64,000 nt of DNA. Source: a virus. Position 1 is the stretch's first letter; every line of letters begins with the position of its first letter. Location of the stretch: IMG/VR virus record IMGVR_UViG_3300028840_002524, positions 52,196-116,195 of that record; one strand, 5' to 3'. This document shows positions 1 through 64,000 of this stretch, piece after piece. The translations under genes were made by a program, and so were the position numbers. The notes beneath the pieces were generated by a model, which was not told the origin of the DNA, did no database searches, and saw nothing but the letters and a program-made list of their open reading frames with translations.

Positions 1-1
1 C

Positions 2-442
2 ACCTTCGTTCCGCGCATCCCGGCCCAGGGCCGACGGAGCGCCTACGTCACGGACGCGGACATCTCGCTCCTGCGGGCGGTCGCGCAAGCCCGGTGGGCC
101 AAGTACGCCATGCGGTACTTTGGGATCACCCTCGAAACGAAGGGTTCCCTGCGCACAACCGTGGGCGACATGATCGAGGTGGACTTCCTCAAGGAGTACC
201 CGGACAAGGGGGCTTTCGTTCGAGGGCGCTACCCCGTGTTCGAGGTGGAGCACAAGTACACCAGGGGCGTGTTTCGGACCAATATCACCGGCTACCGTCG
301 GGAAGCGGAGGCCGGGGAGACCGCTGCGGCGGGCGCCAACGTGTCCTCCTCTCGCGGGCAGGACGCATACTTGACCGAGCTCAAGACCGGGCAGACCGGC
401 CTCGGGCAGGGCACGAAAGTGACGGCGAGGGCTCTCGGATGA
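2..442 (+). CDS. baseplate hub-like protein, 3' part (5' end outside window)
   Basis: The reading frame is open from the first bases, so only the last 146 residues are visible and the true start lies upstream. The visible part ends in beta-strand-like sequence (around FEVEHKYTRG and FRTNITGYR) and then a Gly/Ala/Ser-rich tail. Its place just before the spike gene matches the hub gene (gpD/T4 gp27 type) of contractile tails, which forms the ring that carries the spike. The stop overlaps the next start as ATGA. The function rests mainly on gene order; the fragment is too short for a firm family call. A methionine in this frame at 110 is internal, because coding sequence continues upstream of it. 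Confidence 0.55.
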   Translation, partial: TFVPRIPAQGRRSAYVTDADISLLRAVAQARWAKYAMRYFGITLETKGSLRTTVGDMIEVDFLKEYPDKGAFVRGRYPVFEVEHKYTRGVFRTNITGYRREAEAGETAAAGANVSSSRGQDAYLTELKTGQTGLGQGTKVTARALG

Positions 443-1212
443 ACCTGTGCAACGGCCTGTGGGCCGCCATCGTTGTTGACACCAAGGACCCCCTGGGGTC
501 CAGGCGCGTGAAGGTCCGCGTGCCCGAGCTCCACGGGACCGTCCAGGATCAGACGATCAAGGACGTAAACCTGCCGTGGGCGCGGCCGTGCTTCCCGTAC
601 GGCGGCCCGACATACGGCGATGATTTCGTTCCGGGCCTCCAAGCGCAGGTGTGGGTGGCATTCGAGCACGGGGACCCGCAATCCCCTATATGGGTCGGAT
701 GCGTCTACGCCAGCGGCGAGGGGCCTGCCCCGGAGTTCGCCCAGGTCGGCCCGGCGAACCAGCAGCCCAAGGGGAACTACCGCCGCACAGAGGGCGGGTG
801 GTTCGTGGGCGTGATCGAGAGCGCCTCGACCAAGGTGTACCGGGCCAAGTCGCCCACGGGGATGCTCGTGGAGGTCGATGAGTCGGCCAAGAAGGTGACC
901 GTCCAGACGGCCACGGGGTTCAAGCTGGAACTCGATGAGAGTTCGAGTACCGTGGTCCTCCAGGACGCGACCGGGAACAAGATTGAACTCAAGACCACCG
1001 ACGGCGGTATCACCCACGCGGTCAAGGCCCTCCTCGAAGCGCCATTGATCGCCCTTGGGCAGGCAGCAGCCGAACCCGTCGTGAAGGGGACCAGTTTTCT
1101 CGCGGCGTTCATCGGGCATACGCACCCGGGCGTAACGTCGGGACCGGCCTCGACAGGCCCGGCCACCCCACTACCGCCCTCGATCCTTTCCTCTAAGGTG
1201 TTTACGGAATGA
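439..1212 (+). CDS. baseplate spike protein, gpV/gp5-like
   Basis: 257 residues. The N-terminal 110 residues form a probable OB-fold (RVKVRVPELHG, then a stretch with WVAFEHGD and PIWVG) typical of the gpV/T4 gp5 baseplate assembly family. After it come short repeats of the type VEVDES..VTV and LELDES..VVLQD, as expected for the triple-stranded beta helix of the spike. Near the C-terminus there is a His-Thr-His motif followed by a Pro/Gly/Ser-rich end; His-x-His binds iron at the tip of P2 and phi92 spikes. The protein would sit under the hub and puncture the outer membrane. The start ATG overlaps the upstream stop by 4 bases and the next gene starts within its stop. An upstream in-frame ATG at 94 lies inside the hub gene and was not used. 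Confidence 0.85.
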   Translation: MNLCNGLWAAIVVDTKDPLGSRRVKVRVPELHGTVQDQTIKDVNLPWARPCFPYGGPTYGDDFVPGLQAQVWVAFEHGDPQSPIWVGCVYASGEGPAPEFAQVGPANQQPKGNYRRTEGGWFVGVIESASTKVYRAKSPTGMLVEVDESAKKVTVQTATGFKLELDESSSTVVLQDATGNKIELKTTDGGITHAVKALLEAPLIALGQAAAEPVVKGTSFLAAFIGHTHPGVTSGPASTGPATPLPPSILSSKVFTE

Positions 1213-1622
1213 GCCTCGACCTCAGCCCTATCAGCGGCGTTTGGACCGGCCCGGCGTTCCCCTTCCGCCACGGGGTGGCAGGGGTGCTCGGCCCGAAGTC
1301 CGATGATGATGTGCTCGCCACGGCGATCCAGATCACGCTCAAGACCCGGAAAGGGTCCTGGAAGCCTGATCCGAGCTTCGGTTCGTTCGTCTGGGACCTC
1401 CTCTTCGAGCCCCTCGATCCGATCACCGAGCAACTTGTCAAGTATTACACCGTGAAAGACATCACGGATCAGATACCCTATGTGGAAGTCACGAGCGTGT
1501 CGGTGGCTTCGTTCCCGGATGACCACCTCGTGGAAGTGAAAATCGCCTACAAGCGGCAGAGCGATGCCACCGACAGCATCAAGCAGACTGCCGTTGTTTT
1601 TGACAAGCAAAGGGCGGCGTGA
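1209..1622 (+). CDS. baseplate wedge protein, gp25/gpW-like
   Basis: 137 residues, the usual length for the T4 gp25/P2 gpW family, which links the baseplate hub to the tail sheath. Recognisable features are the central region ATAIQITLKTRKGSW followed by PDPSFGSFVWDLLFEP, matching the conserved Arg- and Phe-containing core that contacts the sheath initiator end, and a C-terminal strand with VEVKIAY. The ATG overlaps the spike stop by 4 bases, and its own stop forms TGATG with the next gene. The order spike-gp25-J is standard in contractile baseplates, which supports the assignment. Confidence 0.85.
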   Translation: MSLDLSPISGVWTGPAFPFRHGVAGVLGPKSDDDVLATAIQITLKTRKGSWKPDPSFGSFVWDLLFEPLDPITEQLVKYYTVKDITDQIPYVEVTSVSVASFPDDHLVEVKIAYKRQSDATDSIKQTAVVFDKQRAA

Positions 1623-4537
1623 TGGCTCTACCCGAAGTCACCCACACGGAGCGCACACAGGACGCGGTTCTCCGGGCCCTGAATAGCCTTGTGCGCGTCC
1701 GGTTCCCGGCAGATTTCAAGGACGTGTTCAAGGCGGGCGTCTCGCAGGGGTGCCTGTCGGCCCTCGCCTGGATGCACGCGCAGCGGTCCTTCTACTACAA
1801 CCGCCTTTCCATCAATGCGTTCCTGGAATCCTGCGACGAACGGGAAGCGTGCCGGGCCCTGTGCAAGGCGCTCGGGTACACCATGCGCCCGGCGTCGAGC
1901 GCCTCGGTGGCCGTACGCGCTTACCCCGACCCGCCCCAGACCGTTCCGGTCACGCTTCGCCAGGGCGAGCAAGTCCTCGTGGGCGACCTGATCTTTGAGG
2001 TCCCCACCGACTACACCATCCCGGCCGGGAAATCCGTGTGGCCCGACGATACGACCGACAACATCATCTCCCTGGTTGAGGGCTCGACGGCCGAGGACGA
2101 GTTCGTCGGCGACGGGTCCGCGTTCCAGGAGTTCGAGGTGTCCAAGGACGGCGTGATCGACGGTAGCGTGGTCGTGACGATTGCGGGGGAAGTCTGGGAC
2201 ATCGTGGAATCGGTGATTTTCACCGAGGGTGACGGCTACGGCCGGGACATTTACGAGGGGGACGGCCTCGACAACCAGACGTACGACCTCGCCCTTCTCT
2301 ACGCGATCATAGACCCCGACAGCGAGGACGCCCCCATCATCCTGGTGGACGGCACGCGGTGGCTCCTCGTTAGCTCCTTCACAGGTGCGGCCGAGGAAGT
2401 GACGGTCACGCAGACTGTGGACGGCTTGTCCACCGTGGCTTTCGGTCTCGCGGCCGACGGCTCGGCCCCCGTGAACGGGGCACAGATCGACGTGATCTAC
2501 CAGATCAGCGGGCCGCAGCAGCGGGTGGAGCTCAAGTACGACGATGACGACCGGGCCACGGTTGTGGCAGGAGACGGCGATTCGGGGCTCATCCCGGCCA
2601 CCGGCGCGGCCGTTGTGGTCTCCTACCGCGTGGGCGGCGGCACACAGGGCAACATCGACATCGGGGCCCTGGACACCACGATTCGGGGGTATCTCCCGGA
2701 CGGAAAGCAAATCAACGTGCGGCTGTACAACTATGAGCCCGGGAGCGGCGGCGAGGATCGAGAGACCCTCGACCACGCCAAGTTCTACGCCCCTCGGGTG
2801 GCGAAGAGCAATGACCGGGCCGTCCGCAAGGAGGACTACGACGCCCTGGGCTCGACCTACATCGACGCGCTCTACGGCGCCCCGGCCTACGCTTCGGCGA
2901 AGCTCAAGCAGGACAAGCCCGAGCGAAACGAGGTCGAGGTGGCTGTCTGGAGCCGGGACGCCAACGGGCGACTCGCCACGGCACAGGACGCGCTCAAGGA
3001 GGCCCTCCGGGGGTACCTCCTCACCAAGCGGGTGGAAACCGTCTACATCACCATGGTGGACGGGACCGTGCTCTACTTCGATGTGGAACTCGGGGTGTCC
3101 CTCTACACGGGGTATTACTCCGACACGGTGTTCTCCTCCATTCAGACGGCGCTTCAAACCTTTTTCAACTCGGCCCTCGTGAAGCCCGGGGATGACCTGT
3201 CGATCTCGCAGCTCTACGAAGTCCTCCAACAGGTGGAGGGCGTCTATCGGGTGGTGATCTACAACCTCACCGGGACCCTCCAGATGCTCCTGGAGCTGAC
3301 AGGGGATGGCACCACGCAGGCGTTCACGGATCGACTCGTGAAGCCCGACGGCCTCGACATCCAGGGGAACTCGGTCCAGATCAAGACACCGAATCAGGCC
3401 AGCCCGACCCAGACCGTCACGGATGACGGCGACGGGGCGCTCATCGGCGACGTGGACCCCCTCGGCACCAACACGATCAACTACGACACGGGCGAGTTCA
3501 CGGTCACCTTCGGGACGGCCCCCGACTCGGGTGCGGCCATCTACGTCGAAGCCCGCTATGTGTCGAACCTGGAATGGGAGGAGACCCTCGACTCATCCGA
3601 CGGCGCCCTCTCCTCCATCGACGTGATCTCGGAGTATTTCCCCATCACCAAGACGCCCCCGAGAGGGGTGGCGTTCGGGCAGACTGTCCAGTTCACCGTC
3701 CCCGAGGAGCTCCAGCCCGTGGTTCCTGGGCGCCTGTTCCTCATCGGGGGATACGGAACCGGCGAGCTCATCGCCTACGACGACGGCGCGGGGAACATCG
3801 CGGGCGACGTGGATGGCACCTACACCAACGAGATCGACTACGAGACCGGTCTCGTGTCCTTCCGCTGGAACGCGGTGCCCCCGGACTCGGGCGGAATTGG
3901 CACCACCATCACAGTGAGCCCGGTCCCGGACGGGGTTACCACCTCGTTTACCTGGACAGCGGCCGCCATCGGGTGGGCGGCCATTCTGGCAACCGGTCTG
4001 TACGAGGGGCGCCTCAAGATCGACTTCTCGACGGCCTGGGCAGCGTCCGGATTCCGGGATGCGTTCGACAACTGGCAGGGGCGTCTCGACGGCCTGGACC
4101 TGGACCACTTCGAAATCCCGACCATCGACTACGCGGCCGGTACCGGCACCCTCAAGTTCTTGTCGGCCCCGCAGGCCGGGGAGCCCGCTGTGGTGCCCAT
4201 CACCCTCGCGCCCGTCACGGTAATGCTGTACTCGAACTTCGTGTGGTACGTGAAAACGCTGGCGGCGGCCGGTCACGACCATTTCCTCTACGCGGACAAC
4301 GAGGGGCGGCTCTGGGGGCAGCCTGCGGCGTCTTATCCGACGAACCAACTCATCCACGCCACAGGCCACCTCATCGCCGACCTCGCCTCCGGGCCGGTGG
4401 TCTCGGGACGTACCCCGATCATCTCCTACGACGCATGGAGGCAGTCGAACAAGCGCGACATCCCGGTGGACTCCCTGGAGATCGGCGGCCTCGGCACCGT
4501 TCTCTCCGAGGAGCTTGAGAAGGAGATCGACCTCTAA
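1622..4537 (+). CDS. baseplate wedge protein, gpJ/gp6-like, extended
   Basis: 971 residues, longer than P2 gpJ (about 300) and closer to T4 gp6-size wedge proteins. The N-terminal half shows the J-like core: a Gly-Glu-Asp-Arg-Glu-Thr motif (residues about 378-384), then APRVAKSNDRAVRKEDYDAL and a segment with VEVAVW, typical of the J-like domain. The C-terminal 400 residues hold repeated beta-rich units around the pattern D-DGDGALIGDV and NTINYDTGEFTVTF, then DDGAGNIAGDVDGTYTNEI and DYETGLVSFRW, which look like internally duplicated surface domains. A GTG at 1619 is also possible, but the ATG at 1622 gives the common TGATG junction. The product would form the wedge arms around the hub. Confidence 0.8.
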   Translation: MALPEVTHTERTQDAVLRALNSLVRVRFPADFKDVFKAGVSQGCLSALAWMHAQRSFYYNRLSINAFLESCDEREACRALCKALGYTMRPASSASVAVRAYPDPPQTVPVTLRQGEQVLVGDLIFEVPTDYTIPAGKSVWPDDTTDNIISLVEGSTAEDEFVGDGSAFQEFEVSKDGVIDGSVVVTIAGEVWDIVESVIFTEGDGYGRDIYEGDGLDNQTYDLALLYAIIDPDSEDAPIILVDGTRWLLVSSFTGAAEEVTVTQTVDGLSTVAFGLAADGSAPVNGAQIDVIYQISGPQQRVELKYDDDDRATVVAGDGDSGLIPATGAAVVVSYRVGGGTQGNIDIGALDTTIRGYLPDGKQINVRLYNYEPGSGGEDRETLDHAKFYAPRVAKSNDRAVRKEDYDALGSTYIDALYGAPAYASAKLKQDKPERNEVEVAVWSRDANGRLATAQDALKEALRGYLLTKRVETVYITMVDGTVLYFDVELGVSLYTGYYSDTVFSSIQTALQTFFNSALVKPGDDLSISQLYEVLQQVEGVYRVVIYNLTGTLQMLLELTGDGTTQAFTDRLVKPDGLDIQGNSVQIKTPNQASPTQTVTDDGDGALIGDVDPLGTNTINYDTGEFTVTFGTAPDSGAAIYVEARYVSNLEWEETLDSSDGALSSIDVISEYFPITKTPPRGVAFGQTVQFTVPEELQPVVPGRLFLIGGYGTGELIAYDDGAGNIAGDVDGTYTNEIDYETGLVSFRWNAVPPDSGGIGTTITVSPVPDGVTTSFTWTAAAIGWAAILATGLYEGRLKIDFSTAWAASGFRDAFDNWQGRLDGLDLDHFEIPTIDYAAGTGTLKFLSAPQAGEPAVVPITLAPVTVMLYSNFVWYVKTLAAAGHDHFLYADNEGRLWGQPAASYPTNQLIHATGHLIADLASGPVVSGRTPIISYDAWRQSNKRDIPVDSLEIGGLGTVLSEELEKEIDL

Positions 4538-6561
4538 TGGCTCTTGCGCATCCTATCTTTGTCCCGCTGTATACAAGCGGTACGCCTGTTGGAATCCTCA
4601 AGGTGGTGCAGAGCGGGTTCTCTACCATCTTCGGGAATGAGAACGGGAACTCGAACATCTCTCTTCCAAGCATCATGACGAAGAATGTGTTTGTCTGGGA
4701 CGGCAACATCATTCTTCCCGTGGGGCATTTCTCCACATCGGCACAGGGCGGTGTTCGATTCAACCCAAAAACGGGCACGTTCAACTTTGGGGATCTATAC
4801 ACGTGGGCCGCGCAGCGTATCCCCCTTGGGGACCGCATCGGGTTCATCAATACTTCCTGGTTCCAGAGCGGGCCATCTCCCCGCTACAGGGATCACGCCG
4901 GTGGGAGCGGTCCCGCAACAACGCCAAATGAGTGGGCGGTGCTCGGGGATACCGTCCACGTGATCGGTAGCTCGCTCGCAATACAGTGGGCGTACCCCTT
5001 CACAACCACCCCCGGATCGGTCTCGCTCACGGTGAAGAAGCTTTGTCCCTATAAGGGGTTCATGTACGCCTTGGAGTTCCATGGCGGGGGAGCGAGGCTT
5101 GCGAAGTACAATTCTGGGTGGTCGTGGGTCGCCGCCATACAGCCGATCACGGACCAGGGCGACCTACAAGCCAACGGTGCTGGAGCGGCTTTCTTCGAGG
5201 CGGGAGGAAAGCTGTGGTTCTTCGCCTCGTACAACAACGGAGGAACGCAGTGGCACCGCATCTTCGAGGTGGACGAAACGGCCGGGACGTTCACAGAGGA
5301 CAACACCCTCATTCCCTCGGGGTGGAAAGGGGTCCCGACGAACACTACGCGCCGGTGCTTCGACGTGATCGACGACACGGGTGCATCTCGCCTCGTGTAC
5401 CTCTTCGCGCACAATGACGCTGGAGCCGGGTGGGATTGCTACGAGTTCGACGGGGTGAACCCCATGAACGATGGCTCGGGCGGCGATGCCCCTGTTTCGA
5501 GCGGCGGCCACCGACTCGGGGCGACGGCCGGGGCTATCTGGGACGAATCCGCCGCTGGATGCCATGTGGAGCAGTCTTTCGACTCGGTGCCGTCCGAGTA
5601 CGCCACAATCAAACACCGTACCTACGACATCGGCGCCAACGCCCCGGCAGACGTGGACCTTCGGTACGAGGACCTGAGCGACCCCACGAGCCGTCCCGTG
5701 TTCCCTGTCTGCTCCGAGAAGACCGGCGTGGGGAGCGAGGGGAAAACCAACCTCATCACGAAACCGGCCGGGATCACAACCCTCGCCGACCTGAACGATG
5801 ATTTTTCGGACGACGTGATCGACCCTATCCTGTGGGAGATTGTTAACCCATCTATCCGAGAATCATCCTATGACTTCGGCGGCGGTTCTACGGCAGGCAC
5901 GCGCATCTTCTACTCCATCGTAGAGGGGAGTGGCGAGATCAGGTTCGGCGCGAGCGCACCGACCCCGGCGGTGCAAGCAAATAATGGAATCGGTCTCAAG
6001 AGCAGATGGGGCATGACGGGGGCTTTCACGGTTCGCGCCAGGATCGCCAACCTCGCAGCTCTGCTCACGCAAGCGAGCCGGTGGTACAAGATGGTCCTCA
6101 TGGTGAAGGAGGCCACCAACCAGGGGTACGGAATCTTCTTCTGGCGGAACACGAACGTGTACGCCAAGGCGTTCTCCATGTCCCCCAACAACGTGATCTC
6201 CGTGGGCGCTGACGGCGCCACCCTGATCACGGACGGGATGGACATGGACATATCCCGCGACGCCCTGGGGAATTTCACCATGACGGTGGACGCCAACGGG
6301 ACTCCCGAGGTGCTCGCGTCTCCGGGAACGCTCCCTCTCTACACGGGTGAGATGCAGGCTTGGATCGCCGCCTTTACTGAGACCTCCAGCCAGTGGACAG
6401 GTTCGCCCCAGGGACCGGGGTTCTCCGATTTCCAGGTATTCGGCGCGGGCGGCATCGGGCTGTTCGAGGGCGGAGTACAGCATGATTTCATGTGGGATCA
6501 TGTCCTGGACCTCGGCGTGGGCCAGAACCTCTCCGCTGTCATTCACGCTGATACGGATTAA
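4537..6561 (+). CDS. tail surface or fibre protein with lectin-like fold
   Basis: 674 residues starting in the stop of the J-like gene (TAATG). It is aromatic- and Gly-rich with many short strands and no membrane segment. Around residues 415-560 there is a block beginning DDFSDDVIDPILWEI and containing IRFGA, VRARIA and WYKMVLMVKE, the pattern of concanavalin A-like jelly-roll (LamG/DUF1349-like) domains that bind sugars. Base composition is a little lower in GC than its neighbours, as is common for receptor-binding genes that are exchanged between phages. Probably a virion surface protein. The exact role (side fibre, chaperone or spike) cannot be read from the sequence. Confidence 0.6.
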   Translation: MALAHPIFVPLYTSGTPVGILKVVQSGFSTIFGNENGNSNISLPSIMTKNVFVWDGNIILPVGHFSTSAQGGVRFNPKTGTFNFGDLYTWAAQRIPLGDRIGFINTSWFQSGPSPRYRDHAGGSGPATTPNEWAVLGDTVHVIGSSLAIQWAYPFTTTPGSVSLTVKKLCPYKGFMYALEFHGGGARLAKYNSGWSWVAAIQPITDQGDLQANGAGAAFFEAGGKLWFFASYNNGGTQWHRIFEVDETAGTFTEDNTLIPSGWKGVPTNTTRRCFDVIDDTGASRLVYLFAHNDAGAGWDCYEFDGVNPMNDGSGGDAPVSSGGHRLGATAGAIWDESAAGCHVEQSFDSVPSEYATIKHRTYDIGANAPADVDLRYEDLSDPTSRPVFPVCSEKTGVGSEGKTNLITKPAGITTLADLNDDFSDDVIDPILWEIVNPSIRESSYDFGGGSTAGTRIFYSIVEGSGEIRFGASAPTPAVQANNGIGLKSRWGMTGAFTVRARIANLAALLTQASRWYKMVLMVKEATNQGYGIFFWRNTNVYAKAFSMSPNNVISVGADGATLITDGMDMDISRDALGNFTMTVDANGTPEVLASPGTLPLYTGEMQAWIAAFTETSSQWTGSPQGPGFSDFQVFGAGGIGLFEGGVQHDFMWDHVLDLGVGQNLSAVIHADTD

Positions 6562-7551
6562 ATGAGCGACTACCAGACAACTCGGGGGAACAACCTCGGT
6601 ATTCAAACCGAGTACAAGTATGGGCCGTCCCATAGCAAGACGCTCGGGATCTACGAGCTCAATGCCTACGGACCCGCGCTCGCAGCCGAGGTCGGGGTGG
6701 ACTCTCGGAACACCACGTACATTCGGATTCTGACCGCGACGCAGCGCCCCTCCACCAACATCCTCGACGTGAGCGGCCTGATCTACGATGACCAGGGCCT
6801 CGTGATGACCCTCAAAAAGGTCCAGTACGGCCCGTCCGAGAGCGGCCCGTGGACGGATGGAACGATCCTGTCGGCCGACCCGGGCTACAATTTCCCGCCG
6901 GGCGCCGTTCCTGCCGGGACGCCGTACAACGTGCCTGTGGACATCCTCGGCGCCGCCAGCGGCGACAAGTGGTTCCGGATCGAGATGGACTACGATTCGA
7001 CGACCACGGAGCACGTTCAAGGGCCTTTCCCCTTCACGGCCTTTGCGCCGGTGCCGGGGCTTCCCGATTTCCTCACGGTGCCCGAAACAAGCAGGACGGG
7101 GGACTACCGCATCGAGTGGGGAGCGGGCATCCTCACCGATTACTACGAGCTCGAAGAGGCCACAAACGAGGATTTCACCGACGCCCACCTCGTGGCGACG
7201 GGCGTGGTGTTCGAGTACGAAGTGACCGACAAACCGGACGGGGAGTATTACTACCGCGTCCGTGGGGTGAATGCTTTCAACGTCGGGCCGTGGCTCGTAG
7301 GGGACAACCCGGTGCAGGTCCTCCCGCCCGAGCCTCCGTCGCTGTTGACGGTGCCCGAGCAGTCCACCACGGGGGCCTACCGTATCTCCTGGACGCCTTC
7401 CGAGGCGGCCGAGTGGTACGAGGTCCAGGAGGACAAGAACCAGTCCTTCCCGAACCCCACTCAAATCTACAGGGGGGAAGGGCTTTTCGTTGACGTGACC
7501 GGCCGCACGGACGGCCGATATTACTACCGCGTGCGGGCAGGGAGAGGCTAA
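6562..7551 (+). CDS. tail protein with fibronectin type III-like repeats
   Basis: 329 residues starting directly after the upstream stop. The last 160 residues contain two tandem repeats of about 85 residues: LTVPETSRTGDYRIEW ... GEYYYRVRG and LTVPEQSTTGAYRISW ... GRYYYRVRA. The YYYRV end strand and the preceding short strands are typical of fibronectin type III domains, which decorate phage tails and bind weakly to cell surfaces. The N-terminal 165 residues are unrecognised. The second repeat stops right after its last strand, so the protein may once have carried further repeats. The stop overlaps the next start. Confidence 0.65.
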   Translation: MSDYQTTRGNNLGIQTEYKYGPSHSKTLGIYELNAYGPALAAEVGVDSRNTTYIRILTATQRPSTNILDVSGLIYDDQGLVMTLKKVQYGPSESGPWTDGTILSADPGYNFPPGAVPAGTPYNVPVDILGAASGDKWFRIEMDYDSTTTEHVQGPFPFTAFAPVPGLPDFLTVPETSRTGDYRIEWGAGILTDYYELEEATNEDFTDAHLVATGVVFEYEVTDKPDGEYYYRVRGVNAFNVGPWLVGDNPVQVLPPEPPSLLTVPEQSTTGAYRISWTPSEAAEWYEVQEDKNQSFPNPTQIYRGEGLFVDVTGRTDGRYYYRVRAGRG

Positions 7552-8777
7552 TGGGAAGCGTAAGCGCATGGGCCTCTGGAACGAACTCCTGTGAGGTACG
7601 GCTCACACCCGTTCCGGACCTCTACAACCTCCTCCCCCGCGAGATCATCGAGCGAGATCAGGAGACGGGACACGTCACCTACCTCGACTACTGGGATGAT
7701 CCCGAGGAGAGCGGGGTCGAGATATGGGATGACGCCGGGGCCATCTGGGACCGGACCGGATACAAGCCCGTGCTCGAATCCCTGTTCTGGGTGATGGAGC
7801 AGGAGAGCCGCGAGGACCTCATCGCCCTGGAGGACCTGGAGGATCTTCGGGACCCGGACAAGTGCCCGGCCGAGTTCCTCCCGGTCTGGATGCGCTCCCT
7901 CGGCCACGCCGTCGAGGAGGGCCTCTCGGAGACCGCGCAGCGCGAGACTCTCAAGGCCATCATTCCCCTGAACAAGATCCGGGGAAAACCCCTCTCGTAC
8001 GTGATTTTCTTCCGCATGATCGGCTACCGGATCGTCCAGTGGCCCCTGTGGAAAAAGGAGATTCACGAGGCCCAGGACCGCTACGCCCGCTCCCGCTACG
8101 AGACGGTGACGGCCGTGACGGGGGAAGTTCTCGCCACCATCCCGGTGGGGGCGACGGCCCAGTCACCCATCCGCCCTACCTCCTTCCGCTGCACCGATGG
8201 CGTGGAGACATTCCGGGACGATGGAGAGGGGAACCTGATCGGGAACCAGGGCGGCGACGGCTCTATCATTTACGCCACGGGGGTGTACAGGATAAACTTC
8301 GATGCTGGACCGGCGGGCGCCGTCACGGCCGACTACGACCGCGTGGACGATGAGTACCCCTACCACGCGGCCCGAATCGACCTGGACGTGTACATCACCC
8401 CGATCTCGGGACCGCCGCCCACGGTGGTGGACGCCTCCTTCGTGAAGCAAGTGCTGGACCGCCTCGATGAGGTGAACCCCATCCACGTGCTTCTGAGGAA
8501 CCTGTCCTTCATCCTCGAAGAATCGGACGAGCTAATCAACTTCGCCAACGACGCGATGATGTGCGGGCCGCACATGGCCGAGGAGGTCATTTCTACTGAG
8601 TGGAACTTCTTCACGGGAGACCTCGGAGCCGAGGGGGAGGACTCCCATCTGATCATTGATCAGAGCAACGGGTTCCGCTTCTGTATCCTCGACGATCTCG
8701 CCAATATCGTGTGCCCGGCGAGCGATATAATGGAAATCACCAGCACCCCCGCGCAGCCGCATGATGGGGTCTGGTAG
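7551..8777 (+). CDS. tail protein I-like baseplate component
   Basis: 408 residues. The N-terminus has LYNLLP, and residues about 95-165 contain the gpI-like pattern DPDKCPAEFLPVWMRSLG ... ETAQRETLKAIIPLNKIRGK, i.e. the conserved 'Leu-Pro-x-Leu-Ala-x2-Leu-Gly ... Lys-Gly-Thr-Pro' region of phage tail protein I, which joins tail fibres to the baseplate. The remainder carries a beta-rich domain (residues 190-260, with TVTAVTGEVLATIPVG) that may be an added decoration. Position after the J-like gene and before fibre-type genes matches P2-like gene order. It starts inside the upstream stop. Confidence 0.65.
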   Translation: MGSVSAWASGTNSCEVRLTPVPDLYNLLPREIIERDQETGHVTYLDYWDDPEESGVEIWDDAGAIWDRTGYKPVLESLFWVMEQESREDLIALEDLEDLRDPDKCPAEFLPVWMRSLGHAVEEGLSETAQRETLKAIIPLNKIRGKPLSYVIFFRMIGYRIVQWPLWKKEIHEAQDRYARSRYETVTAVTGEVLATIPVGATAQSPIRPTSFRCTDGVETFRDDGEGNLIGNQGGDGSIIYATGVYRINFDAGPAGAVTADYDRVDDEYPYHAARIDLDVYITPISGPPPTVVDASFVKQVLDRLDEVNPIHVLLRNLSFILEESDELINFANDAMMCGPHMAEEVISTEWNFFTGDLGAEGEDSHLIIDQSNGFRFCILDDLANIVCPASDIMEITSTPAQPHDGVW

Positions 8778-8785
8778 GAGGGACC

Positions 8786-9247
8786 ATGGCAATATCGACA
8801 GCGACACCTGAGTACACATTCGACATCCCGGCGACCAAGGCCGCCCTCCTGTCGGCGCTCGTGCGGCAGAACTTCAACGCTCTCGGGAGCCTGAACCTTA
8901 CGACGGACGCGGCCTACCCGCCGAATCCTCGCCAGGGGCTCCCGCGCATCCTCGCCACCGACATCACAAACGTGAAGCTCCAGCTTTACTTGAATGGCGC
9001 GTGGACGGACATTATCCAGCACCTTGAGTCCACGGACCCGGTGCCTCACAAGGTAATCGTGGCTGTCGCCGCCCCCGGCGCGGCCGCGTGGACCATAGAC
9101 CACAACATCGGGAGCAGAGTCATCGCCCAGGCGTATGACGGTGCTTGGAACCTCCTCAGTCCCACGGCCGTGCAGCAGCCGACCGTGAATAGGGTTACAT
9201 TCAACTTCGCCGGGGCTCAGTGGGGCTTCGCCGTCTGCATCGGATAG
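8786..9247 (+). CDS. small tail fibre-like protein
   Basis: 153 residues, preceded by GGAGG. The C-terminal half (HKVIVAVAAPG, WTIDHNIGSRVIAQAYD, VNRVTFNFAG) has the alternating strand pattern 'W-x-HN-hG-x-x-V' seen in short phage fibre domains that carry the sentence-like motif of tip proteins. No signal peptide or membrane segment is present. It shares the compact gene spacing of the tail module. Probably part of the distal fibre or an adaptor; no enzyme motif is visible. Confidence 0.5.
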   Translation: MAISTATPEYTFDIPATKAALLSALVRQNFNALGSLNLTTDAAYPPNPRQGLPRILATDITNVKLQLYLNGAWTDIIQHLESTDPVPHKVIVAVAAPGAAAWTIDHNIGSRVIAQAYDGAWNLLSPTAVQQPTVNRVTFNFAGAQWGFAVCIG

Positions 9248-9256
9248 GAGAATGAG

Positions 9257-10120
9257 ATGAGCGACAAGGCACGCAACCGGCTCGCACGGGGCCTCCTGGC
9301 CCGGGTAAAACCGGCCCAACCGAGCAGGCCGAAAGCGGGGAAAAATCTCTTCACGCACGGGGAATCTTCCGATCTCGGACCCACAGCCCGTGGGGAGGTT
9401 CGGATCACAGCCATCCCGGTGGACCCTGAGACGGGAAAGCCCGTGGGGAAGCCCGAGGTGCTCCACGAGGACAAGAACCTCGTCGTGACGCAGGCCCGTG
9501 ACCTCATGGCTGCGATGGCGGCCGGGGTCGCCAACAGTGCCTTGAATTACATCGAGCTGGGCGATCCCTCCCCCGCAGCAGCCCCGGCCCTGTCAGACAC
9601 CAACCTCCAGCAGACCACGGGGCAGCGCAAGGCGTCGGCCCTGGTAGTCACGGGGAACGCGGTCAAGGCCACGTCTCTCTGGCTCGCGGGCGAGGGCAAC
9701 GGGCTGACCTACACCGAGGCAGGGCTGTTCACCGGACCCTTCGGCGCAGGCACGATGTTTGCCCGGAAATCCGGGTTCTCCATCGCCAAGACAGCGAGCT
9801 TCCAGCTCCAATTCGAATGGACGATCATCTTCGACGTGCAGGACGCCACGAACTCCGGGTGCACCGGCGTGGCCCTCACGGGTGCTTCCGACCCTGAGCA
9901 GCGGTACATCTTCATCGGGGCGGGCGGGGAGTCCCAGGTCGTGGTCCCCATTGACTTCGTGATCGGTTCATACCGCCTGGAATTCTTCCTGAACGGCCAG
10001 AGGATGGTGCCCACCCGGCAGTACAACGAGGCCGCCATCGGGGCGAACAAGGGTGTCAACTTGATCGCGTTCACCCTGAACCTGAACGACGTGTGTTATT
10101 TCCGGTACATCCGGTCGTAG
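9257..10120 (+). CDS. tail fibre-like structural protein
   Basis: 287 residues with a good SD (TAGGAG). The N-terminus is basic (RNRLARGLLARVK). The central part, with ARDLMAAMAAGVANS, ALNYIELGD and LTYTEAGLFTG, follows the arrangement of fibre proteins that have a helical attachment and a beta-structured shaft, and the segment FQLQFEWTIIFDV ends that domain. The C-terminal 90 residues (VVVPIDFVIGSYRLEFFLNG ... FRYIRS) look like a second strand-rich domain similar in style to the end of the previous protein. A structural role is likely from context; the family is not recognised. Confidence 0.5.
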   Translation: MSDKARNRLARGLLARVKPAQPSRPKAGKNLFTHGESSDLGPTARGEVRITAIPVDPETGKPVGKPEVLHEDKNLVVTQARDLMAAMAAGVANSALNYIELGDPSPAAAPALSDTNLQQTTGQRKASALVVTGNAVKATSLWLAGEGNGLTYTEAGLFTGPFGAGTMFARKSGFSIAKTASFQLQFEWTIIFDVQDATNSGCTGVALTGASDPEQRYIFIGAGGESQVVVPIDFVIGSYRLEFFLNGQRMVPTRQYNEAAIGANKGVNLIAFTLNLNDVCYFRYIRS

Positions 10121-10129
10121 GAGTAAGCC

Positions 10130-11632
10130 ATGGCACTCGACGATATTCCGCGCAGACAACTCGACATCGCTTTCGCCTCCTGGTTCGAGGTCGAGCCCGA
10201 GAGCTCGGCCCCGTTCAATCAGGTGGAAGTACAGGCCGGGGTGTTCTTCAACCTCGCCACCAAGACGCCGTACGTCATGGCTGCCCAGACCTCGGGCGCG
10301 TTCGCCGTGGTCACGGCTCCGGGACGCTACCGCTACGACCTCGTGTACCTCGACCAGACCGGTGTGGTGCAGATCCAGCAAGGGAACGAGCAGGTCGGCG
10401 TCGCCACCCCATACACAGGCGCCCCCGGCGACGGCGCGGGCCCGGCCATCGTGGGCACGAGTTTCCCACTGGCCTACGTCCTCATCGAGGAGGACGTGAC
10501 CGTAGACATTCAGTCGGGCGACATCACCGACCTGCGGGGGGTGTTCCAGAACACCCTCAACATGGACGCGACGAACCCGGCCGACGTGGACCTTGCAGCG
10601 GCGCCCGGCTCGGCCGAGATCGCTGCCCGGCGGGATCACGTCCACCAACTCAGCGCAGCCCTCCAGACGGCCCTCGCGGCGCCCTACGACAAGGGGAGCA
10701 CCCTGTTCTGGACCATCCGGACGGACCTCCCTGGAAACATCAACGCCCGGAGCATGCACTGGATCCTCCACAAGTTCCAGGGCAGGGCGGCCAACGACCC
10801 AAACGTGTGGTTCAACCTGAACGTGGGCACCGAGGAGGTGCTGGAGCTGTGGCCGGTGGACTTCGGTGGGACCGGGAACAACATTGGCCTCGGGTTCGCC
10901 GACGACACGGACCCTCTCACCGCCGTTTTCCAGAACGGGTGGGTGTACGTGTACCTGATCGGAAACCCGACCAGCGGCGCGGCCGCGCTCGTGTACTCGA
11001 CCAACGGCCCGAGCGTGGGGCCCGGCCTCACGGACCCCGCATTCGCCGGGTACACCGTGTGGCGTCTGATCACCTGTATCGAGGGCGACGCCGCTGGCGG
11101 CGACCCCGTTGCGATCCCGGCCATGAAGATGGACAACATGGTCATCAAGCAGACGGCCACGGGGGCCACCGGCAGCGGAACGAACGTGGGCGGCCACGTC
11201 GAGGGGCTGCTCTGGACGGCCGGGCTTGTGCCGACGCCTATCAGTGTTGCGGAGCACGTATCACCCATCGGAATCGCTGTGTTCTTCAACCTGTGGGCCT
11301 ATGCGGAGAACAATACAGGGGCCGGTACCGGCACTGTCGTGGCGAAGTTCCAACCCGATTTCACAACACCCACTCCCGTTGTCCCGCATCTTGCGTCCAT
11401 CACGGACTGGAATGATGCGTTCAAGCAAATCGAGGTGGTGGCGAACTCGAATGGCAGCTTCAGTGACGAGCACTACGTGTACGACGGATTCTGGATGACC
11501 CTCTCCGAGCTGCGCACGTTCCTCCTGGACATCAACATCAACGGGATCGGCACCGAGGCACTGGGGCTGTCCGTCCTTGCGTACATCGAGGTGAATGACC
11601 ACGACCTGATCGACTTCGACTACACCCTGTAG
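10130..11632 (+). CDS. probable tail fibre or surface protein
   Basis: 500 residues with a clear GGAG ribosome site. It begins IPRRQLDIAFASWF and continues with short strands (VQAGVFFNLATK, GRYRYDLVYLDQTGVVQIQQG) resembling fibre shaft attachment domains. Residues 215-400 contain FWTIRTDLPGNINARSMHWIL and WVYVYLIGNPTSG, compatible with a carbohydrate-binding or jelly-roll domain. Its place as the last large gene of the tail module, just before the lysis-type genes, is usual for receptor-binding proteins. Assignment is by context; no catalytic motif was found. Confidence 0.5.
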   Translation: MALDDIPRRQLDIAFASWFEVEPESSAPFNQVEVQAGVFFNLATKTPYVMAAQTSGAFAVVTAPGRYRYDLVYLDQTGVVQIQQGNEQVGVATPYTGAPGDGAGPAIVGTSFPLAYVLIEEDVTVDIQSGDITDLRGVFQNTLNMDATNPADVDLAAAPGSAEIAARRDHVHQLSAALQTALAAPYDKGSTLFWTIRTDLPGNINARSMHWILHKFQGRAANDPNVWFNLNVGTEEVLELWPVDFGGTGNNIGLGFADDTDPLTAVFQNGWVYVYLIGNPTSGAAALVYSTNGPSVGPGLTDPAFAGYTVWRLITCIEGDAAGGDPVAIPAMKMDNMVIKQTATGATGSGTNVGGHVEGLLWTAGLVPTPISVAEHVSPIGIAVFFNLWAYAENNTGAGTGTVVAKFQPDFTTPTPVVPHLASITDWNDAFKQIEVVANSNGSFSDEHYVYDGFWMTLSELRTFLLDININGIGTEALGLSVLAYIEVNDHDLIDFDYTL

Positions 11633-11642
11633 GAGCAGGCAG

Positions 11643-11834
11643 ATGCCCGAGAAAAAGAAAGTTCCGCAGCGAAGCAACTCAAAGGCAGAGCTCAAGAAGA
11701 GGAGAAAACTCGTGGAGGACAAGCAGGGCGCCAAGGCCCTGGAAGCCATCGCCATCGCGCAGGGGAAGCGCCCGCGAAAATGTGCCAGCCTCGCGGTGCC
11801 TCCCATGGCCCCTCCACCCGAAGAGGAGGAGTAG
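11643..11834 (+). CDS. small basic protein, unknown
   Basis: 63 residues, preceded by TAGGAG. The N-terminal half is Lys/Arg-rich (EKKKVPQRSNSKAELKKRRK); the C-terminus ends in four Glu. Nothing links it to a family. It sits between the fibre genes and the lysis-type genes and its stop is 2 bases before the next start, so it is probably co-transcribed with both. Confidence 0.6.
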   Translation: MPEKKKVPQRSNSKAELKKRRKLVEDKQGAKALEAIAIAQGKRPRKCASLAVPPMAPPPEEEE

Positions 11835-11836
11835 CC

Positions 11837-12394
11837 TTGAGGCAGGCGGTACTATTGCTGCTCTTGTTCGCCGTGGGGTGCTCGTGCGAGATTCGGGAGC
11901 CTTTCCTGAAACTCCACAAGGAGTTCCTCCAGAAGACCTATAACTGGGTTCCTGCCGACAACGAGGCAAGCAAGTACCGCGACCGAGAGGAGGCCGCGAG
12001 GGCCTACCTCCAGGAACAGCGGGCCGTCTTGAATCCGTACGCGATCTCGACGCGCCTCAAAGATGACGGGTTCCATTGGCACAAGGAGAGCTTCGACTTC
12101 ACCTCCTACGACTGGGTGACCGTCGCAAGGAAAAGGGGCGATTGCGACGATTTCATGGTCCTCTGGGAGTCCATCCTCAAATACCAGGGCGACGTGATCC
12201 GGGTCACGGTTCGCTCTACCGAGGGGCGCGGCCACGCCATGCTCCTCTTCTACCCCAAGGGCTCCGGGCACGTGTACCTCCTCTCGAACGTGGGCGTACG
12301 GGGGATGGCCCCCAAGGGGGAGGAAGATGCGCTCATCCGCCTGTTCTATGGGGAGAAAACAGACTGCTATGTGACCTACAAGGGCATCGAGTAA
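11837..12394 (+). CDS. lipoprotein with transglutaminase-like fold
   Basis: 185 residues. I place the start at TTG 11837 because GAGGAG lies 6-7 bases upstream and translation then begins LRQAVLLLLLFAVGC, a short lipoprotein signal peptide ending in a lipobox-like A-V-G-Cys. The mature part contains KRGDCDDFMVLW and, about 30 residues later, GRGHAMLLFY: the Cys and His of a papain/transglutaminase-like (BTLCP-type) active site in the expected order. Such proteins act as peptidases or amidases outside the inner membrane. Next to a holin-like gene this suggests a role in lysis or superinfection control. An alternative ATG at 11780 would bury the signal peptide and overlaps the upstream gene. 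Confidence 0.65.
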   Translation: MRQAVLLLLLFAVGCSCEIREPFLKLHKEFLQKTYNWVPADNEASKYRDREEAARAYLQEQRAVLNPYAISTRLKDDGFHWHKESFDFTSYDWVTVARKRGDCDDFMVLWESILKYQGDVIRVTVRSTEGRGHAMLLFYPKGSGHVYLLSNVGVRGMAPKGEEDALIRLFYGEKTDCYVTYKGIE

Positions 12395-12410
12395 CGCTTC
12401 GGAGGCAATC

Positions 12411-12833
12411 ATGGAAGGACTCGACTGGGGGGCAATCATTCAGTTCCTCATCACATCGGGGATCGCTGCGGCCGTCCTCGCGGGCCTGATCAAGTTCGGG
12501 ACCGGCGCGGTGGGGAAGCAACTCGGGTGGGACGAAAAAAAGCAGACGGCCTGGAAAGAGCGCCTGGACGGGTGGGCTGCGACCGGCATTCACTACGCCG
12601 AGGAAGCCGCCAAGCACAAGGTGTTCTCCTCGAAGGACGCTCAGGCCCGGTTCAAGGAAGGATTAGCTGTGGACTTCGTTTCCCGTCAGATGGGGATCGA
12701 GGAGGGGCTTGCAAAGGCGGCCGTCCGGGCGGCCTTCTCGCTCTCGCCCCTGGCGAAACCCGTCAAGCACGACGAGGCGGCGAAGTTCGAGGACAAGGAT
12801 GCAGAGGCTCTGATCGAAGAGCAAGGAGGCTAA
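12411..12833 (+). CDS. holin-like membrane protein (LLH type)
   Basis: 140 residues with GGAG before the ATG. One hydrophobic segment lies near the N-terminus (residues 8-28, FLITSGIAAAVLAGLI), followed by a long amphipathic region (ERLDGWAATGIHYAEEAAKHK ... ARFKEGLAVDFVSRQMG) and a charged tail. Single N-terminal membrane helix plus a 'tyrosine-Ala-Glu' helix is the plan of LLH-family (phage_holin_6) holins, which form the membrane lesion that starts lysis. Gene order with lipoproteins on both sides supports a lysis role. Confidence 0.6.
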   Translation: MEGLDWGAIIQFLITSGIAAAVLAGLIKFGTGAVGKQLGWDEKKQTAWKERLDGWAATGIHYAEEAAKHKVFSSKDAQARFKEGLAVDFVSRQMGIEEGLAKAAVRAAFSLSPLAKPVKHDEAAKFEDKDAEALIEEQGG

Positions 12834-12834
12834 C

Positions 12835-13101
12835 ATGAGGCGTACAACACTGCTCATGCTTGTCCTCGCGCTCGTGGTCGGGCTGTCCGGGTGCTGCACG
12901 ATCTCCCAGGAGGTCAAGGATGAGGTGCACCTGAGCTACCTGCGGCAGGGCAAGTACATCTCCCTCATGGAAGAGGGGAAAACGACGCCCGAGCAGGACC
13001 AAAGAATGCTCAAGGCCAACCTCAAGGTATTCGCGGCACTGGACCTCAAGATCAACGAGAACGAGGACGCCAAAGAGGACGCAGGGAAGGAGGACCCATG
13101 A
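12835..13101 (+). CDS. small lipoprotein, possible spanin-type component
   Basis: 88 residues. A signal peptide (LLMLVLALVVGLSGC) ends in the lipobox L-S-G-Cys at residues 17-20, so the mature protein would be lipid-anchored. The rest is charged and helical (EVKDEVHLSYLRQGK ... EDAKEDAGKED) with no enzyme motif. Small lipoproteins beside holins are often outer-membrane spanin subunits, but no partner with an inner-membrane helix and periplasmic coiled coil is obvious. The start is 2 bases after the holin stop. Confidence 0.6.
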   Translation: MRRTTLLMLVLALVVGLSGCCTISQEVKDEVHLSYLRQGKYISLMEEGKTTPEQDQRMLKANLKVFAALDLKINENEDAKEDAGKEDP

Positions 13102-13493
13102 CCGTCGAAAAGCTGGCGGGCGAGTGGTTCGACAAACTCATCTCCGAGGCGGAAAGTCGCCTCGACGGCGTGGCAAGCAACTCGGGACGCCAAGCCGGGA
13201 TGGGTGCCCTCAAGGTCCTCTCCGACAACAAGGACGGCCTGATAGCCCTGGGCAAGGACAACGTGATGGAGTTCCTCGGAATGGTCGGTCGTGGCGACAG
13301 CAAAGAGGCACGGAAGTTCTTCATCGCCAAGACCGAGGACCCGGACGCCCTGATCAAGGACATGGAAGCGGGCGCGGACCGGATCAACGATGCCCCCGAT
13401 CTCAACTGGGCCGAAGTGGTCGAGAAGATCGTCATCGGCCTGGGCGAGGTGGGAGCCAAGGTGGCCCTCGCCGCCCTCGTGGGACTCCTGTAA
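13098..13493 (+). CDS. hypothetical protein of the lysis-region operon
   Basis: 131 residues; the ATG overlaps the lipoprotein stop (ATGA). Mostly helical and charged; the last 25 residues (VVEKIVIGLGEVGAKVALAALVGLL) are hydrophobic and Gly/Ala-rich and could insert into a membrane as a tail anchor or a second holin/antiholin helix. No family recognised. It is the last gene before a clear terminator, so it ends the tail-lysis transcription unit. Confidence 0.6.
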   Translation: MTVEKLAGEWFDKLISEAESRLDGVASNSGRQAGMGALKVLSDNKDGLIALGKDNVMEFLGMVGRGDSKEARKFFIAKTEDPDALIKDMEAGADRINDAPDLNWAEVVEKIVIGLGEVGAKVALAALVGLL

Positions 13494-13528
13494 GCCCGAA
13501 GCGTTGCTGTCAAGCGACGCCCCACCTG

Positions 13529-13575
13529 AGCCCCGGCGGCCCGGACCTGTCGGGGCTCTTATTTTCTTTATTTTA
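13529..13575 (+). terminator. intrinsic terminator ending tail/lysis unit
   Basis: The arms AGCCCCG (13529-13535) and CGGGGCT (13551-13557) can pair, and they are followed by a T-rich run (CTTATTTTCTTTATTTT). It lies 35 bases after the last lysis-region gene and just before the next promoter. Confidence 0.75.
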
Positions 13576-13577
13576 GT

Positions 13578-13606
13578 TTGACAATCCGGACGTGATAGCG
13601 TATGAT
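13578..13606 (+). promoter_or_regulatory. sigma70 promoter for uracil-DNA glycosylase gene
   Basis: TTGACA (13578-13583), 17 bp spacer, TATGAT (13601-13606). The spacer contains CGTGATAG, shared with other promoters of this window. The ATG at 13613 is 6 bases after the -10, so the predicted transcript begins at or next to the start codon. Confidence 0.85.
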
Positions 13607-13612
13607 ACGACC

Positions 13613-14446
13613 ATGAAATACACCGTATTGCGGTACGAATACGACGCCGACGGGGAGACAAAGCGCAAGACGGCCATCTTGCCCGGGTTTTTTGGGCCGG
13701 GGAGTCCGCTCCTCGCCGCGTACCTGAAACGGGTACACCCCGAATACATTCCCCGGAGGCCGTCGGTGCGCCTCATGCAGTTCGACGACACGGTGCCGTC
13801 GTTCTATGACCTATTCGGGTACTGGAGTGCGTGCTCGGACTGCTCCCTCGGCGAGACGGCCAACAAGCGGGCCTTTTACAGGGGTCCCCTCACGGCCGAG
13901 ATCATGTGCATCGGAGAGGCCCCTGGCGCCGAAGAGGACCGCGTGGGGCTACCGTTCATTGGGAGGGCCGGTGACTTCCTCAACTGGCTCCTGGAACAGG
14001 CTGGAATCGACCCTGACGCCGTTTTGATCGCCAACACGACCCTCTGCCGCCCCACAGGGCCCTCGGGGAAGGACCGGCCTCCTACGCCCACCGAGGTGGG
14101 GGCCTGCATCAAACACCTTCGGGACCTCCTGCACGTCGTAAAGCCGAGGGTCGTGGTCCTCATGGGCGCAACGGCCCGGGATGCGTTCACGCGCTCGAAA
14201 ATCGACTGGGAAACGCGGTTCAGCCTGGACATCCCCACCACATTCGGCCTCATCCATCACCCCGCGTGGTTCCTGCGGAGCGGCGGGAAGGAGGCCAAGG
14301 AGGTTTCCAAGGCGACCGCGCTCCTGTATTCCCTCAAGGTGGCGGCCGAGCGAGGCCGTAAGCGCCTACGGCCCGAGGTTGAATGGGAGAACCTGTTGTG
14401 GCCCTCTGTCGAGCGGGCCATCAAGCACTGCAAGGGGGATCAATGA
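13613..14446 (+). CDS. family 4-type uracil-DNA glycosylase
   Basis: 277 residues. The motif GEAPGAEEDRVGLPFIGRAG (about residues 99-118) is the uracil-binding loop of family 4/5 uracil-DNA glycosylases; NTTLCRPTG follows, then a Gly-Ala-Thr-Ala segment and HHPAWFLRSG, the distal His motif. Cysteines at SACSDCSLG and in the middle fit the Fe-S cluster of this family. It would remove uracil from DNA in the cytoplasm. I take ATG 13613 as the start because the in-frame GTG at 13592 lies inside the promoter; no SD is present, so the mRNA is probably leaderless. The stop overlaps the helicase start. Confidence 0.85.
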   Translation: MKYTVLRYEYDADGETKRKTAILPGFFGPGSPLLAAYLKRVHPEYIPRRPSVRLMQFDDTVPSFYDLFGYWSACSDCSLGETANKRAFYRGPLTAEIMCIGEAPGAEEDRVGLPFIGRAGDFLNWLLEQAGIDPDAVLIANTTLCRPTGPSGKDRPPTPTEVGACIKHLRDLLHVVKPRVVVLMGATARDAFTRSKIDWETRFSLDIPTTFGLIHHPAWFLRSGGKEAKEVSKATALLYSLKVAAERGRKRLRPEVEWENLLWPSVERAIKHCKGDQ

Positions 14447-16662
14447 GCAAGAAGCCGAGCCCGGCCGCGATCCGGAAGGAAATCCTCAAGCGTACGGACA
14501 TAGACATGCCCTATGACCCCAACCCGATCCAGTGCGCCGGGTGGCAGGTTCTCCCGGACCACGAGGAGAATATCGTGGTGGCGACGCAGGCGTCCACCGG
14601 AAAGACCTTCTTCCTGGAGATGGCGCTCGCCCTGGGCGGCGGAGGCGTCTACGTGACCCCCACCAAGGCCCTGTGCGAGCAGAAACACGACGATTGGACC
14701 AAGGACGGCCACCCCTTCGGGCAGTCCATCGTGGTCAAGACAGGGGATCACCCGAGCGACAACGCCAAACTGCTCTCGAAACGCAAGTTCAAGCTCATGA
14801 CGCCCGAGGCGTTCGGGTCTGCCACGCGCAACCTGAATACGAACCTGTGGCTCAAGGACCTTCGAGCCCTCTGCCTGGACGAAATACACCATTTCGGGAG
14901 CGACGGCCGGGGCCACAAGCTCGAAGCGGGCCTCGTGGACTTCTTCAATTCGTTCCAGAATTGCCGTGTGATCGCCGCCAGCGCCACGTTGCCCAACGCC
15001 AAGGAGATCGGAACGTGGCTCACGCGCCTGAACGGCCGTGAAACATTCGTGATCGAGAGTCCGTGGCGCCCGCAGCCCCTCTACAAGCATTTTATCCCCT
15101 TCACCTACCTCCTCGGGAGCGGCTCCTACTACGTGAACGAGGTGGAGATGGTGAGCAACGCGGCCCAGCTCGCCATGAGCAAGCCCGACGAGAAGTACAT
15201 CTGCTTCGTGCACACGAAGAATGCCGGGTGGAAGCTGAAAAAGGCCCTCGAAGAGGCTGGAGAGCAGCCCGAATTCCACAATGCCGACCTGAACCTCGCC
15301 AAGCGCAAGGACCTGGAAGAGCGTTTCACGGCCGGGGACATCCGGGTCCTGATCGCTACCTCGACGGTGGCCGCCGGGTGTAACTTCCCGGCCCGAAACG
15401 TGGTGGTATGCGGGGTGTTCCGGGGGAAATCCGACGTGGACCCTCGGGACCTCATCCAGATGGGCGAGCGGGCAGGGCGCCCAGGCTTCGATCCGAAGGG
15501 GGACGCCTACTACCTCCTCCCGTCCCACGAAGTGGACAAGTGGAAGGAACTCCTCGCGTCACCCCCTCCCATCGCGTCCAAGATCAACGAGATTTCGAAC
15601 CTCGCGTTCCACCTGATCGCGGGGATTGCCAAGGGCCGAGTGACCAATGAGGCCGAGCTGGAGACGTGGTTCTCGAAAACCTTCGCTTTCCACACCGGCG
15701 AGCCGGTCACGGAGGCCAAGCACATCATCGACCGGCTCATGCGGGCCAAGGCCGTGGTGGTCGAGGACGGAAAGTGGGAAGCGACGGCCCTGGGACGTGC
15801 GGCCGCCAATTTCTACTACGATCCGTTCGACATCTTTGCTTGGCACGCCAACCTCCTGCGGCTCAAGGCCGTGGGGATGAAGGACCCGGAACGCATCCCC
15901 GACATCGTTCTCGCGTGGGTGTTCGGGAACGCCCCCTCCGGGTCCTCGGATTTCATCACAAAGGACTGCCAACCGTTCGTGGATATGGTCCGAAACCGGC
16001 TCGAACACGTGTCGATGCAGCTCGGTCTTGGTCTCCAGCCCATGAACACCATGATGGGCATCTCGGCGGCCTACGCGGCGCTGCAAGATCCCGAAGAGCA
16101 CCCGGATGATGGGTTCCCCGGGGGCATCCGGTTCGGAATGTTCAACCTCCAGGGCGACGCCGAGCGCATTGCGGCCGTTATGTGCTTCGTGAACGACAGC
16201 ACCAAGCTCGGGATGCGCGACGTGATCGAGAAAACCCTCATCCGGATGAAATACAGGGTGCCCTACGAGGCCGTGGCCCTGTGCCAGATCAAGCACGTAG
16301 GCGGCTCGCGGGCCATGGCCCTCCTGCGGCGCGGGATTAGGACACCGGCCGACGTGGTGGACAATGCCGACCGGGTGTCGGAGATGTTCGGCAAGCCGGG
16401 CGCCTGGATCGTGGATGATGCCGAGCGCCTCGCGCACAAGTCGGGGCATTCCAACCCCAAGTTCGCGGCCCACTCCTGGGCCACCAAGAAGAAGGAGGAG
16501 AAGAGCGCCCCGGCCAAGAAAAAGGGTGTCCCAAAGAAGAAGGGAATCAAAAAGGGAGTGAAGAAGGGAGTAAAAAAGGGAGTGAAGAAGGGCGTCAAAA
16601 AGGCCGTAAAGGGCCGAAAGAAGGGTGTCAAGAAGAAAATTAAACCCAAGAAAAAGGCGTGA
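14443..16662 (+). CDS. Ski2-like superfamily 2 helicase with basic tail
   Basis: 739 residues; the ATG overlaps the glycosylase stop (ATGA). Helicase motifs occur in order: QASTGKT (Walker A), YVTPTKALCEQ (Ia), CLDEIHHF (II, DExH), SATLPN (III), ATSTVAAGCNFPA (V) and QMGERAGRPG (VI). The C-terminal half contains a winged-helix/ratchet-like region as in Hel308/Ski2 proteins (AAAYAALQ, VALCQIKHVGGSRAMALLRRG, an HhH-like segment). Such enzymes unwind forked DNA or RNA with ATP. Residues from about 685 to the end are almost only Lys, Gly, Val and Pro (KKGVKKGVKKGVKKGVKKAV), a tail that recurs in several other proteins here. A start further upstream at 14383 would lie in the glycosylase gene. Confidence 0.85.
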   Translation: MSKKPSPAAIRKEILKRTDIDMPYDPNPIQCAGWQVLPDHEENIVVATQASTGKTFFLEMALALGGGGVYVTPTKALCEQKHDDWTKDGHPFGQSIVVKTGDHPSDNAKLLSKRKFKLMTPEAFGSATRNLNTNLWLKDLRALCLDEIHHFGSDGRGHKLEAGLVDFFNSFQNCRVIAASATLPNAKEIGTWLTRLNGRETFVIESPWRPQPLYKHFIPFTYLLGSGSYYVNEVEMVSNAAQLAMSKPDEKYICFVHTKNAGWKLKKALEEAGEQPEFHNADLNLAKRKDLEERFTAGDIRVLIATSTVAAGCNFPARNVVVCGVFRGKSDVDPRDLIQMGERAGRPGFDPKGDAYYLLPSHEVDKWKELLASPPPIASKINEISNLAFHLIAGIAKGRVTNEAELETWFSKTFAFHTGEPVTEAKHIIDRLMRAKAVVVEDGKWEATALGRAAANFYYDPFDIFAWHANLLRLKAVGMKDPERIPDIVLAWVFGNAPSGSSDFITKDCQPFVDMVRNRLEHVSMQLGLGLQPMNTMMGISAAYAALQDPEEHPDDGFPGGIRFGMFNLQGDAERIAAVMCFVNDSTKLGMRDVIEKTLIRMKYRVPYEAVALCQIKHVGGSRAMALLRRGIRTPADVVDNADRVSEMFGKPGAWIVDDAERLAHKSGHSNPKFAAHSWATKKKEEKSAPAKKKGVPKKKGIKKGVKKGVKKGVKKGVKKAVKGRKKGVKKKIKPKKKA

Positions 16663-16664
16663 CC

Positions 16665-16694
16665 TTGACGGTCGCTCCGCCATCAAGATAAGCT
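16665..16694 (+). promoter_or_regulatory. possible promoter upstream of 16704 gene
   Basis: TTGACG (16665-16670) is followed after 18 bp by TAAGCT (16689-16694). The spacing and the -10 are imperfect. The start codon at 16704 is 9 bases downstream and lacks an SD, consistent with a very short or absent leader. Confidence 0.45.
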
Positions 16695-16703
16695 GAGACT
16701 TGT

Positions 16704-17660
16704 ATGTCCTCCAGAAAGCTCATCGACCGGTTCCCAGCTCTATTCTGGTCCCCCGAGGAGTTCGACTCCCCGGACACCGGCGCTGTAATTGCACCGACGG
16801 CCACCGTTCTGCGCCGTGAGGACCTCCCCCCGGCCGCTGCTAAGGTGGACACGGCCGCATACCTTCGTGATTTCTTCAAGGCCAAGCTCGGCGAGGAAGT
16901 AAGCGACCCTCCCAAGCCGGTAACCGGAGACGTTCTCGTGGTGGGCGGCGAGGACGGGGAGCCCGAGATCAGCATCGGCAAGGTGGGAAACGACCTTATT
17001 AAGTCTTTGAACGCATACGCCGAAGAAAAGATCGACAAGAGTTTATTCGTTTCCACCCCCCTCATCGGGGGGCCTAACCTCCTCAAGCTCTTCGGCATCA
17101 AACCCGAGGACGTGCCGCAGGCCGAGGAGTCAGAGGGATTCGTCAAGTTTGAGGATCTTGAACTCACGCATGGAGAGTTCAAACAACTCACGGCGCTGGC
17201 GAAAGAAATCGAGAAAAAAACGGGCCACAAGCCCGACATCGTGGCCCTTGGGAAGTCTGCCAAGGAGGGCACGCCGTACCACCATGAGACCGCCGACGGT
17301 CCGATCAACGTGGACATTCAGAAGGTGGGCGGTAAGAGCACCTTTGCCGAGGATGTGGAGTGGGTGCAGAAGAAGCTCATGGAGGGCCTCCAGCTCACGC
17401 CAGAGATGCTCGGTACCGCGTGCGTAGGAACAGGCAAGTCCATGATGGCGTTCGAGGCCGCAGCAAACGCCGCCAAGAACGCGAAGAATGGGAAGTGCTC
17501 GGAGTGTTTCTGGTTCGAGCACGCCATCATGGACCCCCTTTCCGGGAAGCCCGTGCACGTGGAGTGCACGCACGAGAAGGTGAGCGTGGAGTTCGCTACC
17601 GAGAAGTTCATTGTCGGGAACAAGGTTCCCTGTTTCGGATTCGAGGATGCAAGCGACTGA
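16704..17660 (+). CDS. hypothetical protein, 318 aa
   Basis: Not recognised. The protein is acidic and soluble. It has a segment LTALAKEIEKKTGHKPDIVALGKSAKEG in the middle and a Cys-x2-Cys plus Cys-x-H region near the C-terminus (GKCSECFWFEH ... VHVECTHEKV), so metal binding is possible. No SD precedes the ATG; the start was chosen because it is the first ATG after a plausible promoter, and the N-terminus (SSRKLIDRFPALFW) looks structured. It precedes another unknown gene that overlaps its end by 14 bases, so the two are probably co-expressed. Confidence 0.65.
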   Translation: MSSRKLIDRFPALFWSPEEFDSPDTGAVIAPTATVLRREDLPPAAAKVDTAAYLRDFFKAKLGEEVSDPPKPVTGDVLVVGGEDGEPEISIGKVGNDLIKSLNAYAEEKIDKSLFVSTPLIGGPNLLKLFGIKPEDVPQAEESEGFVKFEDLELTHGEFKQLTALAKEIEKKTGHKPDIVALGKSAKEGTPYHHETADGPINVDIQKVGGKSTFAEDVEWVQKKLMEGLQLTPEMLGTACVGTGKSMMAFEAAANAAKNAKNGKCSECFWFEHAIMDPLSGKPVHVECTHEKVSVEFATEKFIVGNKVPCFGFEDASD

Positions 17661-18201
17661 GGCCCACATCCTGAAAACGCTCTTGTCGTTCGAGTTCATC
17701 CCCCGCCATGCCGGGGAGGAGCCCGTCATCGACACTGTGCACGACGCGACCTGGAAGTGCACCGTCTACCACATCGTATTCCCGGTCCAGCTATCCCTCG
17801 ACGGGTCGCTCATCGTGATCACCAACATCGACCGCGAGACGGGGGAGCCCACGCGGCCGTACATGATCGTCATGTTCGAGCATCCGTCTGGTGCCCTCTC
17901 CATGAAGGTGAACAGGAACTCTGTGTGGAGGCGCGAGCTCCGCAAGGCTGTGGGCTTTGCGATCTCGCTTTCCAGGGAACTCCTCTTCAACAAGCCCAAG
18001 GTCACCGACTATCCGGATGATCAGACGTGGGCGCAGGCCGCGAATGACGCCAGCGGCTTTAACAAGGCGCAATACGACAGAGCTCGTGCCCGGTTCAGGG
18101 CCTACGAGAAGGTACAAGAGAAGAAGGTTGTTCGGGGGCTCAAGAGGGGGTGCCCCGTTCGTGGTTCGGAGGCCGTAGCAGCATGGCTCAAGTCCGCGTA
18201 G
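17647..18201 (+). CDS. hypothetical protein, 184 aa
   Basis: Not recognised. The ATG at 17647 overlaps the upstream gene by 14 bases, and a longer frame starting at 17611 would overlap more without a ribosome site. Residues 30-90 form a strand-rich part (VYHIVFPVQLSLDGSLIVITNID), followed by helices with Arg/Lys clusters (RARARFRAYEKVQEKKVVRGLKRG) at the C-terminus that could bind nucleic acid. The phosphatase gene begins within its last codons. Confidence 0.6.
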   Translation: MQATEAHILKTLLSFEFIPRHAGEEPVIDTVHDATWKCTVYHIVFPVQLSLDGSLIVITNIDRETGEPTRPYMIVMFEHPSGALSMKVNRNSVWRRELRKAVGFAISLSRELLFNKPKVTDYPDDQTWAQAANDASGFNKAQYDRARARFRAYEKVQEKKVVRGLKRGCPVRGSEAVAAWLKSA

Positions 18202-18716
18202 GAATGGACCTGTGGCAACACGGGATCAAGGCGCTCGCCGGGAGCAAAAACCGCCTCTACAGGTCATGCCGTCCGGGGTATCCCCTCTCGGACGTGTCCG
18301 TCGAGGGCATAGACTCCTACATCAAGGACTGGGCCAAGCACAAGATCACCCACGTCCTTTGCCTCCTCACCGACGGGGAACAGCTCTGGTACTACGGCCG
18401 GGACCTCCTTGGCTTCTACAGGCGCCGGGGATTCAAGGTCATCAAGATGCCCATTCCCGACCATGGGTCGATGCGGATGGAGCACGCCAAGCGCACGTGC
18501 GAACAGGTCGCCAAGGCGCTCGGGGAAAAGGGAACCCGCGTTCTCGTTCACTGTTCGGCAGGGATGGGGCGCACAAGCATGGTGTTAGGTTGTGTAGCAG
18601 CATACATGAGTGTCTGTGGTCCACTTCGCGGGGTGAAGGGAACGGGCATCCCACAAACCCATTCCCAGGAACAGCTCATCTCGGAATACCGGAAGTGGAT
18701 CACGGGAGGCAAATAG
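18183..18716 (+). CDS. dual-specificity/tyrosine phosphatase-like protein
   Basis: 177 residues. The signature His-Cys-x5-Arg-Thr is intact: VHCSAGMGRTSMVLG (Cys nucleophile, P-loop Arg). Upstream, PIPDHGSM supplies the Asp expected as general acid in the WPD-like loop. This is a compact cysteine phosphatase acting on phosphotyrosine, phosphoserine or possibly RNA 5' ends or phosphoinositides; the sequence alone does not tell the substrate. ATG 18183 has GGAGG 10 bases upstream and overlaps the previous gene by 19 bases; a later ATG at 18204 directly follows the upstream stop but is badly spaced from an SD. It sits directly upstream of the replication initiator. Confidence 0.85.
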   Translation: MAQVRVGMDLWQHGIKALAGSKNRLYRSCRPGYPLSDVSVEGIDSYIKDWAKHKITHVLCLLTDGEQLWYYGRDLLGFYRRRGFKVIKMPIPDHGSMRMEHAKRTCEQVAKALGEKGTRVLVHCSAGMGRTSMVLGCVAAYMSVCGPLRGVKGTGIPQTHSQEQLISEYRKWITGGK

Positions 18717-18729
18717 CACAGGAGGACCA

Positions 18730-19821
18730 ATGCACAGCGAGGACTCTCTCCCTCTGAGTCAGCAGTTCAGGGAATCCGCCTATTTCAAGGACACGATACG
18801 CCCAGACGGGGCGTTCCTCTACGCCACCCTGCGACGCATCGCCCTGCGCGAGGCCCTCCCGGCCGACGTGCGGGCCACCCTCGGGCGAGGGTGCATCGCG
18901 GCCTGCGTGACCATCCCCGCCCTCTCGGCCCAGGTGGGCCGGTCGAAGAACACGGTACGCGCAAAACTCCAAGTTCTGGAGGACGCCGGGTGGATCCAGC
19001 GCAAGGAGCGCATCGGCCTCCCGTCCGCGTATGTTCTGGCCGACAGCTCGGGGTATTTCGCCGACAAAGTAATGCTCGCCATGGGCGAAGGACCCGTCTG
19101 TTCCGACGGGACCCCTCCAAAAATTGGAGGGGTGGCGAGAAAGGAAGCTACGCCAAAACGTAAGCGAGGGCGGAAGAAAGGTGTTCGCAAGCTGTCCGGA
19201 AGCTGCGGCGCAAGCTGCGCCGAGGCCGAGGATTATGGCGTATGCGGCAGCTTTCCGGAAGCTTTGGCCGTTTCAGACCCCTCCAAAAATTGGAGGGGTG
19301 GCGAAAACAATAATATAGGTAGATATATAGCTTCTTTAGATACTAATAATAGCTCTCCTCTTTTTGTTCACGCCACCCCTCCAAAAATTGGAGGGGTTCA
19401 AAACCCTCTCGAAAAACGCAAGCGCGGTTGGGAGAAGCTCCCGGTTGATCGGTGGGGGCACACGACCCTCTGGGCGATGATCTCCGACCGCCTCCTCGAA
19501 ACAGGAATCGCACCGCTAACCTTGGACACGAAATCCCGGGCTTCCATGCGGTCCCTTGCCAAGACCTACCCGATGGATGAGCTCCAGAGGGTGGGCGAGT
19601 TCTTCGCCGAGCACTACCGCGAGCTACGGAACGTGTACGACTGGCGGGGCTCCCCTCGGGGCGGCCTATTCGCCGGGTGGTATACGACGATCCGGGAGCA
19701 CGCCGACGGCCGCGCCATCACGAAGCGCGGAGCGAAGGAGAGCAAGGAACGGGGATCACAGAGCATGGACGAAATCCCGAGGATTCGAAAGTTCAAGGGG
19801 AGCAAGCATGCGACGCCGTGA
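18730..19821 (+). CDS. replication initiator with winged helix (lambda O-like), carrying the origin
   Basis: 363 residues with AGGAGG upstream of the ATG. Residues about 25-100 contain a winged helix-turn-helix (IPALSAQVGRSKNTVRAKLQVLEDAGWIQR). The middle (about 125-225) is low-complexity and includes RKRGRKKGVRK; this is the part whose DNA holds three palindromic iterons and an AT-rich tract. The C-terminal domain (WAMISDRLLETGIAPLTLD ... GLFAGWYTTIREHADG) probably contacts other proteins. The order winged-helix initiator, DnaC-like ATPase, DnaB-like helicase matches lambda O-P and similar replisome-loading modules. The product would bind the iterons inside its own gene and recruit the loader and helicase. 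Not similar enough by eye to lambda O itself to give a gene symbol. Confidence 0.75.
   Translation: MHSEDSLPLSQQFRESAYFKDTIRPDGAFLYATLRRIALREALPADVRATLGRGCIAACVTIPALSAQVGRSKNTVRAKLQVLEDAGWIQRKERIGLPSAYVLADSSGYFADKVMLAMGEGPVCSDGTPPKIGGVARKEATPKRKRGRKKGVRKLSGSCGASCAEAEDYGVCGSFPEALAVSDPSKNWRGGENNNIGRYIASLDTNNSSPLFVHATPPKIGGVQNPLEKRKRGWEKLPVDRWGHTTLWAMISDRLLETGIAPLTLDTKSRASMRSLAKTYPMDELQRVGEFFAEHYRELRNVYDWRGSPRGGLFAGWYTTIREHADGRAITKRGAKESKERGSQSMDEIPRIRKFKGSKHATP
19111..19133 (+). repeat. iteron 1 (perfect palindrome)
   Basis: ACCCCTCCAA, then AAA, then TTGGAGGGGT: 10 bp arms and a 3-base centre. Inside the initiator gene, in frame 0, read as TPPKIGGV. Confidence 0.85.
19207..19221 (+). repeat. 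secondary inverted repeat in origin region
   Basis: GGCGCA-AGC-TGCGCC lies between iterons 1 and 2 in a stretch that also repeats AGCT-x-TCCGGAAGCT. It could be a second protein site or a structural feature of the origin. Confidence 0.4.
19277..19299 (+). repeat. iteron 2 (perfect palindrome, other codon phase)
   Basis: Identical to iteron 1 over all 23 bases but shifted by one base in the reading frame, so it is translated as PSKNWRG. Conservation is therefore at the DNA level. Confidence 0.85.
19301..19370 (+). other. AT-rich candidate DNA unwinding element
   Basis: A roughly 70-base stretch rich in A and T (AACAATAATATAGG, AGATATATAGC, TACTAATAATAGC) lies between iterons 2 and 3 in an otherwise GC-rich gene. 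It is placed like the AT-rich region of the lambda origin. It encodes the Asn/Ile/Ser-rich part of the initiator. Confidence 0.7.
19375..19397 (+). repeat. iteron 3 (perfect palindrome)
   Basis: Same 23 bases as iterons 1 and 2, translated again as TPPKIGGV. Spacings between iteron starts are 166 and 98 bases. Confidence 0.85.
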
Positions 19822-20428
19822 ACTCAAACCCGAGTCGGTGGCCTCCGTCACCGAGGACATGCTGATCAATTCGGGTGTGCCCAGGAAATTCTGGAACGCC
19901 CAGCTTGGCGCCGTCGATGGCGATCCCGAGTTCAAGAGCCTCATCCGCGAGTTCATGCGGGACATTCACGAGCACGCCAAGGACGGTATGGGGCTGCTCC
20001 TCCGGGGCTCGTACGGGAGTGGCAAAACGTCCCTGGCGGTGACGCTCCTCAAGGTGGCGATACAGCGCGGGGGCCTCGCCCACTTCGTGCAGTCCCGCGA
20101 CCTCCCGGCAGTCTATTTCGACGACGCCACCATTGATCGGTCCTTCGAAGAGCCCATCGTGATCAAGGACCGCCTGCGCACGTGCAACCTTATCGTGATC
20201 GACGATCTCGGCGCGGAGTCTTTCGACACCCACGGGAACGCCGGTGCGCTGATCGAGGGGGTTCTCCGGGACGCCTACAACGAGGAGCAGATCGTGGTGG
20301 TCACGACAAACTGCAACGAGGGGGAACTCCGGTCCAGGTTCAACAAGGGGGTGATCAGTCTCCTCCACCGCATGACCACGGCAGTCGAAATCAATTCCGA
20401 CCAGTGGCAGAAACACGATGAGGATTAG
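19808..20428 (+). CDS. DnaC-like helicase loader ATPase
   Basis: 206 residues. Walker A GSYGSGKT (67-74) and Walker B LIVIDDLGAE (128-137) are intact; a sensor-1-like TTNCNEGEL and an arginine region (LRSRFNKG) follow, as in DnaC/DnaI-type AAA+ proteins. It would load the DnaB-like helicase encoded next. The start at 19808 has AAGGGGAG 6 bases upstream and overlaps the initiator stop by 14 bases; the frame is open further upstream but that is inside the initiator gene. Gene order (initiator-loader-helicase) is the best functional evidence besides the motifs. Confidence 0.85.
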   Translation: MRRRELKPESVASVTEDMLINSGVPRKFWNAQLGAVDGDPEFKSLIREFMRDIHEHAKDGMGLLLRGSYGSGKTSLAVTLLKVAIQRGGLAHFVQSRDLPAVYFDDATIDRSFEEPIVIKDRLRTCNLIVIDDLGAESFDTHGNAGALIEGVLRDAYNEEQIVVVTTNCNEGELRSRFNKGVISLLHRMTTAVEINSDQWQKHDED

Positions 20429-21712
20429 ATGGACATAGATTCATATTTCATTGGAACCCTCCTCGCCGAGGGGGACCCCACACAACTCAAGGGGATCAAG
20501 CAGGACCTCTTCGACGATGAGTGGCAGGACGTGTACGAGTACGTCGTGGGGTTTCTCAAGAAGTACGGCCGCCTCCCCCGCATCGAGACCGTGACGGCCC
20601 AGAAGGGGGTCGAGATCGAGGCGGGCAGCGAGCCGATGCGGTACTACGCCGACGAGCTCCGAAACCGGTCCATCCGAAATGCCCTGTCCAACGGCCTGCG
20701 AGAGAAGGTGTTTGCATCCCTCGACCAGGACAACGTGCCCGAGGCGTTCAAGGGGCTCAAGCACGTGGTGGCCGACCTGTCCAGGCGATACTACAACCGC
20801 GAGGAAACAGGTTCGGTGTCCATGCGCGAGGGCGTCAAGGATAGGGTGGCCTACTACCGGGAGCGCAAGGCGGCGAAGGGGGTCCTCGGGCTCCCCACCC
20901 CGTGGCCCACCCTCACCCGGGTGACGGCCGGTTTCCAGGGCGGCGACGTGATCGTGATCACGGCAAGGCCAGAGATCGGGAAAAGTTGGCTCGCCCTGAT
21001 CATCTCCGTTTTCCTGACCCTCGCGGGGTATCGGGTGGTGTTCTCCTCCATGGAGATGAAACCCAAGAAGGTGGGCATTCGGATGGACGCCATCGGTTCC
21101 CGCATCTCATCGGACCGCTTCCGCCGGGGCGTCCTCACGGCCGAGGAAGAGGCCCGGCTCAAGGTGTGGTACAAGCGGTGCCTGAACGATGAGAGCATGG
21201 GCGAGTTCTTCGCCTACGGGTCCTCGGACGTGGAGACCGTTGTGGACCTCGAACTCAAGGTCCTTGAGGACAAGCCCGACATCGTGGTGTGGGACTCTTT
21301 CTACCTCGCCAGCGAATCGCCCGACTGGAAAGACATGGCCCAGCTCACGCGGGATTGCAAGAGGCTCGCCGAGCGACCGGACATCGACGTGCCGATCATC
21401 CTGATCACCCAGCTTAGGCGCACGGTAAAGAAAACGGACCGCAAGGCCGACACAGCCGACCTCGCATTTACACAGAGTATTGTCAATGACGCCGACGTGA
21501 TCCTCAGCCTCTTTAGGACCTCCGACATGGAGAACCTGAACGAGATGCTCATCCGGTCCATCAAGATCAGGGACGGCGTGAAGCTCAAGGAACTCCTGAT
21601 CCAGTGGAACCTGGACACCATGGACTTCTCTGAGATTTATGCCAAGTTCACCGGCGGCACGAGCGGCCAGAAGTTCGACGAACACAAGGAGTCCAAGAAG
21701 GATGAAGATTAA
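20429..21712 (+). CDS. DnaB-like replicative helicase
   Basis: 427 residues, starting directly after the loader stop with GAGGA 5 bases upstream. The N-terminal 125 residues are helical (IKQDLFDDEWQDVYEYVVGF), like the primase-interacting domain. The RecA-fold part has Walker A ARPEIGKSW (179-187), MEMKPKKVGIRM (the E-M-K/S pattern after strand 2), PDIVVWDS (Walker B) and ITQLRR (motif H4). It would form a hexamer that unwinds the fork ahead of the polymerase. The Walker B shows Trp-Asp-Ser instead of the usual Asp-Tyr; this is a small departure from bacterial DnaB. Overlaps RNase H by 11 bases. Confidence 0.85.
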   Translation: MDIDSYFIGTLLAEGDPTQLKGIKQDLFDDEWQDVYEYVVGFLKKYGRLPRIETVTAQKGVEIEAGSEPMRYYADELRNRSIRNALSNGLREKVFASLDQDNVPEAFKGLKHVVADLSRRYYNREETGSVSMREGVKDRVAYYRERKAAKGVLGLPTPWPTLTRVTAGFQGGDVIVITARPEIGKSWLALIISVFLTLAGYRVVFSSMEMKPKKVGIRMDAIGSRISSDRFRRGVLTAEEEARLKVWYKRCLNDESMGEFFAYGSSDVETVVDLELKVLEDKPDIVVWDSFYLASESPDWKDMAQLTRDCKRLAERPDIDVPIILITQLRRTVKKTDRKADTADLAFTQSIVNDADVILSLFRTSDMENLNEMLIRSIKIRDGVKLKELLIQWNLDTMDFSEIYAKFTGGTSGQKFDEHKESKKDED

Positions 21713-22229
21713 CGCGGCAATCTATTGCGACGGCTCGTGCCCCATGAACGCGGGCTCCTCTCCGGAAACCCCGGCCGGGTGGGGTTTCGTCGTGGTGAAG
21801 CGGGATGACATCTTCGAGCACACGCCGGGCAGGGAGTGGGTGGCGGAGTACGGCGCCGTCGTGGTGGACCCACGCGGGGCCGGGTACGAGGGTGCGGAGC
21901 ACGGCTCGAACCAGACGGCCGAGCTCACGGCCGCCATCAAAGCCCTCGCGTGGGCGTACCACCGCCGGGACGCCATCGGCCGACTCGCCCTGTTCACGGA
22001 TTCGAAGTACGTCAAGAACCTCCTTCTGCGGCAATGGAAGTGGGATGACAACGGGGAGATGGACAACAAGGCCCTCGTGCTCAGGGCCCGGGACCTCCAG
22101 GATGATGTGGATGCGCGGGTTCGGTGGGTGAAGGGCCACTCCGGGATCTACTGGAACGAGCGTGCCGACGGCCTTGCTCGGGAGGGCCTCCTCGTGGCGA
22201 AGCAGAAGATGAAATCGAGGAAGGGCTGA
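21702..22229 (+). CDS. ribonuclease HI
   Basis: 175 residues. The RNase H signature residues are all present: AIYCDGSC (first Asp), QTAELTAAIKAL (Glu), LFTDSKYVKN (second Asp), and VKGHSGIYWNERADGLA (His and last Asp). It removes RNA primers or RNA-DNA hybrids and fits between helicase and primase. A longer frame starting at 21639 lies within the helicase gene; ATG 21702 with an upstream AAGGAG is preferred. Confidence 0.9.
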   Translation: MKINAAIYCDGSCPMNAGSSPETPAGWGFVVVKRDDIFEHTPGREWVAEYGAVVVDPRGAGYEGAEHGSNQTAELTAAIKALAWAYHRRDAIGRLALFTDSKYVKNLLLRQWKWDDNGEMDNKALVLRARDLQDDVDARVRWVKGHSGIYWNERADGLAREGLLVAKQKMKSRKG

Positions 22230-22236
22230 AATCGGC

Positions 22237-23244
22237 ATGGATCGAGAGAGCATCCTCAAGTTGGCCGGTCTCCTCGGGATCAAGGCAGCGAGGGGGCGTG
22301 GAGCTAACATTCTGTTACAGTGCCCCTTCGCCGAAATCACCGGAGGCCACGCGAGCGCCGACGATGCGCGGCCGTCCTTCTCGGTGCTCGTGGACGATGC
22401 AGGTCCCTCGGCCTGCAACTGTTTCGGCTGCGGAACCCGGGGAACCCTTGTCTCGGTGCTGGCGAAAGCGGCACGGAAGCACGACGGGTTCGATGAGGCC
22501 CTCGCGTTTGCCAAGCGCGTCGAGAAGTACGACTTGGAGCGCGGCCTGGAGCGTGCCCTCCACCACGGCCCGAGAATTAGGGAGCGCGAGGGGGAGGGGG
22601 CGGCGTTATCGCGTACGCTCGCCCGATTCGTCCGGGCCTGCCAAGTCCACGTGCCCGGCTACGCCCTGGAGCGGGGCCTCACGCGCCACGAGATCGAGCG
22701 GTGGAACGTCGGCCTCGACGTGTTCGAGTACAGGGTGACCTTCCCGGTGTGGGACCGCGATGGCTCTCTCGTTGGGGTAATGGGGCGCACGGTCGTGGAG
22801 GGGGTCGAGCCGAAATACCTCGCCTACCACCAGTTCTCCACCGGTGAGCATTTCTACGGGGAGCACGATCTCGACATGACCGTGGATGAGGCCGTGATCG
22901 TCGAGGGCGGCCTCGACACCATCGTGACGCGCCGATTCCACCCCAACGCCCTCGGACTCCTCGGCCTGCGGCTCACCCCGGAGAAGCGAAAGAAGCTCAA
23001 GAAGTGGTTTTCCTCCGTGACGCTCCTGCTCGATTCCGACGCGGCCGGGACGGTCCAGGCCCTCTCCGAGGACGTGTTCACGATTCGGATGGGTCTCTGG
23101 CTGTCCAAGGTCATGCGGCTGTACGTCGCTATGCTCCCGTCCGGTGAAGATCCTGCGAGCGCCCCGGATGCCGTCCCGACGGCCTTAAAAAATCGAGTGC
23201 TTTGGGACTCTCTGGGACTCGACAAGTCGAAACTGATATGCTAA
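22237..23244 (+). CDS. DnaG-like primase
   Basis: 335 residues. The N-terminal zinc-binding segment contains Cys at LLQCPF, later His, and CNCFGCGTRG, i.e. a CHC2-like site. The TOPRIM part has VIVEGGLDTI and LLLDSDAAG, the Glu and Asp-x-Asp that bind metal in DnaG-type primases. It is shorter than bacterial DnaG (about 580), as phage primases without a helicase-binding domain often are. It would make RNA primers for the family A polymerase. The last 26 bases of the gene overlap a probable promoter for the following gene. Confidence 0.85.
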   Translation: MDRESILKLAGLLGIKAARGRGANILLQCPFAEITGGHASADDARPSFSVLVDDAGPSACNCFGCGTRGTLVSVLAKAARKHDGFDEALAFAKRVEKYDLERGLERALHHGPRIREREGEGAALSRTLARFVRACQVHVPGYALERGLTRHEIERWNVGLDVFEYRVTFPVWDRDGSLVGVMGRTVVEGVEPKYLAYHQFSTGEHFYGEHDLDMTVDEAVIVEGGLDTIVTRRFHPNALGLLGLRLTPEKRKKLKKWFSSVTLLLDSDAAGTVQALSEDVFTIRMGLWLSKVMRLYVAMLPSGEDPASAPDAVPTALKNRVLWDSLGLDKSKLIC

Positions 23245-23247
23245 GAT
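23219..23247 (+). promoter_or_regulatory. promoter for SSB-like gene
   Basis: TCGACA (23219-23224), 17 bp, TAAGAT (23242-23247). The spacer contains CTGATATGC, matching the TGATA element seen in other promoters of this window. The -35 overlaps the primase stop region. Confidence 0.65.
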
Positions 23248-23260
23248 ATGAATCATTGGA

Positions 23261-23293
23261 AGCCTCATAGTAGGTTCAGAGCCTCATAGTAGG
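23261..23293 (+). repeat. tandem 14-base repeat in SSB leader
   Basis: AGCCTCATAGTAGG occurs twice (23261-23274 and 23280-23293), 19 bases apart, in the untranslated leader between the promoter and the SD. A protein or the SSB-like product binding here could control expression. Confidence 0.65.
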
Positions 23294-23315
23294 CACAAGT
23301 TTGGAGGACACAGGT

Positions 23316-24212
23316 ATGGGATTCGCAACACGCGGGATGGGGGAGGCGAACAACGTCCCTTCCTCATCGAGGGTCAAGCCGCAGTTCGAAAAGCGTCTCT
23401 TCCTTCGCCCTGGGGATGAGATGGACATCGTTCTGCTGGACGACAATTCATTCAACATCTGGGAACACGGGATGTTCCTCAAGGGCGACAAGCAGGCGTC
23501 CAAGATCAAGGTCACCTGCCCCGACGGCACGGCCGACGGCGACCCCAAGGAGTGCCGAATCTGCAACGCCATGATTCGCCACGACCTCATCGGCCGCAAC
23601 TGGAGAGGGTTCCTCACCGTCGTGGACCTGTCCAAGCGCACCTGGAGAGGCAAGACGTACGTTGACGTGAAGAAGCTTCTCCCGCTGGACAAAAAGACGG
23701 CCATGATCCTGGAGCGCAAGCGGGACAAGCGCGGATCCCTGGTGGGGGCGCAGATGCACCTCTACCGCACGGACGGGAACTCCAGCTCCGTGGGCGACGA
23801 CTGGGAGCTCGTGGACATCGAGGACCCCAAGAAGCGGTTCAAGAACTCCCCCCAGATCGAGCGTACCATCGACTGGGCCAAGAAGAAGGACGGCACGATC
23901 CTGACGCGCAGTCAGGCCCTCGCCGTGTTCTGCTCCCCTTACGACTACAACGAGGTTCTCGCCCCCGATGCCAAGAAGGTCCGGTACTTCCTGGCCTACA
24001 TGGGAATCGACGATAGCGTCCAGGGCGGCGAGGAGGAGCGCGAGGAGGAGAACAACACCGTCGAGTACGGCAATCCCGAAACGCCCCCGGACGATGGAGT
24101 CGAGGAGGGGGGAGAAGAACGCCAGCGGGCGCCTGCCAAGAAAGCCGGGAAGAAAAAGGGTGTCAAGAAGAAGGGCGTCAAGAAGAAGGGTGTCAAGAAA
24201 AAGGGACGCTGA
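23316..24212 (+). CDS. candidate single-stranded DNA-binding protein with acidic then basic tail
   Basis: 298 residues; GGAGGA 7 bases before ATG 23316 fixes the start (a TTG at 23301 in the SD region was rejected). Residues 25-160 look like an OB-type domain with a Cys-x2-Cys (ECRICNA) insertion, similar in plan to zinc-containing phage SSBs such as T4 gp32 (strands MDIVLLDD, FLTVVDLSKR, TYVDVKKLLPL). A strongly acidic stretch (EEEREEENN ... EEGGEE) follows, typical of SSB C-termini that recruit partners, and then a final basic tail of four KKKGVKK-type repeats. Position between primase and polymerase, with its own promoter, fits an abundant SSB. The family is not proven by eye. Confidence 0.6.
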   Translation: MGFATRGMGEANNVPSSSRVKPQFEKRLFLRPGDEMDIVLLDDNSFNIWEHGMFLKGDKQASKIKVTCPDGTADGDPKECRICNAMIRHDLIGRNWRGFLTVVDLSKRTWRGKTYVDVKKLLPLDKKTAMILERKRDKRGSLVGAQMHLYRTDGNSSSVGDDWELVDIEDPKKRFKNSPQIERTIDWAKKKDGTILTRSQALAVFCSPYDYNEVLAPDAKKVRYFLAYMGIDDSVQGGEEEREEENNTVEYGNPETPPDDGVEEGGEERQRAPAKKAGKKKGVKKKGVKKKGVKKKGR

Positions 24213-24220
24213 TCAACGCT

Positions 24221-24244
24221 GCGGTCCCCCTCACGGGGGGCCGC
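24221..24244 (+). promoter_or_regulatory. hairpin upstream of the tRNA-like element
   Basis: GCGGTCCCCC and GGGGGGCCGC (one wobble pair) flank the loop TCAC. No T-tract follows, so this is more likely a processing or attenuation hairpin than a terminator. Confidence 0.55.
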
Positions 24245-24248
24245 GTAG

Positions 24249-24384
24249 CGCCCGGTAGCTCAGCGGAAGAGCACCCTCTCGCCTTGGACGATGCGCCGTA
24301 CTTGGCGGGGCAGCCGTGGAGGTCGTGCACACCGAAGCGGTCGAGCGAGGTCGGTCAGGGGTTCGAATCCTCTCCGGGCGTCCA
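24249..24384 (+). tRNA. tRNA-like element with about 60 extra bases, anticodon not assignable
   Basis: The ends are convincing: a 7-bp acceptor stem (CGCCCGG / CCGGGCG), D arm GCTC-AGCGGAA-GAGC, T arm AGGGG-TTCGAAT-CCTCT, and an encoded T-CCA end. The middle is 60 bases too long, and no ordinary anticodon arm with T33 is seen. CTCGC next to CTT can pair with GCGAG further on, which hints at an insertion in the anticodon loop, but a GCC-type reading is also possible. It could be an intron-containing tRNA, a tRNA-like regulatory structure or a decayed gene. The DNA polymerase ATG starts 2 bases after its CCA. Confidence 0.5.
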
Positions 24385-24385
24385 G

Positions 24386-26596
24386 ATGGACGATATAGCA
24401 GAGAAAATCCTGAGTTCGCCGTGGGTCGCGGTCGATACCGAGACCGACGACGATGAGCTCATCCCGGCCTGCAAGAAGTCCCTCTATGGGGTTTCGCTCG
24501 CGTGGGGTAACCCCGAGCACCCTGTCGGGGACTATTGGTCCTTTCAGGAGGACGCGCAGGCGTTCAAGACGTTCAAGAAGCGCATCCTCGGACCGCTCTT
24601 CGAGCGAGAGGATGTGAATCTCGCGTGGTGGAACTACAAGTTTGACGCGCAGGTGCTCGGGGCCCGGGGCCTCCAGGCCAAGGGAAAGATCCACGACGGG
24701 ATGCTCCTCTCGTACCTGATCGACGAAAACAACCGGCACGCCCTCAAGGCATGCGCGAAGCGGAGCCTCGGCGTTACCACGGCCCTCACATACAAGGAGT
24801 CACAGCGAGAGATCGAGGCCATCTGGAATCGCGGCCAGAAGGTCATCAAGAAGATGATCGCCACGGCGTGGAACCTCTACAGGGACCACAGAAAGACCTC
24901 GCAGGTGATCGAGGCGTTCGTGGACCCGAAGTGGCCGCTGGCGAAGCGGGCAGCATTCATGCAGCCGCCGGGGCTCAAGAAAGCGGAGGTGACGCCCCTC
25001 ATAGATAAGTTTGTACGGCCGAAGGTCGAGGTGAAAGCCGACATTGATCGGAAGAACCTCTTCGAGACGTACGCCACCCATGACGCGATATGGACCCTCC
25101 AGCTCGTGAACCTGTACCTCAAGGAGGTGGAAGAGCTGGGGCTCCTGGACGTGTTCTTCAACCTCGAAGTGCCCGTCGTGGAGGCCGTCGTTGACATAGA
25201 AACCCGGGGCGTTCGCATGGACGTGGACATCCTCCGGGACCTCAAGCGCATGTACGGCGAGGAGATCGCCAAGATCAGGTCCTCAATCGAGAAGGAATGG
25301 GGCGAATGGTTCAACCCCGGCTCCCCTGATCAGCTCCGTCAGATTTTCTGGGGGTACTACGGTATCGAGCCCCCAGATTGGGCGATCAACAAGAAGAACA
25401 AGAAGAAGGGGAACACGGACCCCATCAAATACGCCTCGACGGACAAGCGGGTCCTCGAATGGCTCGAAGAGAACCACGACATCCCGCTCATCGGACAGGT
25501 GACCCGGCTTCGGAAGCTGGAGAAGATCAAAGGCACGTACATCGACAACCTCCTGGAGCGGGCCGAGGCCGACGGAGAGCACCGTATCCACTGCTCGTTC
25601 AACCCGACCGGAACGGTCAATGATCGGTGGTCCTCGAACAACCCGAACCTCCAGAACCAACCCCGGCCGGGAACGACCGAGGGCGTGATCAGCACGGTTT
25701 TCGATCCGCAGACAGGAGAGGAGAGAAAGGTCCCGACGATCCGCCGGGCCTACATCCCGAGGGACGGGTACAAGTTCATCAATGCCGATTTCTCCCAGAT
25801 CGAGCTCCGCTTCCTGGCCCACATCACGCAGGACCCGGCGCTCCTCAAGGCGTACCGGACATGGATGTGCCACACGTGCGGCGCCGAGGGGGAGACGGAT
25901 ATATCCATGCACCACTGCCCACACTGTTGGGCGGATGAGGTGGAGGCCAAGGGCCACGAGTCCATCGAAGAGGGCTTTGTCCTGGGCGAGGACATCCATT
26001 GGCTCACCGCCGTGGCGACTGGACTCGTGGACACCTACGGCCCTGTGGAGGGGCGCTACAAAGCGAAAAACGTCAATTTCGGACTGATCTACGGGATGTT
26101 CCCGAAGCTCCTCGCGTCCATGATCGGGGTGTCCAAGGAAGAGGCCGAAGAGGTTCACGCGAGGTTCTTCCTCAAGTACCAGAAGGTGCGCAATTTCCAC
26201 CACTGGGTGCGCAACACGCTGGACGACGAGGGCCGCTTCAAACTCTATAACGGCCGCTGGCGGAATTTCACCAAGGAGCGCAACCTCTGGCACGCGGGCA
26301 GGATGGAGGAGTGGCTGTGGCACGGGGTCGTGCGAGAGGCCACGAACTCGATCATCCAGGGCGGCGCTGCCCAGCTCATGAAGATGGTGGTGCGCGACCT
26401 GAGCCGGGACTTCCGCACAGGCGACTACGGAGACACCGGAATCGTCCTCCAGGTGCACGACGAAATCCTCGTGGAGTACCCGGAGGAGCGGGAAGAGCAG
26501 GTTAAAAAGCAGATCGTGGAGCGGATGGAGCGCGTAGCGAACATCGGTGTCCCGATCATCACGGACCCGGAGATCAAGACTGCATGGGCAGCGTAA
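24386..26596 (+). CDS. family A DNA polymerase with zinc-type insertion
   Basis: 736 residues. Exonuclease motif VAVDTETD (Asp17, Glu19) and NYKFD are present. Polymerase motif A is ADFSQIELR (Asp468), motif B is RYKAKNVNFGLIYG (O-helix with Arg, Lys, Phe, so deoxy selection by Phe is conserved), and motif C is VHDE (Asp692). Between motifs A and B there is an insertion with Cys495-x2-Cys498 and Cys511-x2-Cys514, a probable zinc ribbon, which is not usual in family A enzymes. This is the replicative or repair polymerase of the phage. ATG 24386 follows the tRNA-like CCA by one base and has no SD; an in-frame TTG at 24284 lies inside the tRNA-like element and was rejected. Confidence 0.9.
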   Translation: MDDIAEKILSSPWVAVDTETDDDELIPACKKSLYGVSLAWGNPEHPVGDYWSFQEDAQAFKTFKKRILGPLFEREDVNLAWWNYKFDAQVLGARGLQAKGKIHDGMLLSYLIDENNRHALKACAKRSLGVTTALTYKESQREIEAIWNRGQKVIKKMIATAWNLYRDHRKTSQVIEAFVDPKWPLAKRAAFMQPPGLKKAEVTPLIDKFVRPKVEVKADIDRKNLFETYATHDAIWTLQLVNLYLKEVEELGLLDVFFNLEVPVVEAVVDIETRGVRMDVDILRDLKRMYGEEIAKIRSSIEKEWGEWFNPGSPDQLRQIFWGYYGIEPPDWAINKKNKKKGNTDPIKYASTDKRVLEWLEENHDIPLIGQVTRLRKLEKIKGTYIDNLLERAEADGEHRIHCSFNPTGTVNDRWSSNNPNLQNQPRPGTTEGVISTVFDPQTGEERKVPTIRRAYIPRDGYKFINADFSQIELRFLAHITQDPALLKAYRTWMCHTCGAEGETDISMHHCPHCWADEVEAKGHESIEEGFVLGEDIHWLTAVATGLVDTYGPVEGRYKAKNVNFGLIYGMFPKLLASMIGVSKEEAEEVHARFFLKYQKVRNFHHWVRNTLDDEGRFKLYNGRWRNFTKERNLWHAGRMEEWLWHGVVREATNSIIQGGAAQLMKMVVRDLSRDFRTGDYGDTGIVLQVHDEILVEYPEEREEQVKKQIVERMERVANIGVPIITDPEIKTAWAA

Positions 26597-27975
26597 AGAC
26601 AAAGCGCAAGGCATGGCTCGACCGGATGATCCGCGTACGGAAGGACGCCCTCCCCAAGGGGGCGATGGAGCGGATCCGGGAGACTCTCACCCTCGAAAAG
26701 AAGAAGTTCGGCGGTGAGCCCGAGATCATCCCCATCTATCGAAAGAGCGGCGCGTTCATCTGGCTGCCCAGGTTCTACGGGGTCCGGGTCCTTCGCCGGT
26801 ACGGGTTCGAGATAGAGGACAGCCGGTCCGACGGGTTCCAGTTCAACATGGCCTTTCGGGGCCAGCTCGGCTCTCCGCCGTTCCCGTCGGGGCAGCCCAA
26901 GTTTGTGGAGGACATCCTCGCCGGGATCCGCGAGAACGGCCTGGGCGGCTTTGGCGTCGCGGATTGCGGAATGGGAAAGACCGTCATGGGCTCGGCCATC
27001 GCGGCCGCCCTCGGCCGTTCGACCCTCGTGCTTGTGCACCGGTCTCCCCTCGTGTCCCAGTGGCGCGAGAGCTTCCGACGGCACATCCGGGTCAACGGAA
27101 AGGCCCCGGCCGTGGGACTCGTGCAGGGGGACAGGTGTGACTTCGGACCGGAACGGCCGCTGTCGGTCGCCATGGTCCAGTCTCTCAGCGCCCGGGAGTA
27201 CCCGAAGGATTTCTATCGGGCCTGGGGGCTCGTTCTCATTGACGAAACGCACCATATCCCGGCAAGAACGTGGCAGGAGGCCGTCACCAACTTTTCGTCG
27301 AGGTACGTGGTGGGGCTGACAGCAACGCTTCGGCGAAAAGACGGCCTCCAGCCCGTTTTTACTCATGCACTGGGCAACGTGTTGGCGCACCTCCATCGGG
27401 ACAACGTGCAGGCCGACGCCCAGTTCTATGGGGTGCATTTCCTGGGGGGCGTCAAGAGCATGCAGACGTTCGGCTCGATGAACCGCACCCTCGTGGAGAA
27501 GCGCCTCGCCGTGATGCCCGGCCGAAACGAGATCATCGTGGCGGAGATCGAGAAAGCCGTGCAGGCCGGTCGCCAGCGCATCATGGTGTTTTCGGGCGTC
27601 CGGAGCCACCTCGCGGAGCTCTACGAACTTCTTCCCGTGGAGCTCAAGCGAAAGACAGGGTTCTATGTTGGGCAGCGAAAACAGGAGCAACTCGACCGCG
27701 TGACGAAAAAGACCGTTATCCTTGCCACCTACGGGATGGCGGATGAGGGCCTTGACATCGGCGACATCGACGCGGTGTTCTTGGCGACGCCCAGGCCCGA
27801 CGTGGAACAGCCCGTGGGGCGGGCGCTCAGGTTTTACGTCCAGAAGATGCCGCCGATCATCGTGGATTTCGTTGACAAAATTAAGCAACTCGTAGGATGG
27901 GCGCACCGCAGGCGTGCGCAGTACATCCGGATGGGAATCCGCCTCAGAAATGACGTTCCGGAGGCGAGGAGGTAG
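26584..27975 (+). CDS. superfamily 2 helicase, UvsW/D10-like
   Basis: 463 residues, overlapping the polymerase end by 13 bases. Motifs: ADCGMGKTVMG (Walker A), LVHRSPLVSQWRE (Ia), LVLIDETHH (DExH), GLTATLRRKDG (III), TYGMADEGLDIGD (V) and QPVGRALR (VI). The N-terminal 120 residues form a small domain before the helicase core, as in T4 UvsW and T5 D10, which remodel branched DNA during recombination-dependent replication. Expected to work with the RecA-like protein encoded 1.3 kb downstream. Confidence 0.85.
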   Translation: MGSVKTKRKAWLDRMIRVRKDALPKGAMERIRETLTLEKKKFGGEPEIIPIYRKSGAFIWLPRFYGVRVLRRYGFEIEDSRSDGFQFNMAFRGQLGSPPFPSGQPKFVEDILAGIRENGLGGFGVADCGMGKTVMGSAIAAALGRSTLVLVHRSPLVSQWRESFRRHIRVNGKAPAVGLVQGDRCDFGPERPLSVAMVQSLSAREYPKDFYRAWGLVLIDETHHIPARTWQEAVTNFSSRYVVGLTATLRRKDGLQPVFTHALGNVLAHLHRDNVQADAQFYGVHFLGGVKSMQTFGSMNRTLVEKRLAVMPGRNEIIVAEIEKAVQAGRQRIMVFSGVRSHLAELYELLPVELKRKTGFYVGQRKQEQLDRVTKKTVILATYGMADEGLDIGDIDAVFLATPRPDVEQPVGRALRFYVQKMPPIIVDFVDKIKQLVGWAHRRRAQYIRMGIRLRNDVPEARR

Positions 27976-27977
27976 AG

Positions 27978-28640
27978 ATGGCGAAGAAGAAAAAAGGACG
28001 CGGCAGGCCACCGAAGCACAAGTCTGAAAAGGCTCGGAGCAAGCATCGCCGTGAGCACGGTCTCCAGTATTACCAGGACAACAAGGAGGAGATCAGCAAG
28101 AAGCGGGCGAAGCGGTGGAAGGATGACCCGGAGTACCGGGAGCGTGTCCGCAAGCGCGGGGAGGAGGAACGTGCGCTCCAACGGGCCAAGAAGCACGAGG
28201 AGCGTCTGGGGGAGGACAAGATCAAGAGCGAGCAGTATTGGAAAGGGCGCCGCACGCTCACCCCTCGCGTGGTGATGCTCGGCGGCAAAGAGGCGACCGT
28301 TTTCTCCTCCGGGGTCCTCGGCCGTGCGGTCTACCGAACGATGCCCACAGTCCGACGGTGGATCGTCAACCGCGTGCTGCCCGGCTATTCGTGGCAGGAC
28401 GAACACGGCCGGTACTGGTTCACCAGGGAGTTCTGCCAAGCGGCCCGAAGGGCCATCGAGAAGGTGTACCTGTACGACGGGCGCCGGGGCGAGACCGTGA
28501 CGAGGCAGCTCCTCATCGAGGAGCTCACGAGCGCAGGCATTACTTGGAGCCCCTTCGATGAGCCAGCCAAGAAAAAAGGGCGTAAGAAAAAAGGCCGTAA
28601 AAAAGGCGCCGGGAAGAAAGCGGGAAGTAAGTCTCGGTGA
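27978..28640 (+). CDS. DNA-binding protein with MerR-like helix-turn-helix and basic tails
   Basis: 220 residues. The first 95 are strongly basic and helical (KKKKGRGRPPKHKS ... KKRAKRWKDDPEYRERVRKRGEEE), including a GRGRPPKH AT-hook-like motif. Residues 105-160 resemble the MerR/excisionase winged HTH (SSGVLGRAVYRTMPTVRRWIVNRVLPG ... GRYWFTREF). The C-terminal 25 residues are KKKGRKKKGRKKGAGKK. It probably binds DNA, perhaps as an architectural or regulatory factor. The last 83 bases are also the start of the next gene in another frame. Confidence 0.65.
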   Translation: MAKKKKGRGRPPKHKSEKARSKHRREHGLQYYQDNKEEISKKRAKRWKDDPEYRERVRKRGEEERALQRAKKHEERLGEDKIKSEQYWKGRRTLTPRVVMLGGKEATVFSSGVLGRAVYRTMPTVRRWIVNRVLPGYSWQDEHGRYWFTREFCQAARRAIEKVYLYDGRRGETVTRQLLIEELTSAGITWSPFDEPAKKKGRKKKGRKKGAGKKAGSKSR

Positions 28641-28950
28641 GATCGGGGAGGTCCTGCGCCTCGACACCCGCGTGGTCCGGACAAAGCATACCGGCGAGGA
28701 TGCCCGGGTTGACGATGGCGTGGAGACCGTGATCTTCCCGCCCGGCATCCCCATCGCGCAGGTGGGGGTCGAGGTGAACCGTTCCATGGAGATCACGGGA
28801 AACCACTGGTTTTCCTGCAAGGTGATCACAACCCGCAACGTGGTGGACACGGCCCCGGCCGTCACCGCGATGCGCGAGGAGCTCTATGAAGAGTCCCTCG
28901 AATTCATCGACAACAAGGTGAAAGAAGCCATCGAGGAGGTGAGCACGTGA
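28558..28950 (+). CDS. hypothetical protein with basic N-terminus
   Basis: 130 residues, start ATG 28558, overlapping the upstream gene by 83 bases. The N-terminus (RKKGVRKKAVKKAPGRKR) is read from the same DNA as the basic C-terminus of the upstream protein but in another frame. The remaining 100 residues are strand-rich and acidic at the end (VETVIFPPGIPIAQVGVEVNRS) with no recognised fold. A shorter form without the overlap has no acceptable start codon, so the overlap looks real. The stop overlaps the next ATG (ATGA-type). Confidence 0.55.
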   Translation: MSQPRKKGVRKKAVKKAPGRKREVSLGEIGEVLRLDTRVVRTKHTGEDARVDDGVETVIFPPGIPIAQVGVEVNRSMEITGNHWFSCKVITTRNVVDTAPAVTAMREELYEESLEFIDNKVKEAIEEVST

Positions 28951-29255
28951 GTATCTGGATGCCCAGGAGGGCGCGTGAGCTCAAGGCCATGGAAGAGGCC
29001 CGGAGGCAGCGCGGCGGGGATATGTCCCAGGTCATCAAGGCCGAGGGGCAGGGCTGGAAACAGCTCGATGACAAGGACACGGGCGAGCTCGTGAACGTGT
29101 GGCAATTCACACACACCAAGGGGTACGGCTTCGTGACCCTGGTGGAGGGTAGCTACAACTGGGAGGCCAACCGGGGCGACCGGCCGCCCGACCGTGGCAA
29201 ATGCAGCAGCCTCGACGACGCGAAGCGCAAGGTGAATCAGCTCGTAGCGGGATAG
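28947..29255 (+). CDS. hypothetical protein, 102 aa
   Basis: Not recognised. Basic N-terminal helix (RRARELKAMEEARRQRGG) followed by short strands (LVNVWQFTHTKGYGFVTLVEG). It starts 4 bases before the end of the upstream gene and is followed 8 bases later by the RecA-like gene. Co-expression with recombination genes suggests, but does not show, a role in DNA handling. Confidence 0.6.
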   Translation: MSIWMPRRARELKAMEEARRQRGGDMSQVIKAEGQGWKQLDDKDTGELVNVWQFTHTKGYGFVTLVEGSYNWEANRGDRPPDRGKCSSLDDAKRKVNQLVAG

Positions 29256-29263
29256 GAGACACC

Positions 29264-30742
29264 ATGGCGAAAGCAAAGCGTGACCTGGGGGGCTCCCCCG
29301 AGAAAGGCCGTGAGCGCATCCGCGTGGCCTCCGAGATCATCAACAAGAAGTACGGCACCCACACGGCCCTCCCTTTGAACGTGGCGGCCGTCGCCGACGT
29401 GGAGCGCCTCCCTTTCGGCGTGCTGTCCCTGGACTGGAAAACGCGGGGAGGGATCGTCGTGGGCCGGGTGAACCGGCTGTGGGGGAAGAAGAGCACCCTC
29501 AAGACAACCCTGTGCCTCCGGGCCGTCGCGCAGGCGCAGCGGCACTGCCGCCACTGCAAGGCCCCCATCGTGCAGGACCCGGTGACCGAGAAGCGGAATT
29601 GCCGGTGCCCGAACCCGAGATTCACCATGGCGAACCCGGAGCAGTTCAGCCTGCTCACCCAGGAGCAAACGATCCAGACGCGCTACGGCATCCTCCCGGG
29701 CCCGGCCACGCTGAAAAATCCCTGGGTCACGGTCAAGAACAGTAGCGGAAAGAACATCAAGGTGCTGTTCGAGGAGACGGACCGGAACGAGCCGTGGCGC
29801 TGCATTTTCATCGACACCGAGCGCACCATCGACAAGAAGTGGGCCCAGAACAACGGCGTGGACACCTCCCTCGTGGCCCTCGTGGGCGGCAAGTGGGCCG
29901 AGATGGTCCTGGACACTACCGAGGAGCTCATCCTCACGGGCGACTTCGACCTCATCGTGATCGACTCTCTTGCCATGCTCACCCCCGAGGACGAGGTGAG
30001 CAAGTCCCACCGGGAGAACCCCAAGGTGGCCGGGCAGGCCGGGGTCATGACGCGGGCAGTCAAGAAGTGGCTCAGCGCCATGAACGAAGAGGGGCTCATG
30101 AATCGCTACGCCCCCACCATCCTGTGCACCGATCAGGTACGCATGAAGGGGATCGGCTACGGGCAGCACGCCCATCTCGCGCCAGCGGCGTCGAACGCCA
30201 TCGACCACTCCCTCTCCCTCGACATCGGGATGCGGGCCGGGGGCTACGAGTTCGACGGGGACGTTGCCAAGTACGGGACCTTCGACTACACGGTGGACAA
30301 GAACAAGGCCGGTGGATCTCCCAAGGTGAAAGGGTCCTTCCGATTCTGGCTCAAGCCCACACGCGGCCGGGCCGTCGGTGACGTGGAGGACATGAAGGTC
30401 GTGATGGCGGAGGCCCGCAGCCTCGGGATCATCGAGGACGGCAAGGGCAAGTACACCCTCCTGTCCGAGTACCTGGAGGAGGGGGAAGAGACCTTCAAGA
30501 CCCTCAAGGCCCTCACGGCATTCCTCGAAAATAACCCGACCGTCTACGCCGATGTGCGTGCCCGGACCCTCCAATGCCTCATCATGAAGGATGAGGAGGG
30601 CGAGATCGTGCTCGGTTCAGAGGCCGAGAAGAAGGTCGAAGAGAAGCCTGTTGAGGCTGTCGAGAAGCCGAAGCGCAAGCAGGGCAAGAAAAAGGGTGTC
30701 AAGAAGAGCGAGAACCCTCTCACCCAGAAGTTCAAGGTGTGA
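29264..30742 (+). CDS. RecA/UvsX-like recombinase with zinc-type insertion
   Basis: 492 residues with TAGGAG before the ATG. RecA core features are the N-terminal helical part, a Walker A at residues 74-82 (GKKSTLKTT, Leu in place of the usual second Gly), Walker B FDLIVIDSLAML, the distal TILCTDQVR segment, and the loop HLAPAASNAIDHSL. Between the P-loop and the next strand there is a Cys-rich insertion (Cys95-x2-Cys98, Cys113-x-Cys115), a probable zinc knuckle not found in bacterial RecA. It would catalyse strand exchange for recombination and repair. The C-terminus carries a KRKQGKKKGVKK tail. Next in the unit is a weak hairpin and then the AT-richer island. Confidence 0.8.
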   Translation: MAKAKRDLGGSPEKGRERIRVASEIINKKYGTHTALPLNVAAVADVERLPFGVLSLDWKTRGGIVVGRVNRLWGKKSTLKTTLCLRAVAQAQRHCRHCKAPIVQDPVTEKRNCRCPNPRFTMANPEQFSLLTQEQTIQTRYGILPGPATLKNPWVTVKNSSGKNIKVLFEETDRNEPWRCIFIDTERTIDKKWAQNNGVDTSLVALVGGKWAEMVLDTTEELILTGDFDLIVIDSLAMLTPEDEVSKSHRENPKVAGQAGVMTRAVKKWLSAMNEEGLMNRYAPTILCTDQVRMKGIGYGQHAHLAPAASNAIDHSLSLDIGMRAGGYEFDGDVAKYGTFDYTVDKNKAGGSPKVKGSFRFWLKPTRGRAVGDVEDMKVVMAEARSLGIIEDGKGKYTLLSEYLEEGEETFKTLKALTAFLENNPTVYADVRARTLQCLIMKDEEGEIVLGSEAEKKVEEKPVEAVEKPKRKQGKKKGVKKSENPLTQKFKV

Positions 30743-30771
30743 CACCGCTCAAGAGTCAGGGGTGGCTCGTT

Positions 30772-30799
30772 CCCGTTCCGGTCTCATGGCCGGGACGGG
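30772..30799 (+). terminator. weak hairpin after RecA-like gene
   Basis: CCCGTTCCGG and CCGGGACGGG can pair (one wobble) around TCTCATGG. It is not followed by a T-run, so termination would be weak. Confidence 0.4.
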
Positions 30800-30835
30800 G
30801 TGATTAACAGAATTGGACGAGAGTAAGGAGGAATC

Positions 30836-31021
30836 GTGAAAAAGAAAATGTTCAAAATAAGATACGACGGGAGCCATTGCACCTTCGATAGCATGGAAGG
30901 GGCATTGGAAGAGATCAAGGTTTTCATGCGCGAGCAAGACGAACCGTCCATGATTGCTCTCGAATTAGTCGAGATGACGCAGGAAGAATACGACGCACTG
31001 CCCGAATTTACCGGGTGGTAG
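30836..31021 (+). CDS. small hypothetical protein, 61 aa
   Basis: Start GTG 30836 preceded by AAGGAGG 4 bases upstream; an ATG at 30848 is too far from that site. Sequence features are KKKMFKIRYDGSHC and a C-terminal acidic helix (EEIKVFMREQDE ... EMTQEEYDALPEF). Not recognised. It is the first gene of a stretch with lower GC and different codon use than the rest of the window. Confidence 0.6.
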   Translation: MKKKMFKIRYDGSHCTFDSMEGALEEIKVFMREQDEPSMIALELVEMTQEEYDALPEFTGW

Positions 31022-31046
31022 CAGATTCGGAAGAATGTGAAGAGTG

Positions 31047-31238
31047 ATGAAGTATTCTTGCGCCATTCACCGTGTGGGAAAGCAAGCAAAGAAAGGCGAA
31101 AAGTTTTGCCTTTCGAACCACAGGGGATCGCTTCTGTTTTGCACCAGAGCAGAGGGCCACAAAGGCGACCACGTTGCGCACGGTGTCGGCGGCAAACCGT
31201 TGAAGAGATGGCGAAACCCTTGGAAGAAAAAGAATTAA
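31047..31238 (+). CDS. small Cys/His-rich protein
   Basis: 63 residues, start ATG 31047 (GTG 31044 also possible). Contains YSCAIHR and CTRAEGHKGDHVAHG, a Cys-x5-His-x3-His pattern found in small phage proteins that may bind zinc. C-terminus is basic (LKRWRNPWKKK). It overlaps another frame (31037-31267) that shows no such organisation, so this frame is preferred. Part of the low-GC island together with the radical SAM gene. Confidence 0.55.
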   Translation: MKYSCAIHRVGKQAKKGEKFCLSNHRGSLLFCTRAEGHKGDHVAHGVGGKPLKRWRNPWKKKN

Positions 31239-31263
31239 CAAACTCGATCATCTGGGAGGGGCA

Positions 31264-32046
31264 ATGAAAGAGATCAGGAAAAAGGAATTCGCCAACGGCT
31301 CCGTCTACGCCCTCGAAACGCACGATGGCTATCCGGTCGAGGTTACTGATACCTTTTTGCCGTTCTACACGAAAGACGCAATCGGCAGGCGGCAAAACGC
31401 CCTGAACACGCATGATCTTGGCAGCAGGGCGGAGCGATGGATGATAGGCGTTTCTGTGATGAGCGGTTGCCCTGTTGGTTGTCGCTTCTGCGCCACAGGA
31501 CAACTACCGAGGTGGAGGCGACTTGGTGCGGGTGAAATCATAGACCAAATCCGGTTTGTCCTTGAGCGAAGAGATGAACGATTCGAGGACGCGAAGGAAT
31601 ACAAGATCAATTATACGAGGATGGGGGAACCATTCTTAAACACCGAACAAGTCAAACTCGCTGTTTTATGGGCAGACCTTGCTACTCCAGGCGTTCACCA
31701 GTACATCTCAACCATTGGCATTGAAGGATCGGACTTTTCATGGATCAGGAATGACGCAACCCTTCAAATTTCCCTGCATTCATGCGACGAAAAGAAAAGG
31801 GACTGGCTTATCCCATACAAGCGGAAAATGAGCATTGCCGATCTTGGGAAGATTCGAACAGAAAGCAATCTGAAAACCACCTTGAATCTGACTTTGGTGG
31901 ATGAGCAGGATTTTGATATTCGTATTCTGAAGGACCATTTTCCAAAAGAAGAATTCTTCGTGAAACTCAGTCCTATAAACCGTAACGCGATCTCTGATTC
32001 CCACGGCCTTGGAGGCGGGGCAATCAGGACCGCAAACCTGATTTAG
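31264..32046 (+). CDS. RlmN/Cfr-like radical SAM protein, N-terminal and core part
   Basis: 260 residues. The Cys-x3-Cys-x2-Cys cluster SGCPVGCRFCATG binds the 4Fe-4S cluster and SAM; TRMGEPFLN, STIGIEGSDFSW and LQISLHSCDEKKRDWLIPYKRK line up with the GEPLxN, ST-G and SLHA-xx-RD-L-P motifs of RlmN/Cfr, which methylate adenine 2503 of 23S rRNA (RlmN also tRNA). The usual C-terminal catalytic-Cys segment (ACGQL) is absent here and occurs in the next frame (32055-32174). GC is lower than surroundings. ATG 31264 follows GGGAGG. It may be a split or frameshifted gene, or a two-subunit enzyme. Confidence 0.7.
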   Translation: MKEIRKKEFANGSVYALETHDGYPVEVTDTFLPFYTKDAIGRRQNALNTHDLGSRAERWMIGVSVMSGCPVGCRFCATGQLPRWRRLGAGEIIDQIRFVLERRDERFEDAKEYKINYTRMGEPFLNTEQVKLAVLWADLATPGVHQYISTIGIEGSDFSWIRNDATLQISLHSCDEKKRDWLIPYKRKMSIADLGKIRTESNLKTTLNLTLVDEQDFDIRILKDHFPKEEFFVKLSPINRNAISDSHGLGGGAIRTANLI

Positions 32047-32054
32047 GGGGCGTT

Positions 32055-32174
32055 ATGGAAGAGATCATCAGGGATCTCGAAAGTTCCGGTTACGACTATG
32101 CAGTGGCGATTGCCACCAAGGCAGAAGTCGAAGCCGGGGCGGCTTGTGGACAACTGTCGGTTGTCTGCGAGTAG
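32055..32174 (+). CDS. RlmN-like C-terminal fragment with catalytic-Cys motif
   Basis: Only 39 residues, too short for routine gene finding. It contains AGAACGQL, the C-terminal motif of RlmN/Cfr in which the Cys forms the methyl-transfer intermediate, preceded by LESSGYDYAVAIATKAEVE like the last strand-helix of that family. It has its own ATG with GGGGG upstream, 8 bases after the stop of the core gene and in a different frame (-1). Either a separate small subunit, a product of frameshifting near ATTTAGGGGG, or the remains of one broken gene. Confidence 0.6.
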   Translation: MEEIIRDLESSGYDYAVAIATKAEVEAGAACGQLSVVCE

Positions 32175-32181
32175 GAAAACG

Positions 32182-32216
32182 TAGCGGCTGGCCGGGGAAA
32201 CCCGGCTATGCCGCTA
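32182..32216 (+). terminator. hairpin closing the radical SAM unit
   Basis: TAGCGGC (32182-32188) pairs with GCCGCTA (32210-32216), and an inner GCCGGG-GAAA-CCCGGC stem has a GNRA tetraloop. It is stable but lacks a T-tract, so it may work as an RNA stability or weak termination element. Confidence 0.5.
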
Positions 32217-32243
32217 ACACTCTCGATCAACTGTAAATTTATG

Positions 32244-32272
32244 TTGACAATCGCCTCATGATATGCTATACT
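32244..32272 (+). promoter_or_regulatory. sigma70 promoter for 32301 operon
   Basis: TTGACA (32244-32249), 17 bp, TATACT (32267-32272). The spacer contains ATGATATGC. Its transcript would start about 25 bases before the ATG at 32301. Confidence 0.8.
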
Positions 32273-32300
32273 ATACACGGTCAATGGAAAGGTGTGAAGC

Positions 32301-32579
32301 ATGCCAGAGGCAATGATCGAGTACAAGGATTGCGCGGGTCCGTGGCAGCCCTGGGCGATCCGAGTGGGCACCAGGAAGCAGATCGAGGAATCGGCCCGGA
32401 GTCTCCTTGAGGAGATCAAAGAGGAATACCCTCGCGGGCAGGTGTCCCTCGTGGACGGCCGTGGGAAGCGGCGTGGAGTGCGGCTGAATGGCAGAGAAAC
32501 CGAGGCGCAGGAGGACCGAGAACGTCCGAGAGCCGTCACCACGCCGTTCTCGCAAGAGTTCGAGAACCCCCTGGGATGA
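32301..32579 (+). CDS. hypothetical protein, 92 aa
   Basis: Not recognised. N-terminal part (PEAMIEYKDCAGPWQPWAIR) then an acidic helix and a basic, low-complexity end (KRRGVRLNGRETEAQEDRERPR). It is the first gene after a strong promoter. It shares 92 bases with the following gene in another frame, which is long for this genome and may reflect the low-complexity end. Confidence 0.5.
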   Translation: MPEAMIEYKDCAGPWQPWAIRVGTRKQIEESARSLLEEIKEEYPRGQVSLVDGRGKRRGVRLNGRETEAQEDRERPRAVTTPFSQEFENPLG

Positions 32580-32943
32580 TCAGGAGCGGGACCACGCTAA
32601 GTCATTCGGCCGCCAACAGGCCGGGTCCGGGTGCGGGTCCTGCAACAAGGGGGACATCCTCGGCGACGTGCTCCTTCTCGAAGAGTGCAAGACCACATCG
32701 GCCGAGACCCTCCAGATCCCCAAGGGCGTCACCATGAAGATATGCCGGGAGGCCCGCGCAATCGGCCGCACCCCGGCGCTCGGGTTCGGGTACGCCGACA
32801 TGCCTCACGGGTTCCCACAGGAGTGGGTGGCCCTCCCCAAGGACGTGCAGGAAGTTTTGTACAGGATCGCCGCGTGCGCTGGCAGCAACCTTGACGATCC
32901 GAAGGTACGAGAGGAGATCAGGGAATGGGCAGCGAGACTGTAG
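32488..32943 (+). CDS. PD-(D/E)XK nuclease, Holliday-junction resolvase-like
   Basis: 151 residues. Basic Arg/Ser-rich N-terminus (to residue 30). The core has GSGCGSCNKGDILGDVLLLE followed by ECKTT (acidic Asp plus Glu-x-Lys of the nuclease motif), then KICREARAIGRTPALGFGY, as in phage resolvase/endonuclease proteins of the Hjc-like group. It would cut branched or recombination DNA. The ATG overlaps the upstream gene; the stop overlaps the following nuclease gene. Confidence 0.65.
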   Translation: MAEKPRRRRTENVREPSPRRSRKSSRTPWDDQERDHAKSFGRQQAGSGCGSCNKGDILGDVLLLEECKTTSAETLQIPKGVTMKICREARAIGRTPALGFGYADMPHGFPQEWVALPKDVQEVLYRIAACAGSNLDDPKVREEIREWAARL

Positions 32944-33893
32944 ACCTCCCCTTCGCGGGCGATAAGACGTGGAACCGTGTCGAGAGGTACCTCGACGTGC
33001 GCCCCAACCGGCGCCCGCGCCACGCCGATTCATTCTTTCACGCCTCCCAGATTCGACGCATGTGCCCCATCTTCGAATACTGGAACCGGACGTGGCTCAA
33101 GCAGATGAAAAAGGCTCGTGGCAAGAACCGGGAGAAACTCCAGAAGAAGGTGCACGCCTGTCTCTACGCCGACAGGCCGAAAGCCTCTCTCCAGTCCATT
33201 TTCGACCTGGGAACGGTGCTGCACACCAAGATCCAGTACTACTACGGGGTCATCGGCCTCCTCGTGGGGACGTGGCGGTGCCCCATCTGCGGACACGTCG
33301 AGGGGGACCCGGACGAAAAGCCTATAAAGATGCCAAGGGAAGCGGTGATCAGCGCCAGCGGCCACAAGATATACGACTTCGCCATCTGCCCCAAGTGCAA
33401 GAAGAATCACAAGACGTGGCCCCACTGGGAGTACGTCGAGCCCTTTGCCATTGACGTATCGGACAGGATTGCGGGGTCCACGGACGGCTTCATCGACTAC
33501 CGGTACGATGGGAAACTGTACCAGGGCATCCTCGAAGTCAAGAGCATCAACGAGAACGGCTTCAATGAGAAGTACGGCGAGCCCCTCCCCAAGGCAGACC
33601 ACGTGTTCCAGGCGTCCATCTACATGCACCTCTTCGGCCGCGAGTGGGCCCTCATCCTCTACTACAACAAGAACAAGTCCCAGGTGAAGGAATTCCTCGT
33701 TCCGAAGGACCCCAACGCCTGGACGTACTCCGTGCGCCGGTCTCGGGCCACCACGCAGGCCCTCAAGAAGCAGAAGCCACCCTCCGACGACTGGAGGACG
33801 TGCCAGAAGATCAAGGACCCGGCCGCACGCTCCTGCCCGGCCGCATTCGAGTGTTGGGGCGAGCACCCTCCTGAGAATTTTATGAGCGCGTGA
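32925..33893 (+). CDS. RecB/Cas4-like PD-(D/E)XK exonuclease
   Basis: 322 residues. The pattern begins ASQIRRMCPIFEYW (first Cys), then DLGTVLHTKIQYYYG, GSTDGFIDYRYDGK (Asp) and ILEVKSINENGF (Glu-x-Lys) and QASIYMHLFG: the catalytic core of RecB/Cas4-type nucleases. Three more Cys at the C-terminus (WRTCQKIKD ... SCPAAFECW) match the position of the four Fe-S cluster cysteines in AddB/Cas4. A central zinc ribbon (CPICG ... CPKCKK) is an addition. It probably resects or trims DNA ends in recombination or DNA degradation of the host. Starts inside the upstream gene by 19 bases. Confidence 0.75.
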   Translation: MGSETVDLPFAGDKTWNRVERYLDVRPNRRPRHADSFFHASQIRRMCPIFEYWNRTWLKQMKKARGKNREKLQKKVHACLYADRPKASLQSIFDLGTVLHTKIQYYYGVIGLLVGTWRCPICGHVEGDPDEKPIKMPREAVISASGHKIYDFAICPKCKKNHKTWPHWEYVEPFAIDVSDRIAGSTDGFIDYRYDGKLYQGILEVKSINENGFNEKYGEPLPKADHVFQASIYMHLFGREWALILYYNKNKSQVKEFLVPKDPNAWTYSVRRSRATTQALKKQKPPSDDWRTCQKIKDPAARSCPAAFECWGEHPPENFMSA

Positions 33894-33917
33894 TCCGCTT
33901 TTCTGGTATGCTGTAAA
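33889..33917 (+). promoter_or_regulatory. weak promoter for 33941 gene
   Basis: TCTGGTATGC followed by TGTAAA (33912-33917) resembles the extended -10 pattern of the other promoters; a good -35 is missing. Present in the 47-base gap between two genes. Confidence 0.35.
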
Positions 33918-33940
33918 CACACAGATACAGAGAGCGGAAT

Positions 33941-34198
33941 ATGGCGGCTACTCGTACATCCAAGAAAAAACAGCGCACACGCAAGCCAGCCCGGCGCGTT
34001 CCCACGCGGAAAGCGGTAGAAGGGGCCATCAAGAAGCTCGGCTACAAGTCCTTTGACGCCTACCTGTTCGACCGAGCCGGTAAAACCCTTGCCAATATGG
34101 CCGACGAGCTTGGGGTCCCGCGTCCGTCGTTTACAGCCGAGCACCGGAGGCACATGCTCGAACGGGCCGGTGAGGCCGACCCTTTCAGCTCCGCTTGA
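33941..34198 (+). CDS. small basic DNA-binding protein with HTH
   Basis: 85 residues. Basic N-terminus (SKKKQRTRKPARRVPTRK) and a helix-turn-helix-like stretch (YLFDRAGKTLANMADELGVPRPSFTAEHRRHML) with AxELGVP as recognition helix region. The stop overlaps the -35 of the next promoter. Probably a small regulator. Confidence 0.6.
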   Translation: MAATRTSKKKQRTRKPARRVPTRKAVEGAIKKLGYKSFDAYLFDRAGKTLANMADELGVPRPSFTAEHRRHMLERAGEADPFSSA

Positions 34199-34223
34199 CA
34201 CCTGGGGAAACGCGCTGTAGCTT
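34195..34223 (+). promoter_or_regulatory. promoter for 34254 gene
   Basis: TTGACA (34195-34200), 17 bp, TAGCTT (34218-34223). The -35 overlaps the stop codon of the upstream gene; the -10 is moderate. Confidence 0.65.
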
Positions 34224-34253
34224 ATGCCCTGTCCAAGGTGGAGGTTTCAGCGT

Positions 34254-35027
34254 ATGGACCTGTTCTCCGAGAAAGCAATTCGGAAACTCACACCGGGCGA
34301 GATCAGGCTCCAAGTGGAGTCGATTGCGTCCGGAATTCACCAGAACAACTACGCCCTGGGGGGCTTCATTCAGCGGGTCCGGTCCGACGGCCTGTGGAAG
34401 AAGTGGGGAAAGAGGACCTTCCAGTCCTTCGGCGACTGGTGTTGGGCCATCCTGGGGTTCAAGGATCGAAAGGCCGAGGAGCTCTCCAAGATCCACGGGC
34501 GCCTCCAGGAACTCGAAGTCTCCGGGAAGGTCAAAAGCGAGCTCGTGAATCAGGGATGGACCAAGCTCCGGTTCCTCTCCCGGGTTGTGGATGAGGACAA
34601 CGCAAAGGAGTGGCTCGACAAGTCGAAGATGCTCTCCTCGCGTGCCCTCGAAGCGGAGGTCCGCATCGCCAGCGGCGACCCCGATCCCGATACCGAGGAC
34701 GGCGACGATCCTGACCCGGAGCCGAAGCCCAAGCGCGTCCGCATGGGCCTGGAGTTCGACCACCCCGACGACTTCCGCTTCGTGACTGATATTATGGCGG
34801 TAATCGAGCGCCGCACCGGGGAGCGCAGCAACGGTCGTATTATCTCCATGATGGCGACAGCCTACGCGGCCATGCACGTCCGGGACGATGAGGGTGGCAT
34901 GGCGGTCGAGGTCGAGCGGATGCTCCAGGCCATGGAGCGCGACTACGGCATCCAGCTCGGCATCATGAACCCGGTGCACAAAAAGGGCAGGAAAAAGGGC
35001 GTGAAGAAGAAAGTCAAGAAAGCGTGA
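34254..35027 (+). CDS. hypothetical DNA-associated protein with KKGVKK tail
   Basis: 257 residues with GGAGG 10 bases before ATG 34254. An N-terminal all-helical domain (QVESIASGIHQNNYALGGFIQRV ... FGDWCWAILGF ... SELVNQGWTKLRFL) is followed by an acidic linker (DPDPDTEDGDDPDPEPK) and a second helical domain (FRFVTDIMAVIERRTGERSNGR). The last 15 residues are KKGRKKGVKKKVKKA. The first domain resembles small phage DNA-binding domains with Trp pairs, but no family is clear. A promoter immediately upstream and the shared tail suggest a role with DNA. Confidence 0.6.
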   Translation: MDLFSEKAIRKLTPGEIRLQVESIASGIHQNNYALGGFIQRVRSDGLWKKWGKRTFQSFGDWCWAILGFKDRKAEELSKIHGRLQELEVSGKVKSELVNQGWTKLRFLSRVVDEDNAKEWLDKSKMLSSRALEAEVRIASGDPDPDTEDGDDPDPEPKPKRVRMGLEFDHPDDFRFVTDIMAVIERRTGERSNGRIISMMATAYAAMHVRDDEGGMAVEVERMLQAMERDYGIQLGIMNPVHKKGRKKGVKKKVKKA

Positions 35028-35314
35028 CCGAGCAGGAACTCATCGCCGAAGCAGACGCCGCGTGTCCCTTCGACGGGAACGATAGGAAGGTGTGGCTCGC
35101 CGCTGTTCGCATGCTCGTGCGAAACGGGGCTGTCCTCTGCCCCACCGTCACGAGCGTCAGGTTCCCGGTCCGCAAGCACGAGGCGCATCGAATCATCAAC
35201 AGGGCCGTCGTTCGGGTTCGCATGCTCCTGGACGCGGCCCTCGGTACTGACATCGGGATCGAGGAGGCAGGAGACCGTGGCACCCTCGCGCACAAAGTTT
35301 ATGCCATGCGCTGA
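35024..35314 (+). CDS. hypothetical protein, 96 aa
   Basis: Starts at GTG 35024, overlapping the upstream stop (GTGA). Sequence has two short helices with a Cys (LIAEADAACPFDG ... RMLVRNGAVLCPTV) and an Arg-rich helix (RIINRAVVRVRMLL). No family recognised; likely co-regulated with the next gene, which starts within its end. Confidence 0.55.
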   Translation: MTEQELIAEADAACPFDGNDRKVWLAAVRMLVRNGAVLCPTVTSVRFPVRKHEAHRIINRAVVRVRMLLDAALGTDIGIEEAGDRGTLAHKVYAMR

Positions 35315-35717
35315 GAACACCGGGGCGGTGGTCTTGGCGCTCTCGGCATTCGACCCGGGCCACTGGGTGGTTCCGCTCCTCCTGTCGGAACTCACCCCCG
35401 AGGAGGCGTTCCGGGTCCTTCGCCTGTGCAGTGGCCTCACGTTCCCCATACACTCCATGCGCGGGGAAGAGGGAATCGAGGAGGAACTCCGGGAGATTCT
35501 CAGCGACGAAAAGGCCGACGCCATTCTCTCCCTGGGGGACACGCAAACCGTCGATTTCCAGCATTTCCGCGAGCTCCACAAGACCATCGAGACGGCACGC
35601 TGCTTCACATTCGCCCGTGCCCTGGGTCCGGTGAAAGCGGCCGAGCGCCTCGGACTCCCGAAAACAACCGTCCGAGCCCGACGAGCGTACGTGTACCGAA
35701 AGCTGAACGGAGGATAG
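35277..35717 (+). CDS. HTH regulator-like protein
   Basis: 146 residues with GGAGAC before GTG 35277, overlapping the upstream gene by 38 bases. The C-terminal 45 residues contain a helix-turn-helix of the sigma70 region 4/FIS type (LGPVKAAERLGLPKTTVRARRAYVYRKL). The N-terminal part (ALSAFDPGHWVVPLLLSELTPEEAFRVLRL) is unrecognised. Probably a DNA-binding regulator. Confidence 0.6.
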   Translation: MAPSRTKFMPCAENTGAVVLALSAFDPGHWVVPLLLSELTPEEAFRVLRLCSGLTFPIHSMRGEEGIEEELREILSDEKADAILSLGDTQTVDFQHFRELHKTIETARCFTFARALGPVKAAERLGLPKTTVRARRAYVYRKLNGG

Positions 35718-36140
35718 GTGCAGGCGACCGAGGCCATAGAGGCTGAGAAGAGCTCGACCGGCAAGGACCCGAAGATCCTGGTTCTCTTGCAGCAGAGCAT
35801 GGAACTCCAGCGCATCGTGTCCGTGTGGCCGAGCGTCCCCAAGGACATCGAGAAGCTGTTCGAGAACGTAGAGGCCCCTGTGGACCGGCGGCAGCGGTGG
35901 GAGTGGCTCTGGGGGCGTATCGAAGTGGACAGGGCCGAGTGGCTCCGCCTCGCGTTGCTGGCGAACAATCCGTTCAATCGGGACCTTATCGAGCGGGCCA
36001 TCACGCTGAGGATGGTATTCCCGGACGGCTCCCTGCACGGGTGGGTGGACCGCTACGTCTCGTTTATGGCCGTCGGGGTGTTCGCCGGGAAGGGAAAGAA
36101 GGGCAAGAAGGACGATATTCCCCACGTAGCAGAGGGATGA
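35718..36140 (+). CDS. hypothetical protein, 140 aa, before terminase module
   Basis: Starts at GTG 35718 next to the upstream stop. Helical, with VLLQQSMELQRIVSVWPSVPKD and EWLRLALLANNPFNRDL, and a short basic end (GKGKKGKKDD). Its position two genes before the large terminase makes a role in packaging possible, but no small-terminase motif is evident. Confidence 0.5.
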   Translation: MQATEAIEAEKSSTGKDPKILVLLQQSMELQRIVSVWPSVPKDIEKLFENVEAPVDRRQRWEWLWGRIEVDRAEWLRLALLANNPFNRDLIERAITLRMVFPDGSLHGWVDRYVSFMAVGVFAGKGKKGKKDDIPHVAEG

Positions 36141-36141
36141 G

Positions 36142-36933
36142 ATGGCGAAACAGGACGGGAAAGTGCAGTGTGCCTTGTGCGGTCGGCTGTTTAAGCAAAT
36201 TACAGTGACCCACCTCAAGCAGATGCACCCCGAGATCACCCTTGAGAAATACAAGGAGATTTACGGCCCCACCACGCAGAAAACGAAAGCCCTCGCCACC
36301 ATCCCCGAGGAGTCCATGACTCCCATCGCCAAGCAGCTCGTCCACCAGATCATGTCCGACGAAACCCTCGTGAAGGACCTCACCGCCAAGATCGGGGACG
36401 GCCTTTTCGGACAGGCAATGCGCGGCACGACGGCCAAGGCCCTCCTGACCGTCTTGCAGACCCGGATGGCGGCCCTCGAACGGGCGGCCCAGAACGTGGG
36501 GAAGGTGAACTCCGAGCTCTTCTCCGACTGGCGACTCAACAGCGGCCGGGATGACGGCGGCCCCACTCCCACGCACGAGCTGATCAAGATCGCCCAGGTC
36601 GGGCAGACCGAGCTCAGGGACATCGCAGAGATGATCCTGCGCACCGGACAGATGACGGTCCTTGACGGCCAGAGAAACATGGGGCCGAATGTGCAAATCC
36701 AGATGTTCTCAGGGGAGCACGCGAAGGTAACCCTCCCGGAAGGGCTCACCCCGCAGCGCCGAGAGGACATGCGTAGGCTCGCCGAGCGGTACACGCGGCC
36801 CAAAACAGACATCGACGCCGTGATTGCCAAGGCACGAGCCCTCCGTGACGGCGCGGACGCCGTTCCGGTCCAGGTGGAAGTGAGTGATGCAGCATCCGAA
36901 TCCGAAGGAGATAGCGGCGGCTCCTCTGAGTGA
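36142..36933 (+). CDS. zinc-finger protein, candidate small terminase or regulator
   Basis: 263 residues. Near the N-terminus a Cys-x2-Cys...His-x4-His finger (CALCGRLFKQITVTHLKQMH) followed by ITLEKYKEIYG matches the MucR/Ros-like finger module. The remainder is helical (IAKQLVHQIMSDETLV ... TAKALLTVLQTRMAALERAA) and ends in an acidic Ser-rich tail. It directly precedes and overlaps the large terminase (47 bases), the usual place for the DNA-recognising small subunit, but the domain layout is not that of known TerS proteins. Confidence 0.55.
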   Translation: MAKQDGKVQCALCGRLFKQITVTHLKQMHPEITLEKYKEIYGPTTQKTKALATIPEESMTPIAKQLVHQIMSDETLVKDLTAKIGDGLFGQAMRGTTAKALLTVLQTRMAALERAAQNVGKVNSELFSDWRLNSGRDDGGPTPTHELIKIAQVGQTELRDIAEMILRTGQMTVLDGQRNMGPNVQIQMFSGEHAKVTLPEGLTPQRREDMRRLAERYTRPKTDIDAVIAKARALRDGADAVPVQVEVSDAASESEGDSGGSSE

Positions 36934-38896
36934 GGGGGAGATCGAGGCTATCTACTCCGACCTCGAAAAGGGCAGCGAGAAGCTGTTCTCCAGGCTGAGC
37001 CCGGAGCAGCGCGACTGGTTTATCAACCTCTTCGAGCGCCTTTCCGAGGGGGATGAGGCCATGCTCGAAGCCCTCTATGCCCAGGACTACGACCACATTC
37101 CTGTGTCCCCCGAGGTGTTTTTCACCGAGACCGACTACCTCGGGCACATGGGGAAGGACCTTTATCGGGCGTGGTGGCCCCACGTTCTCAACATCTGCGA
37201 CCCGCAGAAGAACGTCTCCGAGGTGATTTTCACGGGGGCAATCGGGTTCGGGAAGTCATTCGTGGCGAATGCGTTCCTCATCCCCTACAAAATCTACTGG
37301 CTCTCCTGCCTGCGGAACCCGGCGCGGTACTTCGGCCTCGCGGACAACACCAAGATCGTGTTCGGTATCTACGCCATCACAAAGGACCACGCGGAGGAAA
37401 TCGGATTCTACGACCTCCGGGATCAGGCCCTCGACAACAGCCCGTACTTCCGCTACGTGTTCCCCCGTGTGCCCGGTGAAGGGACCCTGATTAGCTTTGA
37501 CAAGGGAATCCGGGTCCTTCTCGGGTCGAAAGAACTCCACGCCATCGGCCACAACCTGTTCGCCATCTCCCTCGATGAGCTGAACTTCTACGAGCAGGGC
37601 AAGAACACAAAGAACAAGGCCCACGACCTCGTGGCGGCCGTCTCGCGCCGTACCGAGTCCCGGTTCAGGACGGAATCCGGGGCCGTGGCCGGGTTCGTGG
37701 TACTCATCTCCTCGAAGCGCACAGAGACCGACTTCCTGGAAGAGCGCCTGCGGAAGGTCCGACGGCTCCCTGGCGTTTACGTCGTTGACGCCGCGTTCTG
37801 GGAATTTGACGAAAAGACGATCTACAGCGGCAAGAAGTTCCGGGTGCAGCTCGGGGATGAATTCCGGGACGCGGCCGTGCTCGATGAGGTCCTCTTCGAC
37901 ACCGATGGGGTCGATGTGCTGGACATCCGGGCCGTCGGAACCGAGGACGATACGGCCGAAACAATCGTGGTGCCCGTCGAGCACTACAAGGCTTTCGTCG
38001 AGGACCTCAGCGGGTCGATCCGCGACGTGGCCGGGCGCAGCACCAGGGGGTTCAACCCCTTTTTCGGGAACAAGCAGATCGTCCACGACATGGTGGACCC
38101 GTCCCTCCCGGCCGCGTTCGACGCCGAGAGAATCCCCATTTACGTGGACGACAACCGGCAGCTCGTGGAGGCCCTCAGCGTGAAGCGCCTCTGCCGGGTG
38201 AACATGAACCGGTGGATCCCGCTCAGGCATCCGGGGGCGCCTCGGTACATCCACATCGACCTCGCCAAGAACAAGGACGCCTGCGGGATCGCCATGATCC
38301 ACCCCTCCAGCCACTACATCACCAAGGAAGAGGATGAGGAGGGACGGCTCCGCGAGGAGGATGGGGTCCCGATCATCACGGTGGTGAAGGAAATCGAGAT
38401 CGACTTCGCCCTCGCCGTGACGGCCGGTCCCCGTGGGGAGGAGATCGACTTCCAGAAAATCCGTAACTTCGTGCTCTTTCTGCGCAGCATCGGGTTCTGG
38501 ATTCGGGAGGTGACCTACGATTCCTGGGAGTCCGTGGACAGCATCCAGCTCCTGCGCGGCGCGTCCATCACGGCCGACGTGCAGTCCGTGGACCGCACGG
38601 CCGTCCCGTACAAGACCCTGCGACGTGCCCTCGCCGAGCGGCGCGTCCGAGGGGCGCCCAACGAACTCCTTCGCACGGAGCTCATAGGCTTGGAACATGA
38701 CGTGGAAGCGGATAAGGTGGACCACAGGGAGGGCGAGTCGAAAGACGTTGCGGATGCCACGTGCGGCTCGACTTACCGCTGCCTCATCGACAAGATTAAG
38801 CCGGGTGACGTGCCTCCGGAACACCGGGGGCAGACCACAAAAACACGGGATTCGAAGTACGACAAGTACCTCGACCAGATCAAGGGGATTGTGTGA
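36887..38896 (+). CDS. terminase large subunit
   Basis: 669 residues. The ATPase has Walker A GAIGFGKSF and Walker B SLDELNFYEQ. The nuclease domain shows HIDLAKNKDACGIAMI (first Asp), TYDSWES (second acidic residue) and KVDHREGESKDVADATCG, the conserved end motif of terminase nucleases. It pumps DNA into the prohead and cuts it. ATG 36887 (or GTG 36884) overlaps the upstream gene; the portal starts at its stop. The ATPase resembles those of large myovirus terminases. Confidence 0.85.
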   Translation: MQHPNPKEIAAAPLSEGEIEAIYSDLEKGSEKLFSRLSPEQRDWFINLFERLSEGDEAMLEALYAQDYDHIPVSPEVFFTETDYLGHMGKDLYRAWWPHVLNICDPQKNVSEVIFTGAIGFGKSFVANAFLIPYKIYWLSCLRNPARYFGLADNTKIVFGIYAITKDHAEEIGFYDLRDQALDNSPYFRYVFPRVPGEGTLISFDKGIRVLLGSKELHAIGHNLFAISLDELNFYEQGKNTKNKAHDLVAAVSRRTESRFRTESGAVAGFVVLISSKRTETDFLEERLRKVRRLPGVYVVDAAFWEFDEKTIYSGKKFRVQLGDEFRDAAVLDEVLFDTDGVDVLDIRAVGTEDDTAETIVVPVEHYKAFVEDLSGSIRDVAGRSTRGFNPFFGNKQIVHDMVDPSLPAAFDAERIPIYVDDNRQLVEALSVKRLCRVNMNRWIPLRHPGAPRYIHIDLAKNKDACGIAMIHPSSHYITKEEDEEGRLREEDGVPIITVVKEIEIDFALAVTAGPRGEEIDFQKIRNFVLFLRSIGFWIREVTYDSWESVDSIQLLRGASITADVQSVDRTAVPYKTLRRALAERRVRGAPNELLRTELIGLEHDVEADKVDHREGESKDVADATCGSTYRCLIDKIKPGDVPPEHRGQTTKTRDSKYDKYLDQIKGIV

Positions 38897-40632
38897 TGAA
38901 CGACATGCTGGAAATGGTGCTATTTCCGTGGTCATCCTTGGCCCGGATCCAGGGCTTGCAGCGGCGCCCCGAGATGGGTCGCAGCTACCCCATGCCGCAG
39001 CCCAGGGACAAGGCACGCTCCCGCGACCCCATCGAGAGGGGCAGCCGGTCCGGTGACTGGGTGGACCAGATCATCGGGACCCAGAGGCAGTACACCCGGC
39101 TCGAACTCTACGCAATATACCGCGAGATGGACATGGACCCGCTCATCATGACGGTCCTGGATGCCTACGCGGAGGACGCCACCCAGAGGGACTTCGAGAG
39201 CGGCCGCACGGTCTGGGCCACGGCCAAGAACCCCGAGGTGCGCAAGATCGTGACGCAGTGTCTCGAACGCATGGAGATCGAGGACGTGGCATTCGCCATC
39301 GTGCGCTCCATGGCGAAGTTCGGCGACGAGTTCGAGCGCGTCGTGGCCGCCCAGAACGCGGGAATCCTCCACATCCGAGGGTACGACCCGTGGGACATCG
39401 CCCGGATCGAGGACGAGCACGGGCGCCTGGAGGCGTTTTCTCCGTGCGATGCCGAGGGACGGCCTACCAACGTGCAGAGCAATTCGGTGCCCTTCTACAA
39501 GGCGCTCCATTTCCGCCTGCGTGGTATCAGGCGAAACGACATCTACGGCGGCTCCATCCTGTGGGGCTCCCGCGAGAAGTGGCGGCAGCTTCAGCTCATC
39601 GAGGACCAGATCGTCATGCAGCGCCTCCTTCGGCGCCCCGACCGTCTCCTGATCCTCATGGACGTAGGCGGCATGCCGCTGGCGGAAGCGTATGAGGCGT
39701 GCAAAGAGTGGGAGGACCGGATCTACAAGGAGCACAATGTGGACCCGGTGAGCGGTATTTTCACGTCCCAGGGCACCCCCCTCCACGAGGCCCGGGACCT
39801 GATCCTCCCCCTCGGGCAGGACAACAATACGCGCATCGAGAACCTTCCCGCCACGACGGGGAACGATCTCTTCCGGGACTTCGAGATCATCCTCGGCCGT
39901 CTCCTGGGCGGCCTGCGGATGCCCAAGGGCTACTTCGGCTTCGAGGGCGCCTACGAGCCCAACATGAGCCTCGGGAAGCAAGACGTGAGGTTCGCCAAGA
40001 CGGCCACGAGGATCCAGCGGGCATTCCTGGGGGAACTCGTGCGGGCGTGCATGATCGACCTCGCGTTCCACAACCTGGACCCGTTCCGGGATGAGAACGC
40101 TTTCGACCTCCACATGGCCCCCGTGAGCGCATTCGCCGAGATCGAGCGGGCCGAGCTCCTCCAGATGCGCGTGGACCTCATGGACCGCCTTGCCCGGCTC
40201 GGGGAGGATATGGGCTTCAACAAGGAGGCGTGGATTCCTTACGTCCTCGAAGAGGTCGGTCGGGTGCCCAAGGACCTCGTTGACAAGCTCACCGCCCAGG
40301 GCGAGGGGGCGGCGGCCGAGGCCGTCGAGGCCCTTTCCGAGGACCCCAAGGCCCTCGCCGGTCTCGCGCTCATCCAGGAGGGCCTCCCGACGATCAGTTC
40401 CCGCAGCAAGCGCGGGGGCATGAAGGGCGGCGTGGAAGAGGCGCAGCAGGCCCTCAGCGAGGCCGTCAAGCGCCTCAAGGAGTCGGGCGCTGAGGATGAG
40501 AAAACCTGGGCCCCGCTCAAGACCATCCCGGCCGGGTCGGACGCCGTGCGTGCCATGCACACGGAGAGGGCAGAGCGCCGTCTCCAGGTGATCCGTGGCC
40601 TTTCCAATGTTCCGGAGAGGGCAGCATCGTGA
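38896..40632 (+). CDS. portal protein
   Basis: 578 residues, starting in the terminase stop (TGATG). Pattern features are IYREMDMDPLIMTVLDAYAEDAT, RKIVTQCLERMEIEDVAFAIV, and NAGILHIRGYDPWDIARIED, the 'two-helix plus clip' region of large myovirus portals, and a long C-terminal helical barrel (residues 440-560). It would form the dodecameric DNA channel of the head. The position between terminase and head-associated genes is standard. Confidence 0.8.
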   Translation: MNDMLEMVLFPWSSLARIQGLQRRPEMGRSYPMPQPRDKARSRDPIERGSRSGDWVDQIIGTQRQYTRLELYAIYREMDMDPLIMTVLDAYAEDATQRDFESGRTVWATAKNPEVRKIVTQCLERMEIEDVAFAIVRSMAKFGDEFERVVAAQNAGILHIRGYDPWDIARIEDEHGRLEAFSPCDAEGRPTNVQSNSVPFYKALHFRLRGIRRNDIYGGSILWGSREKWRQLQLIEDQIVMQRLLRRPDRLLILMDVGGMPLAEAYEACKEWEDRIYKEHNVDPVSGIFTSQGTPLHEARDLILPLGQDNNTRIENLPATTGNDLFRDFEIILGRLLGGLRMPKGYFGFEGAYEPNMSLGKQDVRFAKTATRIQRAFLGELVRACMIDLAFHNLDPFRDENAFDLHMAPVSAFAEIERAELLQMRVDLMDRLARLGEDMGFNKEAWIPYVLEEVGRVPKDLVDKLTAQGEGAAAEAVEALSEDPKALAGLALIQEGLPTISSRSKRGGMKGGVEEAQQALSEAVKRLKESGAEDEKTWAPLKTIPAGSDAVRAMHTERAERRLQVIRGLSNVPERAAS

Positions 40633-40949
40633 CCGAAGAGGTACGAACCTCCAGCAAGGAGATGATGCGCAGGATCGCCCGGCGCACAAAGATTCCCCAG
40701 AAAACGGTGGCGAGCGTGATGACAGCCTTTGCCGAGGAGGTGGGGAACGCCCTGCTCCAGGGGGAGGTGGTCATCGTACGGGGAGTGGGGCGCCTGCGGC
40801 GGAAGTGCTACACGGCACGAAACTGCCCCACCCTATCGGGGAAGCGTGTCACCATAGTTAGGCACGGTGTCGCCCTCAAGACCTCGGGAGCTCTCCTGAA
40901 CAGGCTCAAGGAGGGGAAGGATATTTTCGATGAAGTCGAGCAGCTCTGA
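40629..40949 (+). CDS. HU/IHF-like DNA-binding protein
   Basis: 106 residues; GTG 40629 overlaps the portal stop (GTGA). Contains IARRTKIPQKTVASVMTAFAEEV and the beta-arm region VIVRGVGRLRRK ... VALKTSGALLNRL, the helix pair and strand plan of HU-family proteins, which bend and compact DNA. The usual Pro-containing arm is shortened. In the head gene cluster it may package with the genome or regulate late genes. Confidence 0.7.
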   Translation: MTEEVRTSSKEMMRRIARRTKIPQKTVASVMTAFAEEVGNALLQGEVVIVRGVGRLRRKCYTARNCPTLSGKRVTIVRHGVALKTSGALLNRLKEGKDIFDEVEQL

Positions 40950-41106
40950 CGACACCCGAATCATCGTGGCCTACAAGTCCGAGTGCCCCATGGCGAAGGA
41001 CGGCAAGCACGAGTGGAAGATGGGGAGCGGCGACGCGGGCAACATGCCCTCCCTGGAGTGCGCCCTCTGCGGCCAGCTCACAACCCAGAGGAAGCTGTGC
41101 GACTGA
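40930..41106 (+). CDS. small zinc-ribbon protein
   Basis: 58 residues, below the usual size cutoff. Cys at SECPMAKDG and CALCGQLT plus Cys near the end (RKLCD) suggest a zinc ribbon. It overlaps the HU-like gene by 20 bases and the following gene by 10 bases, which is the junction style of this genome. Function unknown. Confidence 0.6.
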   Translation: MKSSSSDDTRIIVAYKSECPMAKDGKHEWKMGSGDAGNMPSLECALCGQLTTQRKLCD

Positions 41107-42149
41107 TCGAACTCGACCAGCTTTTCCTCGTGCTTGAGGATGACCCAGGGATCGGCGACATATCGGACCCCTTCTCTGGGATCGGCGCCCAGGCGCGTGA
41201 GGACATCGCCCCGGCCCTCGAAGCGTATCGACGGTGGGAGAAAGACCAGCTCCTATCGTGGTCCATCGCGGAGAGCAAGGCTGTGGGGAGCGTCGCGTAC
41301 GAGCCCTTTTCGAGGGGGCGCGAGTTTGCCAGCATCGCGGCTCGGCGCCCCTCCTACGCCCGCGAAATCCGCTACGAACTCTCCTCAGCCAGGAAGATAT
41401 TCAACCGTATCCAGGCCGATCTCAGCGCCAAGCTCTTGCGCCTGACCCGCGAATTCTCCGATGGGGAATACACGGCGGCCGAGTACCAGCGCCTCTCCGC
41501 CGAGATGCTCACGGACTACTACGAACGGGCGTTCAATGCGGGACGAAAGGCTTCGGGCCTCCCCAAGTTCATGCCGAAGCAGACGCAGCCCACGCAGTGG
41601 GAGCGGTCCTGGTTCCGCTCGGCCGTTCGACAGGAGCTCGCGTTCTGGAACAATTTCGTGGCCGATCTCGCGGCCGGGCGCGTCCAGTTCGCCCCGAAAG
41701 ACATCAACGTGCTCCCGAGACCCCCGGCGCGTCCCTACTTCGCCGAGGAGCGCATCGGGATGTTTGTCAAGTCCCTGGAGTCCATGTTCGACTCGGCCCG
41801 GGTCACCGGCCTCCCCGAGAACGTCCTCATCTACTGGAGCGGCCCCGGCCTCACGGACAAACGAATCTGTGCCGGGTGCGCGTACATCGTGGAGAGGCAG
41901 CCCTTCCCCAAGGACCTTGTACCGGCGGTACCCCGTGCGGGGATGACGCCCTGCCTAACAAACTGTAGGCACCGTCTCCTGGTACGCAAGGCCACCTCGA
42001 AGGAGATCACGCAGCGAAAGCGGGCCCTCCCGAAGAGGGCGTCCATGGTGGCCGGGCTGGAGAAGATCATGAAGGAGCGTCGCGGCGGGGGCCGTAGGCG
42101 CTTACGCAAGCCCCGGGGCGCCCTCACGAATCCGTGGGGGAACAAGTAG
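41097..42149 (+). CDS. minor head/head morphogenesis protein
   Basis: 350 residues. Start at GTG 41097 with AGAGGAAG just upstream; the frame extends to 40983 but that part lies inside the small zinc-ribbon gene. The C-terminal region has RICAGCAYIVERQPFP, then CLTNCRHRLLVRK: the Cys-x2-Cys...Cys-x3-Cys metal-type site of Mu gpF/SPP1 gp7-like head morphogenesis proteins. The N-terminal half is helical (YEPFSRGREFASIAARRPSYAR). Such proteins sit inside the prohead near the portal and are injected or aid assembly. Confidence 0.65.
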   Translation: MRLIELDQLFLVLEDDPGIGDISDPFSGIGAQAREDIAPALEAYRRWEKDQLLSWSIAESKAVGSVAYEPFSRGREFASIAARRPSYAREIRYELSSARKIFNRIQADLSAKLLRLTREFSDGEYTAAEYQRLSAEMLTDYYERAFNAGRKASGLPKFMPKQTQPTQWERSWFRSAVRQELAFWNNFVADLAAGRVQFAPKDINVLPRPPARPYFAEERIGMFVKSLESMFDSARVTGLPENVLIYWSGPGLTDKRICAGCAYIVERQPFPKDLVPAVPRAGMTPCLTNCRHRLLVRKATSKEITQRKRALPKRASMVAGLEKIMKERRGGGRRRLRKPRGALTNPWGNK

Positions 42150-42682
42150 TGTATCTCCTTGCCCTGGACCTCGGCGTGGCCGGTTGTGGCGCGTGTCTCT
42201 ACAACATCCGAACGGGTGACCTGGACCGCGTGAGCGGTGTCACCACCAAGAAGAACGGCAAGTTGACTGCCACGGTGGATGACTTCCGGAGAATGGGAGA
42301 GGTCCTCGACTTCTTGCAGGAGTTTCGGGATGAGCCCGTGGTGGGGGTGGCTTTCGAGGCACCGGCGGGGGCGAAGAGCGCCGACGCGGCCAAGAGCCTC
42401 GCCACGGGGCGCACGATGGCCTACATGATCGCTCGGGAGGACAAGCTGCCCTGGCGAGCGTACACCGTAGGCGCTTGCAAAAAGGCTGTGGGGCTCAAAG
42501 GGAACGCCAAAGCGGACAAGTCGATCACCCAAAAAGCGGTGATGGACCGGTGGCCCATGGCGCTGTGGCCCCTGGGGCAGAAGCATTTCGAGGACGCGGC
42601 CGACTCTGCGGCCGTGGTGTTGGCGGCCGAGAAAGACGGCTTTATTGAGGCACTGAAAGAGCGATGGAAACACCTCCTGTAA
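42149..42682 (+). CDS. RuvC-like Holliday junction resolvase
   Basis: 177 residues, GTG 42149 overlaps the previous stop by one base with GGGGG upstream. Catalytic residues appear in order: LALDLGVAG (Asp), VAFEAPAG (Glu), then EDAADSAAVVLA (two Asp). This is a RuvC/RNase H-fold resolvase that would cut branched DNA before packaging. It sits at the end of the head gene cluster. Confidence 0.75.
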   Translation: MYLLALDLGVAGCGACLYNIRTGDLDRVSGVTTKKNGKLTATVDDFRRMGEVLDFLQEFRDEPVVGVAFEAPAGAKSADAAKSLATGRTMAYMIAREDKLPWRAYTVGACKKAVGLKGNAKADKSITQKAVMDRWPMALWPLGQKHFEDAADSAAVVLAAEKDGFIEALKERWKHLL

Positions 42683-42966
42683 GCAAGATCATGCTCGAAA
42701 TCGACGGCCTGTTCTATCCCCAGACCGTTTTCGACGCCATGCTCAACAAGGTCATGGAGGAGGTCCTCCAGGGGATCATCAACCGTTCAAAGTCTCCCCG
42801 GCGCACCGTGCTGCGCCTCAAGGCCCTCAGATCGACGGCCGTACGCGACCGCGTGTACAGAGAGGCCATGAAGCGTACCAAGGATTCCGTGCCCGGTCTC
42901 AGGCCCAAAGAGATCGACGATTCCTATACCCTCCTTTCTCGAAAAACATCCCAGAAATCCGCTTGA
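42664..42966 (+). CDS. hypothetical protein, 100 aa
   Basis: Overlaps the resolvase by 19 bases. Helical and basic in the middle (RSKSPRRTVLRLKALRS). No recognised motif. Ends just before a strong promoter whose -35 overlaps its stop, marking the end of a transcription unit. Confidence 0.55.
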   Translation: METPPVSKIMLEIDGLFYPQTVFDAMLNKVMEEVLQGIINRSKSPRRTVLRLKALRSTAVRDRVYREAMKRTKDSVPGLRPKEIDDSYTLLSRKTSQKSA

Positions 42967-42991
42967 CAATCCGTTCGTGATAGCATAAGAT
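42963..42991 (+). promoter_or_regulatory. strong sigma70 promoter for 43022 unit
   Basis: TTGACA (42963-42968), 17 bp, TAAGAT (42986-42991). The spacer has CGTGATAGCA. The predicted leader is about 25 bases, ending with GGAG before ATG 43022. Confidence 0.8.
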
Positions 42992-43021
42992 TCAAGCATT
43001 CGAACGTGATTGGAGATGCAC

Positions 43022-43615
43022 ATGGATGACGAAAAACGGGCCCTTCTCCACGAGGCCATCATGCTCAAGGGGAAGCTTGACTTCTTCGAGAAGAAGTACA
43101 AGGAGACCAAGGCGGCCCTCCGGATGCTCATGGAGGAGGACGGCGATGCTTTCCTCGACACGGAGGACGGCAGGGCGTTCTACAAGAGCGGATCGGCCAC
43201 CATGCTGACCGATGACGGCGCCACCATCGCCCGTCTCCTGCACAAGGACGAGCTCGTGGACCTCATCGCCGGGAAGAAGCTCACGAAGGGGGATGCAAAT
43301 TTCCTCCTCACGGTCACCACCGGCCGCAACATCTCCAAGCTCCTCACCGAGGTTCCCTCGCGCTCCTTCACCGCCGAGAAAGCCCGTACCAAGGCCGAGA
43401 AAGCCCGTATGCAGGCGGCCATCGACGCGGAAGCCGAGGAGGCCATGAAGGACCTCCGCGAGCGCGTGAACCGCTTCCGCAAGCGCCTGGGCCTGGGGCG
43501 TAGCGAGCGCCTCGGGGAGCCGAAGGGCAGAGCGGCCGCGTACAGCGGAAAGGGGCGCCCGAGGAAGGGCGGAAAGCCCGCGAAGAAAAAGGCCGCGAAA
43601 GCGAAAAAGAAGTAA
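43022..43615 (+). CDS. coiled-coil protein with basic C-terminal tail
   Basis: 197 residues; ATG 43022 chosen because GGAG is 6 bases upstream (an earlier frame start at 43010 is the SD region itself). Long helical stretch with acidic and basic repeats (EKKYKETKAALRMLMEEDG ... EKARTKAEKARMQ), a short strand-rich core (FLTVTTGRN-type), and a final basic region (KGRPRKGGKPAKKKAAKAKKK). It resembles small phage gene-157-like recombination-associated proteins only in general plan. Function unknown. Confidence 0.6.
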   Translation: MDDEKRALLHEAIMLKGKLDFFEKKYKETKAALRMLMEEDGDAFLDTEDGRAFYKSGSATMLTDDGATIARLLHKDELVDLIAGKKLTKGDANFLLTVTTGRNISKLLTEVPSRSFTAEKARTKAEKARMQAAIDAEAEEAMKDLRERVNRFRKRLGLGRSERLGEPKGRAAAYSGKGRPRKGGKPAKKKAAKAKKK

Positions 43616-43661
43616 ATAAACCCCGCATTTCCACCGATATGAAGTATGGAGGATTTCCCCG

Positions 43662-44315
43662 ATGGCAAAACTTTCCCTGAACGACCTTGTGTCGAGGATT
43701 CGGGAGCTCATCCCAGAGGGGTGTTCCCTGGTCATCGACCACAGCCGGGTCCTGACAGTGGGCACCCCCAAAGAGGAACCGCCGAAAAAGGAGGAACCGC
43801 CCGCGAAGGAGGACCCCGACGACATCGACCTCGGCGAGCCCCCTCCGGAAGAAGGGGCCGACGGCGCTGGCGACAGCGGAACCGAGGAAGCGGCCCCCGA
43901 AGAGCCCGAGGCGGAAGAAGGGGCCGAGGAAGAGGGCGACTTCTGGAAGCCCGAGGAGCGGTGCCAAGTCGAGATCGACGGCAACAAGTACCCCGGAACC
44001 GTCAAGGAAGTGAACGACGAGACCGAGAAGGTGTTCGTGGTGTTCGATGACGGGGACGAAGCGTGGTACGCGGCCGACGCCCTGGAGACCCTCGAACCCG
44101 AGGAAACCGGCGGCGACGACGACAAGGGCTCCTTTGGCCTGGAGGCCCTCGGCCTGCCCGCCAAGATCCACGAGAAGCTCGAAGCCGAAGGGTACGCCAC
44201 CGTGGGCGAGGTCCAGGAGGCCCTCGACGACGGCACCCTCGAAGAGCTCAAGTCCATCCCCAAGGCGGCGCTCTCATCCATCAAGAAGTCCGTGAAGAGC
44301 TTCGCCACCAAGTAA
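43662..44315 (+). CDS. acidic protein with Tudor-like and alpha-CTD/HhH-like domains
   Basis: 217 residues, TGGAGG before ATG 43662. Three parts: an N-terminal helix-strand region (LSLNDLVSRIRELIPEG) ; an acidic Pro/Glu linker (residues 40-100); a Tudor/SH3-like barrel (ERCQVEIDGNKYPGTVKEVN ... VFVVFDDGDEAWYAADAL); and a C-terminal helical domain (ALGLPAKIHEKLEAEGYATVGEVQ ... ELKSIPKAALSSI) with the Leu/Gly pattern of the RNA polymerase alpha-subunit C-terminal HhH domain. A nucleic-acid or RNA polymerase-linked role is plausible. A strong terminator follows. Confidence 0.55.
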   Translation: MAKLSLNDLVSRIRELIPEGCSLVIDHSRVLTVGTPKEEPPKKEEPPAKEDPDDIDLGEPPPEEGADGAGDSGTEEAAPEEPEAEEGAEEEGDFWKPEERCQVEIDGNKYPGTVKEVNDETEKVFVVFDDGDEAWYAADALETLEPEETGGDDDKGSFGLEALGLPAKIHEKLEAEGYATVGEVQEALDDGTLEELKSIPKAALSSIKKSVKSFATK

Positions 44316-44349
44316 CCCTCTCAAGCTGGGCGGCTACCAGCGGCGGATA

Positions 44350-44383
44350 GGGGGCGGCCTACGGGTCGCCCCCGCTTTTTTTT
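44350..44383 (+). terminator. strong intrinsic terminator
   Basis: GGGGGCG (44350-44356) and CGCCCCC (44367-44373) pair, followed by GC and eight T (44376-44383). Ends the 43022-44315 unit. Confidence 0.9.
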
Positions 44384-44384
44384 G

Positions 44385-44406
44385 CGACTGTCGGTAGCGA
44401 CAGTCG
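44385..44406 (+). repeat. inverted repeat after terminator
   Basis: CGACTGTCG-GTAG-CGACAGTCG, 9 bp arms, followed by a T-rich run. It may be a second terminator, or a protein-binding site in front of the ParB-like gene. Confidence 0.55.
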
Positions 44407-44427
44407 TTCATTTTTTTACCATTTCTA

Positions 44428-44456
44428 TGTGCAATCGCACTGCGATATGGTACACT
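44428..44456 (+). promoter_or_regulatory. promoter with operator-like palindrome before ParB-like gene
   Basis: TACACT (44451-44456) preceded by TGG (extended -10), with a poor -35 (TGTGCA, 44428-44433). In the spacer lies the perfect palindrome ATCGCA-C-TGCGAT (44434-44446), a likely operator. Confidence 0.55.
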
Positions 44457-44498
44457 CCCGGTTGTCAGCACAGTGAATCCGCAGCACAGGAGGATGCT

Positions 44499-45752
44499 AT
44501 GGGCAAGAAAAAGGGAGTTCGCAAGGCCGTCGGTGGCGGCAAGAAGAAGGGTGTCAAGACGCCCAAGAACCGGCACATCGTCGGAACGTATGTGAACACC
44601 AGCACGCTCCGGGAGGCGCCCGATCTCAAGCTCCGGGAGGTGGACAAGGAGTCTGCCGAGTTCAAGGAGCTGGTGGCCTCAATCGAAAAGCACGGTTTCT
44701 ACGACCCCATTCTCGTGACCATCCGGGACGGCTTCCCGCACGTGGTGGACGGTTACAACCGTCTTGCTGCGGCCCGGGAGGTGGGCCTCAAGGAAGTGCC
44801 CATCACGCAGGCCGACGGTACGCGGGAGAAACTCATCCTCGCGGCATTCGACCTTTCCACCCGGCGGATCAACATGAGCGCCATGACGGAGGCTCGCGCC
44901 GTCGCCAGGGCCATGGAAGCCCTCGGTACCCGAAAGGCCAAGGAGGTGGCCGAGCGGATGGGGCGCTCAGAGCGATGGGTGTCGATCCACACGCAACTCC
45001 TCGACCTCCCGAAAGCCCTCCAGAAGGGGCTCGACGGCGGCGACACCAACGTGACCGTGGGCAAGTGCTACGACCTCCTGCGCCTCCATCCGGATGACAG
45101 GTCCAGGTTCGTGGGGAAATTGCGTGAGCTCACGGAGCCGTTCTTTCGGGACCACATCGAGACGGCCGTGCAGAACGGCAAAGCCCAGTGGGTGGACGGA
45201 CGCAAGCAGCCTCGCAAGAAAAAGGCCGCCAAGAGGACCCCCGAGGAGCAGGCCGACAAGCACCGGCACACTCCGGAGACCGTACGGGAAACCCCGGCCG
45301 CGCCCGTGGTGACCGTCTCGGGAACTCCTGAGCCCGTTGTCGAGGCCCGTTCGGTGGGCGAGCTCCAGCGCGGGATCCGCAAGGCCGAGGCCAGCCTCCA
45401 GAAGTACGAGAACAAGAGGGAGGCAACGGCGGCCAAGGCCAAGGAGAAAGTGAAGGACAAGCTCAAGGGGAAAGCCCTCCAGGAGTACGTGGAAGAGCGC
45501 CTCGCCACCTTCGACAGGAAGAACTACGGACAGATCGTGTTCCTCCGTGGGCAGATCGCGTTCGGTCTCTTCTCGTTGAACCTGAACCCGGACGCGGACA
45601 GCCTGGAGGCCGCCCTCAAGGAGTGGCGCAAGGAAAAGGGCCTTGACAAGCCCGCGAAGAAAGCGGCCAAGAAAAAGGCGTCGAAGGGGAAACCCGCGAA
45701 GAAGAAAGCGGCCAAGAAGAAATCCCCCAAGAACAGCAAGGGCAAGAAGTAG
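44499..45752 (+). CDS. ParB-like DNA-binding protein with basic ends
   Basis: 417 residues, AGGAGGA before ATG 44499. Residues 35-100 form the ParB N-terminal domain (EFKELVASIEKHGFYDPILV ... VVDGYNRLAAAREVG with the conserved GxxR-like nucleotide site region) and residues 130-180 the HTH (RKAKEVAERMGRSERWVSIH). The C-terminal half has long charged helices. Both ends are basic: GKKKGVRKAVGGGKKKGVK at the start and KKAAKKKASKGK repeats at the end. No ParA gene is nearby. It could act in genome segregation, gene regulation, or as a chromosome-associated protein. Confidence 0.75.
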   Translation: MGKKKGVRKAVGGGKKKGVKTPKNRHIVGTYVNTSTLREAPDLKLREVDKESAEFKELVASIEKHGFYDPILVTIRDGFPHVVDGYNRLAAAREVGLKEVPITQADGTREKLILAAFDLSTRRINMSAMTEARAVARAMEALGTRKAKEVAERMGRSERWVSIHTQLLDLPKALQKGLDGGDTNVTVGKCYDLLRLHPDDRSRFVGKLRELTEPFFRDHIETAVQNGKAQWVDGRKQPRKKKAAKRTPEEQADKHRHTPETVRETPAAPVVTVSGTPEPVVEARSVGELQRGIRKAEASLQKYENKREATAAKAKEKVKDKLKGKALQEYVEERLATFDRKNYGQIVFLRGQIAFGLFSLNLNPDADSLEAALKEWRKEKGLDKPAKKAAKKKASKGKPAKKKAAKKKSPKNSKGKK

Positions 45753-45822
45753 GGGATTGCGCTCGTGGCCGTCACGGCCTACACTGAATTCGGATTCACT
45801 GAGGGGGAATCCTGTGCGGGGA

Positions 45823-45852
45823 GGGCGGTGCTGTGGGCACCGCCCTTTCTTT
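45823..45852 (+). terminator. intrinsic terminator after ParB-like gene
   Basis: GGGCGGTGC (45823-45831) and GCACCGCCC (45837-45845) pair around TGTGG, followed by TTTCTTT. Confidence 0.8.
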
Positions 45853-45866
45853 ATGCCTATTTTTCC

Positions 45867-45895
45867 TTGGAAAGCAGGTCGTGATAGGGTATAAT
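45867..45895 (+). promoter_or_regulatory. promoter for PEP-utilising enzyme unit
   Basis: TTGGAA (45867-45872), 17 bp, TATAAT (45890-45895). The spacer contains CGTGATAGG. The ATG at 45900 is only 4 bases after the -10, so translation most likely begins at GTG 45921, which has AGGAGA 8 bases upstream. Confidence 0.75.
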
Positions 45896-45920
45896 CGGCA
45901 TGTCGTGTAGGAGAAAACAC

Positions 45921-47951
45921 GTGCCATCGCCGAAACAGGTAGCCGGTCTCCATCGTCGTTTGTCCCTCCTTCAAGCCGAGGGTATTTCCGCTGCACCCAC
46001 CCTCGAAGGGCCCGAAATCCCGTTCAAGAAATCGGGTACCTTCCGCATCTATTCCGCCGAGCACACGCTCCCGTTCGAGGGGACGGCTGCGGCTCTCCGG
46101 AAGTGGATCGAGGGGAGGGGCCTCAAGTCCTTTGTGGTCCAGCGCATCCCCGAGCCCCTTGAGGGCGCAATCGAATACGTCCTCGTGAGCACCCGAGACC
46201 CGCGAACAGGAGCAGACGTTCCTGTGGGCGAGTTCTATGCGGACAACGAGTGGTATCCCCTCTCCGGGTACACAGGCAGTGAGGAGCACCTCGCCGACCT
46301 TTGCAAGGGAGTGGAGCGCGTTCTCAAGGACGTGTGCCTCGTGGAGGCGGTACGGTACGCCGATGATGAACCCTTCTGCGTGCTGTCCGTGTTCCCCGCC
46401 GTCCGGAGCGTCGGCGCGGCGCTGGCGTTCGTTCGGGATTTCGCAGACGAGGAAATACTCACCCGGGAGGAGGCCATCCTCCGGATTTCCCCGGCCGACA
46501 TGGCCGCCCTGGAGACGCAGACCCTCAGCGCCCCGGAGGGAGAGGCCATCGCAAAGGGCTCCCCGGCCGTGCCCGGCGTCGCGTACGCCCCGGCGGCGTG
46601 GTCGGCTCAGGAGGCGATGGAGCGGTTCGCCGTGACAGGTGATCGTTCCGTTCTGGCCGTGAAGATGACAGGCCCGGAGGATGTGGCGGCTCTCCAGTTC
46701 TGCTCCGGTATCGTGACCGAGACCGGCGGCCTCACATCTCACGCGGCCGTGGTGGCCCGGGGGATGGGCCTGCCGTGCATCGTTTCGGCCGACAGGATCG
46801 GACAGCGGCGCGGTGAGGAGATCACGCTCTCCATTGACGGGTCCACCGGCCTCGTGTTCGAGGGGAAAGCCCCCGTATCCGAGGAGACCGGTACGCTCGT
46901 ACTCGATGAGGTGCTCCAGTGGGTGCCTCCCGCCATGTCCGTCTATGCCAATGTGGACACCCCCGACGGGGCCAAGGACGCCGTAGGCGCGTACGGCGCC
47001 GCAGGGGTGGGGCTCTGCCGCACCGAGCACCAGTTCTTCGGGGCCGACCGCATCGAGCCGTTCAGGCGCATGCTCATCGCGGACACGGACGCCCTGCGCA
47101 AGGCCGCCCTCATCCGACTCCTGGAGTTCCAGCGGGATGACTTCAAGGGCATTTTCGACGCGGCCGGTGGGCGCCCGGTAACCATCCGCCTCCTGGACGC
47201 GCCCCTCCACGAGTTTTGGAGCGAGGACGCCGCCCAGGCCCTCGGGGTGTCGAAAACCGCCGTGAAGCGGTACGTCGAAACCCTCCACGAGTCGAACCCT
47301 ATGCTCGGTCACCGGGGATGCCGGTACGGGATCACGGCCCCGGAGGTGTACGCCATGCAGGTGCAGGCGGTCGCTGAGGCGGCGCTGGCGGTGCACGCGG
47401 AGGTGGCGACGGCCCCGCGCATCATGATCCCTCTCGTGGCCTCTGTGCGCGAATTCATCGCCGTACGCTCCCTCGTGGAGGACATCCTCACCAAGGTGAT
47501 GGGTTCGGAGGGCAAAAACATCCCCATTGGCACCATGATCGAGACCCCACGGGCCTGCATCACGGCCGATGAGATCGCCCGGGAGGCCGATTTCCTCTCC
47601 TTCGGGACCAATGACCTCACGCAGATGGTGTGGGGCTACTCTCGGGATGACGTGGAAAAGTGGATGCCCAAGTACCTGGACCTCCGGGTCCTTCAAGCCA
47701 ATCCGTTCGCCACGCTCGACGTTCGAGGGGTGGGGCGTCTTATTCGGCTCGGCGTAGAGCTGGCCCGAGCGGTGCGGCCCACCATCGAGATCGGCGTCTG
47801 CGGGGAACACGCGGCAGACCCGCGTTCCATCTCCGCGTTCGCCCATCTCGGGGTGGACTATATCTCCTGCTCCGTTTCAAGGCTCAAGATGGCCCGGTTG
47901 GCGGCCGCCCAGGTGGCCGTACGAGGGAGGGAAACTTGCATATCCGTTTAA
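45921..47951 (+). CDS. PPDK/PEP synthase-like PEP-utilising enzyme, reduced ATP-grasp part
   Basis: 676 residues from GTG 45921 (chosen by SD). Residues about 260-300 are the phosphohistidine domain, with ETGGLTSHAAVVARG (His274). Residues about 340-665 form the PEP/pyruvate barrel: ANVDTPDG, VGLCRTEHQFF, RLLDAP, ESNPMLGHRGCRYG, IMIPLVAS, GTMIETPRA, FLSFGTNDLTQ and GVCGEHAADP (Cys627). The N-terminal 190 residues keep only traces of the PPDK ATP-grasp part (QRIPEPLEG ... VSTRDPRTGADVPVGEF) and are about 200 residues shorter than PPDK. It could transfer phosphate between PEP and its His; the final acceptor is unknown. It heads a four-gene unit. Confidence 0.75.
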   Translation: MPSPKQVAGLHRRLSLLQAEGISAAPTLEGPEIPFKKSGTFRIYSAEHTLPFEGTAAALRKWIEGRGLKSFVVQRIPEPLEGAIEYVLVSTRDPRTGADVPVGEFYADNEWYPLSGYTGSEEHLADLCKGVERVLKDVCLVEAVRYADDEPFCVLSVFPAVRSVGAALAFVRDFADEEILTREEAILRISPADMAALETQTLSAPEGEAIAKGSPAVPGVAYAPAAWSAQEAMERFAVTGDRSVLAVKMTGPEDVAALQFCSGIVTETGGLTSHAAVVARGMGLPCIVSADRIGQRRGEEITLSIDGSTGLVFEGKAPVSEETGTLVLDEVLQWVPPAMSVYANVDTPDGAKDAVGAYGAAGVGLCRTEHQFFGADRIEPFRRMLIADTDALRKAALIRLLEFQRDDFKGIFDAAGGRPVTIRLLDAPLHEFWSEDAAQALGVSKTAVKRYVETLHESNPMLGHRGCRYGITAPEVYAMQVQAVAEAALAVHAEVATAPRIMIPLVASVREFIAVRSLVEDILTKVMGSEGKNIPIGTMIETPRACITADEIAREADFLSFGTNDLTQMVWGYSRDDVEKWMPKYLDLRVLQANPFATLDVRGVGRLIRLGVELARAVRPTIEIGVCGEHAADPRSISAFAHLGVDYISCSVSRLKMARLAAAQVAVRGRETCISV

Positions 47952-48199
47952 TGGACCCAAAAACGCACCAGATCGTGTTTGACGGAGACCCGAACGAGAA
48001 CATGAAGGATTTCCGGGACGCGCAGCGACTCTTCCCGGAGGCAACCGTCCAGGAAATCTCCGCTCCGCCCGCTCCGCCCCCTCCCAAGGTCGAGGCGGTC
48101 TACATAGCGGCGGCCCTCTGGATCCTGATCGGAGTTCTCGTTCTCGCCGGGACCCTCGGCCTGGGCGTGCGTCTCTTTATGTGGGCGGCTGGCCTGTGA
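47936..48199 (+). CDS. small single-pass membrane protein
   Basis: 87 residues from TTG 47936, which has GGGAGG 5 bases upstream; ATG 47951 (TAATG junction) is the alternative, giving 82 residues. N-terminal soluble part (MDPKTHQIVFDGDPNENMKDF), a Pro-rich linker (APPAPPPPK) and one hydrophobic helix near the C-terminus (YIAAALWILIGVLVLAGTLG). It would be anchored in the inner membrane with the N-terminal part in the cytoplasm or periplasm. It overlaps the PEP-enzyme gene, so it may anchor or regulate that protein. Confidence 0.6.
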   Translation: MHIRLMDPKTHQIVFDGDPNENMKDFRDAQRLFPEATVQEISAPPAPPPPKVEAVYIAAALWILIGVLVLAGTLGLGVRLFMWAAGL

Positions 48200-48678
48200 G
48201 CGAGAGTACACCACACATTGCAGAGCCGTGCGCCACGTGCGGGATCTCTGGGAAAAAGCCCAAGGGCGCGGTATGCTGCCGGTACATCACGGTGAAGCTC
48301 ATGCCCCCGGTCGATGAGGAGGACTGGGAAGAGATCAGGTGGTGGCTCGCCCACGATGGCACCATGGTGTACGCCAACGTGCTCTCCTCGAACCGGGTCG
48401 AGTGGCATCTCCAGGTGGACACCCGGTGCGGCTTCCTGGGCGCCCGTAACGTGTGCGGTGCGTACGCCGTGCGCCCCGGTCCCTGTCGGGAATACTCCCC
48501 GAGAGAGTGCGAGGCCGTGACGGGGGCCGAGCAGCATGACATCGAGCTCCGGACCATGGAGGACGCCGAGCGGTACGCCGACGCGGCCCTTCGACTCGCC
48601 CAGATCGCCGAACGTATCAAGAACCCTGGCGACGAACCGGAGCCGCATCGCGTTTCGGCCTACAGTGTGGACCCATGA
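48196..48678 (+). CDS. YkgJ-like Cys-rich protein
   Basis: 160 residues, GTG 48196 overlaps the previous stop (GTGA). Cys pattern PCATCGISG ... AVCCRY ... DTRCGFL ... NVCGAY ... PGPCREYSPRECE is the layout of YkgJ/UPF0153 proteins, proposed to bind zinc or iron. Third gene of the unit; its role next to the PEP-utilising enzyme is not known. Confidence 0.65.
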   Translation: MSESTPHIAEPCATCGISGKKPKGAVCCRYITVKLMPPVDEEDWEEIRWWLAHDGTMVYANVLSSNRVEWHLQVDTRCGFLGARNVCGAYAVRPGPCREYSPRECEAVTGAEQHDIELRTMEDAERYADAALRLAQIAERIKNPGDEPEPHRVSAYSVDP

Positions 48679-48824
48679 AGCAAGGCAAGCACAGACCCAA
48701 GGACCTCCTTCGCCCGAACCGGGCCGCGATGCGCCGGGCCCTGAAACGCCCTCGGATCGACGGTGCGAACCCAGAAGCGTTCGACGCCCATCTCGACTGG
48801 TTGGTGCGTAGAATTCGACGATAG
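48675..48824 (+). CDS. small basic protein, 49 aa
   Basis: Below the usual size cutoff. ATG 48675 overlaps the YkgJ-like stop (ATGA). Contains HRPKDLLRPNRAAMRRALKR and ends VRRIRR; 15 of 49 residues are Arg or Lys. Last gene before a strong terminator, so it belongs to the PEP-enzyme unit. Confidence 0.6.
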   Translation: MKQGKHRPKDLLRPNRAAMRRALKRPRIDGANPEAFDAHLDWLVRRIRR

Positions 48825-48847
48825 GCTACCTGTTCCATTGCCCACGG

Positions 48848-48887
48848 CCCTCTATCGGGCCCCTCCGATAGGGGGCTCTTTTTTTTT
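48848..48887 (+). terminator. strong terminator of PEP-enzyme unit
   Basis: CCCTCTATCGG (48848-48858) and CCGATAGGGGG (48865-48875) pair (one wobble), followed by CTC and nine T (48879-48887). Confidence 0.9.
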
Positions 48888-48918
48888 CTCGCGTGCGGGA
48901 GTTTTCTTTGAATTTCGC

Positions 48919-48947
48919 TTGAAAAGTGGACCGTGACACCCTATAAT
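48919..48947 (+). promoter_or_regulatory. repeated early promoter 1
   Basis: TTGAAA (48919-48924), 17 bp with CCGTGACACC, TATAAT (48942-48947), then AATAATAGACGGG. AT-rich TTTGAATTTCGC lies just upstream, as in an UP element. First of eight near-identical copies. Confidence 0.9.
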
Positions 48948-49008
48948 AATAATAGACGGGGAACGAAAGGAACGACGGATGAGAAAGCCAAACGAAAGGA
49001 GAAACGGG

Positions 49009-49419
49009 ATGAGCACGGAAGCAACCTTCGAAACGGTCTGCGGGCTGGAACAAAACGAGCGGTACCCCTACGACGTGTTCTCGGTGGGCGACAAGGCCCA
49101 CACCAACGAGTACACGGACTCGGCCCCCGCCACGGTGGTCGAGGTCAAGCGCGGCGGCCGCGAGGTCACGGTGCAGATGGACAACTACCGCCTCGCCGAC
49201 GGCGAGAAGCCCGAGATGGTCCCGGGCGGGTTCGCGGCCCACTGCACCAACCAGGGCGACCTCAAGTACGAGTTCTCCCGGAACGAGGACGGGGCCACCC
49301 GGACCTACACCCTCCGCAAGTGGCGCGGCCGGTACGTCTGGACGCCCAAGGGCGGGACCCCCGACGGCCACCAGAGGCTCGCCAAGGGGTGGTACGCCTA
49401 CTACGACTACAACTTCTAA
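49009..49419 (+). CDS. hypothetical protein of early cassette 1
   Basis: 136 residues. ATG 49009 has AAAGGAGA 7 bases upstream; ATG 48979 (30 bases earlier, SD AAAGGAA) is possible and would add ten residues. Strand-rich core (PATVVEVKRGGREVTVQMDNY) with a Trp/Arg/Tyr-rich end (LRKWRGRYVWTPKGG ... WYAYYDYNF). No family recognised. First gene of a four-gene cassette. Confidence 0.6.
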   Translation: MSTEATFETVCGLEQNERYPYDVFSVGDKAHTNEYTDSAPATVVEVKRGGREVTVQMDNYRLADGEKPEMVPGGFAAHCTNQGDLKYEFSRNEDGATRTYTLRKWRGRYVWTPKGGTPDGHQRLAKGWYAYYDYNF

Positions 49420-49432
49420 CAGCGACGGACGC

Positions 49433-49452
49433 GGGGGTCCTCCGGGACCCCC
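49433..49452 (+). promoter_or_regulatory. junction hairpin in cassette 1
   Basis: GGGGGTCC and GGACCCCC flank a short loop between the first two genes, just before the SD of the second. No T-run follows. Confidence 0.55.
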
Positions 49453-49468
49453 AGAAGGGAGACCAGGG

Positions 49469-49699
49469 ATGGCTGGAAAAGGACTGATCGACCGCTTCAA
49501 GAGGGGGAGCGCCACCTACACCTGCTACGACTGCGGGAAGCGCACCAGGGACACAGGGCGCGGAGAGGGAGCGTACCTCGACGGCTCCGAGGGGCTCTGC
49601 TACGCCTGCTACATGCGGGAGAGCGCGGAGAACGAGCACCACGACAACGACGGCCAGCACAGCAAGGGCATGGAAGAGCACTGCCCCCTGTGCAAGTAG
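49469..49699 (+). CDS. zinc-ribbon protein of early cassette 1
   Basis: 76 residues, GGGAGAC SD. Three Cys pairs: YTCYDCGKRT, LCYACYMRESAENE and HCPLCK. The pattern 'C-x2-C-G-K-x-T-R-x-T' is common in small phage and plasmid zinc proteins of unknown role. Would fold around one or two zinc ions; likely to target a host protein or nucleic acid. Confidence 0.6.
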   Translation: MAGKGLIDRFKRGSATYTCYDCGKRTRDTGRGEGAYLDGSEGLCYACYMRESAENEHHDNDGQHSKGMEEHCPLCK

Positions 49700-49710
49700 G
49701 AGACCCCAGG

Positions 49711-50019
49711 ATGACCTACCCCGAATGCGGAGACTACGGCCCCGACGACCTCGCCTCCGACGCCATGAACGAGGCGACACGCCTGCTCTGGGACAACGAG
49801 CACTACGCGGAACACGCCTGCGGCTCGGGCTCCCCCTCGGACGACATCGAGATCGCCCACCACTGCGGACTGGACACCGCCAAGATCAAGACCGACGCCC
49901 TCGCCTACATCGAGGAGCACACCGAATACGCGGACTGGTTCCGCGAGGACGCCCGAAAAGCCGTGGACGGCTTCTTCGAGGACGCGAACCTGGAAGAGGA
50001 GAAAGGTAGCACAAGATGA
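49711..50019 (+). CDS. hypothetical acidic protein
   Basis: 102 residues, AGGAG upstream of ATG 49711. Very acidic with a His-containing middle (HYAEHACGSGSPSDDIEIAHHCG) and helices at the end (DAARKA-type charge pattern). Not recognised. The next gene overlaps its stop. Confidence 0.55.
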   Translation: MTYPECGDYGPDDLASDAMNEATRLLWDNEHYAEHACGSGSPSDDIEIAHHCGLDTAKIKTDALAYIEEHTEYADWFREDARKAVDGFFEDANLEEEKGSTR

Positions 50020-50327
50020 GGAAGAGCATGAGCCGCTCGCTCTGGGAACTCTTGAAAGACACCATCTGGAGGGACGACCCCCGGGGCTCCGGGTGGGTGT
50101 ACCTGCACGCCGGTGCGATCAATCGGTACCTCGAACGGAACGGGTGCCACCTCCGGATCGACGGGGACACCGGCAACTTCGAGGCGGTCTCGACGTGGGA
50201 CGATGGCACCTACGGCCGTGGGAAAACCGCCCTGGAGGCCCTCACGGAAGCCTGCCAGCTCTTCCCCCTCTTCCGCCACGAGATCATCCCCGCCGAGCTG
50301 TGGCCTGCCCGCAGCGACGCGGCCTGA
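50016..50327 (+). CDS. hypothetical protein, 103 aa
   Basis: ATG 50016 overlaps the upstream stop (ATGA). Mixed helical and strand protein with SLWELLKDTIWRDDPRG and TWDDGTYGRGKTALEALTEA. No family recognised. Last gene of cassette 1, followed by a terminator. Confidence 0.55.
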   Translation: MRKSMSRSLWELLKDTIWRDDPRGSGWVYLHAGAINRYLERNGCHLRIDGDTGNFEAVSTWDDGTYGRGKTALEALTEACQLFPLFRHEIIPAELWPARSDAA

Positions 50328-50365
50328 TCCCGCAGGCCAAAACGACGCACCGGACCTCCCACAAA

Positions 50366-50393
50366 GGCCGCCGACCCTGGCGGCCTAATTTTT
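50366..50393 (+). terminator. terminator of cassette 1
   Basis: GGCCGCC (50366-50372) pairs with GGCGGCC (50379-50385), followed by TAATTTTTC. Confidence 0.8.
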
Positions 50394-50426
50394 CTCTCGC
50401 GCACGCGGATTTTTCTTTAATTTCGC

Positions 50427-50455
50427 TTGAAAAGTGGACCGTGACACGCCATAAT
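50427..50455 (+). promoter_or_regulatory. repeated early promoter 2
   Basis: TTGAAA (50427-50432), 17 bp, CATAAT (50450-50455), then ACTAATAGACGGG and a leader ending AAAGGAGCACGAG before the next ATG. Confidence 0.85.
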
Positions 50456-50499
50456 ACTAATAGACGGGCAACGAAATCAACCGACGAAAGGAGCACGAG

Positions 50500-51996
50500 A
50501 TGGCGAAACGGAAAGTCAAACCGAACTTCGAAAACGGGGCCGAGGGCCTCGTGGCCGAGGTTTCGGTGCACCGGAGCCGCATGGCGGCCTTTAAGGGCGC
50601 GGTCCACGAGCTGCGCCCCCGCTTCCCGGGCCTCAAGGCCGTCCTGACCAACGATCCGATGGAAGGGAAAAGCCCCCTGGACTTCCTCCCCGACCCCCCT
50701 CCCGAGCACGTGACCTACACGGTCTCCTCGCCCTACCCGACCTACCGGGTGGGCCCCTACGAGCTCCGGGCGGTCCTCACGACGGACTCGGTGGGCAAGA
50801 TGAGCCTCTGGACCCCGGAGGACGGGGCCATGGACCGGGAGACGGTCGAAAAGGCCGACTTCCTCCGGTGCGACCACTGCGGCAACCGCAGGAACCGCAA
50901 GAAACTCTTTTTCTTCCGCAAGGACGGCGAAACGGCCCTCACCCAGGTCGGATCGACCTGCTGCAAGGACTTCTTCGGGGTGGACGTGGAAAGGGAACTC
51001 AACAAGTTCTGGATGGACCTGGGCGACGCCCTCGGGGATGAGGACGGGTGGGACAACCCCCAGAGCCTCGGCGGCGGCCGGGTGAACGGCCACCAGTTCG
51101 AGTGGGTGATGCCGGTCGCCACGGTCTACGTCGAACGGCACGGGTACGTCTCGCGCCGCAAGACCGAGGGCCCCGGGTTCGGGATGGCGACGGCCGACCA
51201 ACTCTCCCTGGTGCTCTTCCCGCCCAAGTTCGGGAATGAGCCCAAAGAGGCCCGGGAGTTCCGCGAGGAACTCGTGGGGGAGGCCCGGGAGCGCGAGGAA
51301 GCCCTCATGGAAGAACTCAACGCCTACCGCGAGGAAAAGCGGGCGGCCCACGAGGCCAAGTGGAGCGAGTTCTCCTTTAACCTCGTGCAGAACTTCGAGT
51401 ACACCACCCTCGGCTTCGCGGCTTTCATCGCCTCGGACGTGGTAAAGCGCCGGGCCGAGTCGAACGCCCCAAAGGCCCCCAAGTCCAAGCGCCTGGATAT
51501 GCCCGAGGGCGGGAAGCACGGCCCCCTGGGCACCTTCGAGGTCACCTTCCAAAGGGAGGAAGAAAGCCAGTGGGGAGTCGCCTACTTCCACGTGGCAAAA
51601 GCCGAGGACGGCACCACGGTGATGTTCCGCCGGGGCAAGGGCGACCTCAAGGTGGGCGAAAAGGTCGAGCTGCGCGGGAAGGTGAAAAAGCACCTCAAGG
51701 ACGCCACGGTGGTCTCGAACCCCCGGGTGAAGGTGTTCCGGGCCGACGGCGCCGACACCTGCCCGGCCTGCGGGGCCAAGAGCAAAAAGTACCGGTTCCT
51801 GGAGTTCCGGTGCGGCAAGTGCAAGACCTACCACGACCGGTACACCTTCGAGGACCGCGAGGACGGTACCGAGACCTGCGCCGACTGCGGCCTGAACCTC
51901 CCGGTCCGCGAGACGGTGGAGAACGGCGGCAAGCGCCGGTGCTACCCCTGCAACGACACGATGCTCGCCACGCTGCGCGAGAAAGCAGCCACCTAA
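50500..51996 (+). CDS. large zinc-binding protein of early cassette 2
   Basis: 498 residues, AAAGGAG SD. A Cys pair region at residues 120-160 (RCDHCGNRRNRKKLFFFR ... VGSTCCKDFF), a helical middle (EEALMEELNAYREEKRAAH), an OB-like strand segment (GEKVELRGKVKKHLKDATVV), and two C-terminal zinc ribbons (CPACGAK ... CGKCKTY; CADCG ... CYPCN). Proteins with this Cys arrangement occur in phages and conjugative plasmids; their function is not established. Possible DNA-binding or host-takeover role. Confidence 0.6.
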   Translation: MAKRKVKPNFENGAEGLVAEVSVHRSRMAAFKGAVHELRPRFPGLKAVLTNDPMEGKSPLDFLPDPPPEHVTYTVSSPYPTYRVGPYELRAVLTTDSVGKMSLWTPEDGAMDRETVEKADFLRCDHCGNRRNRKKLFFFRKDGETALTQVGSTCCKDFFGVDVERELNKFWMDLGDALGDEDGWDNPQSLGGGRVNGHQFEWVMPVATVYVERHGYVSRRKTEGPGFGMATADQLSLVLFPPKFGNEPKEAREFREELVGEAREREEALMEELNAYREEKRAAHEAKWSEFSFNLVQNFEYTTLGFAAFIASDVVKRRAESNAPKAPKSKRLDMPEGGKHGPLGTFEVTFQREEESQWGVAYFHVAKAEDGTTVMFRRGKGDLKVGEKVELRGKVKKHLKDATVVSNPRVKVFRADGADTCPACGAKSKKYRFLEFRCGKCKTYHDRYTFEDREDGTETCADCGLNLPVRETVENGGKRRCYPCNDTMLATLREKAAT

Positions 51997-52029
51997 TCCA
52001 GGCACGGGTGCTCTCGGCACCCTTTCGAG

Positions 52030-52054
52030 GGGCCCCTTCGGGGGCCCTTCTTTT
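52030..52054 (+). terminator. terminator of cassette 2
   Basis: GGGCCCC (52030-52036), TTCG loop, GGGGCCC (52041-52047), then TTCTTTT. Confidence 0.85.
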
Positions 52055-52099
52055 GTGGATCCACGCGGCGCTGGCGATGAAATTAAATTTTAATTTCGG

Positions 52100-52128
52100 T
52101 TGAAAAGCGGATCATAACACCCTATAAT
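52100..52128 (+). promoter_or_regulatory. repeated early promoter 3
   Basis: TTGAAA (52100-52105), 17 bp with CATAACACC, TATAAT (52123-52128), then ACTAATAGACGGG. Strong AT-rich block (AATTAAATTTTAATTTCG) upstream. Confidence 0.9.
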
Positions 52129-52166
52129 ACTAATAGACGGGAGATGTGAGACAGACGGGAGACGAA

Positions 52167-53444
52167 ATGAGCCGCCTCGGAAACCTGACCCCCACGGAAC
52201 TCACCAAGAGAGCCAAGGCCGAAGCGAAGCGCACGGGCGAGTCGCTGTCGGCCACGAAAGCGCGGATGGCCCACGAGCTCTGCGCGGCTTCCAAGACCCA
52301 CGCCCATGAGGCCGAGTTTTTCGTCCTCTCCTACGGCATGGGAGTGGACAGCACCGCGATCCTCCTCCGGTACCTGGAGGACGGCTTCGAGGCCCACGGG
52401 ATCGACCCCAAGCGCCTCACGGTGCTCACGGCCATGACCGGCAACGAGTTCCCCGAGCTGAAAGCCCTGGTCGAGGAGCACATCCTCCCTCGGCTCCGCG
52501 AGCACGGGGTCCGCTACGTGCAAGTGGCACGCGAGACCGCGAAGGAGACCTGCGCGGTGCTGAGCGACACCACGACCCCCAACACCCTCCACCTGAGCGG
52601 GGCTTTCACCCTCCGGGACGAATGCACCGCGACGGCCACCATCCCCCAGAGCGGCGGCTGCCGCAAGTGCAGCATCAAGAGCAAGGGCTGGCCCCTGGAC
52701 ATGATGATCGAGCGGCTCACCGGCGGCCGCCCCTACCTCCACGTGATCGGCTTCGAGAGCGAGGAGACGGGCCGGGCGGTGAAGGACGCCTACTGCGGCA
52801 CCGACGCCCGCATACCGGCCTACCCCCTCCTCGACTGGGGATGGAACCGGGCCAAGTGCCTGGAATACATCAAGGAGCGGACCGGGGCCGACTGGACCAA
52901 GAGCGCCTGCTACTTCTGCCCCTTCTTCGGCCAAGGCGCGGAAAAAGCCCTCCTCGAAGAGCGGTGGACGACCCACCCGACCCTGGGCGGCGACGCCCTC
53001 TACCTGGAACACACCACCTTGGCCCTGAACCCCCGGCAAACCCTCTTCGGCAAGAAGTCGGCCCGGGAGTTCGCCGAGAAGCGCGGCCTGGACGCGGCGC
53101 TGGCGGCCTTTGAAGCGCAAAAGAGCAACGCCGAGTGGGTGGTCTACCGCCTGCGGCGCATCTGGAAGAACGGACGGGCAACCAGAGGGGTGGACCCCGA
53201 AAAGCGCGGCCTGAGCGAGGCTGAGGCCCTGGAGACCCTCCGGGAGATGGCGGCGGCCGAGGGCGCCCGGGTCGAGACCGACGCGGCCGGGATAACCAGG
53301 GCGATGCACAGCGGCAAGCCCCTGAGCGGGACCGGCACCGAACACTTCCTCGCCGCGAGCCCGGTGAGCATGACCAAGGCCAAGCACGGCCGCCTGAGCC
53401 CCGAGAAGTTCGAGGCCCGCTGGAAAGAGGCCACGGCCGGGTAA
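52167..53444 (+). CDS. PP-loop (PAPS reductase-like) nucleotide hydrolase
   Basis: 425 residues; ATG 52167 with GGAGA upstream (a GTG at 52146 is inside the leader). Residues about 45-60 have SYGMGVDSTAILL, the PP-loop that binds the ATP pyrophosphate in adenine-nucleotide alpha hydrolases; further pattern FPELKALVEEHI, then Cys pairs GCRKCSIKSKG and ACYFCPFFGQ that may hold Fe-S or zinc. PAPS reductase-like proteins of this type occur in phages and as DndC in DNA sulfur modification. The substrate here is unknown. Confidence 0.7.
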   Translation: MSRLGNLTPTELTKRAKAEAKRTGESLSATKARMAHELCAASKTHAHEAEFFVLSYGMGVDSTAILLRYLEDGFEAHGIDPKRLTVLTAMTGNEFPELKALVEEHILPRLREHGVRYVQVARETAKETCAVLSDTTTPNTLHLSGAFTLRDECTATATIPQSGGCRKCSIKSKGWPLDMMIERLTGGRPYLHVIGFESEETGRAVKDAYCGTDARIPAYPLLDWGWNRAKCLEYIKERTGADWTKSACYFCPFFGQGAEKALLEERWTTHPTLGGDALYLEHTTLALNPRQTLFGKKSAREFAEKRGLDAALAAFEAQKSNAEWVVYRLRRIWKNGRATRGVDPEKRGLSEAEALETLREMAAAEGARVETDAAGITRAMHSGKPLSGTGTEHFLAASPVSMTKAKHGRLSPEKFEARWKEATAG

Positions 53445-53461
53445 AAAACTTTGAATATCGG

Positions 53462-53490
53462 TTGAAAAGCGGATCATAACACCCTATAAT
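53462..53490 (+). promoter_or_regulatory. repeated early promoter 4
   Basis: TTGAAA (53462-53467), 17 bp, TATAAT (53485-53490). Begins 17 bases after the previous stop. Confidence 0.9.
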
Positions 53491-53536
53491 ACTAATAGAC
53501 GGGACACGAAAACCACCGACTGAAAGGAGCAAAACC

Positions 53537-53944
53537 ATGGGTTGGAGCTGCGCGACGGCCGCCGCCAAGACGCTGGACGCCTTTTCCAAGGCGTGCATCG
53601 AGAACAGCGGGAGCCAGAACAACTGGACGGACCCCAACGGGAGCACCTACTTCTTCGAGACCTCCAACAAGGAGCACCACGACGGCGCCATCACCGGCAC
53701 CGTCTGGAAGGTCATGGGCGAGCGTTGCCGCCGGTCCGGGTCCTTCCGGGTCGAGGGCGACGGCACTGTCACCCGGGCCCCCAAGTTCCTCAAGGCCGCT
53801 GCCAAGGCCGCCGAGACCGAGCCCAAGGGCTGCCGGTCCTGCGGCCGCACCGAGCCCGTTCCCACCTTCTCGGTGGTCCCCTCGGGCAAGGAAGAGGTCA
53901 CCTGCCCCACCTGCCTGGGGCCGGTCTACGTGGACGCGACATAG
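53537..53944 (+). CDS. hypothetical protein, 135 aa, of early cassette 4
   Basis: AAAGGAG SD. Begins GWSCATAAAKTLDAFSKACI, strand-rich middle (YFFETSNKEHHDGAITGTVWK), and a C-terminal zinc ribbon (CRSCGRTEP ... TCPTCLGPV). It resembles small phage/plasmid proteins of unknown function. First gene of a four-gene cassette. Confidence 0.6.
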   Translation: MGWSCATAAAKTLDAFSKACIENSGSQNNWTDPNGSTYFFETSNKEHHDGAITGTVWKVMGERCRRSGSFRVEGDGTVTRAPKFLKAAAKAAETEPKGCRSCGRTEPVPTFSVVPSGKEEVTCPTCLGPVYVDAT

Positions 53945-53948
53945 CACC

Positions 53949-53963
53949 GGGGGCCTCGCCCCC
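53949..53963 (+). promoter_or_regulatory. junction hairpin in cassette 4
   Basis: GGGGGC-CTC-GCCCCC between the first two genes, directly before the SD of the second, with no T-run. Confidence 0.55.
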
Positions 53964-53979
53964 GAGATGGGAGACAGAA

Positions 53980-54990
53980 ATGGGATTCGCCAACAGAGCC
54001 AAGGCCCGGACGCGCCAAAGGACGCACCGCTACGACGGCAAGCGGTACACCTTCCTGGCCCGGGTCCTCACCGACCACGCAAACCCCTACGCCGTCCGGG
54101 TCCGGGTCCGGTCCGAGGACCCCGACGCCTACGAGGAGAAGTTCTTCTTCAACCTGGGCTGGATCATCGAGCAGACGCGCTTGGGCGGCGACTGGGATAC
54201 GGACGACCTCGGGGTGGCCCTCAAGGCCGCCAAGGCCAAGTTCGAGGCCCAGATGGAGCAGGCCAAGGAGAAGAAGGAGGGAAGCGACGGCGCCAGCGCC
54301 GAGGAACCCGAAAGGGCCAACGAGTTCACGGACGCCGAGGGCAACCCGACCTGCTGCACCTACTGTAACCGGGTGACCAGGAACGACGCCCTCAAGCCGG
54401 GCGGCCGGGAGGGGAAGCCCATGTGCCCCTCCTGCCGGGAGCGGGAACCCAAGGAAAGGTACTCCGCCGAGGCCGTCGATGCGCTGCGCGAGGACAACCG
54501 CTACTGCGAGTGCATGCACCACAGGTACCACGTGGTCCACGTCTACAAGAACGGCATCCACAGCCATTCTCAGAGCTCCTTCGAGGCCCTGAACCGCTTG
54601 GCGGGAGAGGACACGGCCGGGGTGACCACGGTGCCCTCGGAGCTCTTCGACCACGACGACACGGCCGAGGAGCTCTTGGCCCGGTACAAGGCCGTCCAGG
54701 AGCGCGAGGCCCAGGAGCGCGAGGATGGGGAACTCAGGACCCTCACCAAGATGACCGACCCCGAGACCTTCGACCGCTACTGCACCCTGCGCAAGCAGGC
54801 GCCGTCCGAGTGGGCGGTGAAGGTGGAGCGCAAGAAGGACGATGAGGGCAAGGACAGGTACCAGATCGTCCGGTGCACCGGCCTGGACTCCTTCTCCCAC
54901 CTCTACGCGGGCAAGACCTTCGAGGAGGCTGTCCAGTCCCTCGAAATGCTCGTGACCGGGTGGGCCATAGGGGCCGGGTTCAGGGATTAG
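53980..54990 (+). CDS. hypothetical protein with zinc-type Cys cluster
   Basis: 336 residues, GGGAGA SD before ATG 53980. Basic N-terminus (ANRAKARTRQRTHRYDGKRY), helical middle with an acidic stretch (KAKFEAQMEQAKEKKEG), a Cys cluster (CCTYCNRVTRN ... CPSCRERE ... CECMHHRYH) and a strand-rich end (VRCTGLDSFSHLY). The frame is open upstream to 53542 but that part overlaps the previous gene. Unknown function. Confidence 0.6.
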   Translation: MGFANRAKARTRQRTHRYDGKRYTFLARVLTDHANPYAVRVRVRSEDPDAYEEKFFFNLGWIIEQTRLGGDWDTDDLGVALKAAKAKFEAQMEQAKEKKEGSDGASAEEPERANEFTDAEGNPTCCTYCNRVTRNDALKPGGREGKPMCPSCREREPKERYSAEAVDALREDNRYCECMHHRYHVVHVYKNGIHSHSQSSFEALNRLAGEDTAGVTTVPSELFDHDDTAEELLARYKAVQEREAQEREDGELRTLTKMTDPETFDRYCTLRKQAPSEWAVKVERKKDDEGKDRYQIVRCTGLDSFSHLYAGKTFEEAVQSLEMLVTGWAIGAGFRD

Positions 54991-54999
54991 GAGGAAAGC

Positions 55000-55455
55000 A
55001 TGACAAGGTTGAGCACGGAGATGAAAGAAGCCCTCGGAATCCCGGCCTACAACTACGAGATCACTATCGACACGGACGCCCTCCGGGCCCTCCTTGGGCG
55101 GGCGAGGAGCAACACCACGGGAAAGGCCAAGGGCGGCCCGATCCGTGTGAAGGTCCTCACCGACTCCACGGACTTCGTGGTCTACTACGCCCCCGATGGG
55201 CCGATGCAGGACGAGCACGGCGTCAAGCCGGTGCAGTTCGACGTGCGGGCCCACAGCTTCGAGGCGGCCGACAAGATGGCCTGGAAGGGGCTGTGCCGGT
55301 ACTTCAAGCGGAGCCGAGTCCCGGGATACGACCGCATCCACACCTTCAAGCGCATACCCGGGAACCCCCACCTGCTCCGGAACAAGTACGGGGCGGCACC
55401 CTACGACTTGGAAGCCCTTGAGGGCTTCGACTTCGAGGACATCACGAATGCCTGA
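55000..55455 (+). CDS. hypothetical protein, 151 aa
   Basis: AGGAGG SD. Helical start (STEMKEALGIPAYNYEITID), basic middle (RARSNTTGKAKGG), strand-rich end with PHLLRNKYGAAPYD. No family recognised. Overlaps the next gene by 8 bases. Confidence 0.55.
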   Translation: MTRLSTEMKEALGIPAYNYEITIDTDALRALLGRARSNTTGKAKGGPIRVKVLTDSTDFVVYYAPDGPMQDEHGVKPVQFDVRAHSFEAADKMAWKGLCRYFKRSRVPGYDRIHTFKRIPGNPHLLRNKYGAAPYDLEALEGFDFEDITNA

Positions 55456-55684
55456 GTACGACGCGATCACCGAGTGGCAGGGGCGTATGAAAGCCTGGGG
55501 CGCAGCGGCCCGTCAGGAGTATGAGCGCCGAATGCGTGCCGCAGGCCGCGAGGCCGGGATCCACTATGACGGAACCTGGGAGACGGCCGAGCGGATCGAC
55601 GCTGGCGGTCAAATCGCCCGGGACGTGGCGGCCTTGTTCGCGCCCACCCGGCCGAAGATGCCCCGCCCCAAAAATAATTCTTGA
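55448..55684 (+). CDS. small hypothetical protein, 78 aa
   Basis: ATG 55448 is inside the upstream gene's last codons. Helical, Arg/Glu-rich (QEYERRMRAAGREAGI), ending PKMPRPKNNS. Its stop is 7 bases before the -35 of promoter 5. Confidence 0.5.
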   Translation: MPEYDAITEWQGRMKAWGAAARQEYERRMRAAGREAGIHYDGTWETAERIDAGGQIARDVAALFAPTRPKMPRPKNNS

Positions 55685-55691
55685 ATATCGG

Positions 55692-55720
55692 TTGAAAAGC
55701 GGATCATAACACCCTATAAT
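55692..55720 (+). promoter_or_regulatory. repeated early promoter 5
   Basis: TTGAAA (55692-55697), 17 bp, TATAAT (55715-55720), then the common leader GACGGGAAACG and AAAGGAG. Confidence 0.9.
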
Positions 55721-55766
55721 ACTAATAGACGGGAAACGAAACCAACCGACTGAAAGGAGCACCAGG

Positions 55767-56234
55767 ATGAACGACACCGCCACCATGACCGACCGCGAGG
55801 GAGTCCTCTTCACGAAGTTCGGTGAGGTCCGCTTCAACGCCACCTCCGGGGAGCACGTCGCCCTCAGCACGAGCCCCACCTACGAGAACGGCCCCAAGTA
55901 CATCAAGGTCCACGGGGTCTCCTACTACTTTGTCCTCCACCTCCACAAGAAGGAAGATGGCTCCTGGGACACCGCCGACGGCGACTACATCTATCTGACC
56001 CGGCCCGACTGGAAAGAGCCCTCCTGGGCGGCCAAGAGGAATTCCACGGCGGCCCTCAAGGAGGCGTGGACCGCCTTTACCAAGGAGCACCCCGAGGTCC
56101 TCCACGAGGCCGAGCGCCACTACGCCCGCGAGCGTGTCAGCCGCGCCCGGGAGGAGTTCGCCGAGGTCGAGAGGGAACTCGAAGCGAAACGCGAGGAGCT
56201 GCGGTCGGCCGAGGAGGCCCTCGCAGCCCTGTAA
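55767..56234 (+). CDS. hypothetical protein, 155 aa
   Basis: AAAGGAG SD. Strand-rich N-terminal half (KFGEVRFNATSGEHVAL, YYFVLHLHKKEDG) and a long charged helix at the C-terminus (REEFAEVERELEAKREELRS), probably a coiled coil. No known family. First gene of cassette 5. Confidence 0.6.
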   Translation: MNDTATMTDREGVLFTKFGEVRFNATSGEHVALSTSPTYENGPKYIKVHGVSYYFVLHLHKKEDGSWDTADGDYIYLTRPDWKEPSWAAKRNSTAALKEAWTAFTKEHPEVLHEAERHYARERVSRAREEFAEVERELEAKREELRSAEEALAAL

Positions 56235-56245
56235 ACCACAACCCA

Positions 56246-56265
56246 GGGGGCCCTTCGGGGCCCCC
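56246..56265 (+). promoter_or_regulatory. junction hairpin in cassette 5
   Basis: GGGGGCCC-TTCG-GGGCCCCC between two genes; SD (GGAGGG) follows. No T-run. Confidence 0.55.
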
Positions 56266-56280
56266 GCCCTGGAGGGCACC

Positions 56281-56544
56281 ATGCACACCACCCGCCGCCG
56301 CTCCCGCCGCCCCGCCAACTCCGTTTCCCACCTCCTTCGGGTGGCCCTCCCCGGAGCCCCTCGGCCTACCTTTTGGGACTTCTCCATCGTGCGCCTCCAG
56401 ACGGCCGTGGACCGCCTCCGCATGTACTACCTGAACACCTACGGCCTGGACCCCTCCATCACCTTGGTGCGTAAGGTCGCCGAGGAGACCCGGCAGGGTG
56501 GCCGGTCCGTCCGGATCATGGGAAGCGTGAGCAGGCTTCCCTGA
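56281..56544 (+). CDS. hypothetical basic protein, 87 aa
   Basis: GGAGG before ATG 56281. Very basic start (RRRSRRPANSVSHLLRV) and short helices (LQTAVDRLRMYYLNTYG). Function unknown; it may bind nucleic acid. Confidence 0.55.
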   Translation: MHTTRRRSRRPANSVSHLLRVALPGAPRPTFWDFSIVRLQTAVDRLRMYYLNTYGLDPSITLVRKVAEETRQGGRSVRIMGSVSRLP

Positions 56545-56579
56545 CGGCCCGCTGGCGACAAAAAAACTTTTAATTTCGA

Positions 56580-56608
56580 TTGAAAAGCGGATCGTGACGC
56601 CCTATAAT
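56580..56608 (+). promoter_or_regulatory. repeated early promoter 6
   Basis: TTGAAA (56580-56585), 17 bp with CGTGACGCC, TATAAT (56603-56608). AT-rich CAAAAAAACTTTTAATTTCG upstream. Confidence 0.9.
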
Positions 56609-56637
56609 ACTAATAGACGGGAAACGAAAGGAAACCG

Positions 56638-57198
56638 ATGAGCGACGCCACGACCGACACCAAGCCCGGCAAGGTCAACGAGGGAGACCGGTTCTTCTAC
56701 CTGGGAGGCGCGGGCCACGAGCCCCAAGCCTACTATGTGAGCGAAGTGCACGTCTGGAAGGACGGCTACCGCGAGATCACCCTCGACACCCTCGAACACG
56801 TCAACGCCTCCGGGAACTATGTCTTCCCGGACACAGACGCCTATTGCTGCGGGGAACTCGAAGAGCGCGACTTCGAGCCCGGCGGGAGCTCCCACCCGAA
56901 CGGGGAGGCTCCCAAGGGGCTCAAGAAGGTGACGCGCTCCTTCGACAAGAAGGGCGAGTTCCAGGGCCTTGCGGGGGGCGGAGCGGCTTTCAAGAAGTCA
57001 CCCACCCACGCGACCCATCCCGAGGGCGGCCCCCTCTGCGGCGCAAAACTCTCCCACAAGCACACCAAGGCCGAGGGCCGCTGGAACCCTTGGGACAAGC
57101 AACGCTGCCCCGAGGAGACCACGGAGACGGCCTGGGTGCCCTCCTACGCCCCGGTGACCTGCAAGAAATGTCTCAAGGCCCTGGAAAAGGCCGAATAA
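56638..57198 (+). CDS. hypothetical protein with Cys cluster, 186 aa
   Basis: Short leader with AAAGGA before ATG 56638. Starts with an acidic helix and a strand-rich core (RFFYLGGAGHEPQAYYVSEVHVW), then a low-complexity basic/Gly region, and a C-terminal Cys set (PLCGAKLSHK ... RCPEE ... VTCKKCLKALE) that could bind zinc. No family recognised. First gene of a four-gene cassette. Confidence 0.6.
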   Translation: MSDATTDTKPGKVNEGDRFFYLGGAGHEPQAYYVSEVHVWKDGYREITLDTLEHVNASGNYVFPDTDAYCCGELEERDFEPGGSSHPNGEAPKGLKKVTRSFDKKGEFQGLAGGGAAFKKSPTHATHPEGGPLCGAKLSHKHTKAEGRWNPWDKQRCPEETTETAWVPSYAPVTCKKCLKALEKAE

Positions 57199-57213
57199 CC
57201 GACGGAGGACGAA

Positions 57214-57522
57214 ATGACGACTGTGACAGTGGAACACACGAACGACAACATGCTCGCCGAGAAGGTCGCGGTGGCCTTTGCCGTCTGCCTCAAGAGCGAC
57301 ATGGGGGAGGACAACCTCCGCGAGGTGGTGCGCAGGAACGCGACCGAGGAATACCTCGGGAGCTGCGCCACCCACGACTTCCTCGACGCCAACATGGTGA
57401 TGGCCGACGTGCTCACCAGGATGTTCGGGTTCGAGGACGATCTCGGAAACGATTGCTACGTGGGCCTCTGGAATGCGGCCTGGGACATGGCGAAGGACGC
57501 CAAGTTCTACTTGAAGGGATAG
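57214..57522 (+). CDS. hypothetical protein, 102 aa
   Basis: GGAGGA before ATG 57214. Acidic, helical (DNMLAEKVAVAFAVCLKSD ... ATHDFLDANMVMADVLTRMFG). No motif recognised. Confidence 0.55.
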   Translation: MTTVTVEHTNDNMLAEKVAVAFAVCLKSDMGEDNLREVVRRNATEEYLGSCATHDFLDANMVMADVLTRMFGFEDDLGNDCYVGLWNAAWDMAKDAKFYLKG

Positions 57523-57556
57523 AAAGCGGCGCTGGCGGCCGCGAAAGGAGAACAGG

Positions 57557-57850
57557 ATGGGACACACACGAGCCATCGAGATGAGGCGCTACGCGGGCAA
57601 CGAGGACGGCCTGCGGTGGCACCTGGGCCACAACCACTACCCCCCGGTGAGCACGGACTTCATCCCGGCGGCCAAGGAGGCCATTGTCCGGGCGAATGAC
57701 GACGACTGGGCGAGCGAGATCACCCTCCCGAACGGACGCACCGCGACCGTCGAGGAAGTGGTGAACACCCTGCACCTGGACGCTTTCCTCGGCCCCGAAG
57801 CCCAGGATTGCGAGGACGACATACCCTTCGGGGATCCGATCATCGGCTGA
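57557..57850 (+). CDS. hypothetical protein, 97 aa
   Basis: AAAGGAG before ATG 57557. Contains LRWHLGHNHYPPVSTDF and a Pro-Asn-Gly-Arg-Thr turn; ends acidic. Not recognised; part of cassette 6. Confidence 0.55.
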   Translation: MGHTRAIEMRRYAGNEDGLRWHLGHNHYPPVSTDFIPAAKEAIVRANDDDWASEITLPNGRTATVEEVVNTLHLDAFLGPEAQDCEDDIPFGDPIIG

Positions 57851-57889
57851 GAGCGTAGGCGCCTACGGGCCCGACTTGGAGACACTGCA

Positions 57890-58654
57890 ATGCTGACCGC
57901 ACGACGCACCACGATCCACGGCCTCCTCAAGCGTTCCACCACCTTCGAGGAGAACGGCGAAACCATCCGCCTCACGGCCACCGTGAAGCTCTCCCACATC
58001 GAGGGGAACAAGAAGCCCCACCTGTCCGTGACCGGGGAGACCCGCATCGTCCACGAGCCGGGATACGCCGGGAGCATCGAGGCGTGCGGGTGTCTGCACG
58101 ACCTGATCCGGGAGCACCTCCCCGAGGTCGCCGAGTTCATTACCTTCCACCTGTGGGACGGCCTCCCCATGCACTACGAGGCCAACGCGCTCTACTGGCA
58201 CGCGCTCCTGCATGGCACCTCCGAGTTCGGGGATTGCCGCAACGCCCTCAACAACGACCTCGACTACACGGACCCAATGAACCCTCGCAGGATGACGGAC
58301 CGCGAGTGTCGCCAGCGCGTGCGCGACATCCTCAAGAGCCACGTGGGGTTCGGCCTGTCCGACAAGGACACGGCCCGCAAGCTCCTCACCAAGGACCGCG
58401 AGGAGTTCATCTCGTGGCTCAAGGAGCGCGGCCCGGACATCTTCGCCAAGTTCGACGCGGCCGTGGTCCGCATCTGGGCGGGAGGGATGCCCCCGCTCCG
58501 GGATTACAAGTGCCTGGAGTGCAAGCACACCTGGACGGCCGCCGTCGAGCACGTCGGGTGCACCCGGGCCCTCACGAGCGAGCGCAGGCCGAATTGCCCC
58601 GAGTGCAACTCCATGGCCTCCTCCGCAAGCCCGTTCTACGTCAAAAAAGATTAA
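57890..58654 (+). CDS. hypothetical protein with C-terminal zinc ribbon, 254 aa
   Basis: No strong SD (GGAGACACTGCA lies before ATG 57890). The N-terminal half is strand/helix mixed (RTTIHGLLKRSTTFEENGETI); the middle has helices with Arg pairs (RECRQRVRDILKSHVG); the C-terminal 45 residues have Cys pairs (YKCLECKHTW ... RRPNCPECNS). Ends 7 bases before the -35 of promoter 7. Unknown function. Confidence 0.55.
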   Translation: MLTARRTTIHGLLKRSTTFEENGETIRLTATVKLSHIEGNKKPHLSVTGETRIVHEPGYAGSIEACGCLHDLIREHLPEVAEFITFHLWDGLPMHYEANALYWHALLHGTSEFGDCRNALNNDLDYTDPMNPRRMTDRECRQRVRDILKSHVGFGLSDKDTARKLLTKDREEFISWLKERGPDIFAKFDAAVVRIWAGGMPPLRDYKCLECKHTWTAAVEHVGCTRALTSERRPNCPECNSMASSASPFYVKKD

Positions 58655-58661
58655 ATAGCGG

Positions 58662-58690
58662 TTGAAAAGCGGATCATGACACCCTATAAT
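58662..58690 (+). promoter_or_regulatory. repeated early promoter 7
   Basis: TTGAAA (58662-58667), 17 bp, TATAAT (58685-58690). The downstream AGACGGG element is changed to AGATGAG. The leader ends CTGGAGGAACC. Confidence 0.85.
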
Positions 58691-58731
58691 ATAAATAGAT
58701 GAGGAACGCAACACAACCGACTGGAGGAACC

Positions 58732-59664
58732 ATGGACTACGAGAACGACATCCCGACCGAGACGGCCTTGGAGGCCCACAGGGGAACGAGCTTCACCCCC
58801 GAGAAGCGGGCCGAGCAGGAGCGTGCCGGGTACGCGGACACCCTCCGCTCCGACCGCGAGAACCTCATGAAGCACGCCGACACGGAGGAGAAGCGGGCGC
58901 TCCTGGAGGAGCTCTTCGCGGCCTACCGCACCGGCTACCGGGAAAAGACGCTCGCCCACCTGCGCTCCCGCGCCGGGATCATGTCGAGCATGATCACCGG
59001 CCCTTCGAACTTCCCCACGCGCCGCATGGAGAAGAAGAACGACACCGCGCACCGGCGGTTGGAGGAGCTGATCGAGTACCGCGAGAAACAACTCGACAAG
59101 ATGCGCCGGGCCATGCACCCGGAGCAGGCCCCGATCCGCTCGGAGGATTCCGACGCGGTGACCAAGCTCAAGGCCAAGATCGCCAAGCTTGAGGCCGCCC
59201 AGGAGCAGTACAAGGCAATCAACAAGGCCGTCCGGAAGCACAAGAAAGCGGGCACCGAGGCCCAGGTGGCGGCCCTCATGGAACTCGGACTCTCCGAGGC
59301 CACGGCCCACAAGACCCTGGAGCCCGACTTCGCGGGCCGGGCGGGAATCCCCTCCTACGTTCTCACGAACAACAACGCCAACATCCGACGCCTCAAGAAG
59401 CGGGTCCCCCAGGTGGAGGCCCTCCAGGAGGCCAAGCCCTCCGAGGAGGAGGGGACGGAGGCCACCTTCGAGGACGCCCCCCAGGACAACCGGGTTCGCC
59501 TCTACTTCCCCGGAAAGCCCGACGCCTCGGTCCGGTCCCACCTCAAGCGCAACGGGTTCAGGTGGGCGCCCTCCCTCGGGTGTTGGCAGGCTTACCGGAA
59601 CGCTCGCACCATCGAGACGGCCCGCAACGCGGCCGGGCTCGAAGCGGCGTCGCCAGCGACCTAA
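58732..59664 (+). CDS. helical protein with C-terminal nucleic-acid-type fold
   Basis: 310 residues, GGAGGA before ATG 58732. Long helical coiled-coil parts (LLEELFAAYRTGYREKTLAHL, MEKKNDTAHRRLEELIEYREK, KLKAKIAKLEAAQEQY) and a final domain NRVRLYFPGKPDASVRSHLK followed by GFRWAPSLGCWQAY, like small domains of phage and plasmid proteins of unknown role. SSMITGPSNFP is a distinctive segment of the first part. Only gene of cassette 7. Confidence 0.6.
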   Translation: MDYENDIPTETALEAHRGTSFTPEKRAEQERAGYADTLRSDRENLMKHADTEEKRALLEELFAAYRTGYREKTLAHLRSRAGIMSSMITGPSNFPTRRMEKKNDTAHRRLEELIEYREKQLDKMRRAMHPEQAPIRSEDSDAVTKLKAKIAKLEAAQEQYKAINKAVRKHKKAGTEAQVAALMELGLSEATAHKTLEPDFAGRAGIPSYVLTNNNANIRRLKKRVPQVEALQEAKPSEEEGTEATFEDAPQDNRVRLYFPGKPDASVRSHLKRNGFRWAPSLGCWQAYRNARTIETARNAAGLEAASPAT

Positions 59665-59681
59665 AAAACTTTGAATTTCGC

Positions 59682-59710
59682 TTGAAAAGCGGACCGTGAC
59701 ACGCCATAAT
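59682..59710 (+). promoter_or_regulatory. repeated early promoter 8
   Basis: TTGAAA (59682-59687), 17 bp with CCGTGACACG, CATAAT (59705-59710), then ACTAATAGACGGG. AT-rich block AAAAAACTTTGAATTTCG upstream. Confidence 0.85.
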
Positions 59711-59759
59711 ACTAATAGACGGGTAACGCAACCGACCGACTCTCACGAAAGGGGGAACC

Positions 59760-60065
59760 ATGGCGACCACGGAAACCAAGGCGGCCAAGACGGTCACGGG
59801 ACCTGAGTGCCCGGCTTGCTCGGGCAAGCGGCATCACCCTCACCCCAAGCACGCCCAGGTGTTCACCTGCGCCCGGTGCGGCGCCCTTCACGGAACGTGC
59901 TACAAGGGCGATTCCTACGCTCTTGTCCTCCCCTACTGGCACGAGGGCGAGGAGAACCCCGAGGACACGCGCTACTTCGACCTTGAGGTCCTGGGAAGCG
60001 CCGGGGTCGAGCGGAGGCACGGGTGGTATCACACCAAAACCAAACGCATCACCCAGACGGGTTAG
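59760..60065 (+). CDS. zinc-ribbon protein of early cassette 8
   Basis: 101 residues, GGGGGAACC SD. Cys/His pattern ECPACSGKRHHPHPKHA and FTCARCGALHGTC, then strands (YFDLEVLGSAGVERRHGWY). Likely zinc-binding; role unknown. Confidence 0.6.
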   Translation: MATTETKAAKTVTGPECPACSGKRHHPHPKHAQVFTCARCGALHGTCYKGDSYALVLPYWHEGEENPEDTRYFDLEVLGSAGVERRHGWYHTKTKRITQTG

Positions 60066-60082
60066 GGCCCCACACGGGGCCC
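60065..60082 (+). promoter_or_regulatory. junction hairpin in cassette 8
   Basis: GGGCCCC-ACAC-GGGGCCC, followed by a second stem CCCTCC-ATCAC-GGAGGG that can hide the SD of the next gene. Confidence 0.55.
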
Positions 60083-60103
60083 TCCATCACGGAGGGCGAA
60101 ACA

Positions 60104-60325
60104 ATGTTGAACTTGCACGAGCACGAGGACGCTAAGGGAATGAAAAAGGTGTGGCTGGAGCACGCGGCCCCCATGGCGACGTGCCGGGGGCGCGGCGGCC
60201 GGGATGACACCATGCGCGAGCCCGCGTTCCAGGACGCGGCCGGAAGGATCTTCGAGGTCGGCCGGGACGGCCGCCTCACGGAGACCACCCACCTCCTCGG
60301 AATGTGGGTGAAGCCCCGGGAATAG
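60104..60325 (+). CDS. small hypothetical protein, 73 aa
   Basis: GGAGGGCGAAACA before ATG 60104. Contains HEHEDAKGMKKVWLEHAAP and Arg/Gly-rich CRGRGGRDD. Not recognised. Ends just before the tRNA-Leu gene. Confidence 0.5.
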   Translation: MLNLHEHEDAKGMKKVWLEHAAPMATCRGRGGRDDTMREPAFQDAAGRIFEVGRDGRLTETTHLLGMWVKPRE

Positions 60326-60340
60326 GCCCGGGACCACGCT

Positions 60341-60432
60341 GCCGGTGTGGCGCAATAGGCAGACGCAGCCCCTTAGAAGGGTGGGTTCCCCCTCGGAATC
60401 ACATGCGGGTTCGAGTCCCGCCACCGGCACCA
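60341..60432 (+). tRNA. tRNA-Leu (anticodon UAG)
   Basis: 92 bases. Acceptor GCCGGTG/CACCGGC with ACCA encoded, D arm around GGCGCAATAGGCAGACGC, anticodon loop CTTAGAA with TAG at 60374-60376, a long variable arm as in tRNA-Leu, and T arm GCGGG-TTCGAGT-CCCGC. Reads CUA and perhaps other CUN codons. It is in cassette 8 and would come from promoter 8. Confidence 0.9.
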
Positions 60433-60454
60433 AATCTAACGACGGGAGGCAATC

Positions 60455-60946
60455 ATGACGGTGAAGCTGAATATGTTCCACAGGGAGCTCACGCGGACGG
60501 TCGAGGGCCGTAACCGGGTGAAGCGTGCCCGCACGGAGGAGGCCGAGATTGGGTGCTCCGAGGTGATCTTCGAGGTACCGACCGCGCACCCCAAGGTGAC
60601 GGTCCTGGTGTACACGTCGTACGACCCCAAGGCCCGGGGCCTCAAGGCCGACGGCGAGGACGCCGTGAAGTTCGTGGTGAAGTACGAGGGCCGCGAGAAG
60701 AACCGGTTCGTCGGGAACCTCAAGAAGGTTCATCGCCAGCGCCTCGACGGCAACGGGGGCACAGAGCGATTCTACGAGCGCGTGGTGCAGGAAGTGGCGA
60801 CCTTGGCCGCCATGGCCGTCCCGATCCGGAAGTGCCGGTGCGGCTCGATCCTCGTTCCCAGATGGGCCAAGAAAAAGGCCAAGTGGTTCCTCGGGTGCCT
60901 GGACCTCTGCGGCCATTCCATGGACATCGACATCGAGGAGGCGTGA
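60455..60946 (+). CDS. hypothetical protein, 163 aa
   Basis: GGGAGG before ATG 60455. Basic and strand-rich (VTVLVYTSYDPKARG, VKFVVKYEGREK) with a final Cys/His cluster (RKCRCGSILV ... LGCLDLCGH). Possible zinc-binding. The stop is shared with the next start (TGATG). Confidence 0.55.
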   Translation: MTVKLNMFHRELTRTVEGRNRVKRARTEEAEIGCSEVIFEVPTAHPKVTVLVYTSYDPKARGLKADGEDAVKFVVKYEGREKNRFVGNLKKVHRQRLDGNGGTERFYERVVQEVATLAAMAVPIRKCRCGSILVPRWAKKKAKWFLGCLDLCGHSMDIDIEEA

Positions 60947-61191
60947 TGAACAACGACTGCCACGGGGATTTCTTCAAGGCGTACGGCACGTGGTACTACC
61001 GGTGCATCGGCGATGGCCGCGTGGTGAAGGACCTGGGCCCGGACGCGGCGGCCTGTCCTCTCTGCAAGCGGCCGATCCGCGCCGACAACGTGGGCGAGGT
61101 CGAGGTCCATACCCGGGTGGTGCGCGAGGTCACGTTCCAGTCTGGTACCAACAAGGTAACCTTCGACCTGAGCAACGCCGTGGAGGCTTGA
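60946..61191 (+). CDS. small zinc-type protein, 81 aa
   Basis: ATG 60946 overlaps the upstream stop. Cys at CHGDFF, YRCIGDG and ACPLCKRPI; strands in the second half (VVREVTFQSGTNKVTFDL). Not recognised. The stop lies inside the next promoter. Confidence 0.55.
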   Translation: MNNDCHGDFFKAYGTWYYRCIGDGRVVKDLGPDAAACPLCKRPIRADNVGEVEVHTRVVREVTFQSGTNKVTFDLSNAVEA

Positions 61192-61216
61192 CCCTTTCGG
61201 AAGTGGGGCATAGACT
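61188..61216 (+). promoter_or_regulatory. promoter for 61223 gene
   Basis: TTGACC (61188-61193), 17 bp, TAGACT (61211-61216). The ATG follows after 6 bases, the same spacing as at the glycosylase gene, so a leaderless transcript is expected. Confidence 0.6.
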
Positions 61217-61222
61217 GAGTGC

Positions 61223-61489
61223 ATGGGCGACCTACAGGACAACCCGGCGGGCATCAAACCGCTGCCCTTCCCATCCGCCTCGGGCACCTACCGCGTGCCG
61301 ATCCACGACCTCGTGAGCGACGGCCACGCCAAGCAGGTAGCCCCCGGAGTCTGGGAGATCCTCACAGAGGTCGAGGTTGTCGTGGAGGAGGGGCTTCCCC
61401 TGGTCATGGACGTGGGATCTCGGTGGGCCACCATCGACCACGTTTTCAACCAGACATTCCAGAACCTTCGCCTGCAACTCTTCAACTAA
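61223..61489 (+). CDS. hypothetical protein, 88 aa
   Basis: No SD; start at the likely transcription start. Strand-rich (GTYRVPIHDLV, ILTEVEVVVEEGLPLVMDVG). No family recognised. Confidence 0.55.
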   Translation: MGDLQDNPAGIKPLPFPSASGTYRVPIHDLVSDGHAKQVAPGVWEILTEVEVVVEEGLPLVMDVGSRWATIDHVFNQTFQNLRLQLFN

Positions 61490-61513
61490 CCCCACCACCG
61501 GCCCCTTTTTCTT

Positions 61514-61542
61514 TTGACAAGCGGGCCATGATAGTATAAACT
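61514..61542 (+). promoter_or_regulatory. promoter for 61566 gene
   Basis: TTGACA (61514-61519), 17 bp, TAAACT (61537-61542); TATAAA 2 bases earlier is an alternative -10. The spacer has CATGATAGTA. Confidence 0.75.
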
Positions 61543-61565
61543 TTGGACGTTTCAGGTGGGGCGTC

Positions 61566-63056
61566 ATGACTCAAGAACACCATCCCCGTTCGCTGCTCAT
61601 GGACTTCTACGCGGCCGTCGGGATGCAATTCGAGCACATTGACCCGGAGGACGCTGCATTGGTGTTCGCACGCGACGCCAGCGCCCTCGGGACCGTCGTG
61701 ATCGACCCCAACCTCGCCAAGGAGGCCCGCAGAGTCCGGAACCTGTCCATAGGCTCCCTCTACGACGCCCTCCTGCGGGATGTTCCCTTCGTGCTCGCGG
61801 CCGAGGTGCGCCATATCTACGACGAGGGGAAGCTCAAGCCCTCACGGTCCAAGTTCTTCTCGAACAACTTCGGACCCCTCGGCACGAAGTGGTTTTTCGT
61901 GTACGACGCGATCTACAGGCACGCGGGCACCGGCCTCGATTGCGAACCCGTGGCACCGGATTCGCCCCTTGACCGGCAACACCCCGGATACCTCCAGTCA
62001 TACATCGCGGCAATGACCGCATCGCGTGAGACCGGCCTCCCCTTCGAGGACGTGGCCGTGGCCGTGTTCGACAAGAGCGCCGGGGCGCAGTGGCATGGTC
62101 AATTCGGCGGTGCGCCGTGGCTGGAGATCGCTCGTGCGTTCAAGGCCCTTATTGAGGCGCCGGGGGAGGCGGGCGTAATCTCGGCCGTCGATCACATCGT
62201 GAGCCTGGAGCACAACACATCCACGCTGTTCACCAAGTGCGCTCACTGGGCTATCTCGGGCCGGTTCGAGTGGATAAAGGACATGCTCGACGTGAAGTTC
62301 TCGGCCTCATCGCCCCTCGCATTCCTGGGGCTGTGCACCGAGACCGTGCGCGAGACATATCTGGCCGTGGAGAAGAGCAGGCTACCCTACACGGGAGAGC
62401 GCCGGGCCATCACGGATGAATACAAGCCCGTCCCCCCAAACTGGGGCCCTGTCGCGTCGGTGGGTGAGGGGGATATACTCACCCTCCGGTACGGGGGCGC
62501 CGAGCGGGCTTTCAAGGTACACGCGGTGCTCGACTGGGATGACGATTTCTATTCCTTCCTCCTCGGGTCGGAAGGGTGGGCAGACCACAAGGGCGTCGGC
62601 CCGGGTGGCGAGCCCGTCGTGATTTCCACGTTCGCCATGACGGCCGAGGAGGTTGTGGAACGGTTCGTCTCCCTCCAGGAGGCGAGCGCCATGGAAAAGG
62701 CCCGACGGGTGGCCTCGAAGTTCTGCTCCGACCTCCACGGGCTCCTAACCGGGATCATCGCAATGGACAAACCCATGCTCAGCATGGGGAGCGTCCAGGT
62801 GTCCGGGCCCGCGTCCGTAGCCCTGCGGTTCCGGATCAAAGGCCCGAAAGGGTCCAATTTCAGGATCTATATCCTCTTCACAGCGGAGGAGGTCAGCGTT
62901 CGGTGGAGTACCGCGAAGCACGCCTCGAACGACCCCACCAAGGAGGAGCTGTTCGAGGATATTCCTATCGCGCAGGTGAGCGAGGCCGACTTTCTGAACG
63001 ACTTCGGACGCAGGCTCCTCGGCAAGGCTGTCGAGGCGCTGGCGACAAGCGAGTGA
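61566..63056 (+). CDS. hypothetical protein, 496 aa
   Basis: GGTGGGG before ATG 61566. Mixed alpha/beta; no membrane segment. Segments include HPRSLLMDFYAAVGMQFEHI, YIAAMTASRETGLPFEDVAV and RFRIKGPKGSNFRIYILF. No motif recognised. It has its own promoter and is followed closely by two more genes, probably one unit. Confidence 0.6.
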   Translation: MTQEHHPRSLLMDFYAAVGMQFEHIDPEDAALVFARDASALGTVVIDPNLAKEARRVRNLSIGSLYDALLRDVPFVLAAEVRHIYDEGKLKPSRSKFFSNNFGPLGTKWFFVYDAIYRHAGTGLDCEPVAPDSPLDRQHPGYLQSYIAAMTASRETGLPFEDVAVAVFDKSAGAQWHGQFGGAPWLEIARAFKALIEAPGEAGVISAVDHIVSLEHNTSTLFTKCAHWAISGRFEWIKDMLDVKFSASSPLAFLGLCTETVRETYLAVEKSRLPYTGERRAITDEYKPVPPNWGPVASVGEGDILTLRYGGAERAFKVHAVLDWDDDFYSFLLGSEGWADHKGVGPGGEPVVISTFAMTAEEVVERFVSLQEASAMEKARRVASKFCSDLHGLLTGIIAMDKPMLSMGSVQVSGPASVALRFRIKGPKGSNFRIYILFTAEEVSVRWSTAKHASNDPTKEELFEDIPIAQVSEADFLNDFGRRLLGKAVEALATSE

Positions 63057-63063
63057 GGTACCA

Positions 63064-63843
63064 ATGGCAGACAAACGAGGCAAGAAGATCAACAAGCTCG
63101 AAAACGAGCTCATGGCCCGCAAGAAGGAGGCGCTCTCGTGGAAGGAGCAGCGGGTCAAAATGAAGAGCAAGATCGACTCCCTCGCGGCCGAGTCGGCCAA
63201 GCGGATGCTGTATCTCCAGGAGATTCACCGGGCCACGACGGGCAAGGAGGTGGAGGAGAAGGACATGAACGACGCCTCCGCCATCATGACCAGCATCACC
63301 CTGGGCCTCACCCACGTGCAGACCGAGCTCATCCGCCTCACCAAGGCGTCCGAAACCACCCTCTTCTCCAGCGAGATGGAGGACCTGGAGTGCTCGTGCC
63401 TCCGGTGCATGGGCCCCGAGGACCCCATCAAAGAGAAGCCCAAGAGCCCGGAGGAGATCGCCGAGCGCGAGCAGCGTTTGGAGGCCCTCTGCCGGGTCCA
63501 GAAGATAGCGAAGGGCGTCGTGCCCCGCTGCCCCATGTTCCGTTCACAGGAAACGCTCAAGGAGGAAGCGACAGATGACGATCCGCAGCGCGAAGGATTC
63601 CACGCCCCAGGAGTCCAAGGAGGAAACATCCCCAGAATCGGGTCCCACGTACGGGCAGCTCCAAGCGCAGGTGGCCCAACTGGAGCAGGCGCTCCAGACA
63701 GCAGCCCAGGGGGCGGCGCAGGCGCGGACGCACATGCAGATGGCGGAGAAGGAGGCGGAGACGATCAAGAGCCGGGTGTCGAGGGAGAAAAGGAAGATCC
63801 TCGACCGGGTGACGGTCCTGGAGGCGAGGCTCAAGGAGACTGA
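63064..63843 (+). CDS. hypothetical coiled-coil protein, 3' end uncertain
   Basis: 259 residues by open frame. N-terminal 60 residues are highly charged and helical (KINKLENELMARKKEALSWKEQ), then RLTKASETTLFSSEMEDLECSCLRC (Cys cluster), then helices. The last 85-90 residues are Gly/Pro/Asp-rich and overlap the next gene by 269 bases; that part looks like out-of-frame sequence, so the real end may be near 63575 after a frameshift or sequence error. Function unknown. Confidence 0.5.
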   Translation: MADKRGKKINKLENELMARKKEALSWKEQRVKMKSKIDSLAAESAKRMLYLQEIHRATTGKEVEEKDMNDASAIMTSITLGLTHVQTELIRLTKASETTLFSSEMEDLECSCLRCMGPEDPIKEKPKSPEEIAEREQRLEALCRVQKIAKGVVPRCPMFRSQETLKEEATDDDPQREGFHAPGVQGGNIPRIGSHVRAAPSAGGPTGAGAPDSSPGGGAGADAHADGGEGGGDDQEPGVEGEKEDPRPGDGPGGEAQGD

Positions 63844-64000
63844 GGCCGGGGCCACGGCCTGGGCAGCCCTCAAGGCGTCCCCCATCGGGAAGTACATCAA
63901 GACCGGCGGGGAGGGGTCGGACAAGGTGCCCGGCACGCTGTCCAAGAAGGGCGACTGGATCGCTCCCCTTCTCCTGACCTGGAAGAAACAGCGGGCAAGC
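63575..64000 (+). CDS. hypothetical coiled-coil protein, 3' end outside window
   Basis: ATG 63575 with GGAGG upstream; 142 residues visible and open at the right edge. Pro/Ser-rich start (STPQESKEETSPESGP) followed by a coiled coil with regular heptads (LQAQVAQLEQALQTAAQG, ETIKSRVSREKRKILDRV). No family recognised. Confidence 0.55.
   Translation, partial: MTIRSAKDSTPQESKEETSPESGPTYGQLQAQVAQLEQALQTAAQGAAQARTHMQMAEKEAETIKSRVSREKRKILDRVTVLEARLKETEAGATAWAALKASPIGKYIKTGGEGSDKVPGTLSKKGDWIAPLLLTWKKQRAS

Follow-up and report, generated by a model that had tools for sequence, protein, structure and literature searches.

The question raised by this locus is whether a large uncultured tailed phage starts its replication inside the gene of its own initiator. 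The window analysed, 64,000 nucleotides long, spans positions 52196-116195 of IMGVR_UViG_3300028840_002524, a viral contig of 116,195 bases, and coordinates below are those of the window unless stated otherwise. From the letters alone, the original prediction proposed a lambda-like origin at 19111-19397, within the gene of a winged-helix protein. Our analysis leads us to regard this segment as very probably the replication origin, placed in lambda/SPP1 style inside the gene of its own initiator, which would bind as dimers, melt the DNA and recruit a loader and DnaB. The gene and the segment comprise the following features.

18730..19821, plus strand: putative initiator gene (363 aa), with an N-terminal winged-helix domain, a low-complexity linker that holds the origin and a helical C-terminal domain, as judged from the ORF, weak wHTH matches, predicted secondary structure and a homologue.
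18913..19041, plus strand: codons of the helix-turn-helix and wing (residues 62-104), with the predicted recognition helix at about residues 72-85.
19111..19137, plus strand: iteron 1, a sequence repeat made of the palindrome 19111-19133 and the flank GGCG at 19134-19137, pointing right.
19186..19267, plus strand: AGCT-centred short repeats between iterons 1 and 2, including CGGCGCAAGCTGCGCCG.
19277..19303, plus strand: iteron 2, palindrome 19277-19299 and flank GGCG at 19300-19303, pointing right into the AT-rich tract.
19304..19370, no strand: AT-rich tract, likely a DNA unwinding element, defined by AT content and nearest-neighbour energy.
19371..19397, minus strand: iteron 3, palindrome 19375-19397 and flank CGCC at 19371-19374 (GGCG on the minus strand), pointing left into the AT-rich tract.

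The palindrome ACCCCTCCAAAAATTGGAGGGGT is present in the window in three exact copies, all inside ORF 18730-19821, compared to an expected count of 0.00 in dinucleotide shuffles, in agreement with the three identical 23-base palindromes originally described. Each copy consists of 10-bp perfect arms around AAA. The core pattern has no further match anywhere in the 116,195-base contig, which contains only two other perfect 10-arm palindromes, and 16-mers occurring three times inside 1.5 kb are found at the palindromes and at two other clusters (contig ~377 and ~34,400). The copies start 381, 547 and 645 nt from the ATG, with spacings of 166 and 98 bp, and these distances modulo 3 are 0, 1 and 0. 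The second copy is accordingly read in another codon phase, as had been noted before, giving the peptide DPSKNWRG instead of TPPKIGG.

Searches with the helicase, the initiator profile, the loader and the primase all led to the same close relative, IMGVR_UViG_3300017991_000005 (131 kb), the only one found, so that every two-phage comparison below rests on two sequences. The two phages share 58% identity in the initiator, 70% in the loader, 79% in the DnaB helicase and 74% in the primase. As a single sequence, the initiator found no relative among the viral contigs, and the genome collection yielded none. A scan with the palindrome pattern returned no viral contig and three bacterial contigs with one copy each in AT-rich surroundings, which were taken to be unrelated.

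The relative's initiator gene (L004 3299-4393) also contains three 23-bp dyads, ACCCAGGTCAAAATGACCTCGGT, ACCCAGGTCAATTTGACCTGGGT and ACCCAGGACAATTTGACCGGGGT, at 393, 550 and 645 nt from the ATG and in codon phases 0, 1 and 0, matching those of the present phage. Since both phages show this phase pattern, conservation does not lie in the peptide, which bears out the earlier view that selection acts on the DNA. The comparison shows that the palindromes are unique repeated sites under constraint at the DNA level. The two dyad types are mutually exclusive: each phage carries its own type three times and lacks the other. The half-site core reads ACCC-CTCCA-AA here, compared to ACCC-AGGTC-AA in the relative; both phages keep ACCC and the inner AA, but in all six half-sites the central CTCCA found here is replaced by AGGTC, apart from three single-base deviations in the relative. 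In addition, the relative carries two extra half-sites beside copy 1, in direct tandem with 10-bp spacing and each in a different codon phase.

Outside the dyad the sites are asymmetric. Every copy carries on one side a constant flank, GGCG at 3/3 copies here and GTCTG at 3/3 in the relative, so that the repeat extends beyond the 23 bp of the palindrome. Of random site triplets drawn from the same genes, about 3 in 10,000 shared four identical flank bases and no more than 1 in 20,000 shared five. The flanks point right, right and left in both phages, so that copies 2 and 3 are oriented towards each other, with the AT-rich tract between them. This directional flank is a new detail in the sequence, added to the earlier observation.

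The DNA between copies 2 and 3 stands out in the contig. The stretch 19304-19373 is the AT-richest 70 bp of the whole contig (71%), just where an AT-rich block of that length had been pointed out, and the AT-richest 40- and 100-bp windows of the contig also lie inside this tract. The same is true of the least stable 30-, 50-, 70- and 100-bp windows calculated from nearest-neighbour energy, with a stability at 50 bp about six standard deviations off the contig mean. Moreover, within the 17 kb examined in the relative, the least stable DNA also lies between its copies 2 and 3.

These comparisons bear on a different reading, in which the palindromes act not as DNA sites but as RNA hairpins in the initiator mRNA, serving as an attenuator, a terminator or a translation control. 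We consider this highly improbable. Strong folding (z -3.3 to -4.8) is indeed seen for each of the three copies in this phage and for the relative's copy 2, but copy 3 of the relative folds no better than shuffles (z +0.4), though each of its half-sites is only one base off the consensus, and the direct tandem half-sites of the relative cannot pair with each other; lying in different phases, they fit protein binding and not an RNA hairpin. No U-run follows the palindromes, and terminator-like sites do not exceed the number expected by chance. A search of Rfam gave no family at gathering score, its only sub-threshold hairpin matches being caused by the palindromes themselves. In addition, hairpins would leave the placement of the copies around the least stable DNA of the contig unexplained.

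The protein encoded around these sites has a predicted winged helix in its N-terminal part. Its predicted secondary structure runs H-E-H-H-E-E, a winged helix at about residues 56-104, and several wHTH Pfam models match residues 57-106, all below cut-off and indicating only a generic winged helix. The linker (about residues 118-195), which holds most of the putative origin, is predicted to be disordered, and the C-terminal domain is predicted to be helical. The winged-helix protein of the original prediction thus gains weak support from the sub-cut-off Pfam models and the predicted fold. AlphaFold models of the initiator are poor, with a mean pLDDT of 39 for the full length and 54.6 for the N-terminus. 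Fold matches of the weak N-terminal model include viral replication initiators, a replisome organizer and an O protein, but none of the PDB matches of the initiator models reached E 0.001, and they lend weak support because the fold model is poor. Likewise, the predicted winged-helix layout is support and not proof, as model confidence is low; within such models, the domain order would fit the O-family plan of a DNA-binding domain, an origin-bearing linker and a C-terminal domain that contacts the loader. Phage replication-initiation PHROGs match the initiator at the edge of significance, and a protein search against 50,697 named phage records gave no match.

Compared to its relative, the initiator shares 60% identity over the N-terminal 120 residues, 35% over the linker and 71% over the C-terminal 141 residues. 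Within the N-terminal domain, only 4/11 of residues 72-82 are identical (36%), and nearly all of the lowest 11-residue identity windows fall at residues 69-88, spanning the predicted recognition helix. In this pair of sequences, therefore, conservation within the domain is lowest at the predicted recognition helix (about residues 72-85). Low identity at residues 69-88 together with concerted change of the sites would be the pattern predicted by a shared change in DNA specificity, in which the recognition helix would read the site sequence and both would change together between related phages.

Two further similarities were seen in the linker: CGGCGCAAGCTGCGCCG (19206-19222) is identical in the relative, where the repeats lie at L004 3760-3835, in a linker that is otherwise divergent, and much of the peptide GASCA...GVC.SFP is likewise common to both phages. 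Among more distant phages, a scan of L007-L011, Aeromonas HJ05 and Rhizobium RHph_Y1_11 for repeats or dyads revealed no repeated long dyads; for the Gordonia and Brevibacterium records, the comparison covered gene order only. In RHph_Y1_11, the gene at the initiator position (L017 4503-5435), ahead of DnaB and RNase H genes, has a weak DnaD/O-like match and an AT-rich middle with C-rich stretches and short repeats, without clear iterons. It is a possible distant within-gene origin.

The initiator gene is followed by a cassette of replication genes.

19808..20428, plus strand: helicase loader of DnaC/IstB type (PHROG 50, 3e-21), its start overlapping the end of the initiator gene.
20429..21712, plus strand: DnaB-type replicative helicase (PHROG 19, 3e-56).
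22237..23244, plus strand: DNA primase.

The assignment of the next two genes to a DnaC-like loader and a DnaB-like helicase, made earlier from the sequence alone, is therefore borne out by both PHROG matches. The genes of the initiator, loader, DnaB and primase are closely spaced and share one orientation, and farther downstream are found a PolA-type polymerase, a further helicase and a RecA/UvsX-like recombinase.

Several other features of the contig were observed. Directly upstream of the initiator is a dual-specificity/tyrosine phosphatase-like gene (18150-18716), and a similar ORF lies upstream of L004 3299 in the relative. Lysine-rich C-terminal tails such as KKAGKKKGVKKKGVKKKGVKKKGR are present on several proteins (14383-16662, 23301-24212, 27978-28640, 34224-35027, 43010-43615 and 44382-45752), including a helicase and a protein encoded between the primase and the polymerase; three proteins in the replication region of the relative (L024) have similar tails, which might be a shared nucleic-acid-binding or targeting tail. 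A radical SAM protein (31264-32046), just under the Pfam cut-off, lies in a low-GC stretch (54-55% vs about 62%). Outside the putative origin, the operator-like 16-mer TAGCGACAGTCGTTCA has five copies (contig 377, 463, 1416, 15315 and 96590, the last at window 44395), one of which overlaps the perfect palindrome ACGACTGTCGCTACCGACAGTCGT.

Dyads bound by winged-helix dimers are typical operators, and promoters can sit in AT-rich DNA. The palindromes might thus be operators of the replication operon, bound by the winged-helix protein or another regulator, while the origin lies elsewhere. We give this reading as little credence as the RNA hairpins, since the palindromes lie mid-gene, neither the upstream region nor any other part of the contig has a copy, and no sigma-70-like promoter was found at 18000-21000. 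A combined role in origin function and autoregulation is possible. Still less credible is a mobile or recombination repeat, such as a REP-like palindrome or a recombination site, that landed in the gene by chance: the repeats are exact and undiverged, and three bacterial genome contigs hold similar lone palindromes, but the dyads of the relative differ in sequence yet share homologous positions and orientation, neither contig has copies elsewhere, and the bacterial matches are single and in AT-rich surroundings.

The reading as an origin can be set against two characterized systems. In lambda, O dimers bind inverted-repeat iterons inside gene O, beside a 40-bp AT-rich tract (PMC5043065; PMC7466680). 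As in the present phage, dyad-symmetric iterons and an easily melted AT-rich tract lie in the middle of the initiator gene, the next replication gene overlaps its end, and the iterons fall in different codon phases, computed as 0, 2, 2, 1 in lambda compared to 0, 1, 0 here. The first lambda iteron, ATCCCTCAAAACGAGGGA, also resembles the core of the palindromes. However, the four 18-bp iterons of lambda are arrayed in tandem at intervals of 20-24 bp, all on one side of the AT-rich tract, whereas here three 23-bp sites, 98-166 bp apart and each with a directional flank, lie on both sides of it. The lambda iterons are described in PMC5043065 without site direction, unlike the directional sites here. 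Moreover, lambda borrows the host DnaB, whereas the present phage encodes its own DnaB, primase and polymerase.

Similarity of the initiator to the lambda O family is limited to the O-like PHROGs 391 and 678, at E 0.014-0.4 and over the wHTH alone. As this is not significant and the sites, spaced by 166 and 98 bp, do not form a tandem one-sided array, we do not class the protein as a member of that family. What stands of the lambda-like origin originally predicted is its mode of action and layout class, with which the sequence agrees, and not O-family membership.

In SPP1, oriL lies inside gene 38 and works with the loader gp39 and the helicase gp40 (PMC6316719). The 38-39-40 cassette resembles the present one in having the origin inside the initiator gene, followed by phage genes for a loader and a DnaB-type helicase. 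The SPP1 sites, by contrast, are direct repeats, and SPP1 has another origin, oriR, at a distance of about 13 kb, whereas the contig here has no second cluster of palindrome sites. In sequence and layout, the locus is a putative within-gene origin whose iterons are widely spaced, polar and placed on both sides of the AT-rich tract; it belongs to large phages with replication machinery of their own, would work like the lambda ori and has a cassette like SPP1 38-39-40.

Two other indicators of origins were considered. No DnaA box (TTATNCACA with at most one mismatch), as expected of a host DnaA-dependent origin, was found at 18700-19900. The GC-skew signal that had been suggested as a check did not appear: cumulative GC skew has no turn at the site, and its nearest minimum, near 12 kb of the window, is confounded by gene orientation and so uninformative.

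Altogether, the preference for an origin comes from sites that are unique and repeated, the least stable DNA of the contig beside them, the gene cassette, and a relative with the same architecture. Binding of the initiator to the palindromes and a replication start here are inferred from the sequence and from these analogies. The 363-aa winged-helix protein would bind each 23-bp palindrome as a dimer, and binding at the three sites would bend or strain the DNA, thereby melting the AT-rich tract between sites 2 and 3. Judging from gene content, lambda and SPP1, the initiator would then recruit the phage loader, which would place the phage DnaB on the opened strands, and the phage primase and PolA-type polymerase would follow.

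The joint divergence of initiator and sites also has a lambdoid parallel. Furth and Yates reportedly studied, in 1978, the replication specificity of lambda-phi80 and lambda-82 hybrids (cited in PMC6022878). As in the type-specific O/ori pairs of lambda, phi80 and 82, the initiator and its sites diverge together between related phages, whereas here the phages are two uncultured ones of more than 115 kb with non-tandem sites, and a change of specificity is read from sequence only. A further, tentative proposal, which we find possible but on balance doubtful, is that the polar iterons converge on the melting tract from both sides and allow symmetric loading of two helicase rings by the initiator, one on each strand, and that the phages form a natural orthogonal pair in which a change of the recognition helix rewrote the flank and all six half-sites but left the scaffold as it was.

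The finding assigns a likely origin to a group of large uncultured phages with an initiator unmatched among named phage records, and shows the plan of a putative within-gene origin in phages that themselves encode helicase, primase and polymerase. The two phages provide a matched pair for testing a joint change of initiator and site specificity, with every site within coding sequence, and the polar two-sided sites would offer a concrete test of how two helicases may be loaded at a phage origin.
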